Origin: Pseudomonadota bacterium | GTDB lineage: Bacteria; Pseudomonadota; Gammaproteobacteria; Xanthomonadales; Rhodanobacteraceae | DNA: 56,390 bases | Reading direction: 5' to 3' | Assembly (NCBI GenBank): GCA_021827205.1 | Contig: JAKAWV010000020.1 | Location: 1 to 56,390, forward strand | In this document: positions 1-56,390 of the stretch, one piece after another | How positions within the stretch are numbered: position 1 is the stretch's first letter | Layout of the letters: the number at the start of each line of letters is the position of its first letter | Notes under the pieces: model-generated | The model's database searches: none | Told to the model about the DNA's origin: nothing | Seen by the model: the letters and a program-made list of their open reading frames with translations, nothing else | Program-made: the position numbers and the translations under genes

Positions 1-1543
1 TCTGGTTCGATTCGATGAACTCGTACTTCCGCCGAACGACGTTGATTCCAGGACGCTTTGCCACTCGTCACCTCCAGCGATTTCACTACCTTCGCCAAAA
101 GTGTCCACGAAATCCTGGGAACTCCATCTATAGCCTGAACGTAATTCCCTGCGCCCAGGTATGCATGGCCCAACCCCTCCCAGTCGCCATGAGGATTGAT
201 CTGCAGACCTTGGCGAAATGCGTTAATGGCTTGCGCGTATTGAGAAGATCTGTTGTAGGCTGAGCCTAAGATAAACCAGCTAGAGCTATCGAGCGGGTTA
301 AGTTGCAGCAATTGCTTTTCCGTTTTGATGGTCTGCGCGTATTGACCTGCAAAAGAATACGTAAGGCCTAACAGAAACCAGGTTTTCTCATCTCGCGGGT
401 CGATCTGCAGAGACCAGCGGTATGCACTGATAGCCTGTGCGTATTCGCTGGCGCGATCGTAAGATAAACCCATTTCGTTCCAGGCCATGGCATTCCGCGG
501 ATTGATCTGCAGCGCCTTCCGTTCGGCCTTGATTGCCTGCGAGTACTGGCCAGCGCCGTCATAGGCATTGCCCAGGTTGTTCCAGGCATCTGCATCCTGC
601 GAGTTGATCTGCAGCGCCTGACGTTCGGCTTCGATGGCCTTTGCGTACTGGCCCACGCCGACATAGTCATCGCCAAGGTTGTTCCAAGCATCGGCATCCT
701 GCGGATTGATCTGCAGCGCCTGACGGTAAGCCTCGATGGCCTGTGCGTGCTGGCCAAGGTTGTCATCAGCCTCACCTAGTCCAAACCAGGCGGTCGCGCT
801 GTGTGGCTGCGCCTTGATCCACCGCTCGGCAAGCGCCCGCAGCCCCTGCCAGTCCTTGCTGCTCTGGATCGCCATCGCGCGGTCGATCCAGTACACCTCG
901 CTGGTGCCGGCCGCCACCCGCGGCGTCGGGTGCTGCGGCAGGGCCTCGATCCACTCCACCGGCAGGGCGAAGTTGAGCTGCTGGCCCTTGCTGATGAAAA
1001 AGCTGGTGAGGCCAAGCAAGCGGCCATGATCGTCGAACAAGCCGCCGCCGCTCGAACCCGGCGAGATCGCGGCGGTGGTCTGGATGTAGCTGCCGCCACC
1101 CACCGGGCGCAGGCTGGAGACGATGCCCTCGGACAGCGTGCGTTGCAGGCCCTCGGGCGTGCCGATGGCGTACACCCGGGCGCCCACCTGCAGCGTCTGG
1201 GTGCTGCCCAGCACCACCACCGGCGGCGCCGGCAGGCCGGGCACGCTGAGCGAGCAGACGTCGCGGTTCCAGTCGGCCTTGTCCAGGCTGGCGGGATACA
1301 CCTTGCCACGGTAGCGCACGCGGTACGTGTTCCCGTCCTTCAGCACGTGGCAGTTGGTGGCCACGCTGCCGTCCGGCAGCTTGACGCCGCTGCCGAGTTC
1401 GGTGGCCTTGCCGGAGGCGTTGTAGGTCAGCACCACGACCACGCTGGGGAGGCCTGCTGGAACACCTGGCTGGCGGTCTCCGCGCTCGCGGACGCCGCCA
1501 GCAGCAGCGACACGATGAACCATGCTGGGCTTACCTTTCGCAT
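1..1543 (-). pseudogene. Trypsin-like (S1C/HtrA-type) serine protease with C-terminal TPR repeats, frameshifted and cut by the window edge
   Basis: The reading frame starts at ATG 1543 with a short signal peptide (hydrophobic run IVSLLLAAS, then SASA). About 30 codons later, in the GGGG run at 1446-1449, one base appears to be missing: the start frame hits a stop while the protease continues one frame over. There the catalytic triad is visible: His in VATNCHVL, Asp in DWNRDVC, Ser in SPGSSGGGLFD, the last being typical of HtrA/DegP proteases. After the protease domain come about seven TPR units of roughly 34 residues (pattern AW-N-LG--Y---GQY-QAI-A-RQALQINP), encoded by near-identical 102-bp direct repeats. 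No PDZ domain follows. The frame is still open at base 1, so the C-terminus is missing. It lies on the same strand downstream of rpoE-rseA, where related bacteria often carry mucD/degP, so a role in envelope quality control is inferred. The frameshift may be real decay, a phase-variable tract or a sequencing error. Confidence 0.75.
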
Positions 1544-1649
1544 GAGCGCTCCCCACATTTTGCCTTCGATGGCCCCCCGCATTCCTCTTTTCGCGTCCGC
1601 GGCAAAGAAATTCAGGCGCTCAGGCGAGTTTCGCGATCATCTCGAACGA

Positions 1650-1665
1650 GCCCGCTTGCGCGGGC
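1650..1665 (-). terminator. Possible hairpin after rseA
   Basis: GCCCGC-TTGC-GCGGGC forms a perfect 6-bp stem with a 4-base loop, 33 bases beyond the rseA stop codon and before the protease gene on the same strand. No T-run follows, so it may be only an attenuator or mRNA-stabilising hairpin. Confidence 0.3.
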
Positions 1666-1697
1666 CCGAATCGTGCTGCCGTGCGTTACCGGCGCGC

Positions 1698-2288
1698 TCA
1701 GCGATCGGCAGCGTCAACCGGCCGGTAACGGTGATGCTCTTCTTGTGGCGAAAGCAGGTAAGGCAGCACGCCATCGTCTTGCGGAAAGGCGCTGCCGTCC
1801 ATGCTGACAGCGGTCAGCGGATCGGCCATGGCCATGGTGTCGCGGTGCGCTCCGACCATGCGATAAAGCGCTGAAGCGTCTACGCGTGACTCGGCCTGCG
1901 CGTTGAGCCAAGCCGGCGCGGGGGCTGCTGCAAGCCGTGCGTCCGTGGCGATCGTGCCGAGTTCGGACTGCGGCGGCATCAGCACGAGCGCTGCCACGGC
2001 CACCGCGGCGGCGATGGCGCCGCGCGCCGACCAGCGCATCCATGGTGTCCCTGACGATGCCGGCAGCGGCTGCGCCGCGATGCGCGCGGCGATACGCGTT
2101 GCAAAACCCGCGCTGGACAGCAGCGGCAGATTGCGCTGCATGCTGGCCTGGGCGAGGTGGTAGCTGTCCCAACGTCGCAAGGCAGCGTTATCGCGATCAA
2201 TGCGCCGCAACAGGAAGCGCGCCTGCTCGCGGCCGAGTTCACCATCCATGAAGGCGGACAACTCCTCGTGGCTAGGATCATGGCTCAT
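1698..2288 (-). CDS. rseA: Anti-sigma-E factor RseA
   Basis: A protein of 196 residues from the ATG at 2288; a longer frame to 2321 is possible, but the conserved N-terminus begins at MSHDPSHEELSAFMDGEL. Residues 1-80 match the RseA N-terminal domain that clamps the sigma factor (ELSAFMDGELG, then a WDSYHLA segment). One membrane helix lies at about residues 89-104 (GAIAAAVAVAALVLM), followed by a periplasmic tail of about 90 residues. It sits directly downstream of rpoE on the same strand, the usual sigma/anti-sigma arrangement. In the family it holds sigma-E at the inner membrane until DegS/RseP proteolysis. Family assignment is firm; control by proteolysis is inferred from homologues. Confidence 0.9.
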   Translation of the reverse strand: MSHDPSHEELSAFMDGELGREQARFLLRRIDRDNAALRRWDSYHLAQASMQRNLPLLSSAGFATRIAARIAAQPLPASSGTPWMRWSARGAIAAAVAVAALVLMPPQSELGTIATDARLAAAPAPAWLNAQAESRVDASALYRMVGAHRDTMAMADPLTAVSMDGSAFPQDDGVLPYLLSPQEEHHRYRPVDAADR

Positions 2289-2407
2289 GGCTGCACCTGA
2301 CATCGTGTTGTGGCTGGACATGGTTCAATCGGGTCTTGAAAACGGCGCTGCATTTGCACATTCCTTTGCAAATCACTGTGGCAAGTTCTGCGAACCGCAG
2401 CAACCGA

Positions 2408-2989
2408 TCAATGATCGTCGAGCAGCGGTCGCAGGTTTTGCTCGATGGCCTCGCGCGCGCGAAAAATGCGGGAACGCACGGTGCCGATCGGGCAGTTCAT
2501 CACCTCGGCGATTTCCTCGTAACTCATGCCCTCGACTTCGCGCAAGGTAATGGCCATGCGCAAATCCTCAGGCAACGCTTGGACCGTGGAAAACACTGTT
2601 TGTTCAATTTCTTGCCGAAGCAACTCATGTTCAGGCGTGGCGCAGTCGCGCAGCGCCTCGGCGCTTTGCACGTGCTGCGCATCCTCGATGGCTATATCGT
2701 CGGTGGGCGGACGCCGCCCCTGCGACACCAGATGATTCTTGGCGGTGTTCACCGCGATCTTGTACAGCCAGGTGTAGAACTGGCTTTCGCCGCGGAATGA
2801 GCCGATGGCGCGATAGGCGCGGATGAAAGCTTCCTGCGCGATATCCTCGCACTCGGTCCAGTCGTTGATGTAGCGGGAAACCAGCGCCACGATCTTGTGC
2901 TGATACTTGCGCACCAGCAGATCGTAGGCACGGGTATCGCCTTGCTGGACGCGCTCCACCAGCATGCGATCCGTTTCGTTTTCGCCCAT
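2408..2989 (-). CDS. rpoE: RNA polymerase sigma-E factor RpoE (ECF sigma)
   Basis: A protein of 193 residues, full length for RpoE. The ATG at 2989 is chosen over upstream in-frame starts because conservation begins at MGENETDRMLVERVQQGD and the sequence GGGAG lies close upstream. Sigma region 2 (about residues 20-90) includes DIAQEAFIRAYRA and FYTWLYKIAVNTAKN. Region 4 (about 130-185) has the HTH with EGMSYEEIAEVMNCPIGTV and RSRIFRAREA. It heads the rpoE-rseA unit on the minus strand. The protein directs transcription of envelope stress genes, as known for this family. It would normally autoregulate, but I could not identify a convincing sigma-E promoter upstream. Confidence 0.95.
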   Translation of the reverse strand: MGENETDRMLVERVQQGDTRAYDLLVRKYQHKIVALVSRYINDWTECEDIAQEAFIRAYRAIGSFRGESQFYTWLYKIAVNTAKNHLVSQGRRPPTDDIAIEDAQHVQSAEALRDCATPEHELLRQEIEQTVFSTVQALPEDLRMAITLREVEGMSYEEIAEVMNCPIGTVRSRIFRAREAIEQNLRPLLDDH

Positions 2990-3222
2990 CCGGGCCCGCT
3001 CCCCGCTGAAGATGTTGCGCGCTGATCTGGCCCGCGCTGTCGTTGCACCGTGCGACTGGATGTCGCGTACCGTAGGGTACAGGAAACCCGGCGCGCACCG
3101 AACCGGCCGCAAGTCATGCACGCGGCCAGGAAGTCGCCCACGCCCTATCTGCGCGATAGCCAGCAGACCGCTGCCATCGCGTCCATGCCAAAATTGACGG
3201 GTTACCGATCCGGAGATCCCCG

Positions 3223-4740
3223 GTGAACCGACATCCCGGCGGTGAAATGCAGGAAGGCGAGCTGCTGGCGGCAGTGGACCTCGGTTCCAACAGTTTCCAC
3301 ATGGTCGTCGCGCGCTACGAGCACGGCGTGCCACGCCTGATCGACCGCCTGCGCGAGACCACGCGCATGGCCGCCGGACTGGATGTCAACGGCAGCCTCG
3401 ATGCCGAACACCGGCAACGCGCGCTGGATTGCCTGGCGCGCTTCGGCCAGCGTCTGGCCGGGGTGGCACCCCAGCATGTGCGCGCGGTCGGCACCAACAC
3501 CTTGCGCCAATTGCTGCATCCGCAGGAGTTTCTGCGTCCGGCAGAACGCGCGCTGGGGCAGCCCATCGAGATCGTCTCCGGCCGCGAGGAAGCGCGCCTG
3601 ATCTTTCTCGGCGTGGCGCACGGCCTGCCGTCTTCGCGCCAGCGCCGACTGGTGGTGGACATCGGCGGCGGCAGCACCGAGTTCATCATCGGCCATCAAC
3701 TCGAACCACTGCACGCCGAAAGCATCCAGGTGGGCTGCGTGGCGTCGAGCCTGCGCTTTTTCCCCGGCGGCAAGATCACGCGCAAGCGCTGGCAACACGC
3801 GCGCGAGGAAATCGGCGTGCTGCTGCAGCAATTCGCGATGGACTATCGCGAAACCGGCTGGCAGGAATGCTTTGGATCATCCGGCACGATCAGGGTCACC
3901 GAGGCGGTGGTCTCGGGACTGGGACTGAGCGAGCACGGCATCACCCTGCCCGCGCTGGTGGGATTGCGCGAGGTGTTGCTGCAGGCCGGGCACATCGATC
4001 GCCTGCGTCTGCCCGGGTTGTCCGAGGAGCGCATGCCGATCTTCCCCGGCGGCGCGGTGATTCTTGAAACCGCCTTCGAGAACCTCGGCCTGGAACGCAT
4101 GCTGGCGGTGGAAACCGCGATGCGCGACGGCATTCTGTGGGACATGATGGGCCGCGCCGCGGGCAGCGATCCGCGCCGCGCCAGCATTCAGGCACTGGCA
4201 CGCCGCTACGCAGTGGACGAGGCCCAGGCCGTGCGCGTGGATTCCACCGCGCAGGCGTTGCTGCAGGCCATCGACGGGCAATGGGACTTGGGCGAGGACG
4301 CCGCGGAATGGCTGGACTGGGCCGCGCGCGTGCATGAAATCGGCCTGGCCATCGCACACAGCCAGCACCATCGTCACGCGGGTTACATCCTGCACCATGC
4401 TGATTTACCGGGTTTCTCGCGCGACGAGCAGCAACTGCTGGCCTGCATCGTCGAATCGCACCGGCGCAAACCCGACAAGGCCGCGTTCAACGCGCTGCCG
4501 CCGCGGCTGCGCGTGTTTGCCCGGCGCATCACCAGCCTGCTGCGCCTGGCGGTGCTGATGCGCCGCGCGCGGCGCTCCGAAGCCCTGCCGCCGCTGCGTC
4601 TGGACGCGCAGGGTGAACGCCTGCATCTGGTGCTACCCACGGCTTGGCTGGAGGCGCACCCGCTGACGATCACCGACCTGGATCTGGAGCGTGCGCTGTT
4701 GGCCGAACTGGGGCTGAAGCTCGAACTTGAGCGCGTTTGA
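3223..4740 (+). CDS. ppx: Exopolyphosphatase / guanosine pentaphosphate phosphatase (Ppx/GppA)
   Basis: A protein of 505 residues, the usual Ppx length. It starts at GTG 3223 with GGAG seven bases upstream; an internal ATG at 3247 is the alternative. The N-terminal actin-like ATPase fold shows the phosphate-binding motif AAVDLGSNSFHMVVAR, then VVDIGGGSTEFIIG and ECFGSSGTIRV. The C-terminal half (from about residue 310) resembles the HD-type helical domain of Ppx, with ARVHEIG and SQHHRHAGYIL. The enzyme shortens polyphosphate chains and/or converts pppGpp to ppGpp in the cytoplasm. It is divergent from rpoE, separated by about 230 bases. Ppx and GppA cannot be told apart here without phylogeny. 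Confidence 0.92.
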   Translation: MNRHPGGEMQEGELLAAVDLGSNSFHMVVARYEHGVPRLIDRLRETTRMAAGLDVNGSLDAEHRQRALDCLARFGQRLAGVAPQHVRAVGTNTLRQLLHPQEFLRPAERALGQPIEIVSGREEARLIFLGVAHGLPSSRQRRLVVDIGGGSTEFIIGHQLEPLHAESIQVGCVASSLRFFPGGKITRKRWQHAREEIGVLLQQFAMDYRETGWQECFGSSGTIRVTEAVVSGLGLSEHGITLPALVGLREVLLQAGHIDRLRLPGLSEERMPIFPGGAVILETAFENLGLERMLAVETAMRDGILWDMMGRAAGSDPRRASIQALARRYAVDEAQAVRVDSTAQALLQAIDGQWDLGEDAAEWLDWAARVHEIGLAIAHSQHHRHAGYILHHADLPGFSRDEQQLLACIVESHRRKPDKAAFNALPPRLRVFARRITSLLRLAVLMRRARRSEALPPLRLDAQGERLHLVLPTAWLEAHPLTITDLDLERALLAELGLKLELERV

Positions 4741-4797
4741 TCCGGGCACCGCGCAAGCGGCTTATCATCAACACTTATTTCCCGAGCCCTGCCCGCC

Positions 4798-5535
4798 ATG
4801 TCGCGTCGATTGACCCGCCCGCTCGATCTTGCCCTGCTTGCACTGTGCTTGCTCGCCTTGCCCCTGCTGGCGCTTGCGCAGCCTGCACCCCACGCTGCGA
4901 CTCCGCTGGCGAAGGCCGCTCCGGCCGGCGCTCCCGCCAACGCAACCTCGGTCGCCGCGCCGCAGCCGCGTGTGCTGGTCAAAACCAGCGACGGTTCCTT
5001 TGTGCTCGAGTTGTACCCGGACAAGGCGCCGAAAACGGTCGCCAATTTCCTCGCCTACGTGCACGCCGGTTTTTATGCCGGCACTGTGTTTCAGCGCGTG
5101 ATCAAGGGGTTCTTGATTCAGGGCGGCTTGTTCAATCGCCAACTGCAGCCCAAGCCCACGCGTCCGCCGGTTGCGATCGAAGCCGACAACGGGCTTTCCA
5201 ACCTGCGCGGCACCGTGGCCGCGGCACGCGCCGCCGACCCGAACTCGGAAACCTCGCAGTTTTTCATCAATCTGGTGGACAACCCGCGGCTGGATTTCAT
5301 CAGCGATCAAAGTGGCGCCACCTGGGGCTACACCGTGTTCGGCAAAGTCATCGAGGGCATGAACGTGGTCGACGCGATCGGCAACCTGCCCACCGGACCA
5401 CAGGGACCATTCACCGCCGATGTGCCGCGCCCGCTGCCCATCATCGAAAGCATCACCGAACTGCCCGCCGATGCGGTGCCGCCGGCTGCGACGCCGGCAC
5501 CGGCCAAACCGGGCGCGGCGCATCCGGCTGGCTGA
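4798..5535 (+). CDS. Periplasmic peptidyl-prolyl cis-trans isomerase, cyclophilin type
   Basis: A protein of 245 residues with a signal peptide (about residues 1-26, LALLALCLLALPLLALAQPA) and an Ala/Pro-rich linker. The cyclophilin domain covers about residues 58-220. It shows FQRVIKGFLIQGG, the SQFFINLVDN core motif and GYTVFGKVIEGMNVVDAI. The compact loop structure resembles PpiA/PpiB. The tail is rich in Ala and Pro and may be flexible. It should isomerise prolyl bonds during folding of exported proteins. The stop codon is only 5 bases before the lpxH start, a pairing (ppi-lpxH) seen in many proteobacteria, so the two are probably co-transcribed. Confidence 0.9.
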   Translation: MSRRLTRPLDLALLALCLLALPLLALAQPAPHAATPLAKAAPAGAPANATSVAAPQPRVLVKTSDGSFVLELYPDKAPKTVANFLAYVHAGFYAGTVFQRVIKGFLIQGGLFNRQLQPKPTRPPVAIEADNGLSNLRGTVAAARAADPNSETSQFFINLVDNPRLDFISDQSGATWGYTVFGKVIEGMNVVDAIGNLPTGPQGPFTADVPRPLPIIESITELPADAVPPAATPAPAKPGAAHPAG

Positions 5536-5540
5536 GCATC

Positions 5541-6284
5541 TTGGCCTGCCTGTTCGTCTCGGACCTGCATCTGGACCCGGCGCGGCCGCAGATCACGCGC
5601 CTGTTCGAGCATTTCCTCGCCGGCGAGGCGCGCGCCGCAGAAGCCGTGTACATCCTCGGTGATCTGTTCGAGGCATGGATCGGCGACGACGACGACCGCG
5701 AACTGCCCGCGCGTGTCGTGCGCGCATTGCGCGCCCTTGTCAGCACCGGCGTGCCGACTTTTTTCATCGCCGGCAATCGCGATTTTCTGCTCGGCGCCGA
5801 CTATGCCGCGCGCGCTGGCATGCGCCTGCTGCCCGATGCCAGTGTGCATACCATCGCCGGTGTGCCCACGTTGCTGATGCATGGCGACGCACTGTGCACG
5901 GATGATCGTGCCTACCTCGCGTTCCGCGACCAGGTACGCGCACCCGAATGGCAGCGACAGTTCCTCGCGCAAGCGCTGGATGCACGCCGCGCCTTCGCCG
6001 CGCAGGCGCGCGCCGGCAGCCGTGCGCATACCCGCGACACGCCCGAGGTGCTGATGGATGTCAACGTCGAGGCGGTCGCCAGCGCCATGCGCAAGGCTGG
6101 CGTGCGGCGGCTGATCCATGGCCACACGCATCGCCCGGCCGTGCACCGTTTCATGCTCGACGCACAGCCCGCCGAGCGCATCGTGCTGGGCGACTGGTAC
6201 GAGCAAGGCTCGCGCCTGCGCGTGGCGGCGGGCAGCCTGACGCTGGACAGTCTTGATCCCACGCTGCCTGCCGAGCAAGCCTGA
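5541..6284 (+). CDS. lpxH: UDP-2,3-diacylglucosamine pyrophosphatase LpxH
   Basis: A protein of 247 residues with a TTG start at 5541, chosen because homology begins at CLFVSDLHLDP and the upstream gene ends at 5535. The frame is open further upstream, but that part lies inside the cyclophilin gene in another frame. All calcineurin-like metallophosphoesterase motifs are present: SDLHLDP, GDLFEAWIGDDD, GNRDFLLG, LMHGDALC and IHGHTHRP. LpxH removes UMP from UDP-2,3-diacylglucosamine to give lipid X in lipid A synthesis, acting at the inner face of the cytoplasmic membrane. It is probably translated from the ppi mRNA. Confidence 0.92.
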   Translation: MACLFVSDLHLDPARPQITRLFEHFLAGEARAAEAVYILGDLFEAWIGDDDDRELPARVVRALRALVSTGVPTFFIAGNRDFLLGADYAARAGMRLLPDASVHTIAGVPTLLMHGDALCTDDRAYLAFRDQVRAPEWQRQFLAQALDARRAFAAQARAGSRAHTRDTPEVLMDVNVEAVASAMRKAGVRRLIHGHTHRPAVHRFMLDAQPAERIVLGDWYEQGSRLRVAAGSLTLDSLDPTLPAEQA

Positions 6285-6334
6285 AACGCGCCCGTGCAGC
6301 ACACCCGCGCCGCGATTTTTTGCGCGACGCGCTG

Positions 6335-6363
6335 TTGACGCGCGTGTACCTTGCAGGAATAAT
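6335..6363 (+). promoter_or_regulatory. Sigma-70-like promoter for the tRNA-Arg genes
   Basis: TTGACG (6335-6340), a 17-base spacer and AATAAT (6358-6363) lie about 45 bases upstream of the first tRNA-Arg. Spacing and position fit a stable-RNA promoter; seen by eye only. Confidence 0.55.
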
Positions 6364-6406
6364 CCCGCGTTCCCGCCGGTTGTGCCATTGCCTTCCCGCG
6401 GGCTGC

Positions 6407-6483
6407 GCGCCCGTAGCTCAGCTGGATAGAGCACCAGGCTACGAACTTGGTGGTCGGGAGTTCGAATCTCTCCGGGCGCGCCA
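6407..6483 (+). tRNA. tRNA-Arg (ACG anticodon)
   Basis: A 77-nt cloverleaf including encoded CCA. Acceptor GCGCCCG pairs with CGGGCGC, the D-arm is GCTC/GAGC, the anticodon stem CCAGG/CTTGG encloses loop CTACGAA, and the T-arm contains TTCGAAT. Anticodon ACG (wobble inosine expected) reads CGN arginine codons. Confidence 0.95.
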
Positions 6484-6493
6484 CTTGACATGC

Positions 6494-6531
6494 AAACCAA
6501 AGGTCAGCCCCGGCGCTGGCCTTTGGTTTTT
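6494..6531 (+). terminator. Rho-independent terminator after the first tRNA-Arg
   Basis: CCAAAGG-T-CAGC pairs with GCTG-G-CCTTTGG around a CCCCGGC-like loop and is followed by TTTTT. It would separate the two tRNA-Arg genes into different transcripts or attenuate readthrough. Confidence 0.7.
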
Positions 6532-6615
6532 CGGGAGGCTTGAGTCGAGCGCGGAGGCTCTGCTGCGGGAGCACGCGGCGTGGCAGAATCGTCGGCGCGC
6601 GTGGAACAGCACTGC

Positions 6616-6692
<77 letters not shown>

Positions 6693-6783
6693 CCGCCACC
6701 GCGCCGCGAAGGGCCGCAGCATGCCGGCTGCTAGAATCCCGCGTTGGTTCGGCCTCGCGCCGCCGTTATCGCAGGAGTTTTTC

Positions 6784-8316
6784 GTGACGCATCCGATTCT
6801 CGCCGCACTCGGCCTCAACGATACCCACTCCGGCACTTATCTGGGCCAGGGCGCGTGGTCGCCTCCCAGGACTGGCGGCATGATCGAGGTGCGCACGCCG
6901 CACGACGGCAGTGTGCTCGGTCATGTGCAGGCCAGCAGCGCCGAGGACTACGAGCAGGTCGTGCAGCGCGCCAGGGCGGCATTCAAGGAATGGCGCCAGG
7001 TTCCGGCGCCGCGCCGTGGCGAGGCGGTGCGCCTGTGCGGCGAAGCGCTGCGCAAGCACAAGGACGCGCTGGGCTCGCTGGTGGCGCTGGAGATGGGCAA
7101 GATCAAGCCCGAGGGCGATGGCGAGGTGCAGGAGATGATCGACATCGCCGACTTCGCCGTGGGCCAGGCGCGCATGCTGTACGGCTTGTCGATGCACTCC
7201 GAGCGCCCCGGCCATCGCATGTACGAGCAGTGGCACCCGTTGGGCGTGGTAGGCATCATCAGCGCGTTCAACTTTCCGGTGGCGGTGTGGGCGTGGAATG
7301 CATTCATCGCCGCCGTGTGCGGGGACATTTCCATCTGGAAGCCCTCACCCAAGGTGCCGTTCAGCGCCATCGCCGCGCTGAAGATCTGCACCGAGGCGCT
7401 GCGCGCCGGCGGCTTCCCCGACATCTTCTTCCTGTTCAATGATGCTGGCACCGAGCTGGCCACGCGCTTCGTCGACGATCGCCGTGTGGGGTTGATCAGC
7501 TTCACCGGCTCGACCGCCGTGGGCCGCAACGTCGGCCAGCGCGTGGCGCAGCGCATGGGCCGCTCCCTGCTGGAACTGGGCGGCAACAACGCCATCATCG
7601 TGGACGAAAGCGCCGAGTTGAAACTGGCGATCCCGGCGATCGTGTTCGGCGCGGTCGGCACCGCCGGCCAGCGTTGCACCAGCACGCGCCGGCTGATCGT
7701 GCATCGCGCCATCCACGATGCCGTGGTCGAGAAACTCAAGGCCGCCTACGCGCAGGTCGAGCAGCGCGTGGGCGATCCCACCGATGCCGGCACGCTGATG
7801 GGTCCGCTGATCGACGCCGCGGCGGTACAGCGCTTCGAGGAAGCCATTGCGCGCGCCAAGGCTGCGGGTGGCGGCATCGCCTACGGCGGCGGCAAACTGC
7901 AGCGCGCCGGCAACTACGTGCGTCCGACCCTGATCACCGGACTTTCGCCCGATGCCGAGGTGATCCAGCACGAGACCTTCGCGCCCATTCTCTACGTGCT
8001 GCCCTTCGACAGCATGCAGCAGGCACTGGCCATCCAGAACGGCGTGCCGCAAGGATTGTCCTCGGCGATCTTCACGCAGAACCTCAAGCACGCCGAGCAA
8101 TTCCTGTGCTGCGCGGGCTCGGATTGCGGCATCGCCAACGTCAATATCGGCACCTCCGGCGCCGAGATCGGCGGCGCTTTCGGCGGCGAGAAGGAAACCG
8201 GCGGCGGGCGCGAGTCCGGCTCGGATGCGTGGAAGGCCTACATGCGCCGGCAGACCAACACCATCAACTACTCCGACGCGCTGCCGCTGGCCCAGGGCAT
8301 CAAGTTCGAATTCTGA
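6784..8316 (+). CDS. amaB: ALDH7-family aldehyde dehydrogenase (L-piperidine-6-carboxylate / alpha-aminoadipic semialdehyde dehydrogenase type)
   Basis: A protein of 510 residues from GTG 6784, which has the ribosome site GCAGGAG upstream; the in-frame ATG at 6721 would include the spacer after the tRNA and is unlikely. The family signature is that of antiquitin: [40 protein letters not shown] with the general-base Glu, and [12 protein letters not shown] with the catalytic Cys. The enzyme is expected to oxidise alpha-aminoadipic semialdehyde with NAD+ in lysine catabolism; some ALDH7 proteins also act on betaine aldehyde. A short gene follows 8 bases downstream. Substrate is inferred from subfamily only. 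Confidence 0.88.
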
Positions 8317-8324
8317 GCGACCCC

Positions 8325-8693
8325 GTGAACGCACACGCCGCGATCGAGGCCACCTTGCACGCCGCCGAAGCGGCGCTGCTGGATGCGCAGCAGCGCGGTG
8401 ATGTCGATGCGATCGCGGCGCTGCTGGCCAGCGATTTCGAGGAAATCGGCTCCAGCGGGCGGCGCTATGATCGTGACTCGATGCTGGCTGCGCTCGGCAC
8501 GGCAATACTGGATGCGGCCGAGATCACGGATTTCAGCCTGCGCCTGCTCGCTGCCGACCTCGCGCTGGTGAGCTTTCGCACGCGCGTGCGGCGCGGCGGT
8601 ATCGTGCTGCACAGTCTGCGCAGCTCGCTGTGGCGGCGCGAATACGACGCCTGGCGGATCGCGTTTCATCAGGGCACGCCCTGCGCCGGCTAA
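8325..8693 (+). CDS. Small NTF2-like / DUF4440-type protein
   Basis: A protein of 122 residues with a GTG start at 8325. The pattern LDAQQRGDVDAIAALLASDFEEIGSSG, then FSLRLLAADLALVSFRTR and a C-terminal SSLWRREYDAWRIAFHQGTP, is characteristic of the SnoaL/DUF4440 cone-fold family. Such proteins bind small molecules or act as isomerases, but most have no assigned function. It follows the aldehyde dehydrogenase gene by 8 bases and is probably in the same transcript. No membrane segment or signal peptide is visible. Confidence 0.75.
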   Translation: MNAHAAIEATLHAAEAALLDAQQRGDVDAIAALLASDFEEIGSSGRRYDRDSMLAALGTAILDAAEITDFSLRLLAADLALVSFRTRVRRGGIVLHSLRSSLWRREYDAWRIAFHQGTPCAG

Positions 8694-8742
8694 GATTTGG
8701 CGTCGGACGCTTCGCATCGATTTCGTGCAGGAGTTGCCAGAC

Positions 8743-9036
8743 ATGAACACGATCTACGTACGTACCAGCGGCGCCGCGATCGCCAGCATGATCTTCGGCA
8801 TCCTGGCCTGGGTCGCATTACCGCTGCTGGGCGCCATCCTCGCGGTGGTGTTGGGACATATTGCGCGCGCCGAGATCCACCGCGCGCCGCCGGGCGGCAT
8901 CGGCGGCGACGGCATGGCCGTGGCCGGATTGGTGCTGGGCTACGTGCATCTGGCACTGGTCGCGCTGGTGCTGGTGCTGATCGCCTGGGTGGGCATGTTC
9001 GCCATCGCCGTCTGGTTCGGGCACGTCTTCGTTTGA
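8743..9036 (+). CDS. Small DUF4190-type membrane protein
   Basis: A protein of 97 residues from ATG 8743, preceded by GCAGGAG. Two long hydrophobic segments (about residues 10-40 and 60-95) flank a short loop containing [10 protein letters not shown] and [13 protein letters not shown], the hallmark of DUF4190 proteins. It likely lies in the inner membrane; its function is unknown. The stop codon overlaps the TTG start of pyrD, so the two are translationally coupled. Confidence 0.75.
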
Positions 9037-10109
9037 ACACACCCACGCCAGCGCCGCCATCGCGCGGCTATGCGCTGGCGCGCGCAGTGCTGTTTCGGTT
9101 GGATGCCGAGCGCGCGCACGCGCTGGCGCTAAGCGGGCTCGACTGGCTGCAGCGCCTGCATCTGGCGCGGTTGCTGGTGCCTGCGCCGCCCGCGCTGCCG
9201 GTACGCGCTTTCGGCCTCGACTTGCCCAATCCCGTCGGGCTCGCCGCAGGTCTGGACAAGAATGCCGCGCACGTGGACGGCCTCGCCGCGCTGGGCTTCG
9301 GCTTCATCGAGGTCGGCACGGTGACGCCGCGCGCGCAGCCGGGCAATCCGCGCCCGCGCCTGTTCCGCCTGCCGGCGCAGCAGGCCCTGATCAATCGCAT
9401 GGGTTTCAACAACGGCGGCATCGATGCGCTGCTGCGCAATCTTGACCGCGCGCGCTACCGAGGCGTGCTCGGCATCAACATCGGCAGGAACAAGGACACG
9501 CCCAACGCACAGGCCGCGGATGATTATCTGCACGGCCTGCGGCGCGTGCATGTCCACGCTAGCTACATCACCGTGAACATTTCCTCGCCCAATACGCGGG
9601 GATTGCGCGACTTGCAGGCGCATGCGGCGCTGGATGCGTTGATCGGGCAATTGCGCGAGGCACAGGAGCGTCTTGGCGCGCAAGCCGGCACGCGCAAACC
9701 CATGTTGCTGAAGATCGCCCCGGATCTGGACGAGCGCGACATGGACGACATGGCCGACGTGCTGCAACGCCGCGGCATCGATGGGCTGATCTGCACCAAC
9801 ACCACGTTGGCGCGCGCGGGCGTGGCCGGCGCAGCGCACGCGCAGGAAAGCGGCGGGCTCTCGGGCGTGCCCTTGCGCGCGAGCGCCGACCGCGTGCTGC
9901 GGGGCATGCGCGCGCGTCTGCCGCAGGTTCCCGTCATCGGCGTGGGTGGTATCGATACGGGTGCTGCTGCCGCGGAAAAAATCGCGGCCGGCGCGACGCT
10001 GGTGCAGCTCTACACCGGGCTCATCTATCGCGGCCCGGTGCTGATCCATGAATGCGTGCAGGCGCTGCGCGCGCGGGCGGAGGCTGGCGATGCGCCCCGC
10101 GCAGATTGA
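9033..10109 (+). CDS. pyrD: Dihydroorotate dehydrogenase (quinone), class 2
   Basis: A protein of 358 residues using TTG 9033, which overlaps the upstream stop (TTGA). The N-terminal amphipathic segment ([21 protein letters not shown]) is the membrane-association domain of class 2 enzymes. Then come [48 protein letters not shown]-like [12 protein letters not shown] with the catalytic Ser region, [14 protein letters not shown] and the FMN phosphate site GVGGID. It oxidises dihydroorotate to orotate with quinone, the fourth step of UMP synthesis. Its end overlaps murB by 20 bases. The island further right degrades pyrimidines, so synthesis and breakdown are both encoded in the window. Confidence 0.95.
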
Positions 10110-11136
10110 ACTGCCCGGCTGCATGCTGATCGAGGATGCGCCGCTGGATGCGCGCAACACCTTGCGCGTCAAGGCGCGCAGCGCTTGGCTGGCCGCGCTG
10201 AGCGACCCGGCTGCGCTGCCGCGGTTGCTGGACTTCCCCACCCTGCGCGGCCTACCGCTGCTGGCGCTGGGCGCCGGTTCCAACGTGCTGTTCACCGGCG
10301 ACTGGCCCGGACTGATCGTGCAGTTGCGCAACGGCGGTATCGAGCGCATTGGCGAAACGCAGGGACAGGTGCAGTTGCGCGTCGGCGCCGGCGAGTCGTG
10401 GGACGCATGGGTACGCTGGACCCTGGCGCAAGGCTTGGTGGGGCTGGAGAACCTCATCCTGATTCCCGGCACGGTCGGCGCCGCACCGATCCAGAACATC
10501 GGCGCCTACGGCGTCGAGGTGGCACGCAGCATCCTCAGCGTCGAGGCTTGGGACCGCGAGCGCAACTGTTTCGTCGATTTGCGCGCAGACGACTGCGCAT
10601 TCGGCTACCGCGATTCGTGCTTCAGGCGCGAGCCGCAGAGATGGATCATCAGCGCCGTGCGTTTCAATCTGGCGCGCGAGGGTGCGCTGCATCTCGACTA
10701 CGCCGGCATCCGCGAGGAGCTTGCGGGCATGCGCGTCGAGCAGCCGCGCGCGGTGCACGTGGCCGAAGCGGTGTTGCGCCTGCGCACACGCAAACTGCCC
10801 GATCCGGCGCTGATCGGCAACGCCGGCAGCTTCTTCAAGAACCCGCGGGTCGACGCCGCGCTCGCCGCCACGTTGCGCATGCGCCATCCAGGTCTGCCGC
10901 AGTGGCCGCAAGCCGACGGCAGCATCAAGCTTTCGGCCGCGTGGCTGGTCGAGGCCACCGGCTGCAAGGGGTTGCGCGAGGGCGACGCCGGTATCTCCGA
11001 GCGTCATGCACTGGTGCTGGTCAATCACGGCGCGGCCAGCGGCGCGCAATTGTGGGCGCTGGCCGTGCGCGTGCGTGACGCGGTGCACATGCGCTTCGGC
11101 GTACTGCTTGAAGCCGAACCACGCGTGCTGCCTTGA
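10090..11136 (+). CDS. murB: UDP-N-acetylenolpyruvoylglucosamine reductase MurB
   Basis: A protein of 348 residues, the length of E. coli-type (type I) MurB. Key FAD-binding motifs are [17 protein letters not shown] and [23 protein letters not shown]. The catalytic region contains YRDSCFRR, and [11 protein letters not shown] carries the Ser acid region. The C-terminal [21 protein letters not shown] is conserved. It reduces the enolpyruvyl group to give UDP-MurNAc in peptidoglycan precursor synthesis, in the cytoplasm. The ATG at 10090 lies inside the pyrD end, suggesting coupled translation. Confidence 0.95.
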
Positions 11137-11571
11137 GTGCGCGGAGCTGGGCACCGCCCTGAACCTCGACGCTCGCCCGCGCAGCCGCGCACTGGACGCG
11201 CCGTCAGTGAACGGTTAGGCTTTGCCCGCTGATCCGGCCGGCGCGAAGCCGCCCGACGCTGCACTCCCCGCACTGCGGGACATCATCCAGTCTGACTTCT
11301 GCCTGAGCAGCCGGGCATATGGCGAGCAGCCGGTTACAGTAGGAAATTTTGCGTGACGGCCGCAGCATCGCAACACCTGATGCGCGGATCCTGTATGCGC
11401 AGATCGCGGGACCACGCTGAATGCAAGTTGCGCAGCGCATTTTGCTGAAACTGATCTCTGGCGCTTTCTTGGCGCCTGTTCGCAAACAGCGACACGCAAT
11501 CCGAGAGCACATTTGATCGCACCCCACAAAAGCCTGGCCGCGGCTTGCGGCCCTCGCCTGACGAGTGCCGC
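11137..11571 (+). other. Intergenic region before scpA, no gene recognised
   Basis: This 435-base stretch contains no frame with recognisable protein similarity on either strand, and no tRNA or clear terminator. Its GC is lower than the flanks near 11340-11520, which would fit a promoter zone for the scpA operon, but no consensus promoter stands out. Confidence 0.4.
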
Positions 11572-12429
11572 ATGAGCACCGAACCTGCCGCCGCAGGAAG
11601 CATTGAAACGCCGCAAGGCCCGTTCAAGACCGTCCCGCAGCAGCAGGAAATGCCGCTGGCGCTGGTGCGCGGCCAGCCGCTGCTGAGCATGCCGCAGGAT
11701 TTGTATATCCCGCCGGACGCGTTGGAGGTGATTCTCGAAGCCTTCGAGGGGCCACTGGATCTGCTGCTGTATCTGATCCGACGCCAGAATCTGGATGTGC
11801 TGGATATCCCGATCGCCGAGATCACCCGGCAGTACATGGACTACATCGATCTGATGCACGCGATGCGCCTGGAACTGGCGGCCGAGTATCTGGTGATGGC
11901 GGCGATCCTTGCCGAGATCAAATCGCGGCTGCTGCTGCCGCGCCCGCCCAGCGGCGAGGCCGGCAACGAATCCGATCCGCGCGCCGAACTGGTGCGTCGC
12001 TTGCAGGAGTACGAACGCTACAAACGCGCCGCCGAGGATCTGAACGCGCTGCCGCGCGTGGAGCGCGACACTAGCGTGGCGCATGCCGAAGCCGGCGAAC
12101 GCAACGTGCCGCGTGTGCCGCCGCCGGTGGATTTGCGCGAACTGTTGCTGGCGCTCAAGGATGTGCTGCGCCGTGCCGAACTCAGCGGCGCCGTGGCCAT
12201 GCAGCGCGATGCGCTGTCGATCCGCGAGCGCATGAGTGACTTGCTGCGCCTGATCGAGGACGGCGTGTTTCACGCCTTCACCGAGGTGTTCAAACCCGGG
12301 CAGGGACGGCTCGGCATCGTGGTCAGCTTCATCGCCATGCTGGAGTTGATCAAGGAAGGTTTGCTCGATGTGATCCAGGACGAACCGCTGGCGCCGATTT
12401 ACCTGAAGGCGCGCAGCGCAGCGGCCTGA
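11572..12429 (+). CDS. scpA: Segregation and condensation protein ScpA
   Basis: A protein of 285 residues from the ATG at 11572; an upstream in-frame ATG at 11545 is possible. The kleisin signature is clear: EAFEGPLDLLLYLIRRQNLDVLDIPIAEITRQY, then AAEYLVMAAILAEIKSRLLLP in the N-terminal SMC-binding domain. The C-terminal winged-helix region has VSFIAMLELIKEGLLDVIQ. The first about 50 residues form a low-complexity Gln/Pro extension seen in some gammaproteobacteria. With ScpB it bridges the SMC dimer in chromosome condensation. scpB begins 68 bases later. Confidence 0.94.
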   Translation: MSTEPAAAGSIETPQGPFKTVPQQQEMPLALVRGQPLLSMPQDLYIPPDALEVILEAFEGPLDLLLYLIRRQNLDVLDIPIAEITRQYMDYIDLMHAMRLELAAEYLVMAAILAEIKSRLLLPRPPSGEAGNESDPRAELVRRLQEYERYKRAAEDLNALPRVERDTSVAHAEAGERNVPRVPPPVDLRELLLALKDVLRRAELSGAVAMQRDALSIRERMSDLLRLIEDGVFHAFTEVFKPGQGRLGIVVSFIAMLELIKEGLLDVIQDEPLAPIYLKARSAAA

Positions 12430-12496
12430 GTGCCACGCTGCCACGCAAGCGCACACCGCGCGCGCCACCCGATAACGCAACACACACGACCCGCAC

Positions 12497-13213
12497 ATGT
12501 ACACCGATCAGATCAAGCGCATCCTCGAAGCCGCCCTGCTCGCCAGCCTCGAACCGCTGTCATCGACCAGGCTCGCCGGTCTGTTCACCGAGGACGAGAA
12601 CGTAACCGCCGGCGACATCGCGTGCGCGCTCGAAGCTTTGCAGGCCGACGCATCCGCGCGCGGCGTGGTACTCAGCGAAGTCGCCTCCGGCTATCGCTAT
12701 CAGGTCGCCGGCGACGTGCATGCATGGGTCGCGCGCTTGAATGCCGAGCGCCCGACACGCTACTCGCGCGCGCTGCTGGAAACCCTCAGCCTGATCGCCT
12801 ACCGGCAGCCGATCACGCGCGGCGAGATCGAGCAGATTCGCGGCGTGGTGGTATCCAGCAACATCATCCGCACGCTGGAAGAGCGCGAATGGATCCGCAT
12901 CGTCGGCCATCGCGACGTGGCCGGTCGCCCCGCGCTGTTCGGCACCACGCGCCAATTCCTCGACTACTTCAACCTCAAGGCGCTGGAAGACCTGCCGCCG
13001 CTGGCCGAAATCCGTGACCTGGAGGAACTGGCTCCGCAGTTCGAGTTCGAGGCCGTGCTCGGCAATGCAGGCAACATCCTGCCCGCGCATATCGAAGCCG
13101 GCACGGCCGACGCAGCGTCCGATTTCTCCGGAGTACCCGCTGCCACCCACTTGCCCTTGCCCGACGCGACCACGCCGGCGCAAGACCTCGATTCCAAGGA
13201 GCACCCCGCATGA
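12497..13213 (+). CDS. scpB: Segregation and condensation protein ScpB
   Basis: A protein of 238 residues. Two winged-helix domains occupy about residues 1-170: IKRILEAALLASLEPLS and LLETLSLIAYRQPITRGEIEQIRGVVVSSNII with the REWIRIVGHRDVAGRPALFGTT segment typical of ScpB. A less conserved acidic tail follows. The protein binds ScpA as a dimer in the SMC complex. Its stop codon overlaps the start of rluB (ATGA at 13210-13213), so translation is coupled, the usual scpA-scpB-rluB order. Confidence 0.94.
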   Translation: MYTDQIKRILEAALLASLEPLSSTRLAGLFTEDENVTAGDIACALEALQADASARGVVLSEVASGYRYQVAGDVHAWVARLNAERPTRYSRALLETLSLIAYRQPITRGEIEQIRGVVVSSNIIRTLEEREWIRIVGHRDVAGRPALFGTTRQFLDYFNLKALEDLPPLAEIRDLEELAPQFEFEAVLGNAGNILPAHIEAGTADAASDFSGVPAATHLPLPDATTPAQDLDSKEHPA

Positions 13214-14661
13214 CCGCGCCCACGCGCACTCTGCTGTCACTCAAACGCCAGGTCGCCGCCGACCACGGTCCGCGCCTCGAAGAACGCCTGCACAAGGTAC
13301 TGGCCAACGCCGGACTCGGTTCGCGCCGCCTGCTGGAGCAACGCATCGAGCAGGGCGAGGTGCGCGTCAACAACGACGTCGCCACGATCGGCACCAGCGT
13401 CGGCGCCGGTGATCGTGTCGAACTCGACAGCCACGCCTACGTGGTCGCCAGCGATCGCCGCGAAGACGCCGAAGTGCTGATGTATCACAAGCCCGAGGGT
13501 GAGGTGATCACCCGCGAAGACCCGGAAGGACGCCCCACGGTGTTCGACCATCTGCCACGTCTGAAAGGTTCGCGCTGGATCGCGGTGGGTCGCCTCGACC
13601 TCAATACCACCGGTCTGCTGCTGCTGACCACCGACGGCGATCTGGCGCACGCGCTGATGCACCCCGGCACCGCGCTGGAGCGCGAATACCTGTGCCGCGT
13701 GCATGGCGAGGTTCCGGACGAGGCCTTGGCGCGGCTCGGCGCCGGCATCGAGCTGGAAGACGGCCCCGCGCGCTTCGAGGAAATCGCGCCGATCAGCCGC
13801 GGTGGCAGCCATAGCTGGTTCCGCGTGATTCTGCGCGAAGGCCGCAACCGCGAAGTGCGACGTCTGTGGGAATCACAAGGCCTCATGGTCAGTCGCCTCA
13901 AGCGCATCCGCTACGCCAACATCGAACTGCCGCGCCTGCTGCGCCGCGGCCATTCGCAGGTGCTGGACGCCGCAGCCGTGAGCGCGCTGCGCGCGATCGC
14001 CGGGCTCGGTGCGCCGCAGCCGACGCTGACCCTGCAGCCGGTGTTGCACCAGCGCCGTACGCAGCGCAACGCGGTCAAGGTGCGCGCCGACCGCCCGCAA
14101 GCCTGGGCCGCTGGTAGCGACGAGGGTCGTGAGCTGGCGGCCTTCGATCGCGTGCGCGACGATCACCGCGACACGCGGCGGCGCACCCCGGGTCCGAAAC
14201 GCGAGGTCAACGGCAACGTGATGCGCGCGGATCGCGCGCATGGCGCACGCAAGCCGCGCGCGTTCAGCCCCGGGCAGGAACTGCCCTCGGTGCGCCAATG
14301 GGTGGCGGGCGATGACCGCCCCGGACGTGGCGGCCCGCGCCGTGGCGCTGGCGCGCACATGGGGAAAGGCCCGTGGCTACCGGCCAGTCGAGGCCACGGA
14401 GAACGCAGTGCGGGTCCGACCGGGGAGCGCGGCGCGCGACCTTTTGGCGGCCAGCGTGGTCCGCGTTCCGGTGGCGATCGCGCGGCACGCCCATTCGGCG
14501 GCGAGCGTGGTCCGCGTCCGAGCGGCGATCGCGCCGCGCGACCCATCAGCGGTGAACGCGAACCGCGCCCGGGTGGCGATCGCGGGCCGCGACCCGGTGG
14601 CGATCGTCGCCCGCGCAACGATGCACCGCGCGGACCACGCCCGCCCGGTCGCGGGCGCTGA
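13210..14661 (+). CDS. rluB: 23S rRNA pseudouridine synthase RluB with long Arg/Gly-rich tail
   Basis: A protein of 483 residues. An S4 RNA-binding domain is at about 20-70 (RLHKVLANAGLGSRRLLEQRI). The RsuA/RluB-type catalytic domain is at about 85-260, with the active-site Asp in VGRLDLNTTGLLLLTTDG and the EGRNREVRRLWE motif. From about residue 265 the protein is a low-complexity tail of about 215 residues, with units like GPRSGGDRAARPFGGER repeated in its last 80. Similar but shorter basic tails occur in relatives. The core modifies U2605 of 23S rRNA by homology; the tail may add unspecific RNA binding. It overlaps scpB by 4 bases. Confidence 0.92.
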   Translation: MTAPTRTLLSLKRQVAADHGPRLEERLHKVLANAGLGSRRLLEQRIEQGEVRVNNDVATIGTSVGAGDRVELDSHAYVVASDRREDAEVLMYHKPEGEVITREDPEGRPTVFDHLPRLKGSRWIAVGRLDLNTTGLLLLTTDGDLAHALMHPGTALEREYLCRVHGEVPDEALARLGAGIELEDGPARFEEIAPISRGGSHSWFRVILREGRNREVRRLWESQGLMVSRLKRIRYANIELPRLLRRGHSQVLDAAAVSALRAIAGLGAPQPTLTLQPVLHQRRTQRNAVKVRADRPQAWAAGSDEGRELAAFDRVRDDHRDTRRRTPGPKREVNGNVMRADRAHGARKPRAFSPGQELPSVRQWVAGDDRPGRGGPRRGAGAHMGKGPWLPASRGHGERSAGPTGERGARPFGGQRGPRSGGDRAARPFGGERGPRPSGDRAARPISGEREPRPGGDRGPRPGGDRRPRNDAPRGPRPPGRGR

Positions 14662-14670
14662 GCTGCCGCC

Positions 14671-15636
14671 GTGGACCGCTATGCCGCGATGCAGTTGTTC
14701 CTGCGCGTGGTCGATGACGGCAGCTTTGCCGCCGCGGCCAATCACAGCGGCATCTCGCGCGCGCAGGCCAGCAAACTGATCCGCGCGCTGGAAGAAGACC
14801 TGGGCGTGCGCCTGATCCAGCGCACCACGCGCAAACTCAGCCTCACCGAAGCCGGCCGCCACTATCACGAGCGCGTGGCCGCGGCGATGGCGGCACTCAG
14901 CGAAGCCGCGGCCGAGGCCGGGCAGCGTCAGACCGAGCCACGCGGCCATCTGCGCGTGAGCGCGCCGACATCGTTCGCGACGCGGCATCTGGGCGATGCG
15001 CTCACCGAATTCCTGCGCCGCAATCCGCGCATCGAGCTGGAACTGGATTTGAATGATCGCCGCGCCGATCTGGTGCGCGACGGTTTCGACATGGCCATCC
15101 GCATCGGTCACCTGGCCGATTCCAGCCTGATCGCGCGACGCATCGCGCCCGCGCGCATGCTGGCGGTGGCCGCGCCGGCGTACCTGAAAGCGCACGGCAC
15201 GCCGACGCATCCGCAGCAACTGGAAGCGCACACGGCGCTGCTGTACACGCTCATTCCGCACCACGACCTGTGGACCTTCGCGCGCGAGCAGGAAACCATC
15301 AACGTGCGTGTACATGGCCCGTTGCACGTCAGCAATGGCGATGTGCTCGCCGCCGCCGTGGTGCGCGGTCTGGGCGTGGCGGTGCAACCCAGCTTCATCG
15401 TCGGCGACCTGGTGCGCAGCGGCGAATTGCAGCGCATCCTGTGCGACTGGCGCCTGCCCGAAGCGGCGATCTACGCGGTGTATCCGGCCGGTCGCGCGCT
15501 GCCCGCGAAAACCCGCAGCCTGATCGATTTCCTGGCCGCGCGTTTCGGCGATGAACCCTACTGGGACGATGGCCTGTTCAATGCCAAGGCCGCCATTCCG
15601 GCATCGCGGCGCGGCAAGCCCGGCGCGAAATTTTGA
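14671..15636 (+). CDS. LysR-family transcriptional regulator (CrgA-like)
   Basis: A protein of 321 residues. The N-terminal winged HTH (about residues 1-60) contains AMQLFLRVVDDGSFAAAANH and SGISRAQASKLIRALEEDLG. The substrate-binding domain of the CrgA-like type starts near residue 90 (GHLRVSAPTSFATRHLGDAL) and contains DMAIRIGHLADSSLIAR. It begins 9 bases after rluB. The effector and targets are unknown; the convergent omega-amidase/aminotransferase pair is not in the divergent position usual for LysR targets. Confidence 0.87.
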   Translation: MDRYAAMQLFLRVVDDGSFAAAANHSGISRAQASKLIRALEEDLGVRLIQRTTRKLSLTEAGRHYHERVAAAMAALSEAAAEAGQRQTEPRGHLRVSAPTSFATRHLGDALTEFLRRNPRIELELDLNDRRADLVRDGFDMAIRIGHLADSSLIARRIAPARMLAVAAPAYLKAHGTPTHPQQLEAHTALLYTLIPHHDLWTFAREQETINVRVHGPLHVSNGDVLAAAVVRGLGVAVQPSFIVGDLVRSGELQRILCDWRLPEAAIYAVYPAGRALPAKTRSLIDFLAARFGDEPYWDDGLFNAKAAIPASRRGKPGAKF

Positions 15637-15660
15637 ACACCGCGCGTACCGCGCGGTGCG

Positions 15661-16464
15661 TCAATCGACGAGACTGAAATCATCGGCATCCATCCACGCC
15701 GGAAAGCGTGCGCGGTGCGCCAGCAGCGGCGCCGGGTCGAGTTTGATCGTGACCACCTGCGCGCTGCGCCCCAGTTCGACCAACGGCTGGCCGAGCGCAT
15801 CCAGCACGGCGCTGTCACCGGCGTAGTCCAGGCCGTTGCCATCGCGACCGACACGATTGACCGCGGCCACGCAGGCCAGATTCTCGATGGCACGCGCGCG
15901 CAGCAGCATGCGCCAGGCGTGGCGGCGCGGCTCGGGCCAGTTGGCCACGAACAGCAGCAGGTCGTAATCCATGCCGCCCGTGGCACTCTCCAGGCGGCGA
16001 TTGCGCAGCCACACCGGAAAACGCAGGTCGTAGCAGACCTGCGGCAGCACGCGCCAGCCTTGCAATTCGACGATGGGCCGCGCGCCGCCCATGGCGTAGC
16101 GTTCGTGCTCGCCGGCCATGCGAAACAAGTGGCGCTTGTCGTACTGCGTGCACTGACCATCGGGCCGCATCCACAACAGGCGGTTGTAATTGCGATCCTC
16201 TTCGCGGATCACCACGCTACCGGTGACCACCGCGCCGACCTCGGCCGCCAGCTCGCGCAGCCAGCGCACGCCTTCGCCATCCATGCCTTCGGCCTGACGC
16301 AGCGTGTCGTTGGTGAAGCCGGAGAGGAACGTCTCCGGCAGAATCACCAGATCACTGTCCTGCCCTGCCAGTGAACGCACCAGATGCCCGTAGTAAGCGC
16401 GGTTGGCCGCGGCGTCATGCCAGCGCGTGTCGCCCTGCACCAGGCTGATCTTCAAAGTTTGCAC
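15661..16464 (-). CDS. Omega-amidase YafV-type carbon-nitrogen hydrolase
   Basis: A protein of 267 residues with the nitrilase-superfamily triad: Glu in LPETFLSG, Lys in QYDKRHLFRM and Cys in QVCYDLRFPVW. Such enzymes hydrolyse alpha-ketoglutaramate and alpha-ketosuccinamate. The start lies inside the end of the upstream aminotransferase gene (13-base overlap). That pairing couples a glutamine-dependent transaminase to removal of its keto-amide product and fits methionine salvage or glutamine transamination. Family is clear; the exact substrate is inferred from the pairing. Confidence 0.88.
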   Translation of the reverse strand: MQTLKISLVQGDTRWHDAAANRAYYGHLVRSLAGQDSDLVILPETFLSGFTNDTLRQAEGMDGEGVRWLRELAAEVGAVVTGSVVIREEDRNYNRLLWMRPDGQCTQYDKRHLFRMAGEHERYAMGGARPIVELQGWRVLPQVCYDLRFPVWLRNRRLESATGGMDYDLLLFVANWPEPRRHAWRMLLRARAIENLACVAAVNRVGRDGNGLDYAGDSAVLDALGQPLVELGRSAQVVTIKLDPAPLLAHRARFPAWMDADDFSLVD

Positions 16465-17597
16465 AGGCGCTCAGCGGCGGCGGCCAGGGTGGCGTCGGAC
16501 TTGGCGAAACAGAAGCGCAGCAGACGCGCATCGGGCGGCGTTTCGTAAAACGGCGACAGCGGAATCGCGGCCACGCCGACTTCGCGCACCAGCCAGTCGC
16601 AGAAATTCAGATCGTCCACATCGCGGATCGCGCTGTAATCGGCCAACTGGAAGTAACCGCCGGGTACCGCCAGCAGCTTGAGCCGCGACGATGCCAGCAG
16701 CGCACGAAACGCATCGCGCTTCGCCTGGTAGAACGCGGGCAATGCAAGGTAATGCTCGGGTGCCTGCGCCAGCATCTCCGCGAACGCCCACTGCGCCGGC
16801 TGGAAGCTGCAAAACGTGAGGTACTGGTGCACCTTGCGAAACTCGGCGCTCAGCGTCTTGGGCGCGATGCAGTAACCCAGCTTCCAGCCGGTGCAGTGGT
16901 AGGTCTTGCCGAAGGAGCTCACCACGAAGCTGCGTTCGGCCAGCGCCGCGTGACGCAGCACGCTCTGGTGCTGCGCGCTGTCGAACACGATGTGCTCGTA
17001 GACCTCATCCGACAATACCCACAGCCCGTGCGTCTGCGCCAACTCGGCGAGCGCATCGAGATCGGCGACGGAGAACACCGCGCCCGATGGATTGTGCGGA
17101 CTGTTGACGATGATCATGCGCGTGCGCGGCGTGAGCGCATCGCGCACGCGCTGCCAGTCCACGGAAAAATCCGGCAGACGCAACGGCACATGCACCGCGC
17201 GCGCGCCCTGCAGGTCGATGGCCGGTTGGTAGCTGTCGTAGCAGGGATCGAGCACGATCACTTCCTCGCCCGCGCGCACGCCGCAGGCGATGGCGGCGAA
17301 CAGCGCCTCGGTGGCACCCGAGGTGACGGTGATCTCGGTGTCCACGCCGACACGGCGGCCGTACAGACGCTCGGTCTTCAGCGCGATCTGCTCGCGCAGC
17401 GCGGTGATACCGGTCATCGGCGCGTACTGGTTGCGACCCTCGCGCATGGCGCGTGCCAGCGCATCCTGCAAGGCTTGCGGCGGGTCGAAATCAGGGAAGC
17501 CCTGACCCAAATTGATCGCCTGGTGCTGCAGCGCAAGCTGGCTCATCACCGTGAAAATGGTGGTGCCCACCGCGGGCAATTTGGTTTCGATCTGCAT
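16452..17597 (-). CDS. PLP-dependent aminotransferase, class I (methionine/glutamine transaminase, YbdL-like)
   Basis: A protein of 381 residues. It shows LGQGFPDFDPP near the N-terminus, VTSGATEALFAAI, NSPHNPSGAVFS, LSDEVYEHIVFD and the PLP lysine in SSFGKTYHCTGWKLGYC. The sequence VPGGYFQLADYSAI and the C-terminal RLLRFCFAKSD match the YbdL/KAT III group. It should transfer amino groups from methionine, glutamine or aromatic amino acids to keto acids, including the keto acid of methionine salvage. It is co-directional with, and overlaps, the omega-amidase gene. Confidence 0.88.
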   Translation of the reverse strand: MQIETKLPAVGTTIFTVMSQLALQHQAINLGQGFPDFDPPQALQDALARAMREGRNQYAPMTGITALREQIALKTERLYGRRVGVDTEITVTSGATEALFAAIACGVRAGEEVIVLDPCYDSYQPAIDLQGARAVHVPLRLPDFSVDWQRVRDALTPRTRMIIVNSPHNPSGAVFSVADLDALAELAQTHGLWVLSDEVYEHIVFDSAQHQSVLRHAALAERSFVVSSFGKTYHCTGWKLGYCIAPKTLSAEFRKVHQYLTFCSFQPAQWAFAEMLAQAPEHYLALPAFYQAKRDAFRALLASSRLKLLAVPGGYFQLADYSAIRDVDDLNFCDWLVREVGVAAIPLSPFYETPPDARLLRFCFAKSDATLAAAAERLCKL

Positions 17598-17699
17598 GCG
17601 TCGGCTCGGCTTTGAACGCGCGGCATGCTAGCACGCTACCCACGTACGGTATGGCCGTCCAAACCGCTGGCGCGCATCAATTCCATGGCGAATCCGGCC

Positions 17700-18101
17700 T
17701 CAGGAACCCCAGCAGTTGGCACTGCCGCCGGTCGAGGTCTTGTTGCCGGCCTGATCGAGGCTCAGCGTGGCGCAGCCGGTATCCTGGGCCTGCGGACCGA
17801 TGGCGGTTGCGGTGAGGGTATAGGTGGATGCCGTAGGTGCCACCGTCACGTTGTAATAGCCTTCGGGTGAATTGGCCGCGATCGTGGGGCAACTCTGGCC
17901 TCCCGTCGGCGCATACGAGAAATACTGCGCATAGCAGCGCTCCATGATGGCCTGATCCTGATTGAGCGCGGCATAGGCATCAGAACGCCGGCTGCGCAGC
18001 ACGTACTTGTTGTACGCAGGGTACGCAATCGCCGAGAGGATGGCGATGATCGCCACGACGATCATCAGTTCGATCAGGGTGAAGCCGCGTGCTCGGTTCA
18101 T
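17700..18101 (-). CDS. pilE: Type IV pilin-like protein PilE
   Basis: A protein of 133 residues with a class III (prepilin) leader: MNRARG cut before [24 protein letters not shown], including the conserved Glu at mature position 5. The C-terminal part has two Cys (QSCPTI and TGCATL or NCWGS) that could form the D-region disulfide. It is the last gene of the minus-strand minor pilin operon, immediately after pilY1, the position of PilE in Pseudomonas and Xanthomonas. It is expected to be a minor pilin priming pilus assembly. Confidence 0.92.
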
Positions 18102-18159
18102 AGCTTGTACTCCGCGGGCGCCCGGCTCAGGGCGTCCGCCATCATCGTGTCATCCGGCA

Positions 18160-21100
18160 TCATTGCACCTGCCACCAGCCCAGACGCGAACGACCGCCGT
18201 ATTGTTCGGGGGTTACCGGAATCTTGAGGTTGGAGCCCGGCGTGTAGATATTGCCGCCACCGGTCGGGTTGGTAAGGATGGTGGGCGCGGCCGCGTAACC
18301 GCCGTTGAGCTGCGTGCCCACCGGGTTGTTGCCGCCTACGCTGACAAAGGCACCACCCGAGCCCAAGCCAAGGCGCGGCTGGGTGAAGGCACCGCCATTG
18401 ATGTAATTCACATCCATGAGGAAAGCTGTGCCTGTGGCGTTGCAGGTGAGCGAGCCGTTCGCTGGCGGCGCGTAAGTGGTGAAGGCCACGCCGCCGTTCT
18501 CGATCTGCGGCGAAGTGATCACACGCTCGCTAGGCGTGTTGCCGCTGATCGGCCCCGGCAAATCGAAGTACCAGCCTGACTGCGTGGACCAGTTGACCGG
18601 ATTGCTGGTGATGGTGCGCGCGTTCTGCGCCAGAGCGTTGTGTTGCGAATCGAGCGTGCCCGCGGCCACATTGGTGATCGTCTGCTGTTGCAAGTTGGCG
18701 CGCAGCAATCCCGTGCTGGTGCCGTTGTCCCACACGCCGTAGAAGCTCTGCACCTGCGAGGTGCTGAGATCACCGGTGCCGAGCAGTTGCCCGGTGCCGA
18801 AGAACACCATCAGCCCCGGCTGGTTCGGATAATTGGGATTGAGCGTGACCGTCGGCGTGGTGGTGATGGGCTGACGGTTGCCGCTGGCATCGCGCGCCGT
18901 GAACAGCAAGCGCACCGTCCAACTGGCCGGGTTCGAATTGCTGACGTTCACCGCCCACAGATTGCCCTGCAAATCGCCGGCATACACCATGTCCACCGGC
19001 GAGCCCAGCAAGCCGTTGGCGTTGGCCGCCACCACACCGGAAAGCCCGTTGGGCAGGCTTGCATTGCAGGCGCCGGCCACCGCCGCGCACAGATTGATCT
19101 TGCGTAACAAGGTGCCGCTGCCGGCTTTCACCGCATACAGCACGTCGCTCTGGTTGGGGCTGTTGTAGCCGTTGCCAAAGAACACCGCAAAACCGGGTGC
19201 TGTCTGGTTGTTACTGGTGTCGAGCACGGGATTGGCATTGACACGGGCAATGACAGGCTGCCCGTAGCTCAAACCCATGTCGGCATCGCTGCCGTTGGCG
19301 TTGTATTCCCAGAGGACATCGCTGGCCAGTTGCGACTCGCTGCTGACCGTGGGATTGGTCACGTCCAACGCGTACACCGAGCTGCCGCCGGGCCCCTCGC
19401 CGCCGACCAGCAAGGTATGCCACTTGCCATCCTTGGACAGCAGCGCATCGCCAGCCGTGGGTGAGCCATCGACGAAGAACTGATGCGCCTGGTTGTACAA
19501 GGGTTGCGTCAGCTTTTGCAGGTTGGCGAACACGCCGTCCGGGATATACGCGAAGTTTTCGTTGCCGTTGCTGGCGTTGAACGCGTGCAACATGCCATCG
19601 TTGGCGCCCACATACAGCGCTGGTGCGCGGGTGGCTTGTGCGTTCACGAATGCCAGGTACGACGCATCGCTGTACGGGCCGCTCGGCACGCCGACGTAAA
19701 TCGGGTTCGAGTCGGTGATGTCGCCCAGCAAGTACGAGCGATTGCGATAGGTACCTCCGTTGCGCTGTTCCAGCGCGGTATCGCCGCGCAAGTAGTTGAG
19801 GACATTCTGCCCGACGGTCGTGGTGCTGCCGAGCTGCGCTTGCTGTGCCGGGGAGAGATTGGCCCACTCGAACGGCACGCCGGTATCGCTGGCAGGATTC
19901 CACGTGGCGATAAAGCGGTTGGCGATGTTGTTGGCACAGCCTCCAGCGCCGCCGTTGGCTCCGCCCAACGGGCCGGGGGCGCCACAGACTTGCTGGTCAA
20001 GCTGTAGCGCGGCCTGCCAGGTCGCATTGCTGGTCGCCGTGTTGACCGTGCCATTGGCGGCAATCGGGAACGCCAGCATGTTGCCAGTCCAGTCCTGGTA
20101 AGGCGATGCAGACGAGGTGTAGGTGGTCTGGTAGATGGTAGTATTGCTGCTGACGGTGGCCGAATTCACCGCCGCCGAAGTGGTGGACTGCGTACCTGCC
20201 TGGATCTGCACCAGCACCGAATTGAGCGCGGTCACCAGCGCCGCGGGCGAAGTCGCGGCAAGGTAGCCCGCGGGCAAGGTGCCCGTGCCGTAACCCACGT
20301 TGATCTGCGGCGTGTTGAGCGTCGGGCTGTAGGTGCCGCCGGCCACTGCCATGGCGTTGAGGGTTTGCGCGGCGACGTTGTTCAAGCTGGGGTTGACCGC
20401 GGCACCCAGGCCCACCACATAGGTCTTGATACCGGCCGTGTTCAATGCCGCGATGGCGCTGATGGTGTCGGTCAACGCCTGGTCGTTGGTGGTCGTCAGC
20501 GCGCCGGTGGTGGGATCGAAAGTAGCCGACACGCCATAACCAGCCGCCGCTGCAGAACCTAACGGCGGCCAGTTGCTGCCGGATGCATCCATGGTGGGCA
20601 AGCCGTCGGTGATCAGCACCACGTAGCGATTGATGTTGCAGCCGGCCAGTTGCGCCGAGGTATAGCCCGAAGGATTGGGCTTGGTTTGCAAATAACTGAG
20701 CGCCTTGGCCAGCAAGCCTGGCGTCGAAGCCTGGCCGGCCGATGCCTTGATTTCGGAGCTGCCAAGGTTATTTGTCTCGGGCGCCAGCGCTTGGGAGAAT
20801 TGACTGATCGCCGTGGCAACACTACTGGTGGTCGGCGCCTGACCGGCCGAGGTCATCGGTACCACCAGATGACCGGTAGTGGCGGACTGACTGCCACCAT
20901 ACCCAAAACCGCGCCGCGCATACATAACCTGAGTTGAATAGGGTACGTACCCCGCATTGGTAGGAGAGGTTCCAAAACCTCCAAAGTTTGGAGCTGTACT
21001 ATTATATGTCACCAAAATACTGGCGTTATTGTAGTCTGAAAGTGAAAAACTTGGTGGGTATGGTGAAGCAGGATTGGGGCCATTGTAAGACACAAAGACC

Positions 21101-21891
21101 GAAGGCAGGCCTCCAGCATAAAGAATATCGTTGATCGGTGTGTCATCGCTACTCGCGCTAATCTGCATGTACAGGCTGGTCGACAAGACTGTCGCACTCA
21201 AGGCTGTGGTCGTACCATAGAGATGGGCACTGGCAATCGAGGAGCAGTTACTATTCACATTCGAACTGGCCGTGAGATAGCCAAAGCAGGGATTGATGAC
21301 ATAGCGGTTACCGGCAACTTGGGTATTGGTAAAAGCGAACCCGCCAGGCGGCGACATGTAATAAACCCAAGTCGTATATATATTTGTATTACTAGTCGAG
21401 TAATCGACCAAGCCGAAATCGGTGTTCTGCATGTAGCTGTTGAGGATCGCCTGCATGGCGGCCTTGGCCACGTTCAAACGGCTGGCACCGTTGTCGTACA
21501 GCGTGCCGCCATTGTTGACGGTATAGGGCGCGCAATTGCCGGTCAGCGGCGATACGCAGGTCGTGCCCGCATTCAGCGGCGGCGTAAAGCCGGGGGGAAC
21601 CTGATAGGTCACCGGCGAACTGGAATTGGCCAGAGATGCATTGCCGTTGCTGAGCGCGCCCGAGCCGGCCATGATCGCGCCCGACAGCGTACCGTCCATC
21701 GACTCGGAATTGCCCACCGCGAACAACACCTGCGGGCGGATTGGCGAGGCTGAAGTCAGCGGCACCTGCGAAATCGGCACCGGCGTCGGCGCGGCCGCGT
21801 ACGCAGGCACGATCGGCGGCGCGAACGCACCGGCGCCGACCACCAGCGCCGCGGTCAGCATCAGGTTGCGCAATGTCTTGTTGGCGTTCAT
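18160..21891 (-). CDS. pilY1: Type IV pilus tip-associated protein PilY1
   Basis: A protein of 1243 residues with signal peptide (to about residue 33, AYAAA). A von Willebrand A-like region follows (about 45-560). Its metal-site start reads LFAVGNSESMDG, so the first MIDAS Asp is Gly; relatives in Xanthomonadales share this form. The C-terminal half is the PilY1 beta-propeller, recognisable by YVGANDGMLHAFNASNG, LLVGGEGPGGSSVYALDVTNP and NLWAVNVSN. Bases 20930-21420 (about residues 157-320) are visibly AT-richer than the rest. PilY1 sits at the pilus tip and acts in adhesion, retraction control and mechanosensing. It lies between pilX and pilE in the operon. Confidence 0.93.
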   Translation of the reverse strand: MNANKTLRNLMLTAALVVGAGAFAPPIVPAYAAAPTPVPISQVPLTSASPIRPQVLFAVGNSESMDGTLSGAIMAGSGALSNGNASLANSSSPVTYQVPPGFTPPLNAGTTCVSPLTGNCAPYTVNNGGTLYDNGASRLNVAKAAMQAILNSYMQNTDFGLVDYSTSNTNIYTTWVYYMSPPGGFAFTNTQVAGNRYVINPCFGYLTASSNVNSNCSSIASAHLYGTTTALSATVLSTSLYMQISASSDDTPINDILYAGGLPSVFVSYNGPNPASPYPPSFSLSDYNNASILVTYNSTAPNFGGFGTSPTNAGYVPYSTQVMYARRGFGYGGSQSATTGHLVVPMTSAGQAPTTSSVATAISQFSQALAPETNNLGSSEIKASAGQASTPGLLAKALSYLQTKPNPSGYTSAQLAGCNINRYVVLITDGLPTMDASGSNWPPLGSAAAAGYGVSATFDPTTGALTTTNDQALTDTISAIAALNTAGIKTYVVGLGAAVNPSLNNVAAQTLNAMAVAGGTYSPTLNTPQINVGYGTGTLPAGYLAATSPAALVTALNSVLVQIQAGTQSTTSAAVNSATVSSNTTIYQTTYTSSASPYQDWTGNMLAFPIAANGTVNTATSNATWQAALQLDQQVCGAPGPLGGANGGAGGCANNIANRFIATWNPASDTGVPFEWANLSPAQQAQLGSTTTVGQNVLNYLRGDTALEQRNGGTYRNRSYLLGDITDSNPIYVGVPSGPYSDASYLAFVNAQATRAPALYVGANDGMLHAFNASNGNENFAYIPDGVFANLQKLTQPLYNQAHQFFVDGSPTAGDALLSKDGKWHTLLVGGEGPGGSSVYALDVTNPTVSSESQLASDVLWEYNANGSDADMGLSYGQPVIARVNANPVLDTSNNQTAPGFAVFFGNGYNSPNQSDVLYAVKAGSGTLLRKINLCAAVAGACNASLPNGLSGVVAANANGLLGSPVDMVYAGDLQGNLWAVNVSNSNPASWTVRLLFTARDASGNRQPITTTPTVTLNPNYPNQPGLMVFFGTGQLLGTGDLSTSQVQSFYGVWDNGTSTGLLRANLQQQTITNVAAGTLDSQHNALAQNARTITSNPVNWSTQSGWYFDLPGPISGNTPSERVITSPQIENGGVAFTTYAPPANGSLTCNATGTAFLMDVNYINGGAFTQPRLGLGSGGAFVSVGGNNPVGTQLNGGYAAAPTILTNPTGGGNIYTPGSNLKIPVTPEQYGGRSRLGWWQVQ

Positions 21892-21927
21892 ATCGGGCCT
21901 GCGGGTGTGGATGCGGCGACGGGGCGA

Positions 21928-22476
21928 TTACTGGATCAGGCTTTGCACCATGGCCTGACTGTTCTGGTTGCTGGGATTGGCGGCGCGCACGGTGATGCGG
22001 TAAATCGGCGCGCGATTGCCGGGATAAGTGCCGGCCGCGGCCGACTCGCCGGGGCGCGTCACCGCAGGCAGTTGCTCGATCGCCACGCTCGGCACGGCCG
22101 CTGTCGCGGTGGTCGGCCAAGCCGTGGCACCGCACGTGGTCGTGCTCCAGGACGCCGGCGCCGCGCACAAAACCGGCGTGACCGGGTACTGCAATTGCAG
22201 CACCGATAATTGATTGGTCATCAAGGCGCCCTCGGCCGCGGCCAGCGCCATCTGCGCGCTGGCGGCATTGGCGGCGACGCGAATTTGCGTGGTCTGCAAA
22301 GCCATGGCCACGATCGCGGCCAGGGTGAGCACTAGCAGCATCACCAGCGCCGTGAGCAGCACAAAGCCGTCCTGCCTGCGAAATTCAGGGCCTGATGATG
22401 CACCCAAGGAAGCGCGGCCACTGCGCACCCGAGTTCCGAGTCCCGAGCCCCGAGGCCCGTTTTTCATCACGTTCAT
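21928..22476 (-). CDS. pilX: Minor pilin PilX
   Basis: A protein of 182 residues. The hydrophobic prepilin helix FVLLTALVMLLVLTLAAIVAM begins at about residue 38 after QDG. The residues before it (GPRGSGLGTRVRSGRASLG) are encoded by a short tandem repeat and make the leader much longer than usual. PilX_N and C-terminal PilX domains fit. It is expected to be part of the tip complex with PilVW, FimT and PilY1. The ATG at 22476 overlaps the pilW stop codon. A later start closer to the helix is possible. Confidence 0.87.
   Translation of the reverse strand: MNVMKNGPRGSGLGTRVRSGRASLGASSGPEFRRQDGFVLLTALVMLLVLTLAAIVAMALQTTQIRVAANAASAQMALAAAEGALMTNQLSVLQLQYPVTPVLCAAPASWSTTTCGATAWPTTATAAVPSVAIEQLPAVTRPGESAAAGTYPGNRAPIYRITVRAANPSNQNSQAMVQSLIQ
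22428..22454. repeat. Short CCCGAG tandem repeat in the pilX leader
   Basis: Four imperfect 7-8 base units built on CCCGAG (CCCGAGTT, CCGAGTC, CCGAGCC, CCGAG) lie within the first 20 codons of pilX. Similar GAGTCCC repeats are known between genes in Xanthomonadales; here it is read as protein. Confidence 0.5.
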
Positions 22477-23711
22477 AGCGTGGTGTTCCGCAGGTTGATC
22501 GTCATCACGTAGACATGGCGCAGGCGCGTGTCATTGGGCGCAGTAATCGGCGGGGGTGGATGCGGCAGGGTTATGTTCGTGCCGAGCACGCTCCAAATCG
22601 TCGGATTGCTGTTCGCCGGGACCGATCCCAACCCGCCTTCAATCAAAAAGCCAATGCGTATGCTGTTGACGATGGTCCACGGGTTGAACGGCAGGCTGGT
22701 CACGCCCGCGGGTGGATTGGCCTGCAGTGCCTGCACGCCTGCGGCGCTGAGGTACTGCGTGATCTGTCCGTTCAAGCCCACGCCATACAGCACCTGCATG
22801 TTGTCCACGCCGGGGATGAGTTCTTGCGAATTCCACTGTCCGCCCACCAGCACGGCCTGGTATAGCGCGCTCTGCCCGCCATGACCCTGGCCCACGAAGT
22901 AGGCCACCTGCTGCATGGGCGCGAGTTGCACGCCGTCCTGATACACCGGGGCGATCTGCTGGCTGACATTGCCGGCGCCGTTGTTGCCGATCGGCCCCAC
23001 CGTCACCGGATTGCTGATCGCCGTGCTGCTGGTCATCGCCGGAACGAAGATCGAACTCTTGGCGCAATCCGACACCGCCACCGCGCTGACCAGCACGCTC
23101 AGCACATTGCCGTTGGCATCGGTGAACTGGATCGGGCTGGCGTTCGGGTTGCTAGCGCCGGCGTTATACACGGTGAAGGTATTGGGCGTGGACGACTGGT
23201 CCACCAATGGCACCCCGACCGGATGCGTGCCTGGCGCTTCACCATTGAGCACCAGCACATCGCTGCCTTGTTCGGTCAGCCCGGACAGATTGCCGGTCAG
23301 CGCCGGCGTCCAGTCACCGCTGTTGCCGTCATTGGCGGCATTGAGCGCGGTGATCGCGTAATTGCCACCCGCATCGGTGCCATTGGCGTCAAAGCCGAAC
23401 ACGGGCGCGGAAAAATTGCCGCGGCTGAATACCCATGGCGTCGCCGAAGTCGAATAACTGACACGATCGCCCGCGTTGGCCAGGGTACCGCAGCCGGTGA
23501 AACCCGCGCCGCGTATCGCCGGCGAGAGGATCGCCGAGATCGCGTTGTCGGCATTCTGGATGGCACCCTGCGCCGAGGACGAACTGACCACCTGACGCTG
23601 CGCCATGAACACCGTGGCGATGCCGGCCAGCACGATCAGACCGATAGCGATGGCCACCATCAGCTCGACCAGGGAAAAGCCCAACGAGTGATTTGGAGTG
23701 CGCCGCATCAC
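22473..23711 (-). CDS. pilW: Minor pilin PilW
   Basis: A protein of 412 residues. Prepilin leader MMRRTPNHSLG precedes FSLVELMVAIAIGLIVLAGIA with Glu at +5. The long C-terminal domain, with LSPAIRGAGFTGCGT and RLRHVYVMTINLRNTTL, fits PilW family members of about 350-400 residues. It overlaps the pilV end by 4 bases and the pilX start by 4 bases, so the three are translationally coupled. It is expected to bridge other minor pilins to the tip complex. Confidence 0.9.
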   Translation of the reverse strand: MMRRTPNHSLGFSLVELMVAIAIGLIVLAGIATVFMAQRQVVSSSSAQGAIQNADNAISAILSPAIRGAGFTGCGTLANAGDRVSYSTSATPWVFSRGNFSAPVFGFDANGTDAGGNYAITALNAANDGNSGDWTPALTGNLSGLTEQGSDVLVLNGEAPGTHPVGVPLVDQSSTPNTFTVYNAGASNPNASPIQFTDANGNVLSVLVSAVAVSDCAKSSIFVPAMTSSTAISNPVTVGPIGNNGAGNVSQQIAPVYQDGVQLAPMQQVAYFVGQGHGGQSALYQAVLVGGQWNSQELIPGVDNMQVLYGVGLNGQITQYLSAAGVQALQANPPAGVTSLPFNPWTIVNSIRIGFLIEGGLGSVPANSNPTIWSVLGTNITLPHPPPPITAPNDTRLRHVYVMTINLRNTTL

Positions 23712-24223
23712 ATCACCGTCGTCAGGGTGAAGGTTTTCATCGTGGCAAGCCCGGTGTTCTGCTGCTGCCCACTCTTCTTGAACTGCTCGATGGCCTGCAC
23801 GCCGGGCGCATCGCTCCAGCTCACGCTGACCGTCACATTGATGGTGCCATTGCTGGATGCCGCGCTGGCAATCGTGCCGCTGCCGCTGGGCAGTTCATCG
23901 AGACTCGAGGTCCACTGGCTCGTGTCGAACGCGGCCATCTGTTGCGCCGTGCAGGTGTTGCCGGCGCCCTGGCAGGCCGGCGGACTGGCCGGTGTGCCGG
24001 TGTAAGTGCCGATGTAATTGCCCGCCTGCGTGCCCTGCAGGTTGGCGCGCATGCGATCGAGCATGTCGTAAGCGGTTTGCACAGCCTGCTGCTGGATGTA
24101 GCTGGAGGTGTCGGCCTTGTGCACCGTGACCAGCAACGCCGCCACGCCGAGCATGCCCAGCGAGACGATGACCACCGCCACCAGCACTTCGAGCAGGGTG
24201 AAACCGAATGATTGGCGCTTCAT
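23708..24223 (-). CDS. pilV: Minor pilin PilV
   Basis: A protein of 171 residues from the ATG at 24223, which has GAGGA eight bases upstream; an ATG at 24238 overlapping the fimT stop (ATGA) is the alternative. Prepilin leader MKRQSFG is followed by FTLLEVLVAVVIVSLGMLGVAAL. The C-terminal region shows YDMLDRMRANLQG, typical of PilV. It is between fimT and pilW in one operon and is likely part of the primed tip complex. Confidence 0.9.
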   Translation of the reverse strand: MKRQSFGFTLLEVLVAVVIVSLGMLGVAALLVTVHKADTSSYIQQQAVQTAYDMLDRMRANLQGTQAGNYIGTYTGTPASPPACQGAGNTCTAQQMAAFDTSQWTSSLDELPSGSGTIASAASSNGTINVTVSVSWSDAPGVQAIEQFKKSGQQQNTGLATMKTFTLTTVM

Positions 24224-24234
24224 CTTGGACGTCC

Positions 24235-24795
24235 TCATGGACAGCTCAACGCACTGCCATCGGGCGCCGAGCCGCGCGTGGCGGAGATCTGCACGTAGCC
24301 CGCGGTATTCACCTCGATGGCCTGCGCAGAACTGGCGCCGCGTGCGTCGCACACCGTGAGCGTGCCGCCGCCCGAAGCCAGCCCGTGGCCGTTGAAGGTG
24401 ATCGACGCAGTGCCCGACGAGGTGATGCTGATCCGCTCGTCGGCAGGCAACGTGTAAGTCGAAAGCTGGATCGGCACGGTGCTGCCCGGCGCAGTGTAGT
24501 AAACCATCCAGGCCGTGCCATTGGCGGCGCTGCCGAAGCTGGTCTGGCAAGTCGTGCCGGGCGCCTGCCCCGAGCTGGCGGGCGGACTCACCGGGCACAC
24601 ACTCACCGGCATGTTGCGGCTGAGCGCGGTATTGCGCGCATAGCTCAGCGCGCCGGACAGGTTGCTGACCACATCATCCTGGCGACTGTTCATCAACAGG
24701 GTACGGAAGCTGGGTATGGCGAAAGTCAAAACGATCGCCACGATGATCAGCACGACCATCAGTTCCAGCAGAGTGAATCCGCGCGCGTTGCGCAT
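24235..24795 (-). CDS. fimT: Minor pilin FimT/GspH-type
   Basis: A protein of 186 residues from the ATG at 24795; the longer frame to 24957 would bury the leader and is rejected. Leader MRNARG precedes FTLLELMVVLIIVAIVLTFA with Glu at +5. A GspH domain follows (LSGALSYARNTALSRNMPVSVC, ending GSAPDGSALSCP) with a Cys pair. It is the first gene of the minor pilin operon. FimT in some relatives binds DNA during natural transformation, a role that cannot be judged here without the C-terminal alignment. Confidence 0.88.
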   Translation of the reverse strand: MRNARGFTLLELMVVLIIVAIVLTFAIPSFRTLLMNSRQDDVVSNLSGALSYARNTALSRNMPVSVCPVSPPASSGQAPGTTCQTSFGSAANGTAWMVYYTAPGSTVPIQLSTYTLPADERISITSSGTASITFNGHGLASGGGTLTVCDARGASSAQAIEVNTAGYVQISATRGSAPDGSALSCP

Positions 24796-25033
24796 TGCCG
24801 CCCCCTGTCGCGGCCGACAGCCGCACGCTGAGATTGAACCCGGCGCGGCGCAAAAGCCCATGCCTATCCGATCAATGGCGGCGTTCAGCCGACGGATGGC
24901 AGGGATGCACGGCCTGAGTGGGATGGCGATCACGCTTTGACGCACCCCCGCAGGCAACGATCAAGGCTTGCAGCAGCCATCGCCCGTCTTGATGGACACC
25001 CCACGCTCAATCACCCACTGTTAGACTGCTGTC

Positions 25034-25288
25034 ATGACCGAGCAAATCGAAAACCTGATCCTGGAAATGCTCAAGGGTCTGCGCAACGAGGTGCAGACGC
25101 TCCGCTCAGAGGTGCGCGCCGAGTTCCAGGACGTGAAACAACGCCTCACCAGCCTGGAGCGTGGGCAGGCCAAGGGCCATGCCGACTATGCCGAGCTGTA
25201 TGGTGATCACGCGCGCCAGCAGGCGGCCATTGATCGCTTGTCGGAACGACTGGACCGCATGGAAAAGCGCCTCGAACTGCAGGATTGA
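25034..25288 (+). CDS. Small coiled-coil protein, function unknown
   Basis: A protein of 84 residues, almost entirely charged heptad-like sequence (ENLILEMLKGLRNEVQTLRSEV and RLSERLDRMEKRLELQD). It should form a long coiled coil; no membrane segment or signal is present. Proteins of this size and pattern are common orphans in proteobacteria. It stands alone between fimT and the RND operon. The coding call rests on an amphipathic pattern and a clean start and stop, not on recognised homology. Confidence 0.65.
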   Translation: MTEQIENLILEMLKGLRNEVQTLRSEVRAEFQDVKQRLTSLERGQAKGHADYAELYGDHARQQAAIDRLSERLDRMEKRLELQD

Positions 25289-25494
25289 CTTTCTGCGCGA
25301 TGGTCGACACCGGCTGCGTTGCGCGCCGGTGGCAAAGCGAGAGTCGCAGGATTGCGCGACGAGGTGCCAGACAAGCAAGCGTCCCGCCAGCATGGGGTCA
25401 TGGCTCGCTGCGAACCCCCAACCCCTCTCTTGGGAACTTCCATTGGTCTCCCGGCGAGGGGGACTGATTATTCATGGCGCGTTCCCGCTGATGG

Positions 25495-28400
25495 TCACGC
25501 CTCGTGCTGCAGCGCGGCAACACCAAAATGCTTCAGATACCCGAAGTACAGCAACGGGATCACCACCAGCGTCAACAGCGTGGACACCAGGATGCCGAAC
25601 ACCATGGATACCGCGAGGCCCTGGAAGATCGGGTCGCCGAGGATGAAGAACGCGCCGATCATGGCCGCCAGCGCGGTGAGGATGATGGGTTTTGCGCGTA
25701 CCGCACCGGCCTCGATCACGGCCTCCTCCAGCGGCTTGCCGGCCAGCACCGAATGGTTGATGAAGTCCACCAGCAGGATCGAATTGCGCACGATGATGCC
25801 GGCCAACGCGATCATGCCGATCATCGAGGTCGCGGTGAACTGCGCGTGCAGCAGCCAGTGCCCGGGCATCACGCCGATCACGGTCAGCGGAATCGGCGCC
25901 ATGATCACCAGCGGCACCAGGTAGCTGCGGAATTGCCCCACCACCAGCAGGTAGATCAGGACCAGGCCCATCGAATAGGCCAGGCCCATGTCGCGGAAAG
26001 TCTCGTACGTGGTGGTCCACTCGCCGCCCCACTTGATCGAGAAGCTGTCGCCGTTCTGCGGCGGCCCGATGAAGTGCTGGGCAAGGTGATGCCCGTCGAA
26101 GGTGCGCTGGCTGATCTCGCTGACCAGCATGAACATGCCGTACAGCGCGCTGTCCACGTGCCCGGCGTCATCACCGGTGACGTAGGTCACGGGCAGCAGA
26201 TCCTGGTGATAGATCGCGTCCGACCACGGCGTGGTCTTGACGCGCACCACCTCGGACAAGGGAATCAACTGCCCCGCCTGCGAGCGCACGCGCAGCGTGA
26301 GCACCGAATCCAGCGAGCCCAGATCGGACTGCGGCAGGCGCAGCATCACCGGGATCGCGTGCTTGGCGTTGCCATCCTGCAGATACGTGGCATCGATGCC
26401 GCCCAGACCCGCGGCGATGGCATCGACGATCTGCTGCTGGCTCACGCCCAGCGTCGCGGCGCGCGTGCGATCGATCACCAGCAACTTGCGCTGCGCTCGG
26501 GGATTCTCGACGGTGGTGTTCACATCGACGATGTTGCGCGTGTGCTCGAACAGGTGCTCGACGTCCAGCGCGATTTTCTCTTGCACCGCGTAGCTCGGGC
26601 CGTAGATCTCGGCCACGATCGGCGCCATTGCCGGCGGTCCGGGCGGGATCTCGACCACCTGCAGATGCGCGTGGAAGCGCGCGGCGATGGCCGCCAGCGC
26701 CGGACGTACCGCGCGCGCGATCTGGTGACTCTGCCGTGAGCGCTGATCCTTGCCCACCAGATTCACCTGGATCATGCCCTGGTAAGGCATGGTGCGCATG
26801 AAGTACTGGCGTACCAGCCCGTTGAAATCGATCGGCGCGGGCGTGCCGGCGTACAACTGGTAGTTGACGACCTCGGGCACCTTGGCCAGCACCTGGCCCA
26901 TGTCGGTGAGCACGCGGTTGGTCTGCTCCAGGGTGGAACCCTCGGGCATGTTCAACACCACCTGGAACTCGGATTTGTTGTCGAACGGCAGCATCTTCAG
27001 GATCACCGCCTTGATGCCGACCAGGCTCACCGAGAGCAGTACCAGCAAGCCGATCGCCGCGAACAGACGGCGCCGGTTGCGTTTGGCCTTCTCGCCCAGC
27101 AGGAACGGCGACATCACGCGATTGAACAGCGCGTAGAGCTTCTGATCGAGCCTGGACTCGGCGGCGTGGCCGGGACCGGCGCCGTGCTCATCGTGGTGCT
27201 GCGCCAGCTTCTTGAGCAGGTGATAGGCCATCCACGGCGTGACCACGAAGGCCACTGCCAGTGAGATCAGCATGCCGACGCTGGCGTTGATCGGGATCGG
27301 CCGCATGTACGGCCCCATCAGTCCGCCGACGAAGGCCATCGGCAGCAGCGCCGCGATCACGGTGAAGGTGGCCAGGATGGTCGGCCCGCCCACTTCGTCC
27401 ACGGCGATGGGGATGGCCTCGCCGAGCTTCTTGTTGCCCATGGCCATGTGCCGGTGGATGTTTTCCACCACCACGATGGCGTCGTCGACGAGGATGCCGA
27501 TGGAGAAAATCAGTGCGAACAACGATACGCGATTGATGGTGAAGCCGATCGCCCACGACGCGAACAAGGTGATCGCCAGGGTGATGACCACCGCGACGCC
27601 AACCACGATGGCCTCGCGCCAGCCCAGCGCCAGCAGCATCAGCAGCACCACCGACACCGTCGCCAGCAGCAGATGCTGCATCAGCTCGGTGGCCTTGGCG
27701 TCGGCGCTGCGGCCGTAATCGCGGGTCACCGCCACGTGTACGTCGGCGGGGATCTCGATGTTCCTGAGCTGGGTCAGGCGCGCGCGGATGGCGTCGGTGA
27801 TGTCGATCGCGTTCTCGCCCTGCTTCTTGGCGATGGCGATGGTCACCGCCGGCGCCAGCCCGGTGGCCGGCCCGCCCATGCCCACCGGTGTGCCGTAGGC
27901 GGCATAGCGGGTGGGGTAATTGGCGCCGCCGACGACATCGGCGACATCGGACATGTAGATGGGTTTGCCGCCGGCCAGCCCGATGACCAGGTTGTGCACT
28001 TCGTTGGCGTCCATCAACAGCGTGCCGGCCTTGACCGGAAAATCGGTGTTGCGGCTGTACTCGTCGCCGGCATCGGTGGCCACGTTGGCCGCCTTCAGCG
28101 CATTGCTCAGGTCGGTGACGGTGAGGTTGTAGGCAGCCAGCTTGCCGGGATCGAGCTTGACCAGTACCGCGCGCTGCGGCGCGCCGACGGTGTACACGTC
28201 GCGCGTGCCGGGCACGGTCTTGAGCGTGGTTTCCAGGGTGCGCGCGACCTCGGCCAGTTGCACCGGGTTGGCGTGATCGGACCACAGCGTGAGGGTCATG
28301 ATGGGCACGTCGTTGATGCCCATCGGCTTGATGATCGGCTGGCCCACGCCAACGCCGGGCGGTACCCAGTCGAGGTTCGAATAAACCTTGTTGTAGAGGC

Positions 28401-28746
28401 GGATGATCGCCTCCTGGCGCGGCACACCGACGCGGAACTCGGCGGTGATCACCGCCACGCCGGGACGGCTGACCGAGTACACGTGCTTGATGCCGCGAAT
28501 CTCGGAGACTTTCTGCTCCAGCGGAAACGCGACCAGATTTTCCACATCGCGCACGTCCGCGCCGGCGAACGGCACCGTGATCGTGGCCATGGTGACCTCG
28601 ATCTGCGGGTCTTCCTCGCGCGGGGTGATGATGACCGCGGCAAGGCCCAGCAGCAGGCCCACGATCGCCAGCAACGGGGTGATCTGCGAGGCCTGGAACG
28701 CGCGCGCGATACGTCCGGAAATGCCGAGCGGCTTGGTACCGGCCAT
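25495..28746 (-). CDS. RND-family efflux transporter permease
   Basis: A protein of 1083 residues, the full RND length, with two membrane halves and two large periplasmic loops. The N-terminal helix is followed by TVPFAGADVRDVENLVAFPLEQ. TM4 contains the proton-relay pair D421-D422 in GILVDDAIVVVENIHRH. The second half has IMAPIPLTVIGVMPGHWLLHA and SMIGMIALAGIIVRNSILLVDF. It is the last gene of a minus-strand operon with an adaptor (4 bases upstream), a DUF2892 protein and sulfide:quinone reductase. No outer-membrane channel gene is nearby. Substrate unknown; its context links it to reactive sulfur species rather than classical drugs. Confidence 0.92.
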   Translation of the reverse strand: MAGTKPLGISGRIARAFQASQITPLLAIVGLLLGLAAVIITPREEDPQIEVTMATITVPFAGADVRDVENLVAFPLEQKVSEIRGIKHVYSVSRPGVAVITAEFRVGVPRQEAIIRLYNKVYSNLDWVPPGVGVGQPIIKPMGINDVPIMTLTLWSDHANPVQLAEVARTLETTLKTVPGTRDVYTVGAPQRAVLVKLDPGKLAAYNLTVTDLSNALKAANVATDAGDEYSRNTDFPVKAGTLLMDANEVHNLVIGLAGGKPIYMSDVADVVGGANYPTRYAAYGTPVGMGGPATGLAPAVTIAIAKKQGENAIDITDAIRARLTQLRNIEIPADVHVAVTRDYGRSADAKATELMQHLLLATVSVVLLMLLALGWREAIVVGVAVVITLAITLFASWAIGFTINRVSLFALIFSIGILVDDAIVVVENIHRHMAMGNKKLGEAIPIAVDEVGGPTILATFTVIAALLPMAFVGGLMGPYMRPIPINASVGMLISLAVAFVVTPWMAYHLLKKLAQHHDEHGAGPGHAAESRLDQKLYALFNRVMSPFLLGEKAKRNRRRLFAAIGLLVLLSVSLVGIKAVILKMLPFDNKSEFQVVLNMPEGSTLEQTNRVLTDMGQVLAKVPEVVNYQLYAGTPAPIDFNGLVRQYFMRTMPYQGMIQVNLVGKDQRSRQSHQIARAVRPALAAIAARFHAHLQVVEIPPGPPAMAPIVAEIYGPSYAVQEKIALDVEHLFEHTRNIVDVNTTVENPRAQRKLLVIDRTRAATLGVSQQQIVDAIAAGLGGIDATYLQDGNAKHAIPVMLRLPQSDLGSLDSVLTLRVRSQAGQLIPLSEVVRVKTTPWSDAIYHQDLLPVTYVTGDDAGHVDSALYGMFMLVSEISQRTFDGHHLAQHFIGPPQNGDSFSIKWGGEWTTTYETFRDMGLAYSMGLVLIYLLVVGQFRSYLVPLVIMAPIPLTVIGVMPGHWLLHAQFTATSMIGMIALAGIIVRNSILLVDFINHSVLAGKPLEEAVIEAGAVRAKPIILTALAAMIGAFFILGDPIFQGLAVSMVFGILVSTLLTLVVIPLLYFGYLKHFGVAALQHEA

Positions 28747-28750
28747 GCGC

Positions 28751-29839
28751 TCAGGTCCCCTGGTCGTTCGACTTGCGGTGCTGCTTGACCAGCCAGGCCA
28801 CCGCCTGCAGTGGATTGCTGGCGATGGTTTCGCCCGCCGCCAACCCCGAGATCACTTCGACCTGATCGCCGAAATGCGCGCCCAGCCGCACCTGGCGCAG
28901 CGCGATCTCGCCGTCGCGGAATACATACACGCCGGTGATCTCGCCCCGCTGCAGCAAAGCCGAATCAGGCACCAGCAGGCGTGGTCGCGAACCAATCATG
29001 AAAGCCACCTGCACCACCTCACCGGGATTCAGGCCGGTATCGGCCGGCGGCAATTCCAGGCGCACGGTGAAGGTGTGCGTGGTCGGATCGGCATACGGAA
29101 ACACGATGACCTTGGCTGCCTCGATGCGCTTGCGTCCGCCATCGAGCACCACCCAGGCGCGCGCGTACTTGCGAATGGCATCGACATCGCTTTGCGGCAC
29201 CTGCGCCTCGACGCGCAATTGGTTCAACGAGATGCCGGCGATCAGCGGCTGCCCCGGCTGCACCGCCTCGCCGACCTGCACGAAGCGCTGGGTGACGATA
29301 CCCGCGTAGGGTGCGCGCACCACGGTGTAATCCTGACTCTGCTGCGCCGCGCGCGCGTTCTGCCGCGCGGCATCCAGCGCGGCCTTGGCCGAATCACGCG
29401 TGGCCAGCGTCTGATCGTATTGCGCCTTGGACACCAGCTTGCGCGCGTAGACTTGCGCGATGCGCGTGTACTGCGCCTCGGCATCGGTATAGGCCGCCTG
29501 CGCGGAACGCACCCGTGCCGCCGCGGCACGCGCCGCGGAGCCTTGCTCGACATCGGTGAAGCGTGCCACCACCGCACCCTTGGGCACGTAATCATTGACA
29601 TCAAACGGCAGCTCGACCACGCGCCCGGCGGTCTGCGCCGACAGCGTGGCGCGATTGACCGCCTGCACCGTGCCATCCCACACGCGATCGCGCGGCGTGA
29701 CCTGCTCGGACACGGTCAAAACCGGTATCGGCGCCACGGCATTCGCCACCGATGCCGGCGCCTGCGGATGGCTGCAAGCAGTCAGCAGCAGCACCGGCGT
29801 CACAGCGGCACCGAGCAGAAGGCCGCGCAGGCTTGGCAT
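28751..29839 (-). CDS. RND efflux periplasmic adaptor (membrane fusion lipoprotein)
   Basis: A protein of 362 residues. The signal peptide ends in lipobox LTAC (Cys at about residue 22), so it is probably a lipoprotein in the inner membrane facing the periplasm. It has the usual adaptor layout: lipoyl half (LSAQTAGRVVELPFDVND), a helical hairpin (about 95-165), second lipoyl half (VVRAPYAGIVTQRFVQVGEAV), then beta-barrel and membrane-proximal domains. The ATG at 29839 is chosen over a long upstream open frame that is only noncoding overlap. It pairs with the RND permease 4 bases downstream. Confidence 0.91.
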   Translation of the reverse strand: MPSLRGLLLGAAVTPVLLLTACSHPQAPASVANAVAPIPVLTVSEQVTPRDRVWDGTVQAVNRATLSAQTAGRVVELPFDVNDYVPKGAVVARFTDVEQGSAARAAAARVRSAQAAYTDAEAQYTRIAQVYARKLVSKAQYDQTLATRDSAKAALDAARQNARAAQQSQDYTVVRAPYAGIVTQRFVQVGEAVQPGQPLIAGISLNQLRVEAQVPQSDVDAIRKYARAWVVLDGGRKRIEAAKVIVFPYADPTTHTFTVRLELPPADTGLNPGEVVQVAFMIGSRPRLLVPDSALLQRGEITGVYVFRDGEIALRQVRLGAHFGDQVEVISGLAAGETIASNPLQAVAWLVKQHRKSNDQGT

Positions 29840-29850
29840 GGGCACGCGCC

Positions 29851-30054
29851 TCAACGGAACGCGCAACCGGCCGGCAGGCCGAGCTTGCGCAACACCATCG
29901 CCAGCGGGCAGAAGCTGGTGAACGCGGACTGCAGCAGGTTCAGCCCGACGAAGGCCGCCAGCAGCATCCACAGCGGAGATACCAGCCAGGCCAGCAGCAC
30001 GCTGATCAGGATCATGCTGCCGGCAAATGCAAAAACGATGCGATCGATGTTCAT
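29851..30054 (-). CDS. DUF2892 (YgaP-type) inner-membrane protein
   Basis: A protein of 67 residues from ATG 30054. Residues 1-18 (MNIDRIVFAFAGSMILIS) and the rest form two membrane helices, with SFCPLAMVLRKLGL near the C-terminus; the CP motif is typical of DUF2892. The same domain is fused to rhodanese in YgaP and is found beside sulfide-oxidising enzymes, including bigR operons. It lies between sqr and the RND adaptor, 11 bases before the latter. It may handle sulfane sulfur at the membrane; function is inferred. Confidence 0.85.
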   Translation of the reverse strand: MNIDRIVFAFAGSMILISVLLAWLVSPLWMLLAAFVGLNLLQSAFTSFCPLAMVLRKLGLPAGCAFR

Positions 30055-30159
30055 GGTGGACACGGCTCCATAGTGACGGGTGAATCGGTATCGGGCGCGA
30101 GGCATGGCGCCGGCGCCAACGTGAAACGCTCGCGCGAGCTCGATGCCGCGCGCGAGTAC

Positions 30160-31443
30160 TCAGGGTTTCGACGTGTTCTTCAGGCGCTCGATGCCCAACG
30201 CCTTGAGTACGTATTTTTCGTAGATGGGATCGGTATTGCCGGTCTTCATCTTGTTCATGAAATATTTCTCGAAGGCCACCTTGGCAAGATGCACCCACTT
30301 GCCGACCTTGGCCCAGGTGACGTTGCGCGGCGGGATCTGCGGCAGCGCCACGAAGGCCGCGCCGGTGTCGCCCATGTCGGCCAGGCAGATGGCATTCCAC
30401 GTAGCCACCTGATCGGCCGGCTTGCCCGCGATCTCGCTGACGATGTTGTGCACGATCGCGCCGACCATCGACTCGATCATGTAGCCGGTCTTGGGCGCGC
30501 CGGTGGGTACCGGAGTCGTCTCCACCGGCGGGATCGCCACGCATACGCCGGCCGAGAAGATATTGTGATATTTGGGACTGCGCTGGTGCTTGTCGATGAG
30601 CACGAAACCACGCGGATTGCACAGGCCTTCCACCGCCGCCACCGCATCGACACCCTTGAACGCCGGCATCACCATGCTGAAGGCGCTGGGGATGCGGTGC
30701 TCCTGCAGCAACTGGCCCTTGCCGTCGAGTTCGTTGACCACGACCTCGGTGGCCGTGACCTCGACGACCTTTGCGTTGCAGATCCACTTGATGTGGCGCT
30801 GGCGGAACTCGGACTCGATCAACCCCTTCGAGTCGCCCACGCCGCCCAAGCCCATGTGCCCCACGTATGGTTCGGGGGTGACATAGGTGATCGGCACGCG
30901 GTCACGGATCTTGCGCTTGCGCAGGTCGGTTTCGATGATGGTCGCGAACTCGTAAGCCGGACCGAAACAACTGGTGCCAGGCGCCGCGCCAATCACCACC
31001 GGGCCGGGATTCTTGACGAATTCCTGATAGGCATTCCATGTCGCCTCGGCGTGCGGTGTGGTGCAGATCGAATGCGAATGCTGGTCCGGAGCCAGCCCCG
31101 GGATCTCGTCGAACGCCAGCTTGGGACCGGTGCAGATCACCAGATAGTCGTAGGCCAGCTCCTTGCCGCTGCGCGTGACCAGCACATTTTGCGCGGCGCG
31201 GATCTCGGTGGCCGGCTCGTCCACGAATTCGATCTTCTTGCGCGCCAGACAGGGCTTCACCTCCAGCATCACGTCGTCGCGTTTGCGCCAGCCCACGCCC
31301 ACCCATGGGTTGGAGGGTGTGAACGAAAATCCCGGGCCATCACCCACCACGGTGATGGCGTGGTCGCCACCCAGCCCCGCATGCAGCTCGTACGCCGCAG
31401 TCATGCCGCCGATGCCGGCGCCCAGCACAATGATCTTTGCCAT
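30160..31443 (-). CDS. sqr: Sulfide:quinone oxidoreductase, type I
   Basis: A protein of 427 residues from ATG 31443 with GGGAGGG just upstream. The FAD-binding fold begins MAKIIVLGAGIGGMTAAYEL. Three cysteines line up with the catalytic set of Acidithiobacillus-type SQR (known Cys128, Cys160, Cys356): here Cys127 in HSICTTP, Cys159 in GTSCFGPAYEF and Cys353 in NAICLADMGD. A C-terminal amphipathic region (VHLAKVAFEKYFMNKMKTG) fits membrane attachment. It oxidises sulfide to polysulfide/persulfide and feeds electrons to quinone. It is first in the operon sqr-DUF2892-adaptor-RND and divergent from an SqrR-like regulator. Confidence 0.93.
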   Translation of the reverse strand: MAKIIVLGAGIGGMTAAYELHAGLGGDHAITVVGDGPGFSFTPSNPWVGVGWRKRDDVMLEVKPCLARKKIEFVDEPATEIRAAQNVLVTRSGKELAYDYLVICTGPKLAFDEIPGLAPDQHSHSICTTPHAEATWNAYQEFVKNPGPVVIGAAPGTSCFGPAYEFATIIETDLRKRKIRDRVPITYVTPEPYVGHMGLGGVGDSKGLIESEFRQRHIKWICNAKVVEVTATEVVVNELDGKGQLLQEHRIPSAFSMVMPAFKGVDAVAAVEGLCNPRGFVLIDKHQRSPKYHNIFSAGVCVAIPPVETTPVPTGAPKTGYMIESMVGAIVHNIVSEIAGKPADQVATWNAICLADMGDTGAAFVALPQIPPRNVTWAKVGKWVHLAKVAFEKYFMNKMKTGNTDPIYEKYVLKALGIERLKNTSKP

Positions 31444-31500
31444 GGTCCCTCCCGCTCTCCGGTCGTTGCGTGCGTCATCGCGCACGAGGCTCGATTCGTA

Positions 31501-31541
31501 ATATTAGATATATATTATTTAGTTTTCATGAATATTGTCAA
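31501..31541 (-). promoter_or_regulatory. sqr operon promoter with AT-rich operator
   Basis: Read on the minus strand, TTGACA (31541-31536), an 18-base spacer and TAATAT (31517-31512) make a strong sigma-70 promoter about 70 bases upstream of sqr. The -10 zone lies in an AT-rich imperfect palindrome (AATAT-N7-ATATT, 31500-31518) that contrasts with the GC-rich surroundings and resembles the AT-rich sites bound by BigR-type ArsR repressors. The operator role is inferred. Confidence 0.6.
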
Positions 31542-31624
31542 CGGTCCAGCCGTGTCGCATGAGAGTACCCCTGTTGCCGGCAAGCGGGCACACTATCCAC
31601 AGCAGATAATCCGCAGGAGTCGAC

Positions 31625-32008
31625 ATGACCGCGTCGCGCAGCAATCGCAACAGCGTTGCCTTGGACAACAACTTTGACTTCGAGGGCATGCAGCGCAATG
31701 CCGATGACGCCGCGCGCCTGCTGCGCGCCCTGGCCAACCCCCAGCGCCTGCGCATCCTGTGCCTGCTGGTCGGCGGCGAGATGTCCGTCGGAAACATCAA
31801 CGCGCGTATCGATCTCAGCCAGTCCGCGCTGTCGCAGCACCTGGCGGTGTTGCGCGAAGAGCATCTGGTGAGCACGCGTCGCGAAGCGCAAACCATCCAT
31901 TACGCGCTGCTCAACGGCCCCGCGCAGGTCATCATCGAAACCCTGCACGGCATCTACTGCAGCCCCAAGAAAAGTCGTGGCAACACACAGCGCGTGTGCG
32001 CGCCCTGA
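31625..32008 (+). CDS. ArsR-family persulfide-responsive repressor (SqrR/BigR-like)
   Basis: A protein of 127 residues from ATG 31625 with GCAGGAG upstream. The winged HTH includes LLRALANPQRLRILCLLVGG and SQSALSQHLAVLREEHLV. Two cysteines, Cys46 in RILCLL and Cys112 in GIYCSP, are 66 residues apart, exactly the spacing of the sensing pair in SqrR (Cys41/Cys107) and BigR (Cys42/Cys108), which forms a polysulfide bridge. No classical metal-binding CxC motif is present. It is divergent from the sqr operon across a 180-base promoter region, so it likely represses that operon until persulfides accumulate. Regulation is inferred from the family and the gene layout. Confidence 0.87.
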   Translation: MTASRSNRNSVALDNNFDFEGMQRNADDAARLLRALANPQRLRILCLLVGGEMSVGNINARIDLSQSALSQHLAVLREEHLVSTRREAQTIHYALLNGPAQVIIETLHGIYCSPKKSRGNTQRVCAP

Positions 32009-32018
32009 GCGCGCGGGT

Positions 32019-32333
32019 TCAGGCGCAGGAAAATCCCGGTGTCAGCACGATGGCCTGCTCGCGCTCGCGCTTGAACGCCGCGCCAATGCGACGCATGCGT
32101 TCGAAGGAATCCACCAGCTCGCGCGCATGGCGCACCAGTTCGCGGCCCGCCGGCGTGACACGCACGCCGCCGCGGTTGCGCTCGAAACACTCCGCGCCCA
32201 GATAACCCTCCAGCTTGCGCAACTGGATGCTCAGGGTTGACTGGGTGACGTGGCAACGACGCGCGGCCTCATGGAAGTTCAGGCAGTCCGCGACGGCGAT
32301 CAGGTAACGGAAATCACGGATCGTCAAGGGCAC
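32019..32333 (-). CDS. Truncated LysR-family protein (DNA-binding domain only, OxyR-like)
   Basis: A protein of 104 residues. Residues 1-62 form a complete LysR HTH with TIRDFRYLIAVADCLNFHEA and CHVTQSTLSIQLRKLEGYLG, most like OxyR/CysB-type regulators. The linker helix follows (ELVRHARELVDSFERMR), and then the protein stops; the 200-residue effector domain is missing. Downstream is the convergent end of the ArsR gene, 10 bases away, with no remains of the missing part. It is either a decayed regulator or a stand-alone DNA-binding protein. It is divergent from the MetX-family gene, a usual LysR target position. Confidence 0.72.
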   Translation of the reverse strand: MPLTIRDFRYLIAVADCLNFHEAARRCHVTQSTLSIQLRKLEGYLGAECFERNRGGVRVTPAGRELVRHARELVDSFERMRRIGAAFKREREQAIVLTPGFSCA

Positions 32334-32477
32334 TCTCCTGCGGGTTTGCCAAAGCGATGCTCACGCAAGCGCGCACGGCAGTCCAAGCGATTGTCGCGAT
32401 GGCACGCATAGAAACAGCCTATTCCCTTGTGCGATGCGCGTCGCTAGCCTCCGTGGTTTGATCCACAGTGCACTGCC

Positions 32478-33641
32478 ATGGCCGACGCGCGTCGTTATCA
32501 CCGCCTGCCCTCGCCGTTTCGCATGAAGCGCGGCGGTGAATTGATTGGCGCCCACCTGGCCTACGAAACGTGGGGCACGCTCTCGCCGCACGCCGACAAT
32601 GCCGTGCTCATCCTGCCCGGGCTCTCGCCCAGCGCGCACGCGGCATCCGGCCCGCATGACTCATCCGATGGCTGGTGGGAAGCGATCATCGGTCCCGGCA
32701 AGGCCATCGACACCGAACGCTGGTTCGTCATTTGCGTCAACTCGCTGGGCAGTTGCAAAGGTTCCACCGGCCCGGCCTCGCACGATCCGACCAGTGGCCG
32801 GCCCTACGCCATCGAATTTCCCGAACTCACCTTGGAGGATGCCGCCAACGCCAACCAATGCCTGATTGATGCGCTGGGCATCGCGCGTCTGGCTTGCCTG
32901 GTGGGCTGCTCGATGGGTGGCATGACCACCTTGGCGCAGATGCTGCTGCATCCAAACTGCACGCGCGCGCACATCAGCATTTCGACCGCGCCGCAGGCGC
33001 AGCCGTTCGCCATCGCCATTCGCTCGCTGCAACGCGAGGCTATCCGCCTTGATCCGAACTGGAATAACGGCGCCTACGACGATACGCATTACCCCGAGGC
33101 CGGCATGCGCATCGCGCGCAAGCTGGGTGTGATCACGTATCGATCAGCGCTGGAGTGGAGCGGCCGCTTCAGTCGCATCCGCCTCGACAGCGGTGCGCGC
33201 GACGAAGACCCCTTTGCCTTCGAGTTCGCCGTGGAGTCGTATCTCGAAGCACACGCGCGGCGTTTCGTGCGCACCTACGACCCCAACAGTTACCTGTACC
33301 TCAGCCGCGCCAGCGATTGGTTCGACATCGCCGAATACGGCGGCGGCAGCGTGGCCGCCGGGCTCAAGAAAATCTGCATCGAGAACGCGCTGGTGATCGG
33401 CGTGGATACCGATATCCTGTTTCCCATCGAGCAGCAGAAGGCCATTGCCGACGGCCTCGCCGAGGCCGGCGCCAAGGTCGATTTCGTGGCGCTGGATTCT
33501 CCGCAAGGCCACGACGCGTTCCTCGTCGATACCGATCGCTTCGGCGCCGAGATACGCCGCTTTCTCGACACCCTCGACACCACCGGCAGCGTCGCCAGCA
33601 GTGTCGCCCCAGCGCCTGCGGAGCAGGCCCGCCATGACTGA
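32478..33641 (+). CDS. metX: Serine (or homoserine) O-succinyltransferase, MetX family
   Basis: A protein of 387 residues of the alpha/beta-hydrolase MetX family: HRLPSPFRMKRGGELIGAHL, AYETWGTL, nucleophile Ser in GCSMGGMTTLAQ, catalytic Asp in GVDTDILFP and His in QGHDAFLVD. The N-terminal half and the segment LSPSAHAA follow the Xanthomonas enzymes that were shown to acylate L-serine with succinyl-CoA rather than homoserine. The product would feed cysteine synthesis. The next gene is cysteine dioxygenase, overlapping by 8 bases, so a cysteine role is more likely than a methionine role. Substrate specificity is inferred from subfamily resemblance. Confidence 0.87.
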   Translation: MADARRYHRLPSPFRMKRGGELIGAHLAYETWGTLSPHADNAVLILPGLSPSAHAASGPHDSSDGWWEAIIGPGKAIDTERWFVICVNSLGSCKGSTGPASHDPTSGRPYAIEFPELTLEDAANANQCLIDALGIARLACLVGCSMGGMTTLAQMLLHPNCTRAHISISTAPQAQPFAIAIRSLQREAIRLDPNWNNGAYDDTHYPEAGMRIARKLGVITYRSALEWSGRFSRIRLDSGARDEDPFAFEFAVESYLEAHARRFVRTYDPNSYLYLSRASDWFDIAEYGGGSVAAGLKKICIENALVIGVDTDILFPIEQQKAIADGLAEAGAKVDFVALDSPQGHDAFLVDTDRFGAEIRRFLDTLDTTGSVASSVAPAPAEQARHD

Positions 33642-34218
33642 TGCAGTGAGCCCTATCTGTCAGTCACTGATCGATTGCGTCGATGCCGCGCTCGGCGCCA
33701 ACGACACCGAGGCGCTGACCGCGCGCCTGCGCAACGGTCTGTGTCAGCTCATGCGCGATCAGCGCTTGCAACTGCCCGCCGCGATCCTCACCCCGCTGGG
33801 TGATCGCTATGCGCGGCGCGAGTTGTATCGCAGCACGCGCCACGTCTACAGCATCGTGGCGATGACCTGGGGACCGGGCCAGGGCACCGGCATCCACGAT
33901 CACGCCGGCCTGTGGTGCGTCGAGGGCGTCTGGCAGGGCCAGTTGCAAATCACCCGTTACGCGCTGCGTGCGCACGATGCCGCAGGCTGGCGCTTCGACG
34001 CCGAAACAGCCTTCATCGCCGGCACCGGTTCGGCCGGCAGTCTGATCCCGCCGCACGAGCACCACGCCATCCGCAATCCCAGCAGCAGCGCGGTGGCGAT
34101 CAGCCTGCACGTGTACGCCGAGCCCATCACCTGCTGTGGCGTGTACGAGCCGCAGGCCGGCGCGCCCGGCTATTACCAGCGTCGCGAACGGCAATTGTCT
34201 CTCGACCCGATCGACTGA
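33634..34218 (+). CDS. Cysteine dioxygenase (type I)
   Basis: A protein of 194 residues with the cupin metal site of thiol dioxygenases: His88 and His90 in GIHDHAG and His144 in HHAIRN. The Ser157-His159-Tyr161 triad is in SLHVYAEP. Cys95 is five residues after His90, matching the Cys that crosslinks to Tyr in mammalian CDO; many bacterial enzymes have Gly there. Arg61 in RYARREL matches the substrate-carboxylate Arg of cysteine-specific enzymes. It oxidises cysteine to cysteine sulfinate. Overlapping the O-succinyltransferase gene by 8 bases, it pairs cysteine synthesis and breakdown in one transcript. Confidence 0.9.
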   Translation: MTDAVSPICQSLIDCVDAALGANDTEALTARLRNGLCQLMRDQRLQLPAAILTPLGDRYARRELYRSTRHVYSIVAMTWGPGQGTGIHDHAGLWCVEGVWQGQLQITRYALRAHDAAGWRFDAETAFIAGTGSAGSLIPPHEHHAIRNPSSSAVAISLHVYAEPITCCGVYEPQAGAPGYYQRRERQLSLDPID

Positions 34219-34246
34219 ATGCCGCATACTTCGCCGCTTGATCCGT

Positions 34247-34333
34247 GCCGAAGTGGCGGAATCGGTAGACGCAGCGGACTCAAAATCCGCCGCCCTTAAA
34301 AGCGTGAGGGTTCGAGTCCCTCCTTCGGCACCA
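34247..34333 (+). tRNA. tRNA-Leu (CAA anticodon)
   Basis: An 87-nt class II tRNA with encoded CCA. Acceptor GCCGAAG pairs with CTTCGGC, the anticodon stem GCGGA/TCCGC encloses loop CTCAAAA, the variable arm is long, and the T-loop is TTCGAGT. It reads TTG. tRNA-Leu genes are frequent island integration sites, and the foreign region begins immediately downstream, but no second copy of the tRNA 3' end was found. Confidence 0.95.
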
Positions 34334-35121
34334 GCACTTCCGGGCACGTCCGCAGACGTCCGGGAAACCCAGAAAACATAGTAAAATGCTCGCTTTCGCA
34401 TACAGCGGAGTCCGCCGCTGTCCGCTTGCAGCCGGTCGCTTGCGAGAGTGATAAAGAGTATCCAACAGGCCGTTCTTTGTGCTGCGCTCATGTGCTATGT
34501 TGCCTCGCATCTTGCATGCTCATCCGCTTCCGATCAGCCCTGAATCTCAGCCATGAAAATTGCTCGCCAAGCGCAAGGTCGGCTCTCGGCATGGCTTGCA
34601 CAGCTTCATGGCGTGCGTCCGTCGCGGCGGCATCGCGCTCAGGCGACATCGACGCTTGCTTGCAACGATATGCGGCTTCCGCCGGATAATGCCGCGCATC
34701 CCGAAAAGGGACTTCCTACGGTCGTACTTGCTCTGCCGGATCGCGTGGTCGCTGCCGCTGATCGCGCATTCGATGTCCCTCGGGGACTTCCGTGGGTCGT
34801 TGTCCAGCAGGATGTTGACCCACCATGCACCGCGCGCTTCGCAGGCGGCATATCAGCCTGCGGTCTCCAGCACCCGTCCCTTGGGGACTTCCGTGAGCCG
34901 TAGATCTGTGATCTGTCGGCTGCGGCGAGGCGCTTCTCAACCGCCGCAGGCGGGTCACTCGAGCATCGGTCAACAGACTCCGCTGAAACTGCACAAGATT
35001 CATCGCCACGACGCCCACCTTGAAAGGGCTCATCGCCCACCGGGACCGTCGCAAATTGCTCGTCCGGCGGCTGCGGTTCGAGGCCAATCAGGTACCTTTG
35101 TTAGATTTATCGGACATTTAA
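34334..35121 (+). other. Gene-free left flank of the island
   Basis: About 790 bases without a recognisable gene between tRNA-Leu and deoC. Bases 34531-34957 are a degenerate copy of a repeat found inverted at 54547-54780. Short open frames here (for example 34560-35141) give basic low-complexity proteins with no family resemblance and look like repeat translation only. The base composition drops towards deoC. Confidence 0.6.
34531..34957 (+). repeat. Left copy of island-flanking inverted repeat
   Basis: The block 34556-34591 (36 bp, beginning AAAATTGCTCGCCAAGCGCA) is identical, in inverse orientation, to 54722-54757. Further shared patches follow: CGCTTCGCAGGCGGC near 34836, a CCCTTGG-GACT patch and GCCGTAGATCTG near 34898. 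The block ends with GAGGCGCTTCTCAACCGCC (34927-34957), which folds as CCGCC-GCA-GGCGG. The internal distance is about 190 bases longer than in the right copy. Confidence 0.75.
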
Positions 35122-36153
35122 ATGAGCTCAAGAGAAATTAATATTGTGACTCCGAAACAAGACGCTGCCATAGCGCCTCGATTTAACTTGATACTTGGTG
35201 ACAATCCCAGTACTGCAAATCTGAGGCGTTATCTGTCAGGTATTCCAAAGGTGGATGCCGTCGGGTTGGAACAGCGTGCCGCAGCATTGTCGACTCGTTC
35301 GATCAAGTCAACATCAAAGCTGAAATCGCTCGACAAGATCATTGAACTAATTGACCTGACTACGCTTGAAGGCGCAGATACGCCTGGTAAGATTCGATCG
35401 CTTGCGGCCAAAGCAATTCGGCCAGACCCGAGTGATCCCAGTACACCCCATGTGGCGGCAGTATGCGTCTACGGAGATATGGTCCCATATGCGGTGGATT
35501 CGTTAAGATACTTTAATAAAATGCGCGATGGTAATAGTATCAAGATTGCAGCGGTTGCAACCGCGTTTCCGAGCGGCAGAGCATCCCTGAACGCTAAGAT
35601 CGTAGACACCACCGAGGCGGTCGCCGCAGGAGCCGACGAAATCGATATGGTCATTGACCGTGGCGCATTTTTATCGGGTCATTTTGATCAGGTTTTTGAT
35701 CAGATCGCTTCGATCAAAGCGGCCTGTCGTCGCCCTGATAGTACTTATGCATGCCTCAAGGTTATTTTAGAAACGGGCGAGTTGAACACTTACGACAATG
35801 TTCGCGAGGCATCCTGGCTGGCCATACTGGCGGGTGCGGATTTCATTAAAACTTCGACAGGAAAAGTATCGCCGGCAGCAACTTTGCCTATGACGTTGCT
35901 AATGCTGGAAGCAGTGCGTGACTGGTATCAGTTGACTGGTGAGCGAATTGGAGTAAAGCCTGCGGGCGGCATACGAAATTCAAAGGAGGCTATCCGGTAC
36001 CTAGTGACAGTTGCCGAGACTGTGGGCGAAGAATGGTTACAGCCACACCTATTCCGCTTTGGCGCTTCAAGTTTGCTGAATGATGTGTTACTTCAACGAC
36101 AGAAAATGAAGACTGGCCATTACTCCGGTTCCAACTACGTAACAATCGATTAA
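35122..36153 (+). CDS. deoC: Deoxyribose-phosphate aldolase, long form
   Basis: A protein of 343 residues, about 90-120 longer than typical bacterial DeoC, resembling the eukaryotic/actinobacterial long form with an N-terminal extension of about 80 residues. Class I aldolase residues are visible: Asp in EIDMVIDRGAF, the Schiff-base Lys in DFIKTSTGKVSP and the second Lys in GVKPAGGIRNSKEA. It splits deoxyribose-5-phosphate into glyceraldehyde-3-phosphate and acetaldehyde. The two aldehyde dehydrogenase genes that follow (11 and 1 bases apart) can take up the acetaldehyde. This gene and the next two are clearly AT-richer than the rest of the window, a sign of transfer. No good ribosome site precedes the ATG. 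Confidence 0.93.
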   Translation: MSSREINIVTPKQDAAIAPRFNLILGDNPSTANLRRYLSGIPKVDAVGLEQRAAALSTRSIKSTSKLKSLDKIIELIDLTTLEGADTPGKIRSLAAKAIRPDPSDPSTPHVAAVCVYGDMVPYAVDSLRYFNKMRDGNSIKIAAVATAFPSGRASLNAKIVDTTEAVAAGADEIDMVIDRGAFLSGHFDQVFDQIASIKAACRRPDSTYACLKVILETGELNTYDNVREASWLAILAGADFIKTSTGKVSPAATLPMTLLMLEAVRDWYQLTGERIGVKPAGGIRNSKEAIRYLVTVAETVGEEWLQPHLFRFGASSLLNDVLLQRQKMKTGHYSGSNYVTID

Positions 36154-36164
36154 GGCTCGCAACC

Positions 36165-37697
36165 ATGACGTTTCTTGAATATGCTCCAGCCCCCGAGTCC
36201 AAGGCCATCCTTAAACTGAAGCCTGAGTATGGACTGTTCATCGACGGAAAGTTCATCAGTGGCCATGGAAAGCCCTTTCAAACGATCTCTCCGTCAACCG
36301 AAGATCCCATCGCGACTATCTCGTGCGCGAATGAACAGGATGTGGACGTAGCTGTTTCTGCGGCCCGTCGCTCGTATGAACATATCTGGTCCAGGTTGAA
36401 TGGGGCTGTTCGCGGGAAATATCTGTTTCGCATCGCGCGACTAATTCAGGAACGATCTCGCGAATTGGCAGTAGCTGAGAGCTGGGATAACGGAAAGCCT
36501 ATCAAGGAGAGCCGTGACGTCGATATTCCGCTGGTAGCGGCATGGTTTTTCTACTACGCCGGATGGGCGGATAAGCTTGATTACGCCGGGCTCGGCGCAG
36601 ATCCGCAGCCATTTGGCGTCGCGGCGCAAGTGATTCCATGGAATTTCCCGCTGTTGATGTTAGCATGGAAAATTGCTCCTGCACTTGCCGCTGGAAACAC
36701 GGTCGTTCTTAAGCCGGCGGAGACAACACCGCTGACCGCTCTCTTATTCGCGGAAATCTTGGAACAAGCGGATATGCCTCCTGGCGTTGTGAATATTATC
36801 ACTGGTGCCGGAGAGACAGGACGCCTGTTGGTCAATCATCCAGATGTCAATAAAGTAGCTTTTACCGGCTCTACAGCTGTCGGTCGGGAAATTGCGCGTG
36901 CTGTCTCTGGCACACATAAGAAACTGACTTTAGAACTGGGCGGTAAAGGTGCCAATATTGTCTTTGAGGACGCTCCGATCGATCAGGCGGTCGAAGGCAT
37001 TGTTAACGGTATTTTCTTCAATCAGGGGCACGTATGTTGCGCCGGTAGTCGATTGATCGTGCAGGAAAGTATTCATGATGACTTGATCGAACGCCTTAAA
37101 AGTCGGCTGTCAACATTACGCTTGGGCGATCCGCTTGATAAGAACACGGACATCGGGGCGATAAATTCGCCTGCGCAGTTAGAACGGATCAAGGCGCTGT
37201 CCTCGGCCGGTGAAGTCGAAGGTGCCACACGTTGGAGCGCTGATTGCGTGATGCCGGCAAAAGGCTTCTGGTTTCCACCGACAATCTTTACGAATGTCTC
37301 AACCAGCCATAGCGTCGCCCGCGATGAAATTTTTGGCCCAGTGCTTTCTGTCTTGACTTTCCGCACTCCAGCAGAGGCCATTGCTAAAGCGAACAACACG
37401 CCTTACGGTCTATCGGCCGGAATTTGGACGGACAAGGGCAGCAGAATCCTGGCTGTTGCTGATGAATTGAGAGCAGGGGTGGTTTGGGCAAATACGTTCA
37501 ACCGTTTTGATCCGTCCAGTCCGTTCGGGGGATACAAGGAATCTGGTTACGGCCGCGAAGGCGGTCGACATGGATTGCTGGCGTACCTGAAATCAGGCGC
37601 GCCAGCCACTTTTAAGCGCTCCGAGAAGCAAGTGCCCACGAGTGCCTCTCCTGTGAAAGCAATTCGGCGATCGCGCATGACGAAGAGGGTGGTGTGA
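36165..37697 (+). CDS. Aldehyde dehydrogenase, ALDH16-like catalytic half
   Basis: A protein of 510 residues with a complete ALDH core: [32 protein letters not shown], the general-base Glu in TLELGGKGANIVF and the catalytic Cys291/Cys292 in FNQGHVCCAGSRL, plus EIFGPVLSVLTF. The ring/segment WYYAGWADKLDYAG-type sequence (WFFYYAGWADKLDY) is the ALDH16/deoC-linked subfamily mark. It starts 11 bases after deoC and ends 1 base before the next gene, which encodes a partner lacking the active site. Likely substrate is acetaldehyde from DeoC; inferred from context. Low GC like its neighbours. Confidence 0.9.
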   Translation: MTFLEYAPAPESKAILKLKPEYGLFIDGKFISGHGKPFQTISPSTEDPIATISCANEQDVDVAVSAARRSYEHIWSRLNGAVRGKYLFRIARLIQERSRELAVAESWDNGKPIKESRDVDIPLVAAWFFYYAGWADKLDYAGLGADPQPFGVAAQVIPWNFPLLMLAWKIAPALAAGNTVVLKPAETTPLTALLFAEILEQADMPPGVVNIITGAGETGRLLVNHPDVNKVAFTGSTAVGREIARAVSGTHKKLTLELGGKGANIVFEDAPIDQAVEGIVNGIFFNQGHVCCAGSRLIVQESIHDDLIERLKSRLSTLRLGDPLDKNTDIGAINSPAQLERIKALSSAGEVEGATRWSADCVMPAKGFWFPPTIFTNVSTSHSVARDEIFGPVLSVLTFRTPAEAIAKANNTPYGLSAGIWTDKGSRILAVADELRAGVVWANTFNRFDPSSPFGGYKESGYGREGGRHGLLAYLKSGAPATFKRSEKQVPTSASPVKAIRRSRMTKRVV

Positions 37698-37698
37698 A

Positions 37699-38559
37699 AT
37701 GAGCCATATGATGATTCCAAAGACTTACAAACTTTATATCAATGGAACATTTGTGCGTAGTGAATCCGGTCGATCCTATCAGGTGTTCGACAAAAACCAC
37801 GTATTCGTGGCAAACGTGGCGATGGCGTCGCGCAAAGACGCGCGTGATGCAGTTGTCGCAGCAAGATCCGCTTTTTCTTCCTGGTCAGGGGCGAGTGCCT
37901 ATAATCGGGGACAAGTGTTATATCGTATCGCGGAAATCTTGGAAGGTAGGCGCGAGCAGTTTATAGCGGAAATTCTTCAAGCCGAGGGCGGAGGCAGAGC
38001 GAATGCTGCATTGCAGGTAAACGAGACTATCGATACTTGGGTGTGGTATGCAGGCTGGGCTGACAAGTACGCGCAAGTAGCTGGAAACACGAATCCGGTA
38101 ACCGGTCCCTATTTCAATCTGTCAGTGACTGAGCCTACTGGTGTCGTGTCGGTCATTGCTCCCAAGCGGCCCTCTCTACTTGGATTCGCCAGTGCTGTTG
38201 CGCCAGTGTTGGTTTCCGGAAATACCGTGGTCGTCATTGCCAGCCAGCCACATCCATTACCCGCACTGAGTTTAAGTGAAGTATTGGCTACGAGTGACAT
38301 CCCTAAAGGTGCAGTCAATATTTTGTCTGGAAATCCCGCGGAGATTTCACCTTGGCTTGCATCTCACGCAGACATAAATGCTATTTATCTGATTGGCGCC
38401 GGTGATCTGAACTGGGCGGACCTGCAAGCTTCAGCTGCTGAGACGCTCAAGCGGGTTGTGCCGCCCGAAGCCGACAACGACATTGCGTCGCGCTCCCTTG
38501 AAAGAATACTGGCCTTCACTGAAATCAAAACAGTCTGGCACACTAAAAGTTTGAGTTAA
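37699..38559 (+). CDS. Pseudo-aldehyde dehydrogenase partner (ALDH16 C-terminal half-like)
   Basis: A protein of 286 residues, about 60% of a normal ALDH. It keeps the N-terminal part of the fold (LYINGTFVRSESGRSYQVFD, WVWYAGWADKYAQVAGN, TEPTGVVSVIAPKRPSLLGF, NTVVVIASQPHPLPAL) but has no catalytic Cys; indeed no Cys at all. The Glu motif ELGGK is absent too. Length and loss of the active site match the second domain of ALDH16 proteins, which are normally fused to the catalytic half; 510 plus 286 residues is about the length of the fused bacterial enzyme. It probably forms a structural complex with the upstream product. GAGGG precedes the ATG. Confidence 0.87.
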   Translation: MSHMMIPKTYKLYINGTFVRSESGRSYQVFDKNHVFVANVAMASRKDARDAVVAARSAFSSWSGASAYNRGQVLYRIAEILEGRREQFIAEILQAEGGGRANAALQVNETIDTWVWYAGWADKYAQVAGNTNPVTGPYFNLSVTEPTGVVSVIAPKRPSLLGFASAVAPVLVSGNTVVVIASQPHPLPALSLSEVLATSDIPKGAVNILSGNPAEISPWLASHADINAIYLIGAGDLNWADLQASAAETLKRVVPPEADNDIASRSLERILAFTEIKTVWHTKSLS

Positions 38560-38561
38560 CT

Positions 38562-38713
38562 AGCTTCCGCCAATGGCCTTGACCCTGGCATAGCGCTCTC
38601 TGCGCAGCCAGCATGTCACCCAACTCGCCCGGGATCGTATTCGCGAGCATGCGCGACTTGCGCATCGGGTGATCGCTCGGAACCCGATCCTTCACCGGCC
38701 CGTGCGAGAACAT
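38562..38713 (-). pseudogene. Remnant of a transposase N-terminus (IS5/IS1182-like)
   Basis: On the minus strand MFSHGPVKDRVPSDHPMRK resembles the start of IS5/IS1182-type transposases (F-Y---E-RVP-DHPLR). The frame then passes into deleted sequence without the catalytic part. It lies exactly at the junction between the low-GC deoC segment and the next, differently composed gene. Identification is by motif only. Confidence 0.4.
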
Positions 38714-38820
38714 CCCCCAACGGCTGCACGTCTGGACTGCACATCGCTTCCATGCCTTTTATGATCAGTGCCACTTGTGGCCACAGCGACAGCGCACTCG
38801 CGGAGTTTCTCGACAATCTG

Positions 38821-41610
38821 CTAGTCGTCGTCATTGGCCAGGTAATAACCCAATGGGGCATGATGTTGGCTTGCGTATGCCCTCAGATAGCGCATGGTCC
38901 GCACGTAGCTCTGATAGCCTTTGCTGGCCGTCCATTCCTGCCGCATTTGCTCGGGTCCGGCAATCTTCAGCAAGCTGGTGGGTGTGTAATGCTGCGTCAC
39001 GGCGGGCAGCGCGGAATCGCCGCGCAGGTGCGCCCGCAGCCAAGCAGCGCTGAGGGGCTGCCCGCTGGCGCCCGCTATGCGACGCAACAACTTGCCGTCC
39101 GGACAGGCTCCGCGATTGAACGCAAGCGGCACTTGCTGCGCATGCACCGGCACGGACGCATCATCCGGATGCCGTCGCCAGATCCCGCGGATCACTGCGG
39201 CATTGCTATCCCATTGTGACATCGGTGGCAGGCCGAGAACTGCCTCCACGGTGCGGATCAGATTCACCTGCGAGTAGCGCGTGGTGACCTGGGTTTGACG
39301 CACCCAGGGACCGAGTGCGACCGCGAAAGTGCGATGGGCATTAATGTGATCGGCGCCCGACTGGGCATCGTCCTCGGTAACGAAGACCAGCATGTGCTGC
39401 CACTGCGGTGTGGTGCTCAGGTAGTGAATGATGCGAGCGGTGGCCAGGTCGTTGTTGGCGACGTAGTAGTCCGGGGTGTAGTAGCAGGGACTACGTCCAG
39501 CGGTATGGTCGTCAGGCAGCCAGATGTAGAGAAAGTGTGGCAACTTGCCCGTATGCTGACGCATCCAGTCGATGGCCACGCGGGCCCGCTGCGTATCGAG
39601 AATCATCCGGTCCCAACCGGGGAAACCGACCGCCAGATGCGCCTGCATCGCAGTGGAAATGGCGCCATCCTCGGTACGCGAGACAAACTCGCCAAAGTCC
39701 TCAAAGCTGACCCCGTGACGAAGCAGGTCGTTGAACAGATAGAGCCGCTCGGGATAGGCGATCCACGGATTGGTCCACTTGCCCAGAACCGACAGATCGG
39801 TGTAGATCGCGTAGGGGTTGGCCTTGCCTCCGGGGATGCCGCCGGTACCGGTACTCAGCGAGGTTGGCACCAGCGACTGCGTCCAGCCGGGGTTGGGCAA
39901 CAATCCGCGATTGGAGTAATACTGCGGCCAGGTGCGCTGGACAAAATCGGAATCCGAAGCACCGGTGACCCACTGGTGGGCTTGGGCGGTGACTTCACCG
40001 TCGGCATAAAAATTGTCGAACAGTGCGTCGTGCCGTGCCCACGAGAACAGGTTGGGCAATTCGCGCGGTCCGTAAAGGGCCAGTTTGCGATCAGCCCAGT
40101 GGCCTGCCGGCGCAAAGTCGCCAAGATCCTCGTCGAAAGTCTTGTTCTCACGCAGGATGAAGACCACGTAATGGATGTGCTTGCGCAGATACGCTGTCGT
40201 CGTTCGGTTGTCGCGAGCCAGCGCGATGCGGTGAGCCTTGTCGAAACCGTTATCGGCCAAGGCCACGGTGGTCAGGCGTGGCAGATCGCGGTCGATGCGC
40301 GCATAGCTCAACCGTTGCAGCACCCCGTGCATCATGTTGCCCACCCACTGGTGCCTGAGATTGGGTCCGCTGCCGAGACCCTTGGCGGCGGTGACGTAAA
40401 GCGCATCGGGACCAGCCGCCAGACTGGTCGGATACCAAGCGGTGGGGATCAGACCAAGTTGCCGACCGCTGTGCAGATCGAACACGGCAATGTCATCGTT
40501 ACCGGCATTGGCAACGTAGAGTCGTCCGGCATGCACGGCCAGCGCGTCGGGATAGCTGCCTGGCGGCGCGCCGGTCCAAGGCTCGTCATCAAAAGTGCGC
40601 ACGACTTTCCGGGTGCGCGCATCGACCTCCACGGCCTCATCGAGATTGGAAGCCGTAAACACTACCCGCGAGCTGTCCGGCAAGGTAACCAGCGCGGTCG
40701 GATGGATGCCCGGGTCCGGATTGTCCGGGCCAGTGGCCGGACCGAGGCAAATCCGGCCCAGCGGCTTGAGATTGCGTGCATCCAGTACGGTGGTTCCGCA
40801 GCCACCCCAGTCACTGACTACCAACAGACGGCCATGATCGGTAAGCACCGGAGCAAAGGGATAAGACCCCGCATTCGCATACTGGATCGCACCGGTCTTC
40901 AAATCGATTCGGGCCACGGTATTACTGAGTAGACCGGTGACGTAAGCATGCAGGCCTTCGCGATCGATCGTCACGCCATCCGGGTAGAAGCGATAGGCGC
41001 GACCCCGCGAGCCTTGGTACCGGTATGGATACTGCGTTTTAGGAAACGGATGGAAGGCCAGCCAATAGCGCCGCAGCACCTGCATACCGTTGGGCGCTGG
41101 CTGCAGGGCAACGAGCACGTCGCTGCTGCCGCCCGCCGCGTACAGGCGTCCGTCTGCGCCCGCCGCCAGACCCTGGAAGAAGTTCTGCCGTCCGATGCGG
41201 GTTACGTGTGCCGCGACTTCAGTGGCTTTCGCAACCACCCTGCCTTTGAACCCCTGTACCTGGGCCAGCCTGTGCAGGTCACGGGCGTCATAGCTTGTCA
41301 CCGTCTGGATGCGGGTCGCTCCGTTGGCGAGGACATCAACCATCCCCTGATCGACCACCACGGCGGTAGCGAAGTTGGGGGTTCCTGCGAGCAGCCCGAC
41401 CGGACTGATCCGGCGCCCGGTGGCGATGACATGGGTGATTGCCGGCAGATCGGCCAGCCGACCGTGCAAGACCTTATCAACAGCGATCTCCGGAACGCCG
41501 CTCTGCGCATGGCGAACCCCGGGGGTGGCAGAAACCGCCGGACCGCAGACCAGAAGAAAAACCACGCCGCCAGCAAGACGGCACCATGACCACCAGGAGA
41601 AACGAACCAT
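38821..41610 (-). CDS. Secreted bifunctional YncE-like beta-propeller / alkaline phosphatase-superfamily phosphoesterase
   Basis: A protein of 929 residues from ATG 41610, chosen because a signal peptide follows at once (WCRLAGGVVFLLVCGPAVSA); the longer frame to 41685 is possible. The first half (about 60-450) is a YVTN/YncE-type propeller with repeats such as AVHAGRLYVANAGNDDIAVFDL. The second half, from about residue 478, is a PF04185-type phosphoesterase starting HYVVFILRENKTFDEDLG, with DNFYADGEVTAQAHQW and FVTEDDAQSGADHINAHRT. It is expected to be periplasmic or exported and to hydrolyse phosphate esters. In this island it could release nucleosides from nucleotides, which is only an inference from context. 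Confidence 0.87.
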   Translation of the reverse strand: MVRFSWWSWCRLAGGVVFLLVCGPAVSATPGVRHAQSGVPEIAVDKVLHGRLADLPAITHVIATGRRISPVGLLAGTPNFATAVVVDQGMVDVLANGATRIQTVTSYDARDLHRLAQVQGFKGRVVAKATEVAAHVTRIGRQNFFQGLAAGADGRLYAAGGSSDVLVALQPAPNGMQVLRRYWLAFHPFPKTQYPYRYQGSRGRAYRFYPDGVTIDREGLHAYVTGLLSNTVARIDLKTGAIQYANAGSYPFAPVLTDHGRLLVVSDWGGCGTTVLDARNLKPLGRICLGPATGPDNPDPGIHPTALVTLPDSSRVVFTASNLDEAVEVDARTRKVVRTFDDEPWTGAPPGSYPDALAVHAGRLYVANAGNDDIAVFDLHSGRQLGLIPTAWYPTSLAAGPDALYVTAAKGLGSGPNLRHQWVGNMMHGVLQRLSYARIDRDLPRLTTVALADNGFDKAHRIALARDNRTTTAYLRKHIHYVVFILRENKTFDEDLGDFAPAGHWADRKLALYGPRELPNLFSWARHDALFDNFYADGEVTAQAHQWVTGASDSDFVQRTWPQYYSNRGLLPNPGWTQSLVPTSLSTGTGGIPGGKANPYAIYTDLSVLGKWTNPWIAYPERLYLFNDLLRHGVSFEDFGEFVSRTEDGAISTAMQAHLAVGFPGWDRMILDTQRARVAIDWMRQHTGKLPHFLYIWLPDDHTAGRSPCYYTPDYYVANNDLATARIIHYLSTTPQWQHMLVFVTEDDAQSGADHINAHRTFAVALGPWVRQTQVTTRYSQVNLIRTVEAVLGLPPMSQWDSNAAVIRGIWRRHPDDASVPVHAQQVPLAFNRGACPDGKLLRRIAGASGQPLSAAWLRAHLRGDSALPAVTQHYTPTSLLKIAGPEQMRQEWTASKGYQSYVRTMRYLRAYASQHHAPLGYYLANDDD

Positions 41611-42113
41611 GCGAAACCATCCGCAAGTATGGGAACGGGAAATCGAGGCGTATTCCGATCGGATCCGAATGCCCCGCCGCTCCATATGATTTTAAGCCGC
41701 GTTGCGACGATAAAGCAACGTAAGTAACGGGCTGGACGCACCCAGCCACTCGTATCGGCATTAGATGTGCCAAGGTCGGAGACGTGTTTGCGCGCATCGA
41801 CCCGTTCCGCAAGGGCCAGTAGCTGTATTGCATGGACTCGATAGGCTTGGCGCGCCCCATGGTCATGATCGGCCTGATCAACAACTGCAGTAGATGCACA
41901 CGGCGGATGACATCAAAGTTTGGAGTTTCCTTGTTGAGATTCGATGCGAGACCGACATGGGATGCGCCCTGCTGAGCTCACTCTCATCCACGGCGCAGTC
42001 GAGTCGCGCTGCTCGCGATGTTGTCCGCTACCCCACTCCGTTCGCATGCGGCATAATGGCTACCTCCTGCGAGTAGCTGCGGCTTGCGGGCTATGCTGCA
42101 CCGGAGGCTATCG
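41611..42113 (+). other. Intergenic region between phosphoesterase and permease
   Basis: About 500 bases with no recognisable protein on either strand. It holds the divergent promoter space for the phosphoesterase (minus) and permease (plus). A tight ribosome site, CCGGAGG at 42101-42107, serves the permease. Broken frames around 41780-41890 may be mobile-element debris but could not be assigned. Confidence 0.4.
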
Positions 42114-43094
42114 ATGTTTGTTCCTTCTACCTTTGCTGTCGCGCTGCTGATGACGATTCTGAGCACGATCTGCTGGGGCTCGTTCGCGAATACGTTCAAG
42201 GGCACGCGGAACTATCGATTCGAGCTGTACTACTGGGATTATGCGCTGGGAATCTTTTTGATCGCGCTGGTGCTGGCGTTCACGATGGGCAGCTATGCGG
42301 GTGGGCCAAAGGCATTTCTTGCGAATGTGCACTCGGCCGATGATGTGAATCTGCTGTATGCGGCGCTGGGCGGGTTCATATTCAATATTGCGAATGTGCT
42401 GCTGATCGCGGGGATTGAGATCGTCGGGCTGGCCGTGGCGTTTCCGATCTCGATTGGAATTGCGTTGGTGGAAGGCGTGGTGCTGAGTTATGCGCTGCAG
42501 CCGCGCGGTAATGCGACGCTGCTGGGTCTGGGCGTGCTGATGGCCGTGGTGGCCGTGGTGCTGGTGGGAAAAGCGTATGGGGCGCTGCGCTCGGGCGCGA
42601 AGGCGGTGTCGCGGAAGGGCGTGGTGGTGTGCGTGGTGTCGGGATTGTTGATGGGAATCTTTGCGCCGTTTGTGACGCGCGCAATGACCCATGGGCACAC
42701 GCTGACACCGTATACGACCGCGGTCTATTTGACGTTTGGCGCGTTCGTGTGCTGCTTCTTTTTCAACACGATGTTGATGCGGAGGCCGATTGTCGGCAGC
42801 CCGGTGGCGGCAGGGGACTACTTTCGCGCGCCGGCTCGATATCATGCGCTAGGCCTGCTGGGCGGAGCGATCTGGGGGCTTGGAACGGTGTTTAATTTTG
42901 TAGCCGCGAGCCTGGTGGGTGTGGCGATCTCATATGCGATCGGGCAGGCGTCGCCGATGGTGGCGTGTTTGTGGGGGGTGTTCGTTTGGAAGGAATTTCG
43001 TGGAGCAAATGCGCGCGCGAAAGGGTATCTTGCAGCGATGTTTGTTTCGTATCTGATGGCGCTGGTGCTGATTGCACGCGCTTATGCTGGGTAG
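42114..43094 (+). CDS. DMT/GRP-type sugar permease (RhaT-like, ten membrane helices)
   Basis: A protein of 326 residues with about ten membrane helices and almost no loops. The start MFVPSTFAVALLMTILSTIC, then WGSFANTFK, is typical of the RhaT/GlcU group of sugar:H+ symporters; GLAVAFPISIGIALVEG and ISYAIGQASPMVACLWGVFVWKEF are further family marks. It is followed 14 bases later by a ribokinase-family gene, so uptake and phosphorylation of one pentose are likely coupled. In this island ribose or deoxyribose is the natural guess. Codon use differs from the host: G-ending codons (GCG, GGG, GTG, CTG) dominate, as in Acidobacteria. Confidence 0.85.
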   Translation: MFVPSTFAVALLMTILSTICWGSFANTFKGTRNYRFELYYWDYALGIFLIALVLAFTMGSYAGGPKAFLANVHSADDVNLLYAALGGFIFNIANVLLIAGIEIVGLAVAFPISIGIALVEGVVLSYALQPRGNATLLGLGVLMAVVAVVLVGKAYGALRSGAKAVSRKGVVVCVVSGLLMGIFAPFVTRAMTHGHTLTPYTTAVYLTFGAFVCCFFFNTMLMRRPIVGSPVAAGDYFRAPARYHALGLLGGAIWGLGTVFNFVAASLVGVAISYAIGQASPMVACLWGVFVWKEFRGANARAKGYLAAMFVSYLMALVLIARAYAG

Positions 43095-43108
43095 TTTGGA
43101 CGAGAGAA

Positions 43109-44047
43109 ATGGACCGAATGGGAAAAAAGAAGATCGTGGTGCTGGGAAGCTATGTGGCCGATGTGGCGTTTCGTGCGGCACGTCTGCCGACGTGGGGCGA
43201 GACGCTGATGGGCAGCGGCTTTGCGCTGGGGCCGGGAGGCAAGGGGTCGAACCAGGCGGTGGCGGCGGCGCGCGCGGGCGCGTCGGTGCAGATGATCTCG
43301 CGGCTGGGCGACGATGCGTTTGGGAGGCTGGCGCGCGAGACGTGGGCGGCGGATGGGATCGATGCGTCGCTGGTGGGGAGCTGCGATGTGGCGACGGGTG
43401 CGGCGGCGATTTTGATCGATGAGGCGCGTGGGGAGAACGCGATTATCGTGGTGCCGGGGGCGTGCTTTACGCTGACGGCGGCGGATGTGGATGCTGCGGG
43501 CGGGGCAATTCGGTCGGCGGGGGTGTTGCTGACGCAGTTGGAGTTGCCGCTGGGGACGGTGGAGCGCGGGCTGCGGCTGGCGCGTTCGGCTGGCGCGCTG
43601 ACGATCTTGAATCCGGCGCCGGCGCAGGCGCTGGGCGATGAGATGTTGGGGCTGGTGGATTTTCTGATTCCGAATGAGAGCGAGGCCGCGCTGCTGACAG
43701 GGCAGCCGGTGGAGAGCGTGGCTCAGGCGGAGAGCGCGGCCCGGGCGCTGCAGCGGCGGGGGGCTCGGTGCGTGATTGTGACGCTGGGAGCGCGGGGTGC
43801 GCTGATGTGCGCGGAGGGCGCGGAGGCGTTGCTGGTGGGGGCGTTCAATGCGGGGGCGGTGGTGGAGACGACCGGTGCGGGCGATGCGTTTTGCGGAGGG
43901 TTTGCGGCGGCGCTGAGCGAGGGGCGGTCGGCGTTAGAGGCGGTGCGGTTTGGGTGTGCGACGGCGGGGATCTCGGTGACGCGCGCAGGGACCGCGCCAT
44001 CGATGCCGCGGCGGGAGGAGATTGAGGCACTGCTGGGCGTTGGATAG
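43109..44047 (+). CDS. Ribokinase-family (PfkB) sugar kinase
   Basis: A protein of 312 residues. PfkB motifs are complete: sugar-binding GSYVADVAFRAARLP and GPGGKGSNQAVAAARAGA, then NPAPAQALGDEM, LIPNESEAALLTG and the catalytic TTGAGDAFCGGFAAAL with the Asp base. Alternative start MGKKK at 43118. It phosphorylates a pentose at the 5-position with ATP; ribokinase and deoxyribokinase (DeoK) cannot be separated by eye. A deoxyribokinase would make exactly the substrate of the DeoC encoded 7 kb to the left. It shares the G-ending codon bias of the permease, so the two were probably acquired together. Confidence 0.9.
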   Translation: MDRMGKKKIVVLGSYVADVAFRAARLPTWGETLMGSGFALGPGGKGSNQAVAAARAGASVQMISRLGDDAFGRLARETWAADGIDASLVGSCDVATGAAAILIDEARGENAIIVVPGACFTLTAADVDAAGGAIRSAGVLLTQLELPLGTVERGLRLARSAGALTILNPAPAQALGDEMLGLVDFLIPNESEAALLTGQPVESVAQAESAARALQRRGARCVIVTLGARGALMCAEGAEALLVGAFNAGAVVETTGAGDAFCGGFAAALSEGRSALEAVRFGCATAGISVTRAGTAPSMPRREEIEALLGVG

Positions 44048-44148
44048 ATATAGGATTGCGGGTGGGAGTCCGGTCTTGCGCGGCTGGCACTCCAAGTCTT
44101 GCGGAAGGCAGTTCACCGCCGCGCTCGGTATCCCCGCGCCGAAATCGC

Positions 44149-44340
44149 GACCTCGGGCGCTTTGAGCGCCCCTGCCAGTTGATGGCCTGGCTCGGCATGA
44201 CGCCTAGCCTGCGAATACAGCTCCGCCGGTAACCGCCGTCAGGGCATCACCAAGACCGGCAACGGCCATGCTGCAGAGGCCCGCGGTAGCGTGGCGATGG
44301 AAGCCATGCCAACCATGTCCGAAGCTGTTCGGCCTGCACC
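44149..44340 (+). pseudogene. IS110-family transposase fragment, frameshifted
   Basis: Frame one reads DLGRFERPCQLMAWLGMTPS (44149-44208); a frameshift near 44206 leads to CEYSSAGNRRQGITKTGNGH. Together they match the conserved C-terminal stretch of IS110/IS116 transposases (R-F--P-QLMA-LGL-PSE-SSG--RRQGGITKTGN-H). Nothing else of the element remains. It marks the junction between the ribokinase segment and the pyrimidine operon. The remaining bases 44048-44429 hold no gene. Confidence 0.8.
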
Positions 44341-44429
44341 ACAGGCCGGATACAAGACTGCAGCCCAACCTGCCCCAGCACGCACCGAAATCACTCGATC
44401 TCCTGGGGGCGGCCATATATAAGTTTTCA

Positions 44430-45296
44430 CTAATCTACAGCGGTCAGGCGGCTATACAGCTCGGGTCTGCGGTCACGGAAAAACTGCCAGCGGTTGCGGA
44501 TCTCGGCCACCATGTCCATGTCCATCTCGTGCACGAGCAGCTCGTCCTTGTCGCGGCTCGCGATCGCCTCGATCTGGCCACGCGGATTGACGAAGTAGCT
44601 TTGACCGTAGAACTCGCCGATATCCCACGGCTGCTCCCGGCCGACGCGGTTGATCGCCCCGATCCAACAGCCATTTGCCGCCGCCGATGCCGGCTGCTCC
44701 AGTTTCCACAGATATTCCGACAGTCCCGCGACCGTCGCCGACGGATTGACGATGTACTCCGCGCCGTTCAGCGCCAGCGCGCGCCAGCCCTCGGGGAAGT
44801 GGCGGTCGTAGCAGATGTACACGCCGAGTTTGCAGTAGCGCGTCTTGAATACCGGCCAGTCCGAGGCGCCCGGCCTGAAGAAGAACTTCTCCCAGAATCC
44901 CGCCACCTGCGGAATGTGCGTCTTGCGGTACTTGCCGAGATAACTGCCGTCGGCGTCGATTATCGCCGCCGTGTTGTAATAGACGCCGGCCACGGGGTCA
45001 GCCTCGTAGATCGGCACCACGATCACCATCCCGTACTTCTTCGCGTAGGCCTGCATCTCCTCGGTGGTCGGCCCCGGTATGGACTCGGCGGCGGCGTACC
45101 ACTTGACGTCCTGGCTGGGACAGAAATAGGGCTGAGTGAAGACCTCCTGGAAGCAAAGCACCTGAACGCCACGCGCGCCCGCCTGCTCGATGAGCGGGCG
45201 GTGTGCTGCCAGCATGGCTTCGCGGATCCTCGCCGGCGATTCGGTAGTATCCGCCTTCAGCGCCATCTGTATCAGACCACCACGCAGCTTTGCCAT
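44430..45296 (-). CDS. pydC: Beta-ureidopropionase (N-carbamoyl-beta-alanine amidohydrolase)
   Basis: A protein of 288 residues of the nitrilase superfamily: Glu in LCFQEVFTQPYFCP, Lys in GKYRKTHIPQ and Cys in VYICYDRHFPEGWRALAL. The second half contains NGCWIGAINRVGREQPW, as in ureidopropionases and N-carbamoylputrescine amidases. It hydrolyses N-carbamoyl-beta-alanine (or the 2-methyl form from thymine) to beta-alanine (3-aminoisobutyrate), CO2 and ammonia. GGGAGATG precedes the ATG. It is the last gene of the minus-strand pyrimidine operon, 85 bases after dihydropyrimidinase. Genomic context decides the call between the two related substrates. Confidence 0.9.
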   Translation of the reverse strand: MAKLRGGLIQMALKADTTESPARIREAMLAAHRPLIEQAGARGVQVLCFQEVFTQPYFCPSQDVKWYAAAESIPGPTTEEMQAYAKKYGMVIVVPIYEADPVAGVYYNTAAIIDADGSYLGKYRKTHIPQVAGFWEKFFFRPGASDWPVFKTRYCKLGVYICYDRHFPEGWRALALNGAEYIVNPSATVAGLSEYLWKLEQPASAAANGCWIGAINRVGREQPWDIGEFYGQSYFVNPRGQIEAIASRDKDELLVHEMDMDMVAEIRNRWQFFRDRRPELYSRLTAVD

Positions 45297-45381
45297 TGTG
45301 CATCTCCCGGAGTGATATGTCTTCGCAACCTCGTCCGCCGCCCGGAGCAGAACTCCCCGGCGGCTCTCGTCCGCGCAGCCA

Positions 45382-46854
<1,473 letters not shown>

Positions 46855-46925
46855 TCAATGACGAGCCGCCGGCCGGCTCTGCGCCGCTCGCGCCCCGCCG
46901 TCAAAGTCATGGTCTGTGGCCGCAC

Positions 46926-48467
46926 TCAATGATTCGACGGGAAACTGAACGCGGTCCCCTCACGGCTGCCGGCCGACGGCCAGCGCTGCGTGATCGTTTT
47001 TCGCCGGGTGTAGAAGCGCACCGCGTCCGGACCATACGCGTGCAGGTCACCGAACAGCGAGCGCTTCCAGCCGCCGAAGGAATGGTAGGCCACGGGCACC
47101 GGCAGCGGCACGTTGACTCCGACCATGCCGACCTGGATCGCGTCGGTGAAATGCCGCGCCATTTCCCCGTCGCGCGTGAAGATGCAGGTGCCGTTGCCGT
47201 AGGGATGGGCGTCGATCAGCGCCATCGCATCACCGAGAGTCTTCACGCGCACCACGCACAGCACCGGACCGAAGATTTCTTCCCGGTAGATCACCATGCC
47301 GGGCTCGACGCGATCGAACAAGCACGGACCCAGGAAAAAGCCCTGCGGGCGGTCGGGCACCGCGAGCGTGCGCCCGTCCACCACCAGTTCCGCGCCCTCG
47401 GCCACGCCCCGCTCAATGTAACCGCGGACCTTTTCGAGCTGCTCCCGGGTGACGAGCGGTCCCATGTCGCAGTGGCTGTCGGTGCCCGCGCAGGTCTTGA
47501 TCCGCGCCATCTCGGTCTTCAGCCCCGCCACGAGCGCGCTGGCGGTCTCATCCCCGACCGCCACCGCGACGGAGATGGCCATGCAGCGCTCGCCGCAGGT
47601 GCCGAACGCGGCACCGATGAGCGAGCGCACGGCCCCCGGCAGGTCCGCATCCGGCATGACCACCGCGTGATTCTTGGCGCCGCCGAGGGCCTGCACGCGT
47701 TTGCCCTGCGCGCAGCCGCGCGCATAGACGTACTCGGCGATCGGCGTCGAGCCGACAAAACTCACCGCCTGCACCCGCGGGTCCGCGAGCAGCGCATCGA
47801 CCGCCTCCTTGTCCCCGTTCACCACGTTGAGCACGCCCGCGGGCAGACCCGCCTTGTGCGCGAGTTCAGCCACGTAGAGCGCCGCGCTCGGATCCCGCTC
47901 GGAGGGCTTGAGGACGAAGGTGTTGCCGCAGGCGACCGCCATGGGCCACATCCACAGCGGCACCATGGCGGGGAAATTGAACGGCGTGATGCCGGCGCAC
48001 ACCCCGAGCGGCTGGAACTCGCTCCACGTGTCGATGCCCGTGCCGACGCCGCGGCTGTGCTCGCCCTTGAGCAGCTGCGGCACGTACGTCGCGAACTCGA
48101 CGTTCTCGATGCCCCGCTGCAGCTCGCCCAGGCTGTCGGCGAGGGATTTGCCCTGCTCGGCCGTCACCAGCGCACACACGGTGTCCTTGCTCTCCTCGAG
48201 CAGGTTCTGCAGCCGGGCCAACACGCGCGCGCGCTTTGCCGGCGCGGTCGCGCGCCACGCCGGGAATGCCTCCCGGGCGGCGCTGATGGCCGTTGCCACG
48301 GTATTCGTGTCCGCCAAGAGAACCTGCCGGGCCACCTCGCCGCTCGCGGGGTCATAGACCGGCGCCGTGCGGCTGCCGCCGGCGACGCGCCGGCCCGCGA
48401 TGAGGTGGTCCACCGTGTGCCCCGCGGCGTGCGCGGCGGCCGGTTTGAGTGAGAGTGTCGATGACAT
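46926..48467 (-). CDS. mmsA: Methylmalonate-semialdehyde dehydrogenase (CoA-acylating)
   Basis: A protein of 513 residues. The MmsA signature is [40 protein letters not shown] (Gly-Gly-Ala-Lys-Asn in place of the usual general-base Glu) and the catalytic Cys in [17 protein letters not shown]. The enzyme turns malonate semialdehyde into acetyl-CoA and methylmalonate semialdehyde into propionyl-CoA. It is the end step for beta-alanine and 3-aminoisobutyrate made by this operon. It begins 4 bases after the aminotransferase stop. The C-terminal [26 protein letters not shown] is conserved. Confidence 0.93.
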
Positions 48468-48471
48468 GATT

Positions 48472-49830
48472 TCAGCCAGTGTGGTTGAGCGTTTCGCCTA
48501 AAGCATCGACCAGACGGTCGAGTTCAGCCGGGGTGCTGATGAACGGCGGCGCCAGTTGGATCGTGGCACCGCCGTAGCGTACGTAGAAACCCTTCTCGAA
48601 CATCGCCATCGCGACCTCGAACGGGCGCCGCGCCGGCTCGCCGGGCATGGCCTCCAGGGTGAATCCCGCGGCCAGTCCATAGTTGCGGATGTCCAGGACA
48701 TGCCGGGCGCCGCGCAACCCGTGCACTGCGTTCTCGAAGTACGGCGCGAGCTTGTGCACCCGCTCCGGCACGTGGTCGCGCTCCAGCAGATCGATCGTGG
48801 CGATGCCGGCCGCGCAGGCCACAGGGTGCGCCGAGTAGGTGTAGCCGTGCGGCAGTTCGAGCAGGTATTCCTGACCGCCCGCTTTCATGAAAGTATCGTA
48901 GATGTCTTTCTTCACCACGACGCCACTCAGGGGCTGGGTGCCGTTGGTGCTCTGTTTGGCGAAGGTCATCAGATCCGGCGTGACGCCGAAGGCCTCCGCG
49001 CCCGTCCAGGCGCCGCAGCGCCCGAAGCCGGTGATCACCTCATCGAAGATCAGCAGAATGTTGTGCTCGGTGCAGATCTCGCGCAGCCGCGCCAGATAGC
49101 CGCGCGGGGGCACGATGACGCCCGCGGAGCCGGAGAACGGCTCGACGATCACCGCGGCGATGGTCGAGGCGTCATGCAGCCGGATCAGCCCGAGGAGCGA
49201 GTCGGCGAGTTCGGCGCCCCCCGTGGTCGGCTCGCCGCGGAAGAAAGAGCCGACCGGGGGCTGCAGGTCCGGGAGGTGATCCGATTCGATGCCCTGACCG
49301 AAGAGCTTGCGGTTGGCCACCATGCCGCCGACCGAGATGCCGCCGAAATTGACGCCGTGGTAGCCCTGCATGCGCCCGATGAGGCGCGTCTTGCCCCCTT
49401 GTTCCTTGACGCGCCAATACGCGCGGGCAATCTTCAAAGAGGTGTCCACGGCATCCGAGCCCGACCCGCCGCAAAACATCACGTGATCGAGGCCCGCGGG
49501 CATGCGCGCGACGATCCGGTTGGCGAGCTCGAACGACAGCGGGTGTCCGAACTGGAACGCCGGGGCGTAATCGAGCCTCGCGATCTGACGGCTCACCGCC
49601 TCGACGATCTCCTGGCGCGCGTGACCGAGACCCGTGCACCACAGCCCCGAGAGGCCGTCGAAGATCTTGTGCCCGTGCATGTCGGTGTAATACGCGCCCG
49701 TGGCCTCAGCGAACAGGCGCGGCGCGGCCTTGAACTGCCGGTTCGCCGTGAACGGCATCCAGTGCGCTTCAAGCCGTGCGGCGTCCGCGGACGCCGCGCT
49801 CTCGCGAAAAGTTGCTCGGGGATTTGCCAT
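48472..49830 (-). CDS. Beta-alanine--pyruvate aminotransferase (class III)
   Basis: A protein of 452 residues from ATG 49830, preceded by TGGAG; the frame to 49869 is the alternative. Class III features are [17 protein letters not shown] at the N-terminus, [31 protein letters not shown] with the PLP-ring Asp, and the PLP Lys in [12 protein letters not shown]. The N-terminal motif and YDTFMKAGG match omega-amino acid:pyruvate transaminases. It removes the amino group of beta-alanine or 3-aminoisobutyrate to give the semialdehyde used by MmsA, 4 bases downstream. It lies 115 bases after the tetR-type gene, so it may have its own promoter. Confidence 0.92.
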
Positions 49831-49945
49831 CGCTTGTACTCCAGATACTCCAGACGCCAACACACTCACAGCATGTACAGAGTCGTCGACTCGTTCAGTT
49901 TACAAACTCTGCAAACTCAGTCGCAAAGCCGCATCGCGCGCGGCC

Positions 49946-50680
49946 TCATGACAATCCGCAGCCGCGCAGGATGAGCGACACGACGTGCTGCGTAGCCCTC
50001 GCCTGCGCCGCGCGGTCGAGGCTCGCGCAGCCGAGCACGGCGCAGATCTGCACTTCGAAGTCCGCGTACGTCTGGGTCGCCGCCCAGATCGTGAAGAAGA
50101 GGTGGCTGCTGTCGACCGGCGCCATGCGCCCTTCGGCAATCCACTGATCGATCACCGCGACCTTGCGGCGCATCAACGGACGCAGCGTGCGCACCAGCGT
50201 CGTGCGCAGCTCGGGCGCGCCGTGCAGCAGTTCGTTGGCCCACACCCGCGAGGCATACGGGCGCGCGAAGGACAGGCGCATCTTTTCGCGGATATACCGC
50301 TCGAGCGCCTCGCGCGGCTCGGCGGTGGCGACGATGCAGTCCGCCGGCTCCAGCCACTCGCGCAGCGTCCGCTCGAGCACCGCGCGGTACAACGCCTGCT
50401 TGCTGCCGAAATAATAGTGCAGGTTGGGCTTGGGGAGCCCGGCCGCCTTGGCGATCTCGGCCATGGTCGCCCCGCCGAAGCCGGCACCCGCGAACACACG
50501 CTCGGCGGCCTGGACGATGGTGGTCTCGTGAGCCACGCGCTTGCGCCACGGCTGCGCGCCGCCCTTCTCTGCGCTGCGCGGGCCAGCGGCTCCGCGCAGC
50601 GTCGCCACGGCGTCGGCCCGCTTCGCGCGCGACCGGGTCGCGGCGCGGCGCGGTTGCGGATCCGGCCTCGCGGCGGCCAT
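49946..50680 (-). CDS. TetR-family regulator of pyrimidine degradation (RutR-like)
   Basis: A protein of 244 residues. A basic low-complexity leader of about 50 residues precedes the TetR HTH, IVQAAERVFAGAGFGGATMAE then IAKAAGLPKPNLHYYFGSK, closest in style to RutR (PKPNLHYYF against SKTNLLYYF). The C-terminal ligand domain has REKMRLSFARPYASRVWANEL, also RutR-like (uracil/thymine binding by homology). The ATG overlaps the preA stop (TGATG), so it is in the operon. A perfect RutR box in the operon promoter supports autoregulation of the pathway by this protein. It might start later than 50680. Confidence 0.88.
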   Translation of the reverse strand: MAAARPDPQPRRAATRSRAKRADAVATLRGAAGPRSAEKGGAQPWRKRVAHETTIVQAAERVFAGAGFGGATMAEIAKAAGLPKPNLHYYFGSKQALYRAVLERTLREWLEPADCIVATAEPREALERYIREKMRLSFARPYASRVWANELLHGAPELRTTLVRTLRPLMRRKVAVIDQWIAEGRMAPVDSSHLFFTIWAATQTYADFEVQICAVLGCASLDRAAQARATQHVVSLILRGCGLS

Positions 50681-51987
50681 CAGGCGCCGCTCCGCAGCGG
50701 ATTGTTCGGATGTTGTATCCATTCGAGCGCGGTGCCGCTCACCGCCTGGCCCGTGCGCCGGTCGATTTCCCCCGGCGCAAGCTCGCGCAGCGTGATGCAC
50801 CCCGGCACCGGACAAACGTTGACACACAGGTTGCAGCCCACGCACTCCTCCTCCTTCACCTCGAAGTGGCGCCGTCCGTCGCGCTGCGCCGTGATCGCCT
50901 GGTGCGCGGTGTCCTCGCAGGCAATGTGACACCGCCCGCATTGAATGCACAGATCCTGATTGATCACGGCCTTGGAGACGCGATTGAGGTCGAGGTAGCG
51001 CCACTCCGTCACGCTCGGTAGCGCGCGGCCGCGCAGCGCCTCGACGCTCGCCAATCCCTTCGCATCGAGGTAGGCCGCGAGCCCGCTGATCATTTCCTGG
51101 ACGATCTTGAAGCCGAACACCATCGCCGCTGTGCACACCTGCACGGAGCCTGCGCCGAGGGCGATGAACTCGAGCGCATCGCGCCAACTTCCGATGCCGC
51201 CGATCCCCGAAATCGGAAGCCCCGCGGTCTCGCGGTCGCGGGCGATCTCCGTGACCATGTGCAGCGCGATCGGCCGCACCGCGGGTCCGCAATAACCGCC
51301 GTGCGTTCCCTTGCCGCCGACCTCCGGACTCATCCGCAGGGTATCCGGATCGACGCCCATGACGGAGTTGACCGTATTGATGAGGGAGACAGCGTCGGCG
51401 CCGCCGGCCTTGGCTGCGCGCGCCGGAAAACGGATATCGGTGACATTGGGCGTCAGCTTGACGATCACGGGCAGGCGCGTGTAGCGCTTGCACCAGGCGG
51501 TCACCATCTGGATGTACTCGGGAACCTGCCCCACCGCCGAGCCCATGCCCCGCTCGCTCATGCCGTGCGGACAGCCGAAGTTGAGCTCGATGCCGTCGCA
51601 GCCGGTGTCCTCCACGCGCGGCAGAATCGCCTTCCACGACTCCTCCCTGCACGGCACCATGATGGATACGACCACGGCGCGGTCCGGCCAGCGGCGCTTG
51701 ACCGCGGCGATCTCCGCAAGGTTGGTCTCGAGCTCCCGGTCGGTGATGAGCTCGATGTTGTTGAAGCCGATGAGACTGCGGTCCGCAGCGAGCAGCGCGC
51801 CGTAGCGCGGGCCGCTCACGTTGACCACCGGCGGACCGGCCTCCGCCAGGGTCTTCCACACCACACCACCCCAACCCGCCTCGAACGCGCGCTCGACGTT
51901 GTAAGCCTTGTCGGTGGGTGGCGCGGAGGCCAGCCAAAACGGGTTCGGGCTGCGGATGCCGCAGAAGTCGATGTCTAATCGGGCCAT
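50680..51987 (-). CDS. preA: Dihydropyrimidine dehydrogenase (NAD+) subunit PreA/PydA
   Basis: A protein of 435 residues. The FMN barrel, similar to dihydroorotate dehydrogenase, covers about residues 1-320 with FGCPHGMSERGMG holding the active-site Cys and GIGGIGSWRDALEFIALGA for FMN phosphate. The C-terminus holds two [4Fe-4S] motifs, CIQCGRCHIAC and CVGCNLCVNVCP. With PreT it reduces uracil and thymine to the 5,6-dihydro form using NADH, the first step of the reductive pathway. GGAGAATTCC precedes the ATG. It begins 13 bases after preT and overlaps the tetR gene. Confidence 0.95.
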   Translation of the reverse strand: MARLDIDFCGIRSPNPFWLASAPPTDKAYNVERAFEAGWGGVVWKTLAEAGPPVVNVSGPRYGALLAADRSLIGFNNIELITDRELETNLAEIAAVKRRWPDRAVVVSIMVPCREESWKAILPRVEDTGCDGIELNFGCPHGMSERGMGSAVGQVPEYIQMVTAWCKRYTRLPVIVKLTPNVTDIRFPARAAKAGGADAVSLINTVNSVMGVDPDTLRMSPEVGGKGTHGGYCGPAVRPIALHMVTEIARDRETAGLPISGIGGIGSWRDALEFIALGAGSVQVCTAAMVFGFKIVQEMISGLAAYLDAKGLASVEALRGRALPSVTEWRYLDLNRVSKAVINQDLCIQCGRCHIACEDTAHQAITAQRDGRRHFEVKEEECVGCNLCVNVCPVPGCITLRELAPGEIDRRTGQAVSGTALEWIQHPNNPLRSGA

Positions 51988-52000
51988 GGAATTCTCCGGA

Positions 52001-53368
52001 TCACTGCTCGGGGCGGCTGCGCTCGCCGCGCAGTTGCCGGTCGATGTCGTGCGCGGCGCGCAGACCGTGGGCCACCGCCTCGACCGTCAGATCCTGTCCC
52101 CCGGCGATGCAGTCCCCGCCGGCCCAGACGTTCGCGATGCTGGTGCGGCCGGACTCGTCGGTCGCGATCCGGCCGTCGCGCTGCGCCAGTTTGCACTCGG
52201 TCAGCACCCGGCCGTCGAGCCGCTGCCCGATCGCCTTCAGGACCATGTCCGCCTCGAGCACGAGCTCCTCGCCGGCCGGCACCAGCCGCTCGCCCTCGAT
52301 CCGCTGGCGCGCGAAGCGCACAGCGCGAGCGCTGCCGTCCTCGCCGAGCACCTCCACGGGCGCAAGCCAGTGAAGAATGCCGACACCCTGGGTCAGCGCC
52401 AGCTCCTGCTCGTGGCGCGAGGCACGCATGTGCTGCGGCCCGCGCCGGTAGACGATGGTGACGCTTTCGGCGCCGAGCAGTTTCGACTGCACGCCCGCAT
52501 CGATGGCGGTCATGCCGCCGCCGATCACGAGCACACGCCGCCCCACGGGCAGCGTGCCGAGATCCTGTGCCTGGCGCAGCGTGCCGATGAACTCCACCGC
52601 ATCAACGACGCCGTCGAGCGCCTCGCCGGGGACACCCAACTGTTGGGTATTGCCGAGCCCCACACCAAGGAACACTGCATCGTATTCGCGGCGCAGCGCT
52701 TCGAACTGCGCGGTGCTCGAGAGGCGCCAGCCGCTGCGCAGCGTGATGCCTCCGATCGCGAGCAGCCACTCCACCTCGCGCTGCGCAAAGCCGCCGGCGA
52801 CCTTGTACGCGGCGACGCCGTATTCGTTGAGGCCACCCGCCTTGGGCTTCGCATCGAACAGCGCAACAGCATGCCCCTCGCGGGCGAGCGCATGCGCGCA
52901 CGCCAGACCTGCCGGTCCCGCGCCGATCACCGCCACGCGCCGGTCGCTCGCCGGGGCGCGCGTGAAGATCTGCGGCTGCGCGCTCGCCATGAGCGCGTCG
53001 ACCGCGAAGCGCTGCAGCCGGCCGATGGCGACCGGCTGTCCTTGCTGGGTGTTGCGCACACAGACCTGCTCGCACAACACCTCGGTGGGGCAATCGCGCG
53101 CGCAGGAGCCGCCGAGCGGATTCGACTCGAGAATCGACTCGGCCGCACCGCGCGCATTGCCCTCGGCGATGCGCCGGATGAACGAGGAAACATCGATGTG
53201 GGTCGGGCAGGCTTGCATGCACGGCGCATCGAAGCAGTACAGACACCGGTTCGCCTCGAGCAGCGCCTGCGCCTCGGTGAGCGGCGCAACGCGATCGGCG
53301 AAGTGAGCGACATACGTCTGCGGCGACAGACGGCCCAGGCGGATGTCCGCTCGACGCGGCTCACGCAT
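52001..53368 (-). CDS. preT: Dihydropyrimidine dehydrogenase subunit PreT (NADH-dependent, GltD-like)
   Basis: A protein of 455 residues. The N-terminal Fe-S region contains ANRCLYCFDAPCMQACPTHID and GSCARDCPTEVLCEQVC, as in GltD and the N-terminus of mammalian DPD. FAD- and NAD-binding folds follow: VAVIGAGPAGLACAHALAR and VLVIGGGMTAIDAG. It passes electrons from NADH to PreA. It is the first gene of the minus-strand operon, with GGGAGAG before the ATG and a sigma-70 promoter about 30 bases upstream that is covered by a RutR-type box. Confidence 0.95.
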   Translation of the reverse strand: MREPRRADIRLGRLSPQTYVAHFADRVAPLTEAQALLEANRCLYCFDAPCMQACPTHIDVSSFIRRIAEGNARGAAESILESNPLGGSCARDCPTEVLCEQVCVRNTQQGQPVAIGRLQRFAVDALMASAQPQIFTRAPASDRRVAVIGAGPAGLACAHALAREGHAVALFDAKPKAGGLNEYGVAAYKVAGGFAQREVEWLLAIGGITLRSGWRLSSTAQFEALRREYDAVFLGVGLGNTQQLGVPGEALDGVVDAVEFIGTLRQAQDLGTLPVGRRVLVIGGGMTAIDAGVQSKLLGAESVTIVYRRGPQHMRASRHEQELALTQGVGILHWLAPVEVLGEDGSARAVRFARQRIEGERLVPAGEELVLEADMVLKAIGQRLDGRVLTECKLAQRDGRIATDESGRTSIANVWAGGDCIAGGQDLTVEAVAHGLRAAHDIDRQLRGERSRPEQ

Positions 53369-53400
53369 TGCACTCTCCCAAGATGCAGAGACAGATCCGC

Positions 53401-53429
53401 AGCATACCTACTTTTGACCATTTGGTCAA
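53401..53429 (-). promoter_or_regulatory. Pyrimidine operon promoter with overlapping RutR box
   Basis: On the minus strand TTGACC (53429-53424), a 17-base spacer and TATGCT (53406-53401) form a good sigma-70 promoter, with the preT ATG about 33 bases beyond the -10. The palindrome TTGACCAAATGGTCAA (53429-53414) covers the -35 and spacer and matches the RutR consensus TTGACCA-NN-TGGTCAA at every fixed position. Repressor binding would block polymerase. It sits just upstream of a tetR/rutR-bearing operon. Confidence 0.85.
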
Positions 53430-53548
53430 TTATGCGCCGCCGCCCGCGCGCCGGCCCGCGCAGCTCGAAACGCCGCGCAAAAACGTGCGTGCGCCGCGCG
53501 CGGTGCGCGCCAGTTCGCGCATCGGGCTGCACGGGGAACTCACCGGAC

Positions 53549-53990
53549 TCAGCCGCATCCGGCGCGTCGGGGCTGCCGCAGATATTCCGCGGCCGGAACC
53601 TGTGCGCGGCGTGCGGCGAGTCGCATGCCGACGGCATAGGCCGCTGCCGAGAGGCCGAGCGCGACGAACCACGCGTAGCGGTACACGGCGCCTGGGTGCG
53701 GAAAGGTCCGCGGCAGCGAGGCGTGCAGAAAGCCCGGCAGGCACGACAGAACCCCGATCAGGAAGGCGCCCACCGCGATGGGGTTCCAGCCGCGCCAGTA
53801 GTAATAGCGGCTGTCCGATCACCCATCGTCGGATGTGGTAGTAATCCACGATCAGGATGCCCGTCACCGCCCCGAGCAGCGCCGAGTAGCCGACGAGCCA
53901 GATGAGGATGTGGCCGTGCGTGCTCGAGAGGATCTTCCACGGCATGATCGCCGCCGCCACGACCCGCCGTGATATAGCCGCTCGTCTTGT
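53549..53990 (-). pseudogene. Decayed NCS1-family nucleobase/hydantoin permease (C-terminal part)
   Basis: On the minus strand, one frame reads AAAIMPWKILSSTHGHILIW and LVGYSALLGAVTGILIVDYY, the typical penultimate helices of NCS1 transporters. After VDYYHIRR the frame is lost by a deletion near 53815-53835 and resumes one frame over as DSRYYYWRGWNPIAVGAFLI and YRYAWFVALGLSAAAYAVGM, ending at 53549. The N-terminal 60% of the gene is absent and replaced by repeat sequence. It was probably the uracil/thymine or hydantoin uptake gene of this cluster. Confidence 0.83.
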
Positions 53991-54052
53991 AGTGGTCAGC
54001 GTCGTCTGATGGCGACAGGCGCGGCACTGGTAGCACACCCGGCCTGCGTGAC

Positions 54053-54083
54053 GAGGCGCTTTTCAACCGCCGCAGGCGGGTCA
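54053..54083. repeat. Small palindromic repeat (three copies)
   Basis: GAGGCGCTTTTCAACCGCC followed by GCAGGCGGGTCA folds as CCGCC-GCA-GGCGG. Near-identical copies are at 34927-34957 (same strand) and 54547-54580 (inverted, CCC in the loop). REP-like in size and shape; all copies lie at the island edges. Confidence 0.7.
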
Positions 54084-54395
54084 ACTGCACCGGGTTCATG
54101 GCCATGACCGCTCCGCCTCGCAACATGCCTCCAAGGCTGGCTACACATGTCTCAGATCACGCGAACAGGCGGCTGAGCGGCGTCGCTGATCAGGCTTGGC
54201 GATGGGGCAACCCTCGTTCGATCAATGGGTTGCACGCGACCCGCGCGCATCAATGGATTCGACAAGTGGGTAATGCAGGTGGCGGCATTTGCTTTTTCAT
54301 ATTACGAAACAACTACCTATTATTTACGTTATATATACTTTTGGCGATGGGTGTAGTTTGCGCCATTTTGTATGGTAGAAAGCAGCACAGCATAA

Positions 54396-54411
54396 TTGAC
54401 CAAATGGTCAA
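54396..54411 (+). promoter_or_regulatory. Second RutR box, orphan
   Basis: TTGACCAAATGGTCAA is a perfect RutR-type palindrome. The surrounding 29 bases (54390-54418) are identical to 53407-53435 in inverse orientation. The position equivalent to the -10 reads CTTCTG instead of TATGCT, so the promoter is probably dead. No convincing gene follows within 450 bases; the small frame starting at 54440 is repeat sequence. Confidence 0.75.
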
Positions 54412-54546
54412 AAGTAGGCTTCTGCCGAGGGTCCAGTTTATGTCGCTGCAGACACCGAAGCCAAATACCACCCCGCTTGTACCGGGCGCGCTGGACGGCC
54501 GGCTTGCGCTGCCCGACCTGTGGGGGATCGTGCGCGCTCGCAAGCT

Positions 54547-54780
54547 TGACCCGCCGCCCGCGGCGGTTGAGAAGCGCCTCGCCGTGGCCCGCAGATCTAC
54601 GGCCCGTGCCGCGCATGCCGCCATCCGACGCCCTCGCTCAGCAGTCTCCAAGGGATGGTACTGGAAACTTGAAGTGCGCCGCGCCGCCTGCGAAGTGCGC
54701 ACCATGATGCTCTGCAAGCCGTGCCGAGAGCCGACCTTGCGCTTGGCGAGCAATTTTCTGAGATTGGAGGCCGATCAGGT
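54547..54780 (-). repeat. Right copy of island-flanking inverted repeat
   Basis: Inverted relative to 34531-34957. The 36-bp identical block is 54722-54757, beginning on the plus strand TGCCGAGAGCCGACCTTGCG. The end AGGCCGATCAGGT (54768-54780) has a further degenerate relative at 35071-35092 (AGGCCAATCAGGTACC). Confidence 0.75.
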
Positions 54781-54862
54781 ATCAAAGTGACAGCGCCTCA
54801 GGTGGACCCGGAGGCTGGAGGACGATCCGGGTTCTGTTTGATCACACTTCTGGAGAACTCCT

Positions 54863-56390
54863 ATGCGGATTTACAAATTCTCACCGATTTTCTGTGCACT
54901 GATTGGCGCCGGTGCGGTGGCCTTTTTGCCAGCCTGCGCACAAGCGCAGACCCCGCCTGCCCCGCACGGCAGCACCAGCACGCCCAAGCCCGTGGAGAAA
55001 CTCTCCAAGATCGAAGTGATCGCCCGCGAGCTGACGATTACGCGCATTCCGATGCGATCGGCCTACAGCGTGTCGATTATCGGTCCTTCAGCGATCCGGT
55101 TTGCCTCGCCGATGCTCGACGTGCAAAACCTGCTCCAGCGCACCCCCTCGATCAACGTACGTACGCCCGCGCCGAATGGCGTGCGCACCAACATCACCTT
55201 CCGCTCATTCAACAGCGGCCAGTTTTCGGAAACCTTCGCGGGCGTGCCCATCAACGGCGTGTTCAATGGCGGCACCACCAATGCGGCCTCCGACCGCAAC
55301 TCCATTCCGTTGACGCTCAACAACATCAGCAGTGTGAACGTTTACCGTGGCATCAACAACCCCGCGGTGAACTCGTACAACTCGCTGGGTGGCACCATCG
55401 CCTTTGAACCGCGCCAACCCGGTCCCACGCCGGATGCCTCGGTCACCATGGGGGGTGGCAGCTTCAGCACCTGGTTCTATGGAATTACCGCCAATACGGG
55501 CAGCATTGCTGGCGTGCGCAGCCTGATCAGCATCAATCACAATACCAGCGCCGGTTGGCAAGCCAACACGGGCAACCGCAACCTCAATATCAATTACTCC
55601 GGCGTGCTGCCCTATGCCGATGACGCGGGCGAGCTCTATGCCTACGCGATCTACAACAAAAACACGGGATACACTCCGCACTCCCTGCCGGTGCAACTCA
55701 TCCAGCAATTCGGCTATGGTTTCGGCTGGCCGCTGAACTGGACCAACAGCTACAACAGGGATCACTCGGGCACCTACATTATCGGCGACAAGATGCAGGT
55801 CAACAAGGTATTTTCGTTCAACGCCAGGGTCTATGCCCGCGACAACGTCTACAACCGTGTCTCCTATGCCAATCCGGCGTTCATCCAGAGCGCGACGCAG
55901 CCGTACTTCCTGCCCAATACGCCGAACCTGCCGCCATTCTGGATTCCAAATTATTTTTACCCAGGTTACCCGGGTTATCCCAACGGCCCGACTTACAACC
56001 CGGTCACCTTGTTCGGTCCCCCCAACGCGCTCGGGGGTTATCCGGGCATGGCCTATCACACCTACATGAATAGCACCCAACAGTTCGGCTTCATACCGCA
56101 TTTCACGTTGAAGCTGCCGCACAACCTGGTGCAGTTCGGCGGTGCGTATTCGCATACCAAGCTGTTTTCGGCCGAATTCTGGTACGGCGCCAATCCCATG
56201 CCGTTGGTCAATGGCTACAACGATGCCTGGTGGGAAAACGACTGGCGCAGTCTGGGATCAGCATTCGTGCAAGACCAGATCAGCCTGTTCGGCGGCAAGG
56301 TGCATGTCACGCCAGGCCTGAAGTACCTGTACGCCAAGACTTATGATGAAGACCAAATCGGCTTCTTCTACCCCATCACCGGCGCCGTAT
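54863..56390 (+). CDS. TonB-dependent outer-membrane receptor, N-terminal part (continues beyond window)
   Basis: Open from ATG 54863, with GGAG seven bases upstream, to the window end: 509 codons visible. A signal peptide (FCALIGAGAVAFLPACAQAQ) is followed by a TonB-box-like KIEVIA and a plug domain: MLDVQNLLQRTPSINVRTPA, FAGVPINGVFNGG and the closing SLGGTIAFEPRQPGPTPD. From about residue 190 alternating strands of the barrel begin, with aromatic-rich loops (FWIPNYFYPGYPGYPNGP). The ligand is unknown. Its position right after the catabolic island suggests, but does not prove, uptake of an island substrate; the base composition is like the host. Confidence 0.9.
   Translation, partial: MRIYKFSPIFCALIGAGAVAFLPACAQAQTPPAPHGSTSTPKPVEKLSKIEVIARELTITRIPMRSAYSVSIIGPSAIRFASPMLDVQNLLQRTPSINVRTPAPNGVRTNITFRSFNSGQFSETFAGVPINGVFNGGTTNAASDRNSIPLTLNNISSVNVYRGINNPAVNSYNSLGGTIAFEPRQPGPTPDASVTMGGGSFSTWFYGITANTGSIAGVRSLISINHNTSAGWQANTGNRNLNINYSGVLPYADDAGELYAYAIYNKNTGYTPHSLPVQLIQQFGYGFGWPLNWTNSYNRDHSGTYIIGDKMQVNKVFSFNARVYARDNVYNRVSYANPAFIQSATQPYFLPNTPNLPPFWIPNYFYPGYPGYPNGPTYNPVTLFGPPNALGGYPGMAYHTYMNSTQQFGFIPHFTLKLPHNLVQFGGAYSHTKLFSAEFWYGANPMPLVNGYNDAWWENDWRSLGSAFVQDQISLFGGKVHVTPGLKYLYAKTYDEDQIGFFYPITGAV

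What the first reader, a model, noticed from the sequence alone, without database searches (positions are those of the whole stretch)
25495..32008. Persulfide-sensing regulator facing a sulfide:quinone reductase operon that includes an RND efflux pump
The ArsR-type protein has Cys46 and Cys112, 66 residues apart, as in SqrR and BigR, and faces an operon of type I SQR (Cys127/159/353), a DUF2892 protein, an RND adaptor lipoprotein and an RND permease with 105, 11 and 4 base gaps. SQR and DUF2892 in BigR/SqrR regulons are established; a complete RND pump pair in such an operon suggests export of a sulfur compound (polysulfide, persulfide or a toxic sulfur adduct). The strong TTGACA/TAATAT promoter is embedded in an AT-rich palindrome.
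Basis: partly seen in the sequence, partly recalled or inferred. Interest (0 to 1): 0.78.

Follow-up and report, generated by a model that had tools for sequence, protein, structure and literature searches.

The report
Sulfur-stress operon with efflux pump
A bacterial gene cluster that appears to be switched on by reactive sulfur carries a sulfide-oxidising enzyme together with an efflux pump; comparison with other genomes suggests that this type of pump belongs to the reactive-sulfur response, although what it pumps is still unknown.

Summary
In detail: ArsR (Cys46/Cys112), SQR, a YgaP-like membrane protein (DUF2892), RND adaptor and RND permease are real, with the stated cysteines, gaps and promoter. 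In 53 same-family loci ArsR is adjacent in 50 and DUF2892 in 52, but SQR in only 40, with 9 gains or losses on a 49-row tree. The core is ArsR-DUF2892-pump, so the pump cannot serve SQR's product alone. The 'palindrome' is a conserved operator (CTAAWWWAG-N6-CTAAWWWAG) that fits a published HlyU site and is unique in this genome. Outside the family most related pumps have no adjacent ArsR, yet 26 of 52 carry a palindrome with the same TTAG-N6-CTAA core. In those genomes it also precedes rhodanese, DUF2892, sulfur-globule-protein, TolC and SQR genes (22 of 58 other sites read). The pump clade thus seems to belong to a reactive-sulfur regulon, in cis or in trans. Not wholly new: a sulfide-induced SQR-RND operon (Azospira, 2017) and RND genes beside such regulators (2025) are in print. 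What the pump exports is unknown; polysulfide or another hydrophobic sulfur compound is my best guess. The regulator is closest to HlyU and misses the BigR cut-off.

The parts
31625..32008 (+). ArsR/SmtB-family regulator of the reactive-sulfur-sensing (HlyU/BigR/SqrR/YgaV) type, Cys46 and Cys112, recognition helix SQSALSQHLA
   Evidence: HTH_5; best PDB match HlyU; both Cys kept in 47 of 47 same-family ArsR neighbours examined; the only one of 7 HTH_5 hits of its genome with both Cys
31499..31522 (-). operator: two half-sites CTAAATAAT-ATATAT-CTAATATTA overlapping the -10 box
   Evidence: score 15/18; only place in the genome with up to 1 mismatch; same half-site and register as the published HlyU operator oligo
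31512..31541 (-). sigma-70-like promoter of the operon, TTGACA (31541-31536), 18 bp, TAATAT (31517-31512)
   Evidence: TTGAC lies within 36 bp upstream of the operator in 24 of 39 family regions
30160..31443 (-). sulfide:quinone reductase (type I), Cys127/159/353
   Evidence: phmmer against A. ferrooxidans SQR structures, E 1.7e-159; Cys positions
29851..30054 (-). DUF2892 / YgaP-like transmembrane protein; the 84-aa ORF opens at 30105, and Cys66 is counted from there
   Evidence: PF11127, 46.6 bits against a 25.3 cut-off; this Cys is invariant in 69 of 69 aligned sequences
28751..29842 (-). RND periplasmic adaptor (lipoprotein)
   Evidence: TIGR01730 over its cut-off; single Cys23 in an LTAC lipobox
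25495..28746 (-). RND permease, HAE-like (Asp421-Asp422 pair), no cysteine
   Evidence: PF00873; motif conservation; nearest solved relatives 8zxs/7cz9 and MexK

Best explanation
A reactive-sulfur (persulfide/polysulfide) stress operon. The reduced ArsR dimer sits on the CTAAWWWAG-N6-CTAAWWWAG operator over the -10 box and represses the divergent operon. When sulfane sulfur rises, Cys46 and Cys112 become bridged by sulfur, the repressor leaves, and SQR, the YgaP-type membrane protein and the RND pair are made. SQR removes sulfide. The membrane protein with its invariant cysteine handles or binds sulfane sulfur at the inner membrane. The RND pump, with a TolC-type outer-membrane channel encoded elsewhere, expels a hydrophobic sulfur-derived compound (polysulfide, organic persulfide or an adduct) from the membrane or periplasm. 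Shown here: genes, operator conservation, co-occurrence, and unlinked pump loci that carry the operator core. Inferred from characterised homologues: sulfur bridging and derepression. Inferred and untested: the substrate and the role of the DUF2892 protein.
For: ArsR adjacent in 50 of 53 same-family loci and DUF2892 in 52 of 53, both Cys in 47 of 47 examined; operator score >=15/18 in 39 of 52 regions, HlyU oligo 16/18, single place in the genome. The same regulator type with DUF2892, rhodanese or SQR stands beside RND pumps in at least five further branches of the permease tree, including two distant RND lineages (38-46% identity). In L091 (G107) the SQR-DUF2892-ArsR set carries a different, 40%-identical RND with TolC. 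Outside the family 26 of 52 loci without an adjacent two-Cys ArsR have TATATTAG-N6-CTAATATA upstream (3 of 2080 shuffles; 0 of 419 other windows). Of 58 other sites of this palindrome read in those genomes, 22 precede a rhodanese (8), DUF2892 (7), sulfur globule protein (4), TolC-family (2) or type I SQR (1) gene. OsmC, Blh-like dioxygenase and cytochrome bd genes recur beside family loci. Published: a SQR-RND operon highly expressed under H2S with a Bar-seq signal, whose deletion does not alter the sulfide oxidation rate (PMC5358917, passages), which fits detoxification rather than oxidation.
Against: No expression, binding or transport data for this organism. 49 of 60 clade loci outside the family have no ArsR, DUF2892 or SQR nearby, and 26 of 52 lack the palindrome at 13/16. 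None of the 28 two-Cys ArsR loci fetched from such genomes has the palindrome at 13/16 or more within 1.5 kb, so that these regulators bind it is not shown. 36 of 58 other palindrome sites are not next to one of the five gene types named, many being next to unrelated genes such as priA-like, sigma-70, MFS or nucleoside-transporter genes. The permease lacks Cys, but so do most other members of clade A, so this is no signature. One family member (L061) has the operon without an adjacent ArsR. No outer-membrane partner is in the window operon.
Confidence: 0.58

Rival explanations
1. The RND pair is a general pump for amphiphilic toxicants (quinones, lipid products, xenobiotics) that has been placed under the reactive-sulfur sensor because sulfane sulfur signals redox or envelope stress; its substrate is not a sulfur compound.
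For: HAE-like permease with multidrug pumps as nearest solved relatives; the pump is kept without SQR in 12 loci; many clade members sit in LysR/PerM or TolC contexts without sulfur genes; papers on MarR-type regulators that respond to sulfane sulfur appear in the search listing (not opened).
Against: Pairing with DUF2892, rhodanese, SQR and OsmC in several separate branches, and an operator core shared with rhodanese, DUF2892 and sulfur globule protein genes.
Confidence: 0.28
2. The pump exports metal-sulfide or metal-thiol complexes formed under sulfide, as the Azospira authors suggested for RND pumps raised under H2S.
For: Suggested in PMC5358917 (passages).
Against: Permease is HAE-like (Asp-Asp in TM4) and scores 232 bits against a 701 cut-off for the CusA/CzcA family. 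None of the ten recurrent neighbour clusters scanned with Pfam is a metal gene, but most of the 60 clusters listed were not scanned.
Confidence: 0.1
3. Chance adjacency of an unrelated RND pair behind an SQR operon.
For: RND pairs are common; 49 of 60 clade loci outside the family show no such neighbours.
Against: 43 of 45 same-family genomes with SQR also have this pump, against 13 of 102 without SQR (two of the 13 by gene fragments); Fisher 5e-23, not corrected for kinship. Conservation across 53 loci and replacement by another RND lineage in L091.
Confidence: 0.02

Closest known systems
Azospira suillum PS operon Dsui_3440-3443 (PMC5358917, mBio 2017; passages read)
   Same: SQR, RND membrane-fusion protein and efflux permease plus a protein of unknown function in one operon; highly expressed under H2S-oxidising conditions and flagged by Bar-seq (sign of the fitness effect not seen)
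   Different: Order differs (as numbered: unknown, permease, SQR, adaptor); 'ArsR' does not occur in the main text; whether its permease is of this clade was not tested here (sequence not fetched)
Sulfane-sulfur-responsive ArsR regulators near RND genes (PMC12423496, Mol Microbiol 2025; section 2.1 and passages read, its Figure S2 and Table S1 not seen)
   Same: Two-Cys ArsR regulators whose neighbourhoods include sqr, pdo, rhd and RND efflux pumps
   Different: In section 2.1 no operator, RND clade or test of SQR dependence; DUF2892 and YgaP do not occur in the main text
E. coli ygaVP (PMC9774250; passages read)
   Same: Two-Cys ArsR repressing ygaP; bound over the promoter, DNA binding lost after Na2S; the window DUF2892 protein has the membrane domain that Pfam names after YgaP (PF11127)
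   Different: YgaP is described as a rhodanese; no RND in the text; the paper names an SqrR-like ATTC-N8-GAAT site, found in 0 of the 58 regions scanned here
V. cholerae HlyU (PMC10509353; passages read)
   Same: Closest solved relative (98 bits); same SQSALSQHLA recognition helix in the alignment; its operator oligo fits the motif at 16/18
   Different: Described as a haemolysin transcription regulator; RND does not occur in the main text
BigR of Xylella/Agrobacterium (PMC5823870: start of abstract and one passage) and Acinetobacter (PMC7315123: passages)
   Same: Two-Cys ArsR, response to sulfide/polysulfide, persulfide dioxygenase in the operon (Blh-like genes stand beside some family loci)
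   Different: RND does not occur in either main text; the window operon has no Blh; NCBIfam BigR cut-off not met

Membership tests
Reactive-sulfur-sensing ArsR (HlyU/BigR/SqrR/YgaV type) | ArsR winged-helix domain | tested here: met
   PF01022 50.3 bits against 22
Reactive-sulfur-sensing ArsR (HlyU/BigR/SqrR/YgaV type) | two conserved Cys 66 residues apart | tested here: met
   Cys46/Cys112; kept in 47 of 47 family neighbours examined; Cys50/Cys116 of sHdrR, 66 apart, in PMC12423496
Reactive-sulfur-sensing ArsR (HlyU/BigR/SqrR/YgaV type) | release from DNA on persulfide/polysulfide | not testable with these tools
   needs EMSA or anisotropy
BigR proper (NCBIfam NF040642) | equivalog score cut-off 155 bits | tested here: not met
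   93.8 bits
SqrR-type operator ATTC-N8-GAAT | motif in the ArsR-operon intergenic region | tested here: not met
   0 of 58 regions, window included
Type I sulfide:quinone reductase | three catalytic Cys and close similarity to A. ferrooxidans SQR | tested here: met
   alignment; Cys127/159/353. That A. ferrooxidans SQR is called type I is recalled
Type I sulfide:quinone reductase | sulfide-dependent quinone reduction | not testable with these tools
   enzyme assay needed
YgaP-like membrane protein (PF11127/DUF2892) | Pfam gathering score | tested here: met
   46.6 against 25.3
RND permease, HAE (drug-type) class | ACR_tran and paired Asp in TM4 | tested here: met
   515.9 bits; Asp421-Asp422 in 131 of 131 aligned permeases
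RND permease, HAE (drug-type) class | score over a curated NCBIfam RND subfamily cut-off | tested here: not met
   467 against 1250 at best; all 16 families listed lie below their cut-offs
RND permease, heavy-metal (CusA/CzcA) class | TIGR00914 cut-off | tested here: not met
   232 against 701

The most novel reading that the evidence does not exclude
A large clade of RND pumps across Gammaproteobacteria and some other Pseudomonadota is a dedicated exporter of reactive sulfur (polysulfide/persulfide or adducts), perhaps feeding extracellular sulfur deposition, run by two-Cys ArsR repressors through a shared TTAG-N6-CTAA operator that also controls rhodanese, YgaP-type, sulfur-globule-protein, TolC and SQR genes; the pump, not SQR, is the constant output of the response.
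Probability: 0.43. Interest if true: 0.77.

Novelty: new member of a known kind. Interest (0 to 1): 0.57.

Why it matters
How cells get rid of excess sulfane sulfur other than by oxidising it is poorly known to me; in one review that I searched (PMC9774590) the terms RND, efflux and export do not occur. If this pump clade exports reactive sulfur, it names the exporter, its likely regulator and its operator, and makes the question testable in culturable relatives. It would also bear on how sulfide or persulfide exposure could alter tolerance to toxic compounds through RND pumps. Even if the substrate is something else, the operator gives a marker for finding a reactive-sulfur regulon in many genomes.

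Tried and rejected
Cysteine poverty of the permease as a signature of reactive-sulfur export: rejected, other clade-A pumps are equally poor in Cys (median 0 in both). Arg987 where CmeB has Lys: not special, MexK has Arg there too and 131 of 131 aligned permeases do. SqrR-type operator ATTC-N8-GAAT: in 0 of 58 regions. E. coli ygaV promoter primer as an independent operator match: 13/18, reached by 2882 of 20000 shuffles, so uninformative. A perfect palindrome at the promoter: in a plain scan the best inverted repeat of the window region lay elsewhere; the signal is the repeated half-site. The family operator in plasmid relatives: present in Azospirillum (L251, 17/18, 0 of 500 shuffles), not in L248, L249, L250 or Vibrio sp. 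HDW18 (L253). Literature searches for RND with SQR, persulfide or such regulators; relevant finds PMC12423496 and PMC5358917. I do not claim that the operator or the DUF2892 link is absent from print beyond these ten searches of an open-access library.

Limits. The Fisher test ignores kinship. The operator consensus was drawn from the loci in which it is then counted; the HlyU oligo, the own-genome search and the out-of-family palindrome are the independent checks. The TATATTAG form was itself seen before it was counted. The 26 genomes searched for the palindrome were chosen because their pump has it, so pump sites inflate 116 forward hits against 22 of the reversed control. I read 66 of these 116 (8 pump sites, 58 others): the listing was cut and some listed sites were not fetched; no control sites were read, so the 22 of 58 has no matched null. 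The DUF2892 null is biased, since most of those loci were fetched for their operator. The operators beside ArsR genes were picked as best of a whole locus, without a null. The permease tree is a quick one (SH-aLRT, LG+G4), and 10 'no SQR' rows need 9 changes (gain or loss not told apart). Loci L093-L106 include contigs already held among L038-L092 and were not counted.
Full report
WHAT IS THERE. The window (contig C38 of a 3.04-Mb, 43-contig genome) holds a divergent pair of transcription units. On the plus strand lies an ArsR regulator, 31625-32008 (127 aa; Cys 46, 112, 125). On the minus strand run SQR (30160-31443), a DUF2892 protein (29851-30054), an RND adaptor (28751-29842) and an RND permease (25495-28746). 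Pfam, NCBIfam and PDB comparisons agree with these names. The three SQR cysteines align with those of A. ferrooxidans SQR. The closest solved relative of the regulator is HlyU (98 bits), ahead of BigR (74), NolR (72), YgaV (70) and entries 6o8k-6o8o, which I recall as SqrR (68). It misses the curated BigR cut-off (93.8 against 155 bits). It is the only one of seven ArsR-type hits in its genome with both cysteines.

NAME OF THE HOST. Its nearest named relatives in the contig collection are MAGs called Rhodanobacter sp. (permease 95% identical) and Mizugakiibacter sp. (73%).

CONSERVATION IN THE FAMILY. Among 147 genomes of the same family, adaptor hits fall into a clade at 42-94% identity (54 genomes, own included, plus two gene fragments) and, after a gap, other adaptors at 26-37%. 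Stretches around the 53 clade loci other than the window's were fetched (two further stretches, L091 and L092, hold other RNDs). ArsR is adjacent in 50, DUF2892 in 52, the adaptor in all 53, and SQR in 40. Of the three loci without ArsR two end at a contig edge (L040, L090); L061 is a true exception. Both cysteines are kept in 47 of 47 ArsR neighbours examined. Twelve loci have ArsR, DUF2892 and pump but no SQR; in one of these (L041) short SQR-like pieces remain, and one genome (G128, L071) has its SQR on another contig. On the permease tree SQR presence needs 9 changes for 10 'no' rows of 49, so the gene has come or gone many times while the pump stayed. Genome-wide, SQR is found in 45 of 147 genomes, 43 of which have this pump; 11 genomes have the pump and no SQR. 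Of the two with SQR but not this pump, G107 carries the SQR-DUF2892-ArsR set with a 40%-identical RND of another lineage plus TolC (L091). G083 has SQR without DUF2892, ArsR or RND detected in its 18-kb stretch (L245). The 2x2 table gives Fisher p 5e-23, not corrected for kinship.

THE OPERATOR. The AT-rich element before the operon is part of a conserved motif of two half-sites, CTAAWWWAG-N6-CTAAWWWAG. 39 of 52 regions (window and L091 included) score at least 15 of 18; 2 of 5200 shuffles do. TTGAC lies within 36 bp upstream of the site in 24 of those 39, so that the first half-site covers the -10 box, as in the window. The motif with up to one mismatch occurs once in the whole genome, here. 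The 31-base operator oligo used for V. cholerae HlyU in PMC10509353 (passage) fits the motif at 16 of 18 in the same register; 5 of 20000 shuffles do as well. The recognition helix, SQSALSQHLA in the window protein, is identical in HlyU in the alignment.

OUTSIDE THE FAMILY. The permease clade (52% identity or more) is widespread: searches list about 140 hits outside the family in 369 class and 398 phylum genomes. I fetched 60 of these plus 20 more distant ones at 38-46% (L117 came). Of the 60, 49 have no ArsR, DUF2892 or SQR in the stretch; 7 have an ArsR at the threshold used and 10 a DUF2892. Of the 20 distant ones, 5 have both ArsR and DUF2892 (L238, L240, L241-L243), with SQR in three. 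On a permease tree of 133 rows the family forms one clade (100*), and two-Cys ArsR neighbours also occur in at least five other branches. The two-Cys label needs 8 changes; the group 'none', nearly its complement, also needs 8 where shuffles give a mean of 43.9. Six of 52 plasmid records with a match were read from annotation: Sphingomonas sp. MM-1 pISP1, Novosphingobium, Paracoccus pantotrophus and Azospirillum have ArsR and DUF2892 beside the pump, the first three also an FAD/NAD(P) oxidoreductase that I did not test as SQR; Vibrio sp. HDW18 has only DUF2892; Shinella has neither.

THE PUMP IN TRANS. Of 52 clade-A loci without an adjacent two-Cys ArsR, 26 have a palindrome TATATTAG-N6-CTAATATA (at least 13 of 16) within 500 bp upstream of the adaptor, against 3 of 2080 shuffles, 0 of 419 other windows of the same loci, and 0 of 15 clade-B loci. 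Its core TTAG-N6-CTAA is that of the family operator. Forms of it also stand beside ArsR or pump genes in loci with an adjacent two-Cys ArsR (L175, L203, L210, L217, L220, L223, no null). An ArsR search of 47 such genomes, with and without the palindrome, found matches in 41; of 30 ArsR loci fetched, 28 have both cysteines, five of them directly followed by a DUF2892 gene. In the 26 genomes the palindrome (up to 2 mismatches) occurs 116 times against 22 for the reversed pattern, pump sites included. I read 66 sites, 8 of them at pumps. Of the 58 others, 8 stand before a rhodanese (one followed by a YgaP-type domain), 7 before a DUF2892 gene, 4 before a gene matching Pfam's sulphur globule protein family, 2 before a TolC-family outer-membrane gene and one before a type I SQR with all three cysteines, 61% identical to the window's. 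That makes 22 of 58. Others stand before thioredoxin-like genes (three, two of them sharing the site with a sulphur globule gene), a Redoxin, YceI, cytochrome c, two Rieske proteins and a sulfate permease. The rest are near unrelated genes or inside ORFs. Against this reading: none of the 28 two-Cys ArsR loci fetched has the palindrome at 13/16 or more, and no control sites were read.

HOW IT PROBABLY WORKS. Shown: gene set, conservation, operator position over the promoter. From characterised homologues: reduced two-Cys ArsR proteins bind DNA and let go when the cysteines are bridged by sulfur (PMC12423496 section 2.1; PMC10509353 and PMC9774250 passages). Inferred: the operon is derepressed by sulfane sulfur. 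SQR removes sulfide; the YgaP-type protein, with an invariant Cys in 69 of 69 aligned sequences, works on sulfane sulfur at the membrane. The HAE-like RND pump, with a TolC partner from elsewhere (none on this contig among 14 PF02321 domain hits), removes a hydrophobic sulfur-derived compound. Two TolC genes under the palindrome in other genomes fit an outer-membrane partner made in step with the pump. Since the pump is kept without SQR, its substrate cannot be only SQR's product. The link to sulphur globule proteins suggests, without showing it, that export could feed extracellular sulfur. The alternative that sulfane sulfur is merely the signal for a general pump is not excluded.

AGAINST WHAT IS KNOWN. 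An operon of SQR and RND genes, highly expressed under H2S and with a Bar-seq signal, is described in Azospira suillum, where deleting the operon did not change the sulfide oxidation rate; the authors suggest export of metal sulfides (PMC5358917, passages). RND pumps near two-Cys ArsR regulators are mentioned in PMC12423496 (its tables not seen). The E. coli ygaVP pair already joins this regulator type to YgaP. The window locus is therefore a new member of a known kind. What I did not find in print in ten searches is the repeated loss of SQR from the operon, the operator, and the extension of the operator core to unlinked pumps.

Noticed in passing
window 32478-34218: Directly beyond the ArsR lie an alpha/beta hydrolase that looks like a homoserine acyltransferase (metX-like, name recalled) and a cysteine dioxygenase (PF05995): further sulfur metabolism; the metX-like gene is syntenic in seven fetched relatives (L038, L039, L041-L045).
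   Followed up: partly
window 32019-32333: 104-aa ORF with only the LysR HTH domain between ArsR and the metX-like gene, with similar ORFs at the same place in L038, L039, L041, L043 and L044.
   Followed up: no
window 22476-24813: Type IV pilus minor pilin-like genes (PilW, GspH) downstream of the pump.
   Followed up: no
L091 (G107:C6:114000-132000): Same SQR-DUF2892-ArsR set as the window but with a TolC and a 40%-identical RND from another lineage: replacement of the pump within a conserved operon.
   Followed up: partly
L085, L086, L087, L088: A second, only 24-26% identical SQR-like flavoprotein follows the permease; for the two scanned (L085, L088) the best NCBIfam hit is a type III SQR model, far below cut-off.
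   Followed up: partly
13 family loci, e.g. L051, L057, L068, L076: An OsmC-like gene (PF02566 for the one scanned) follows the permease; cytochrome bd subunit I or Blh-like sulfur dioxygenase genes lie close by in several loci.
   Followed up: partly
G000:C6:139267-140780: The window's own genome has a Blh-like dioxygenase (51% identical to the L072 one) near a rhodanese, on another contig than this operon.
   Followed up: no
L248 (Sphingomonas sp. MM-1 pISP1): The pump with ArsR, rhodanese, DUF2892, TolC and an FAD/NAD(P) oxidoreductase lies beside cydAB on a plasmid typed as conjugative.
   Followed up: no
L307, L345, L363, L379: Sulphur globule protein genes (PF17228) right behind the TATATTAG-N6-CTAATATA palindrome in four genomes; in L363 and L379 a thioredoxin gene diverges from the same site.
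   Followed up: partly
L290, L361, L365, L372, L375: The palindrome also precedes Redoxin, Rieske, YceI and sulfate permease genes: possible further members of the regulon.
   Followed up: partly
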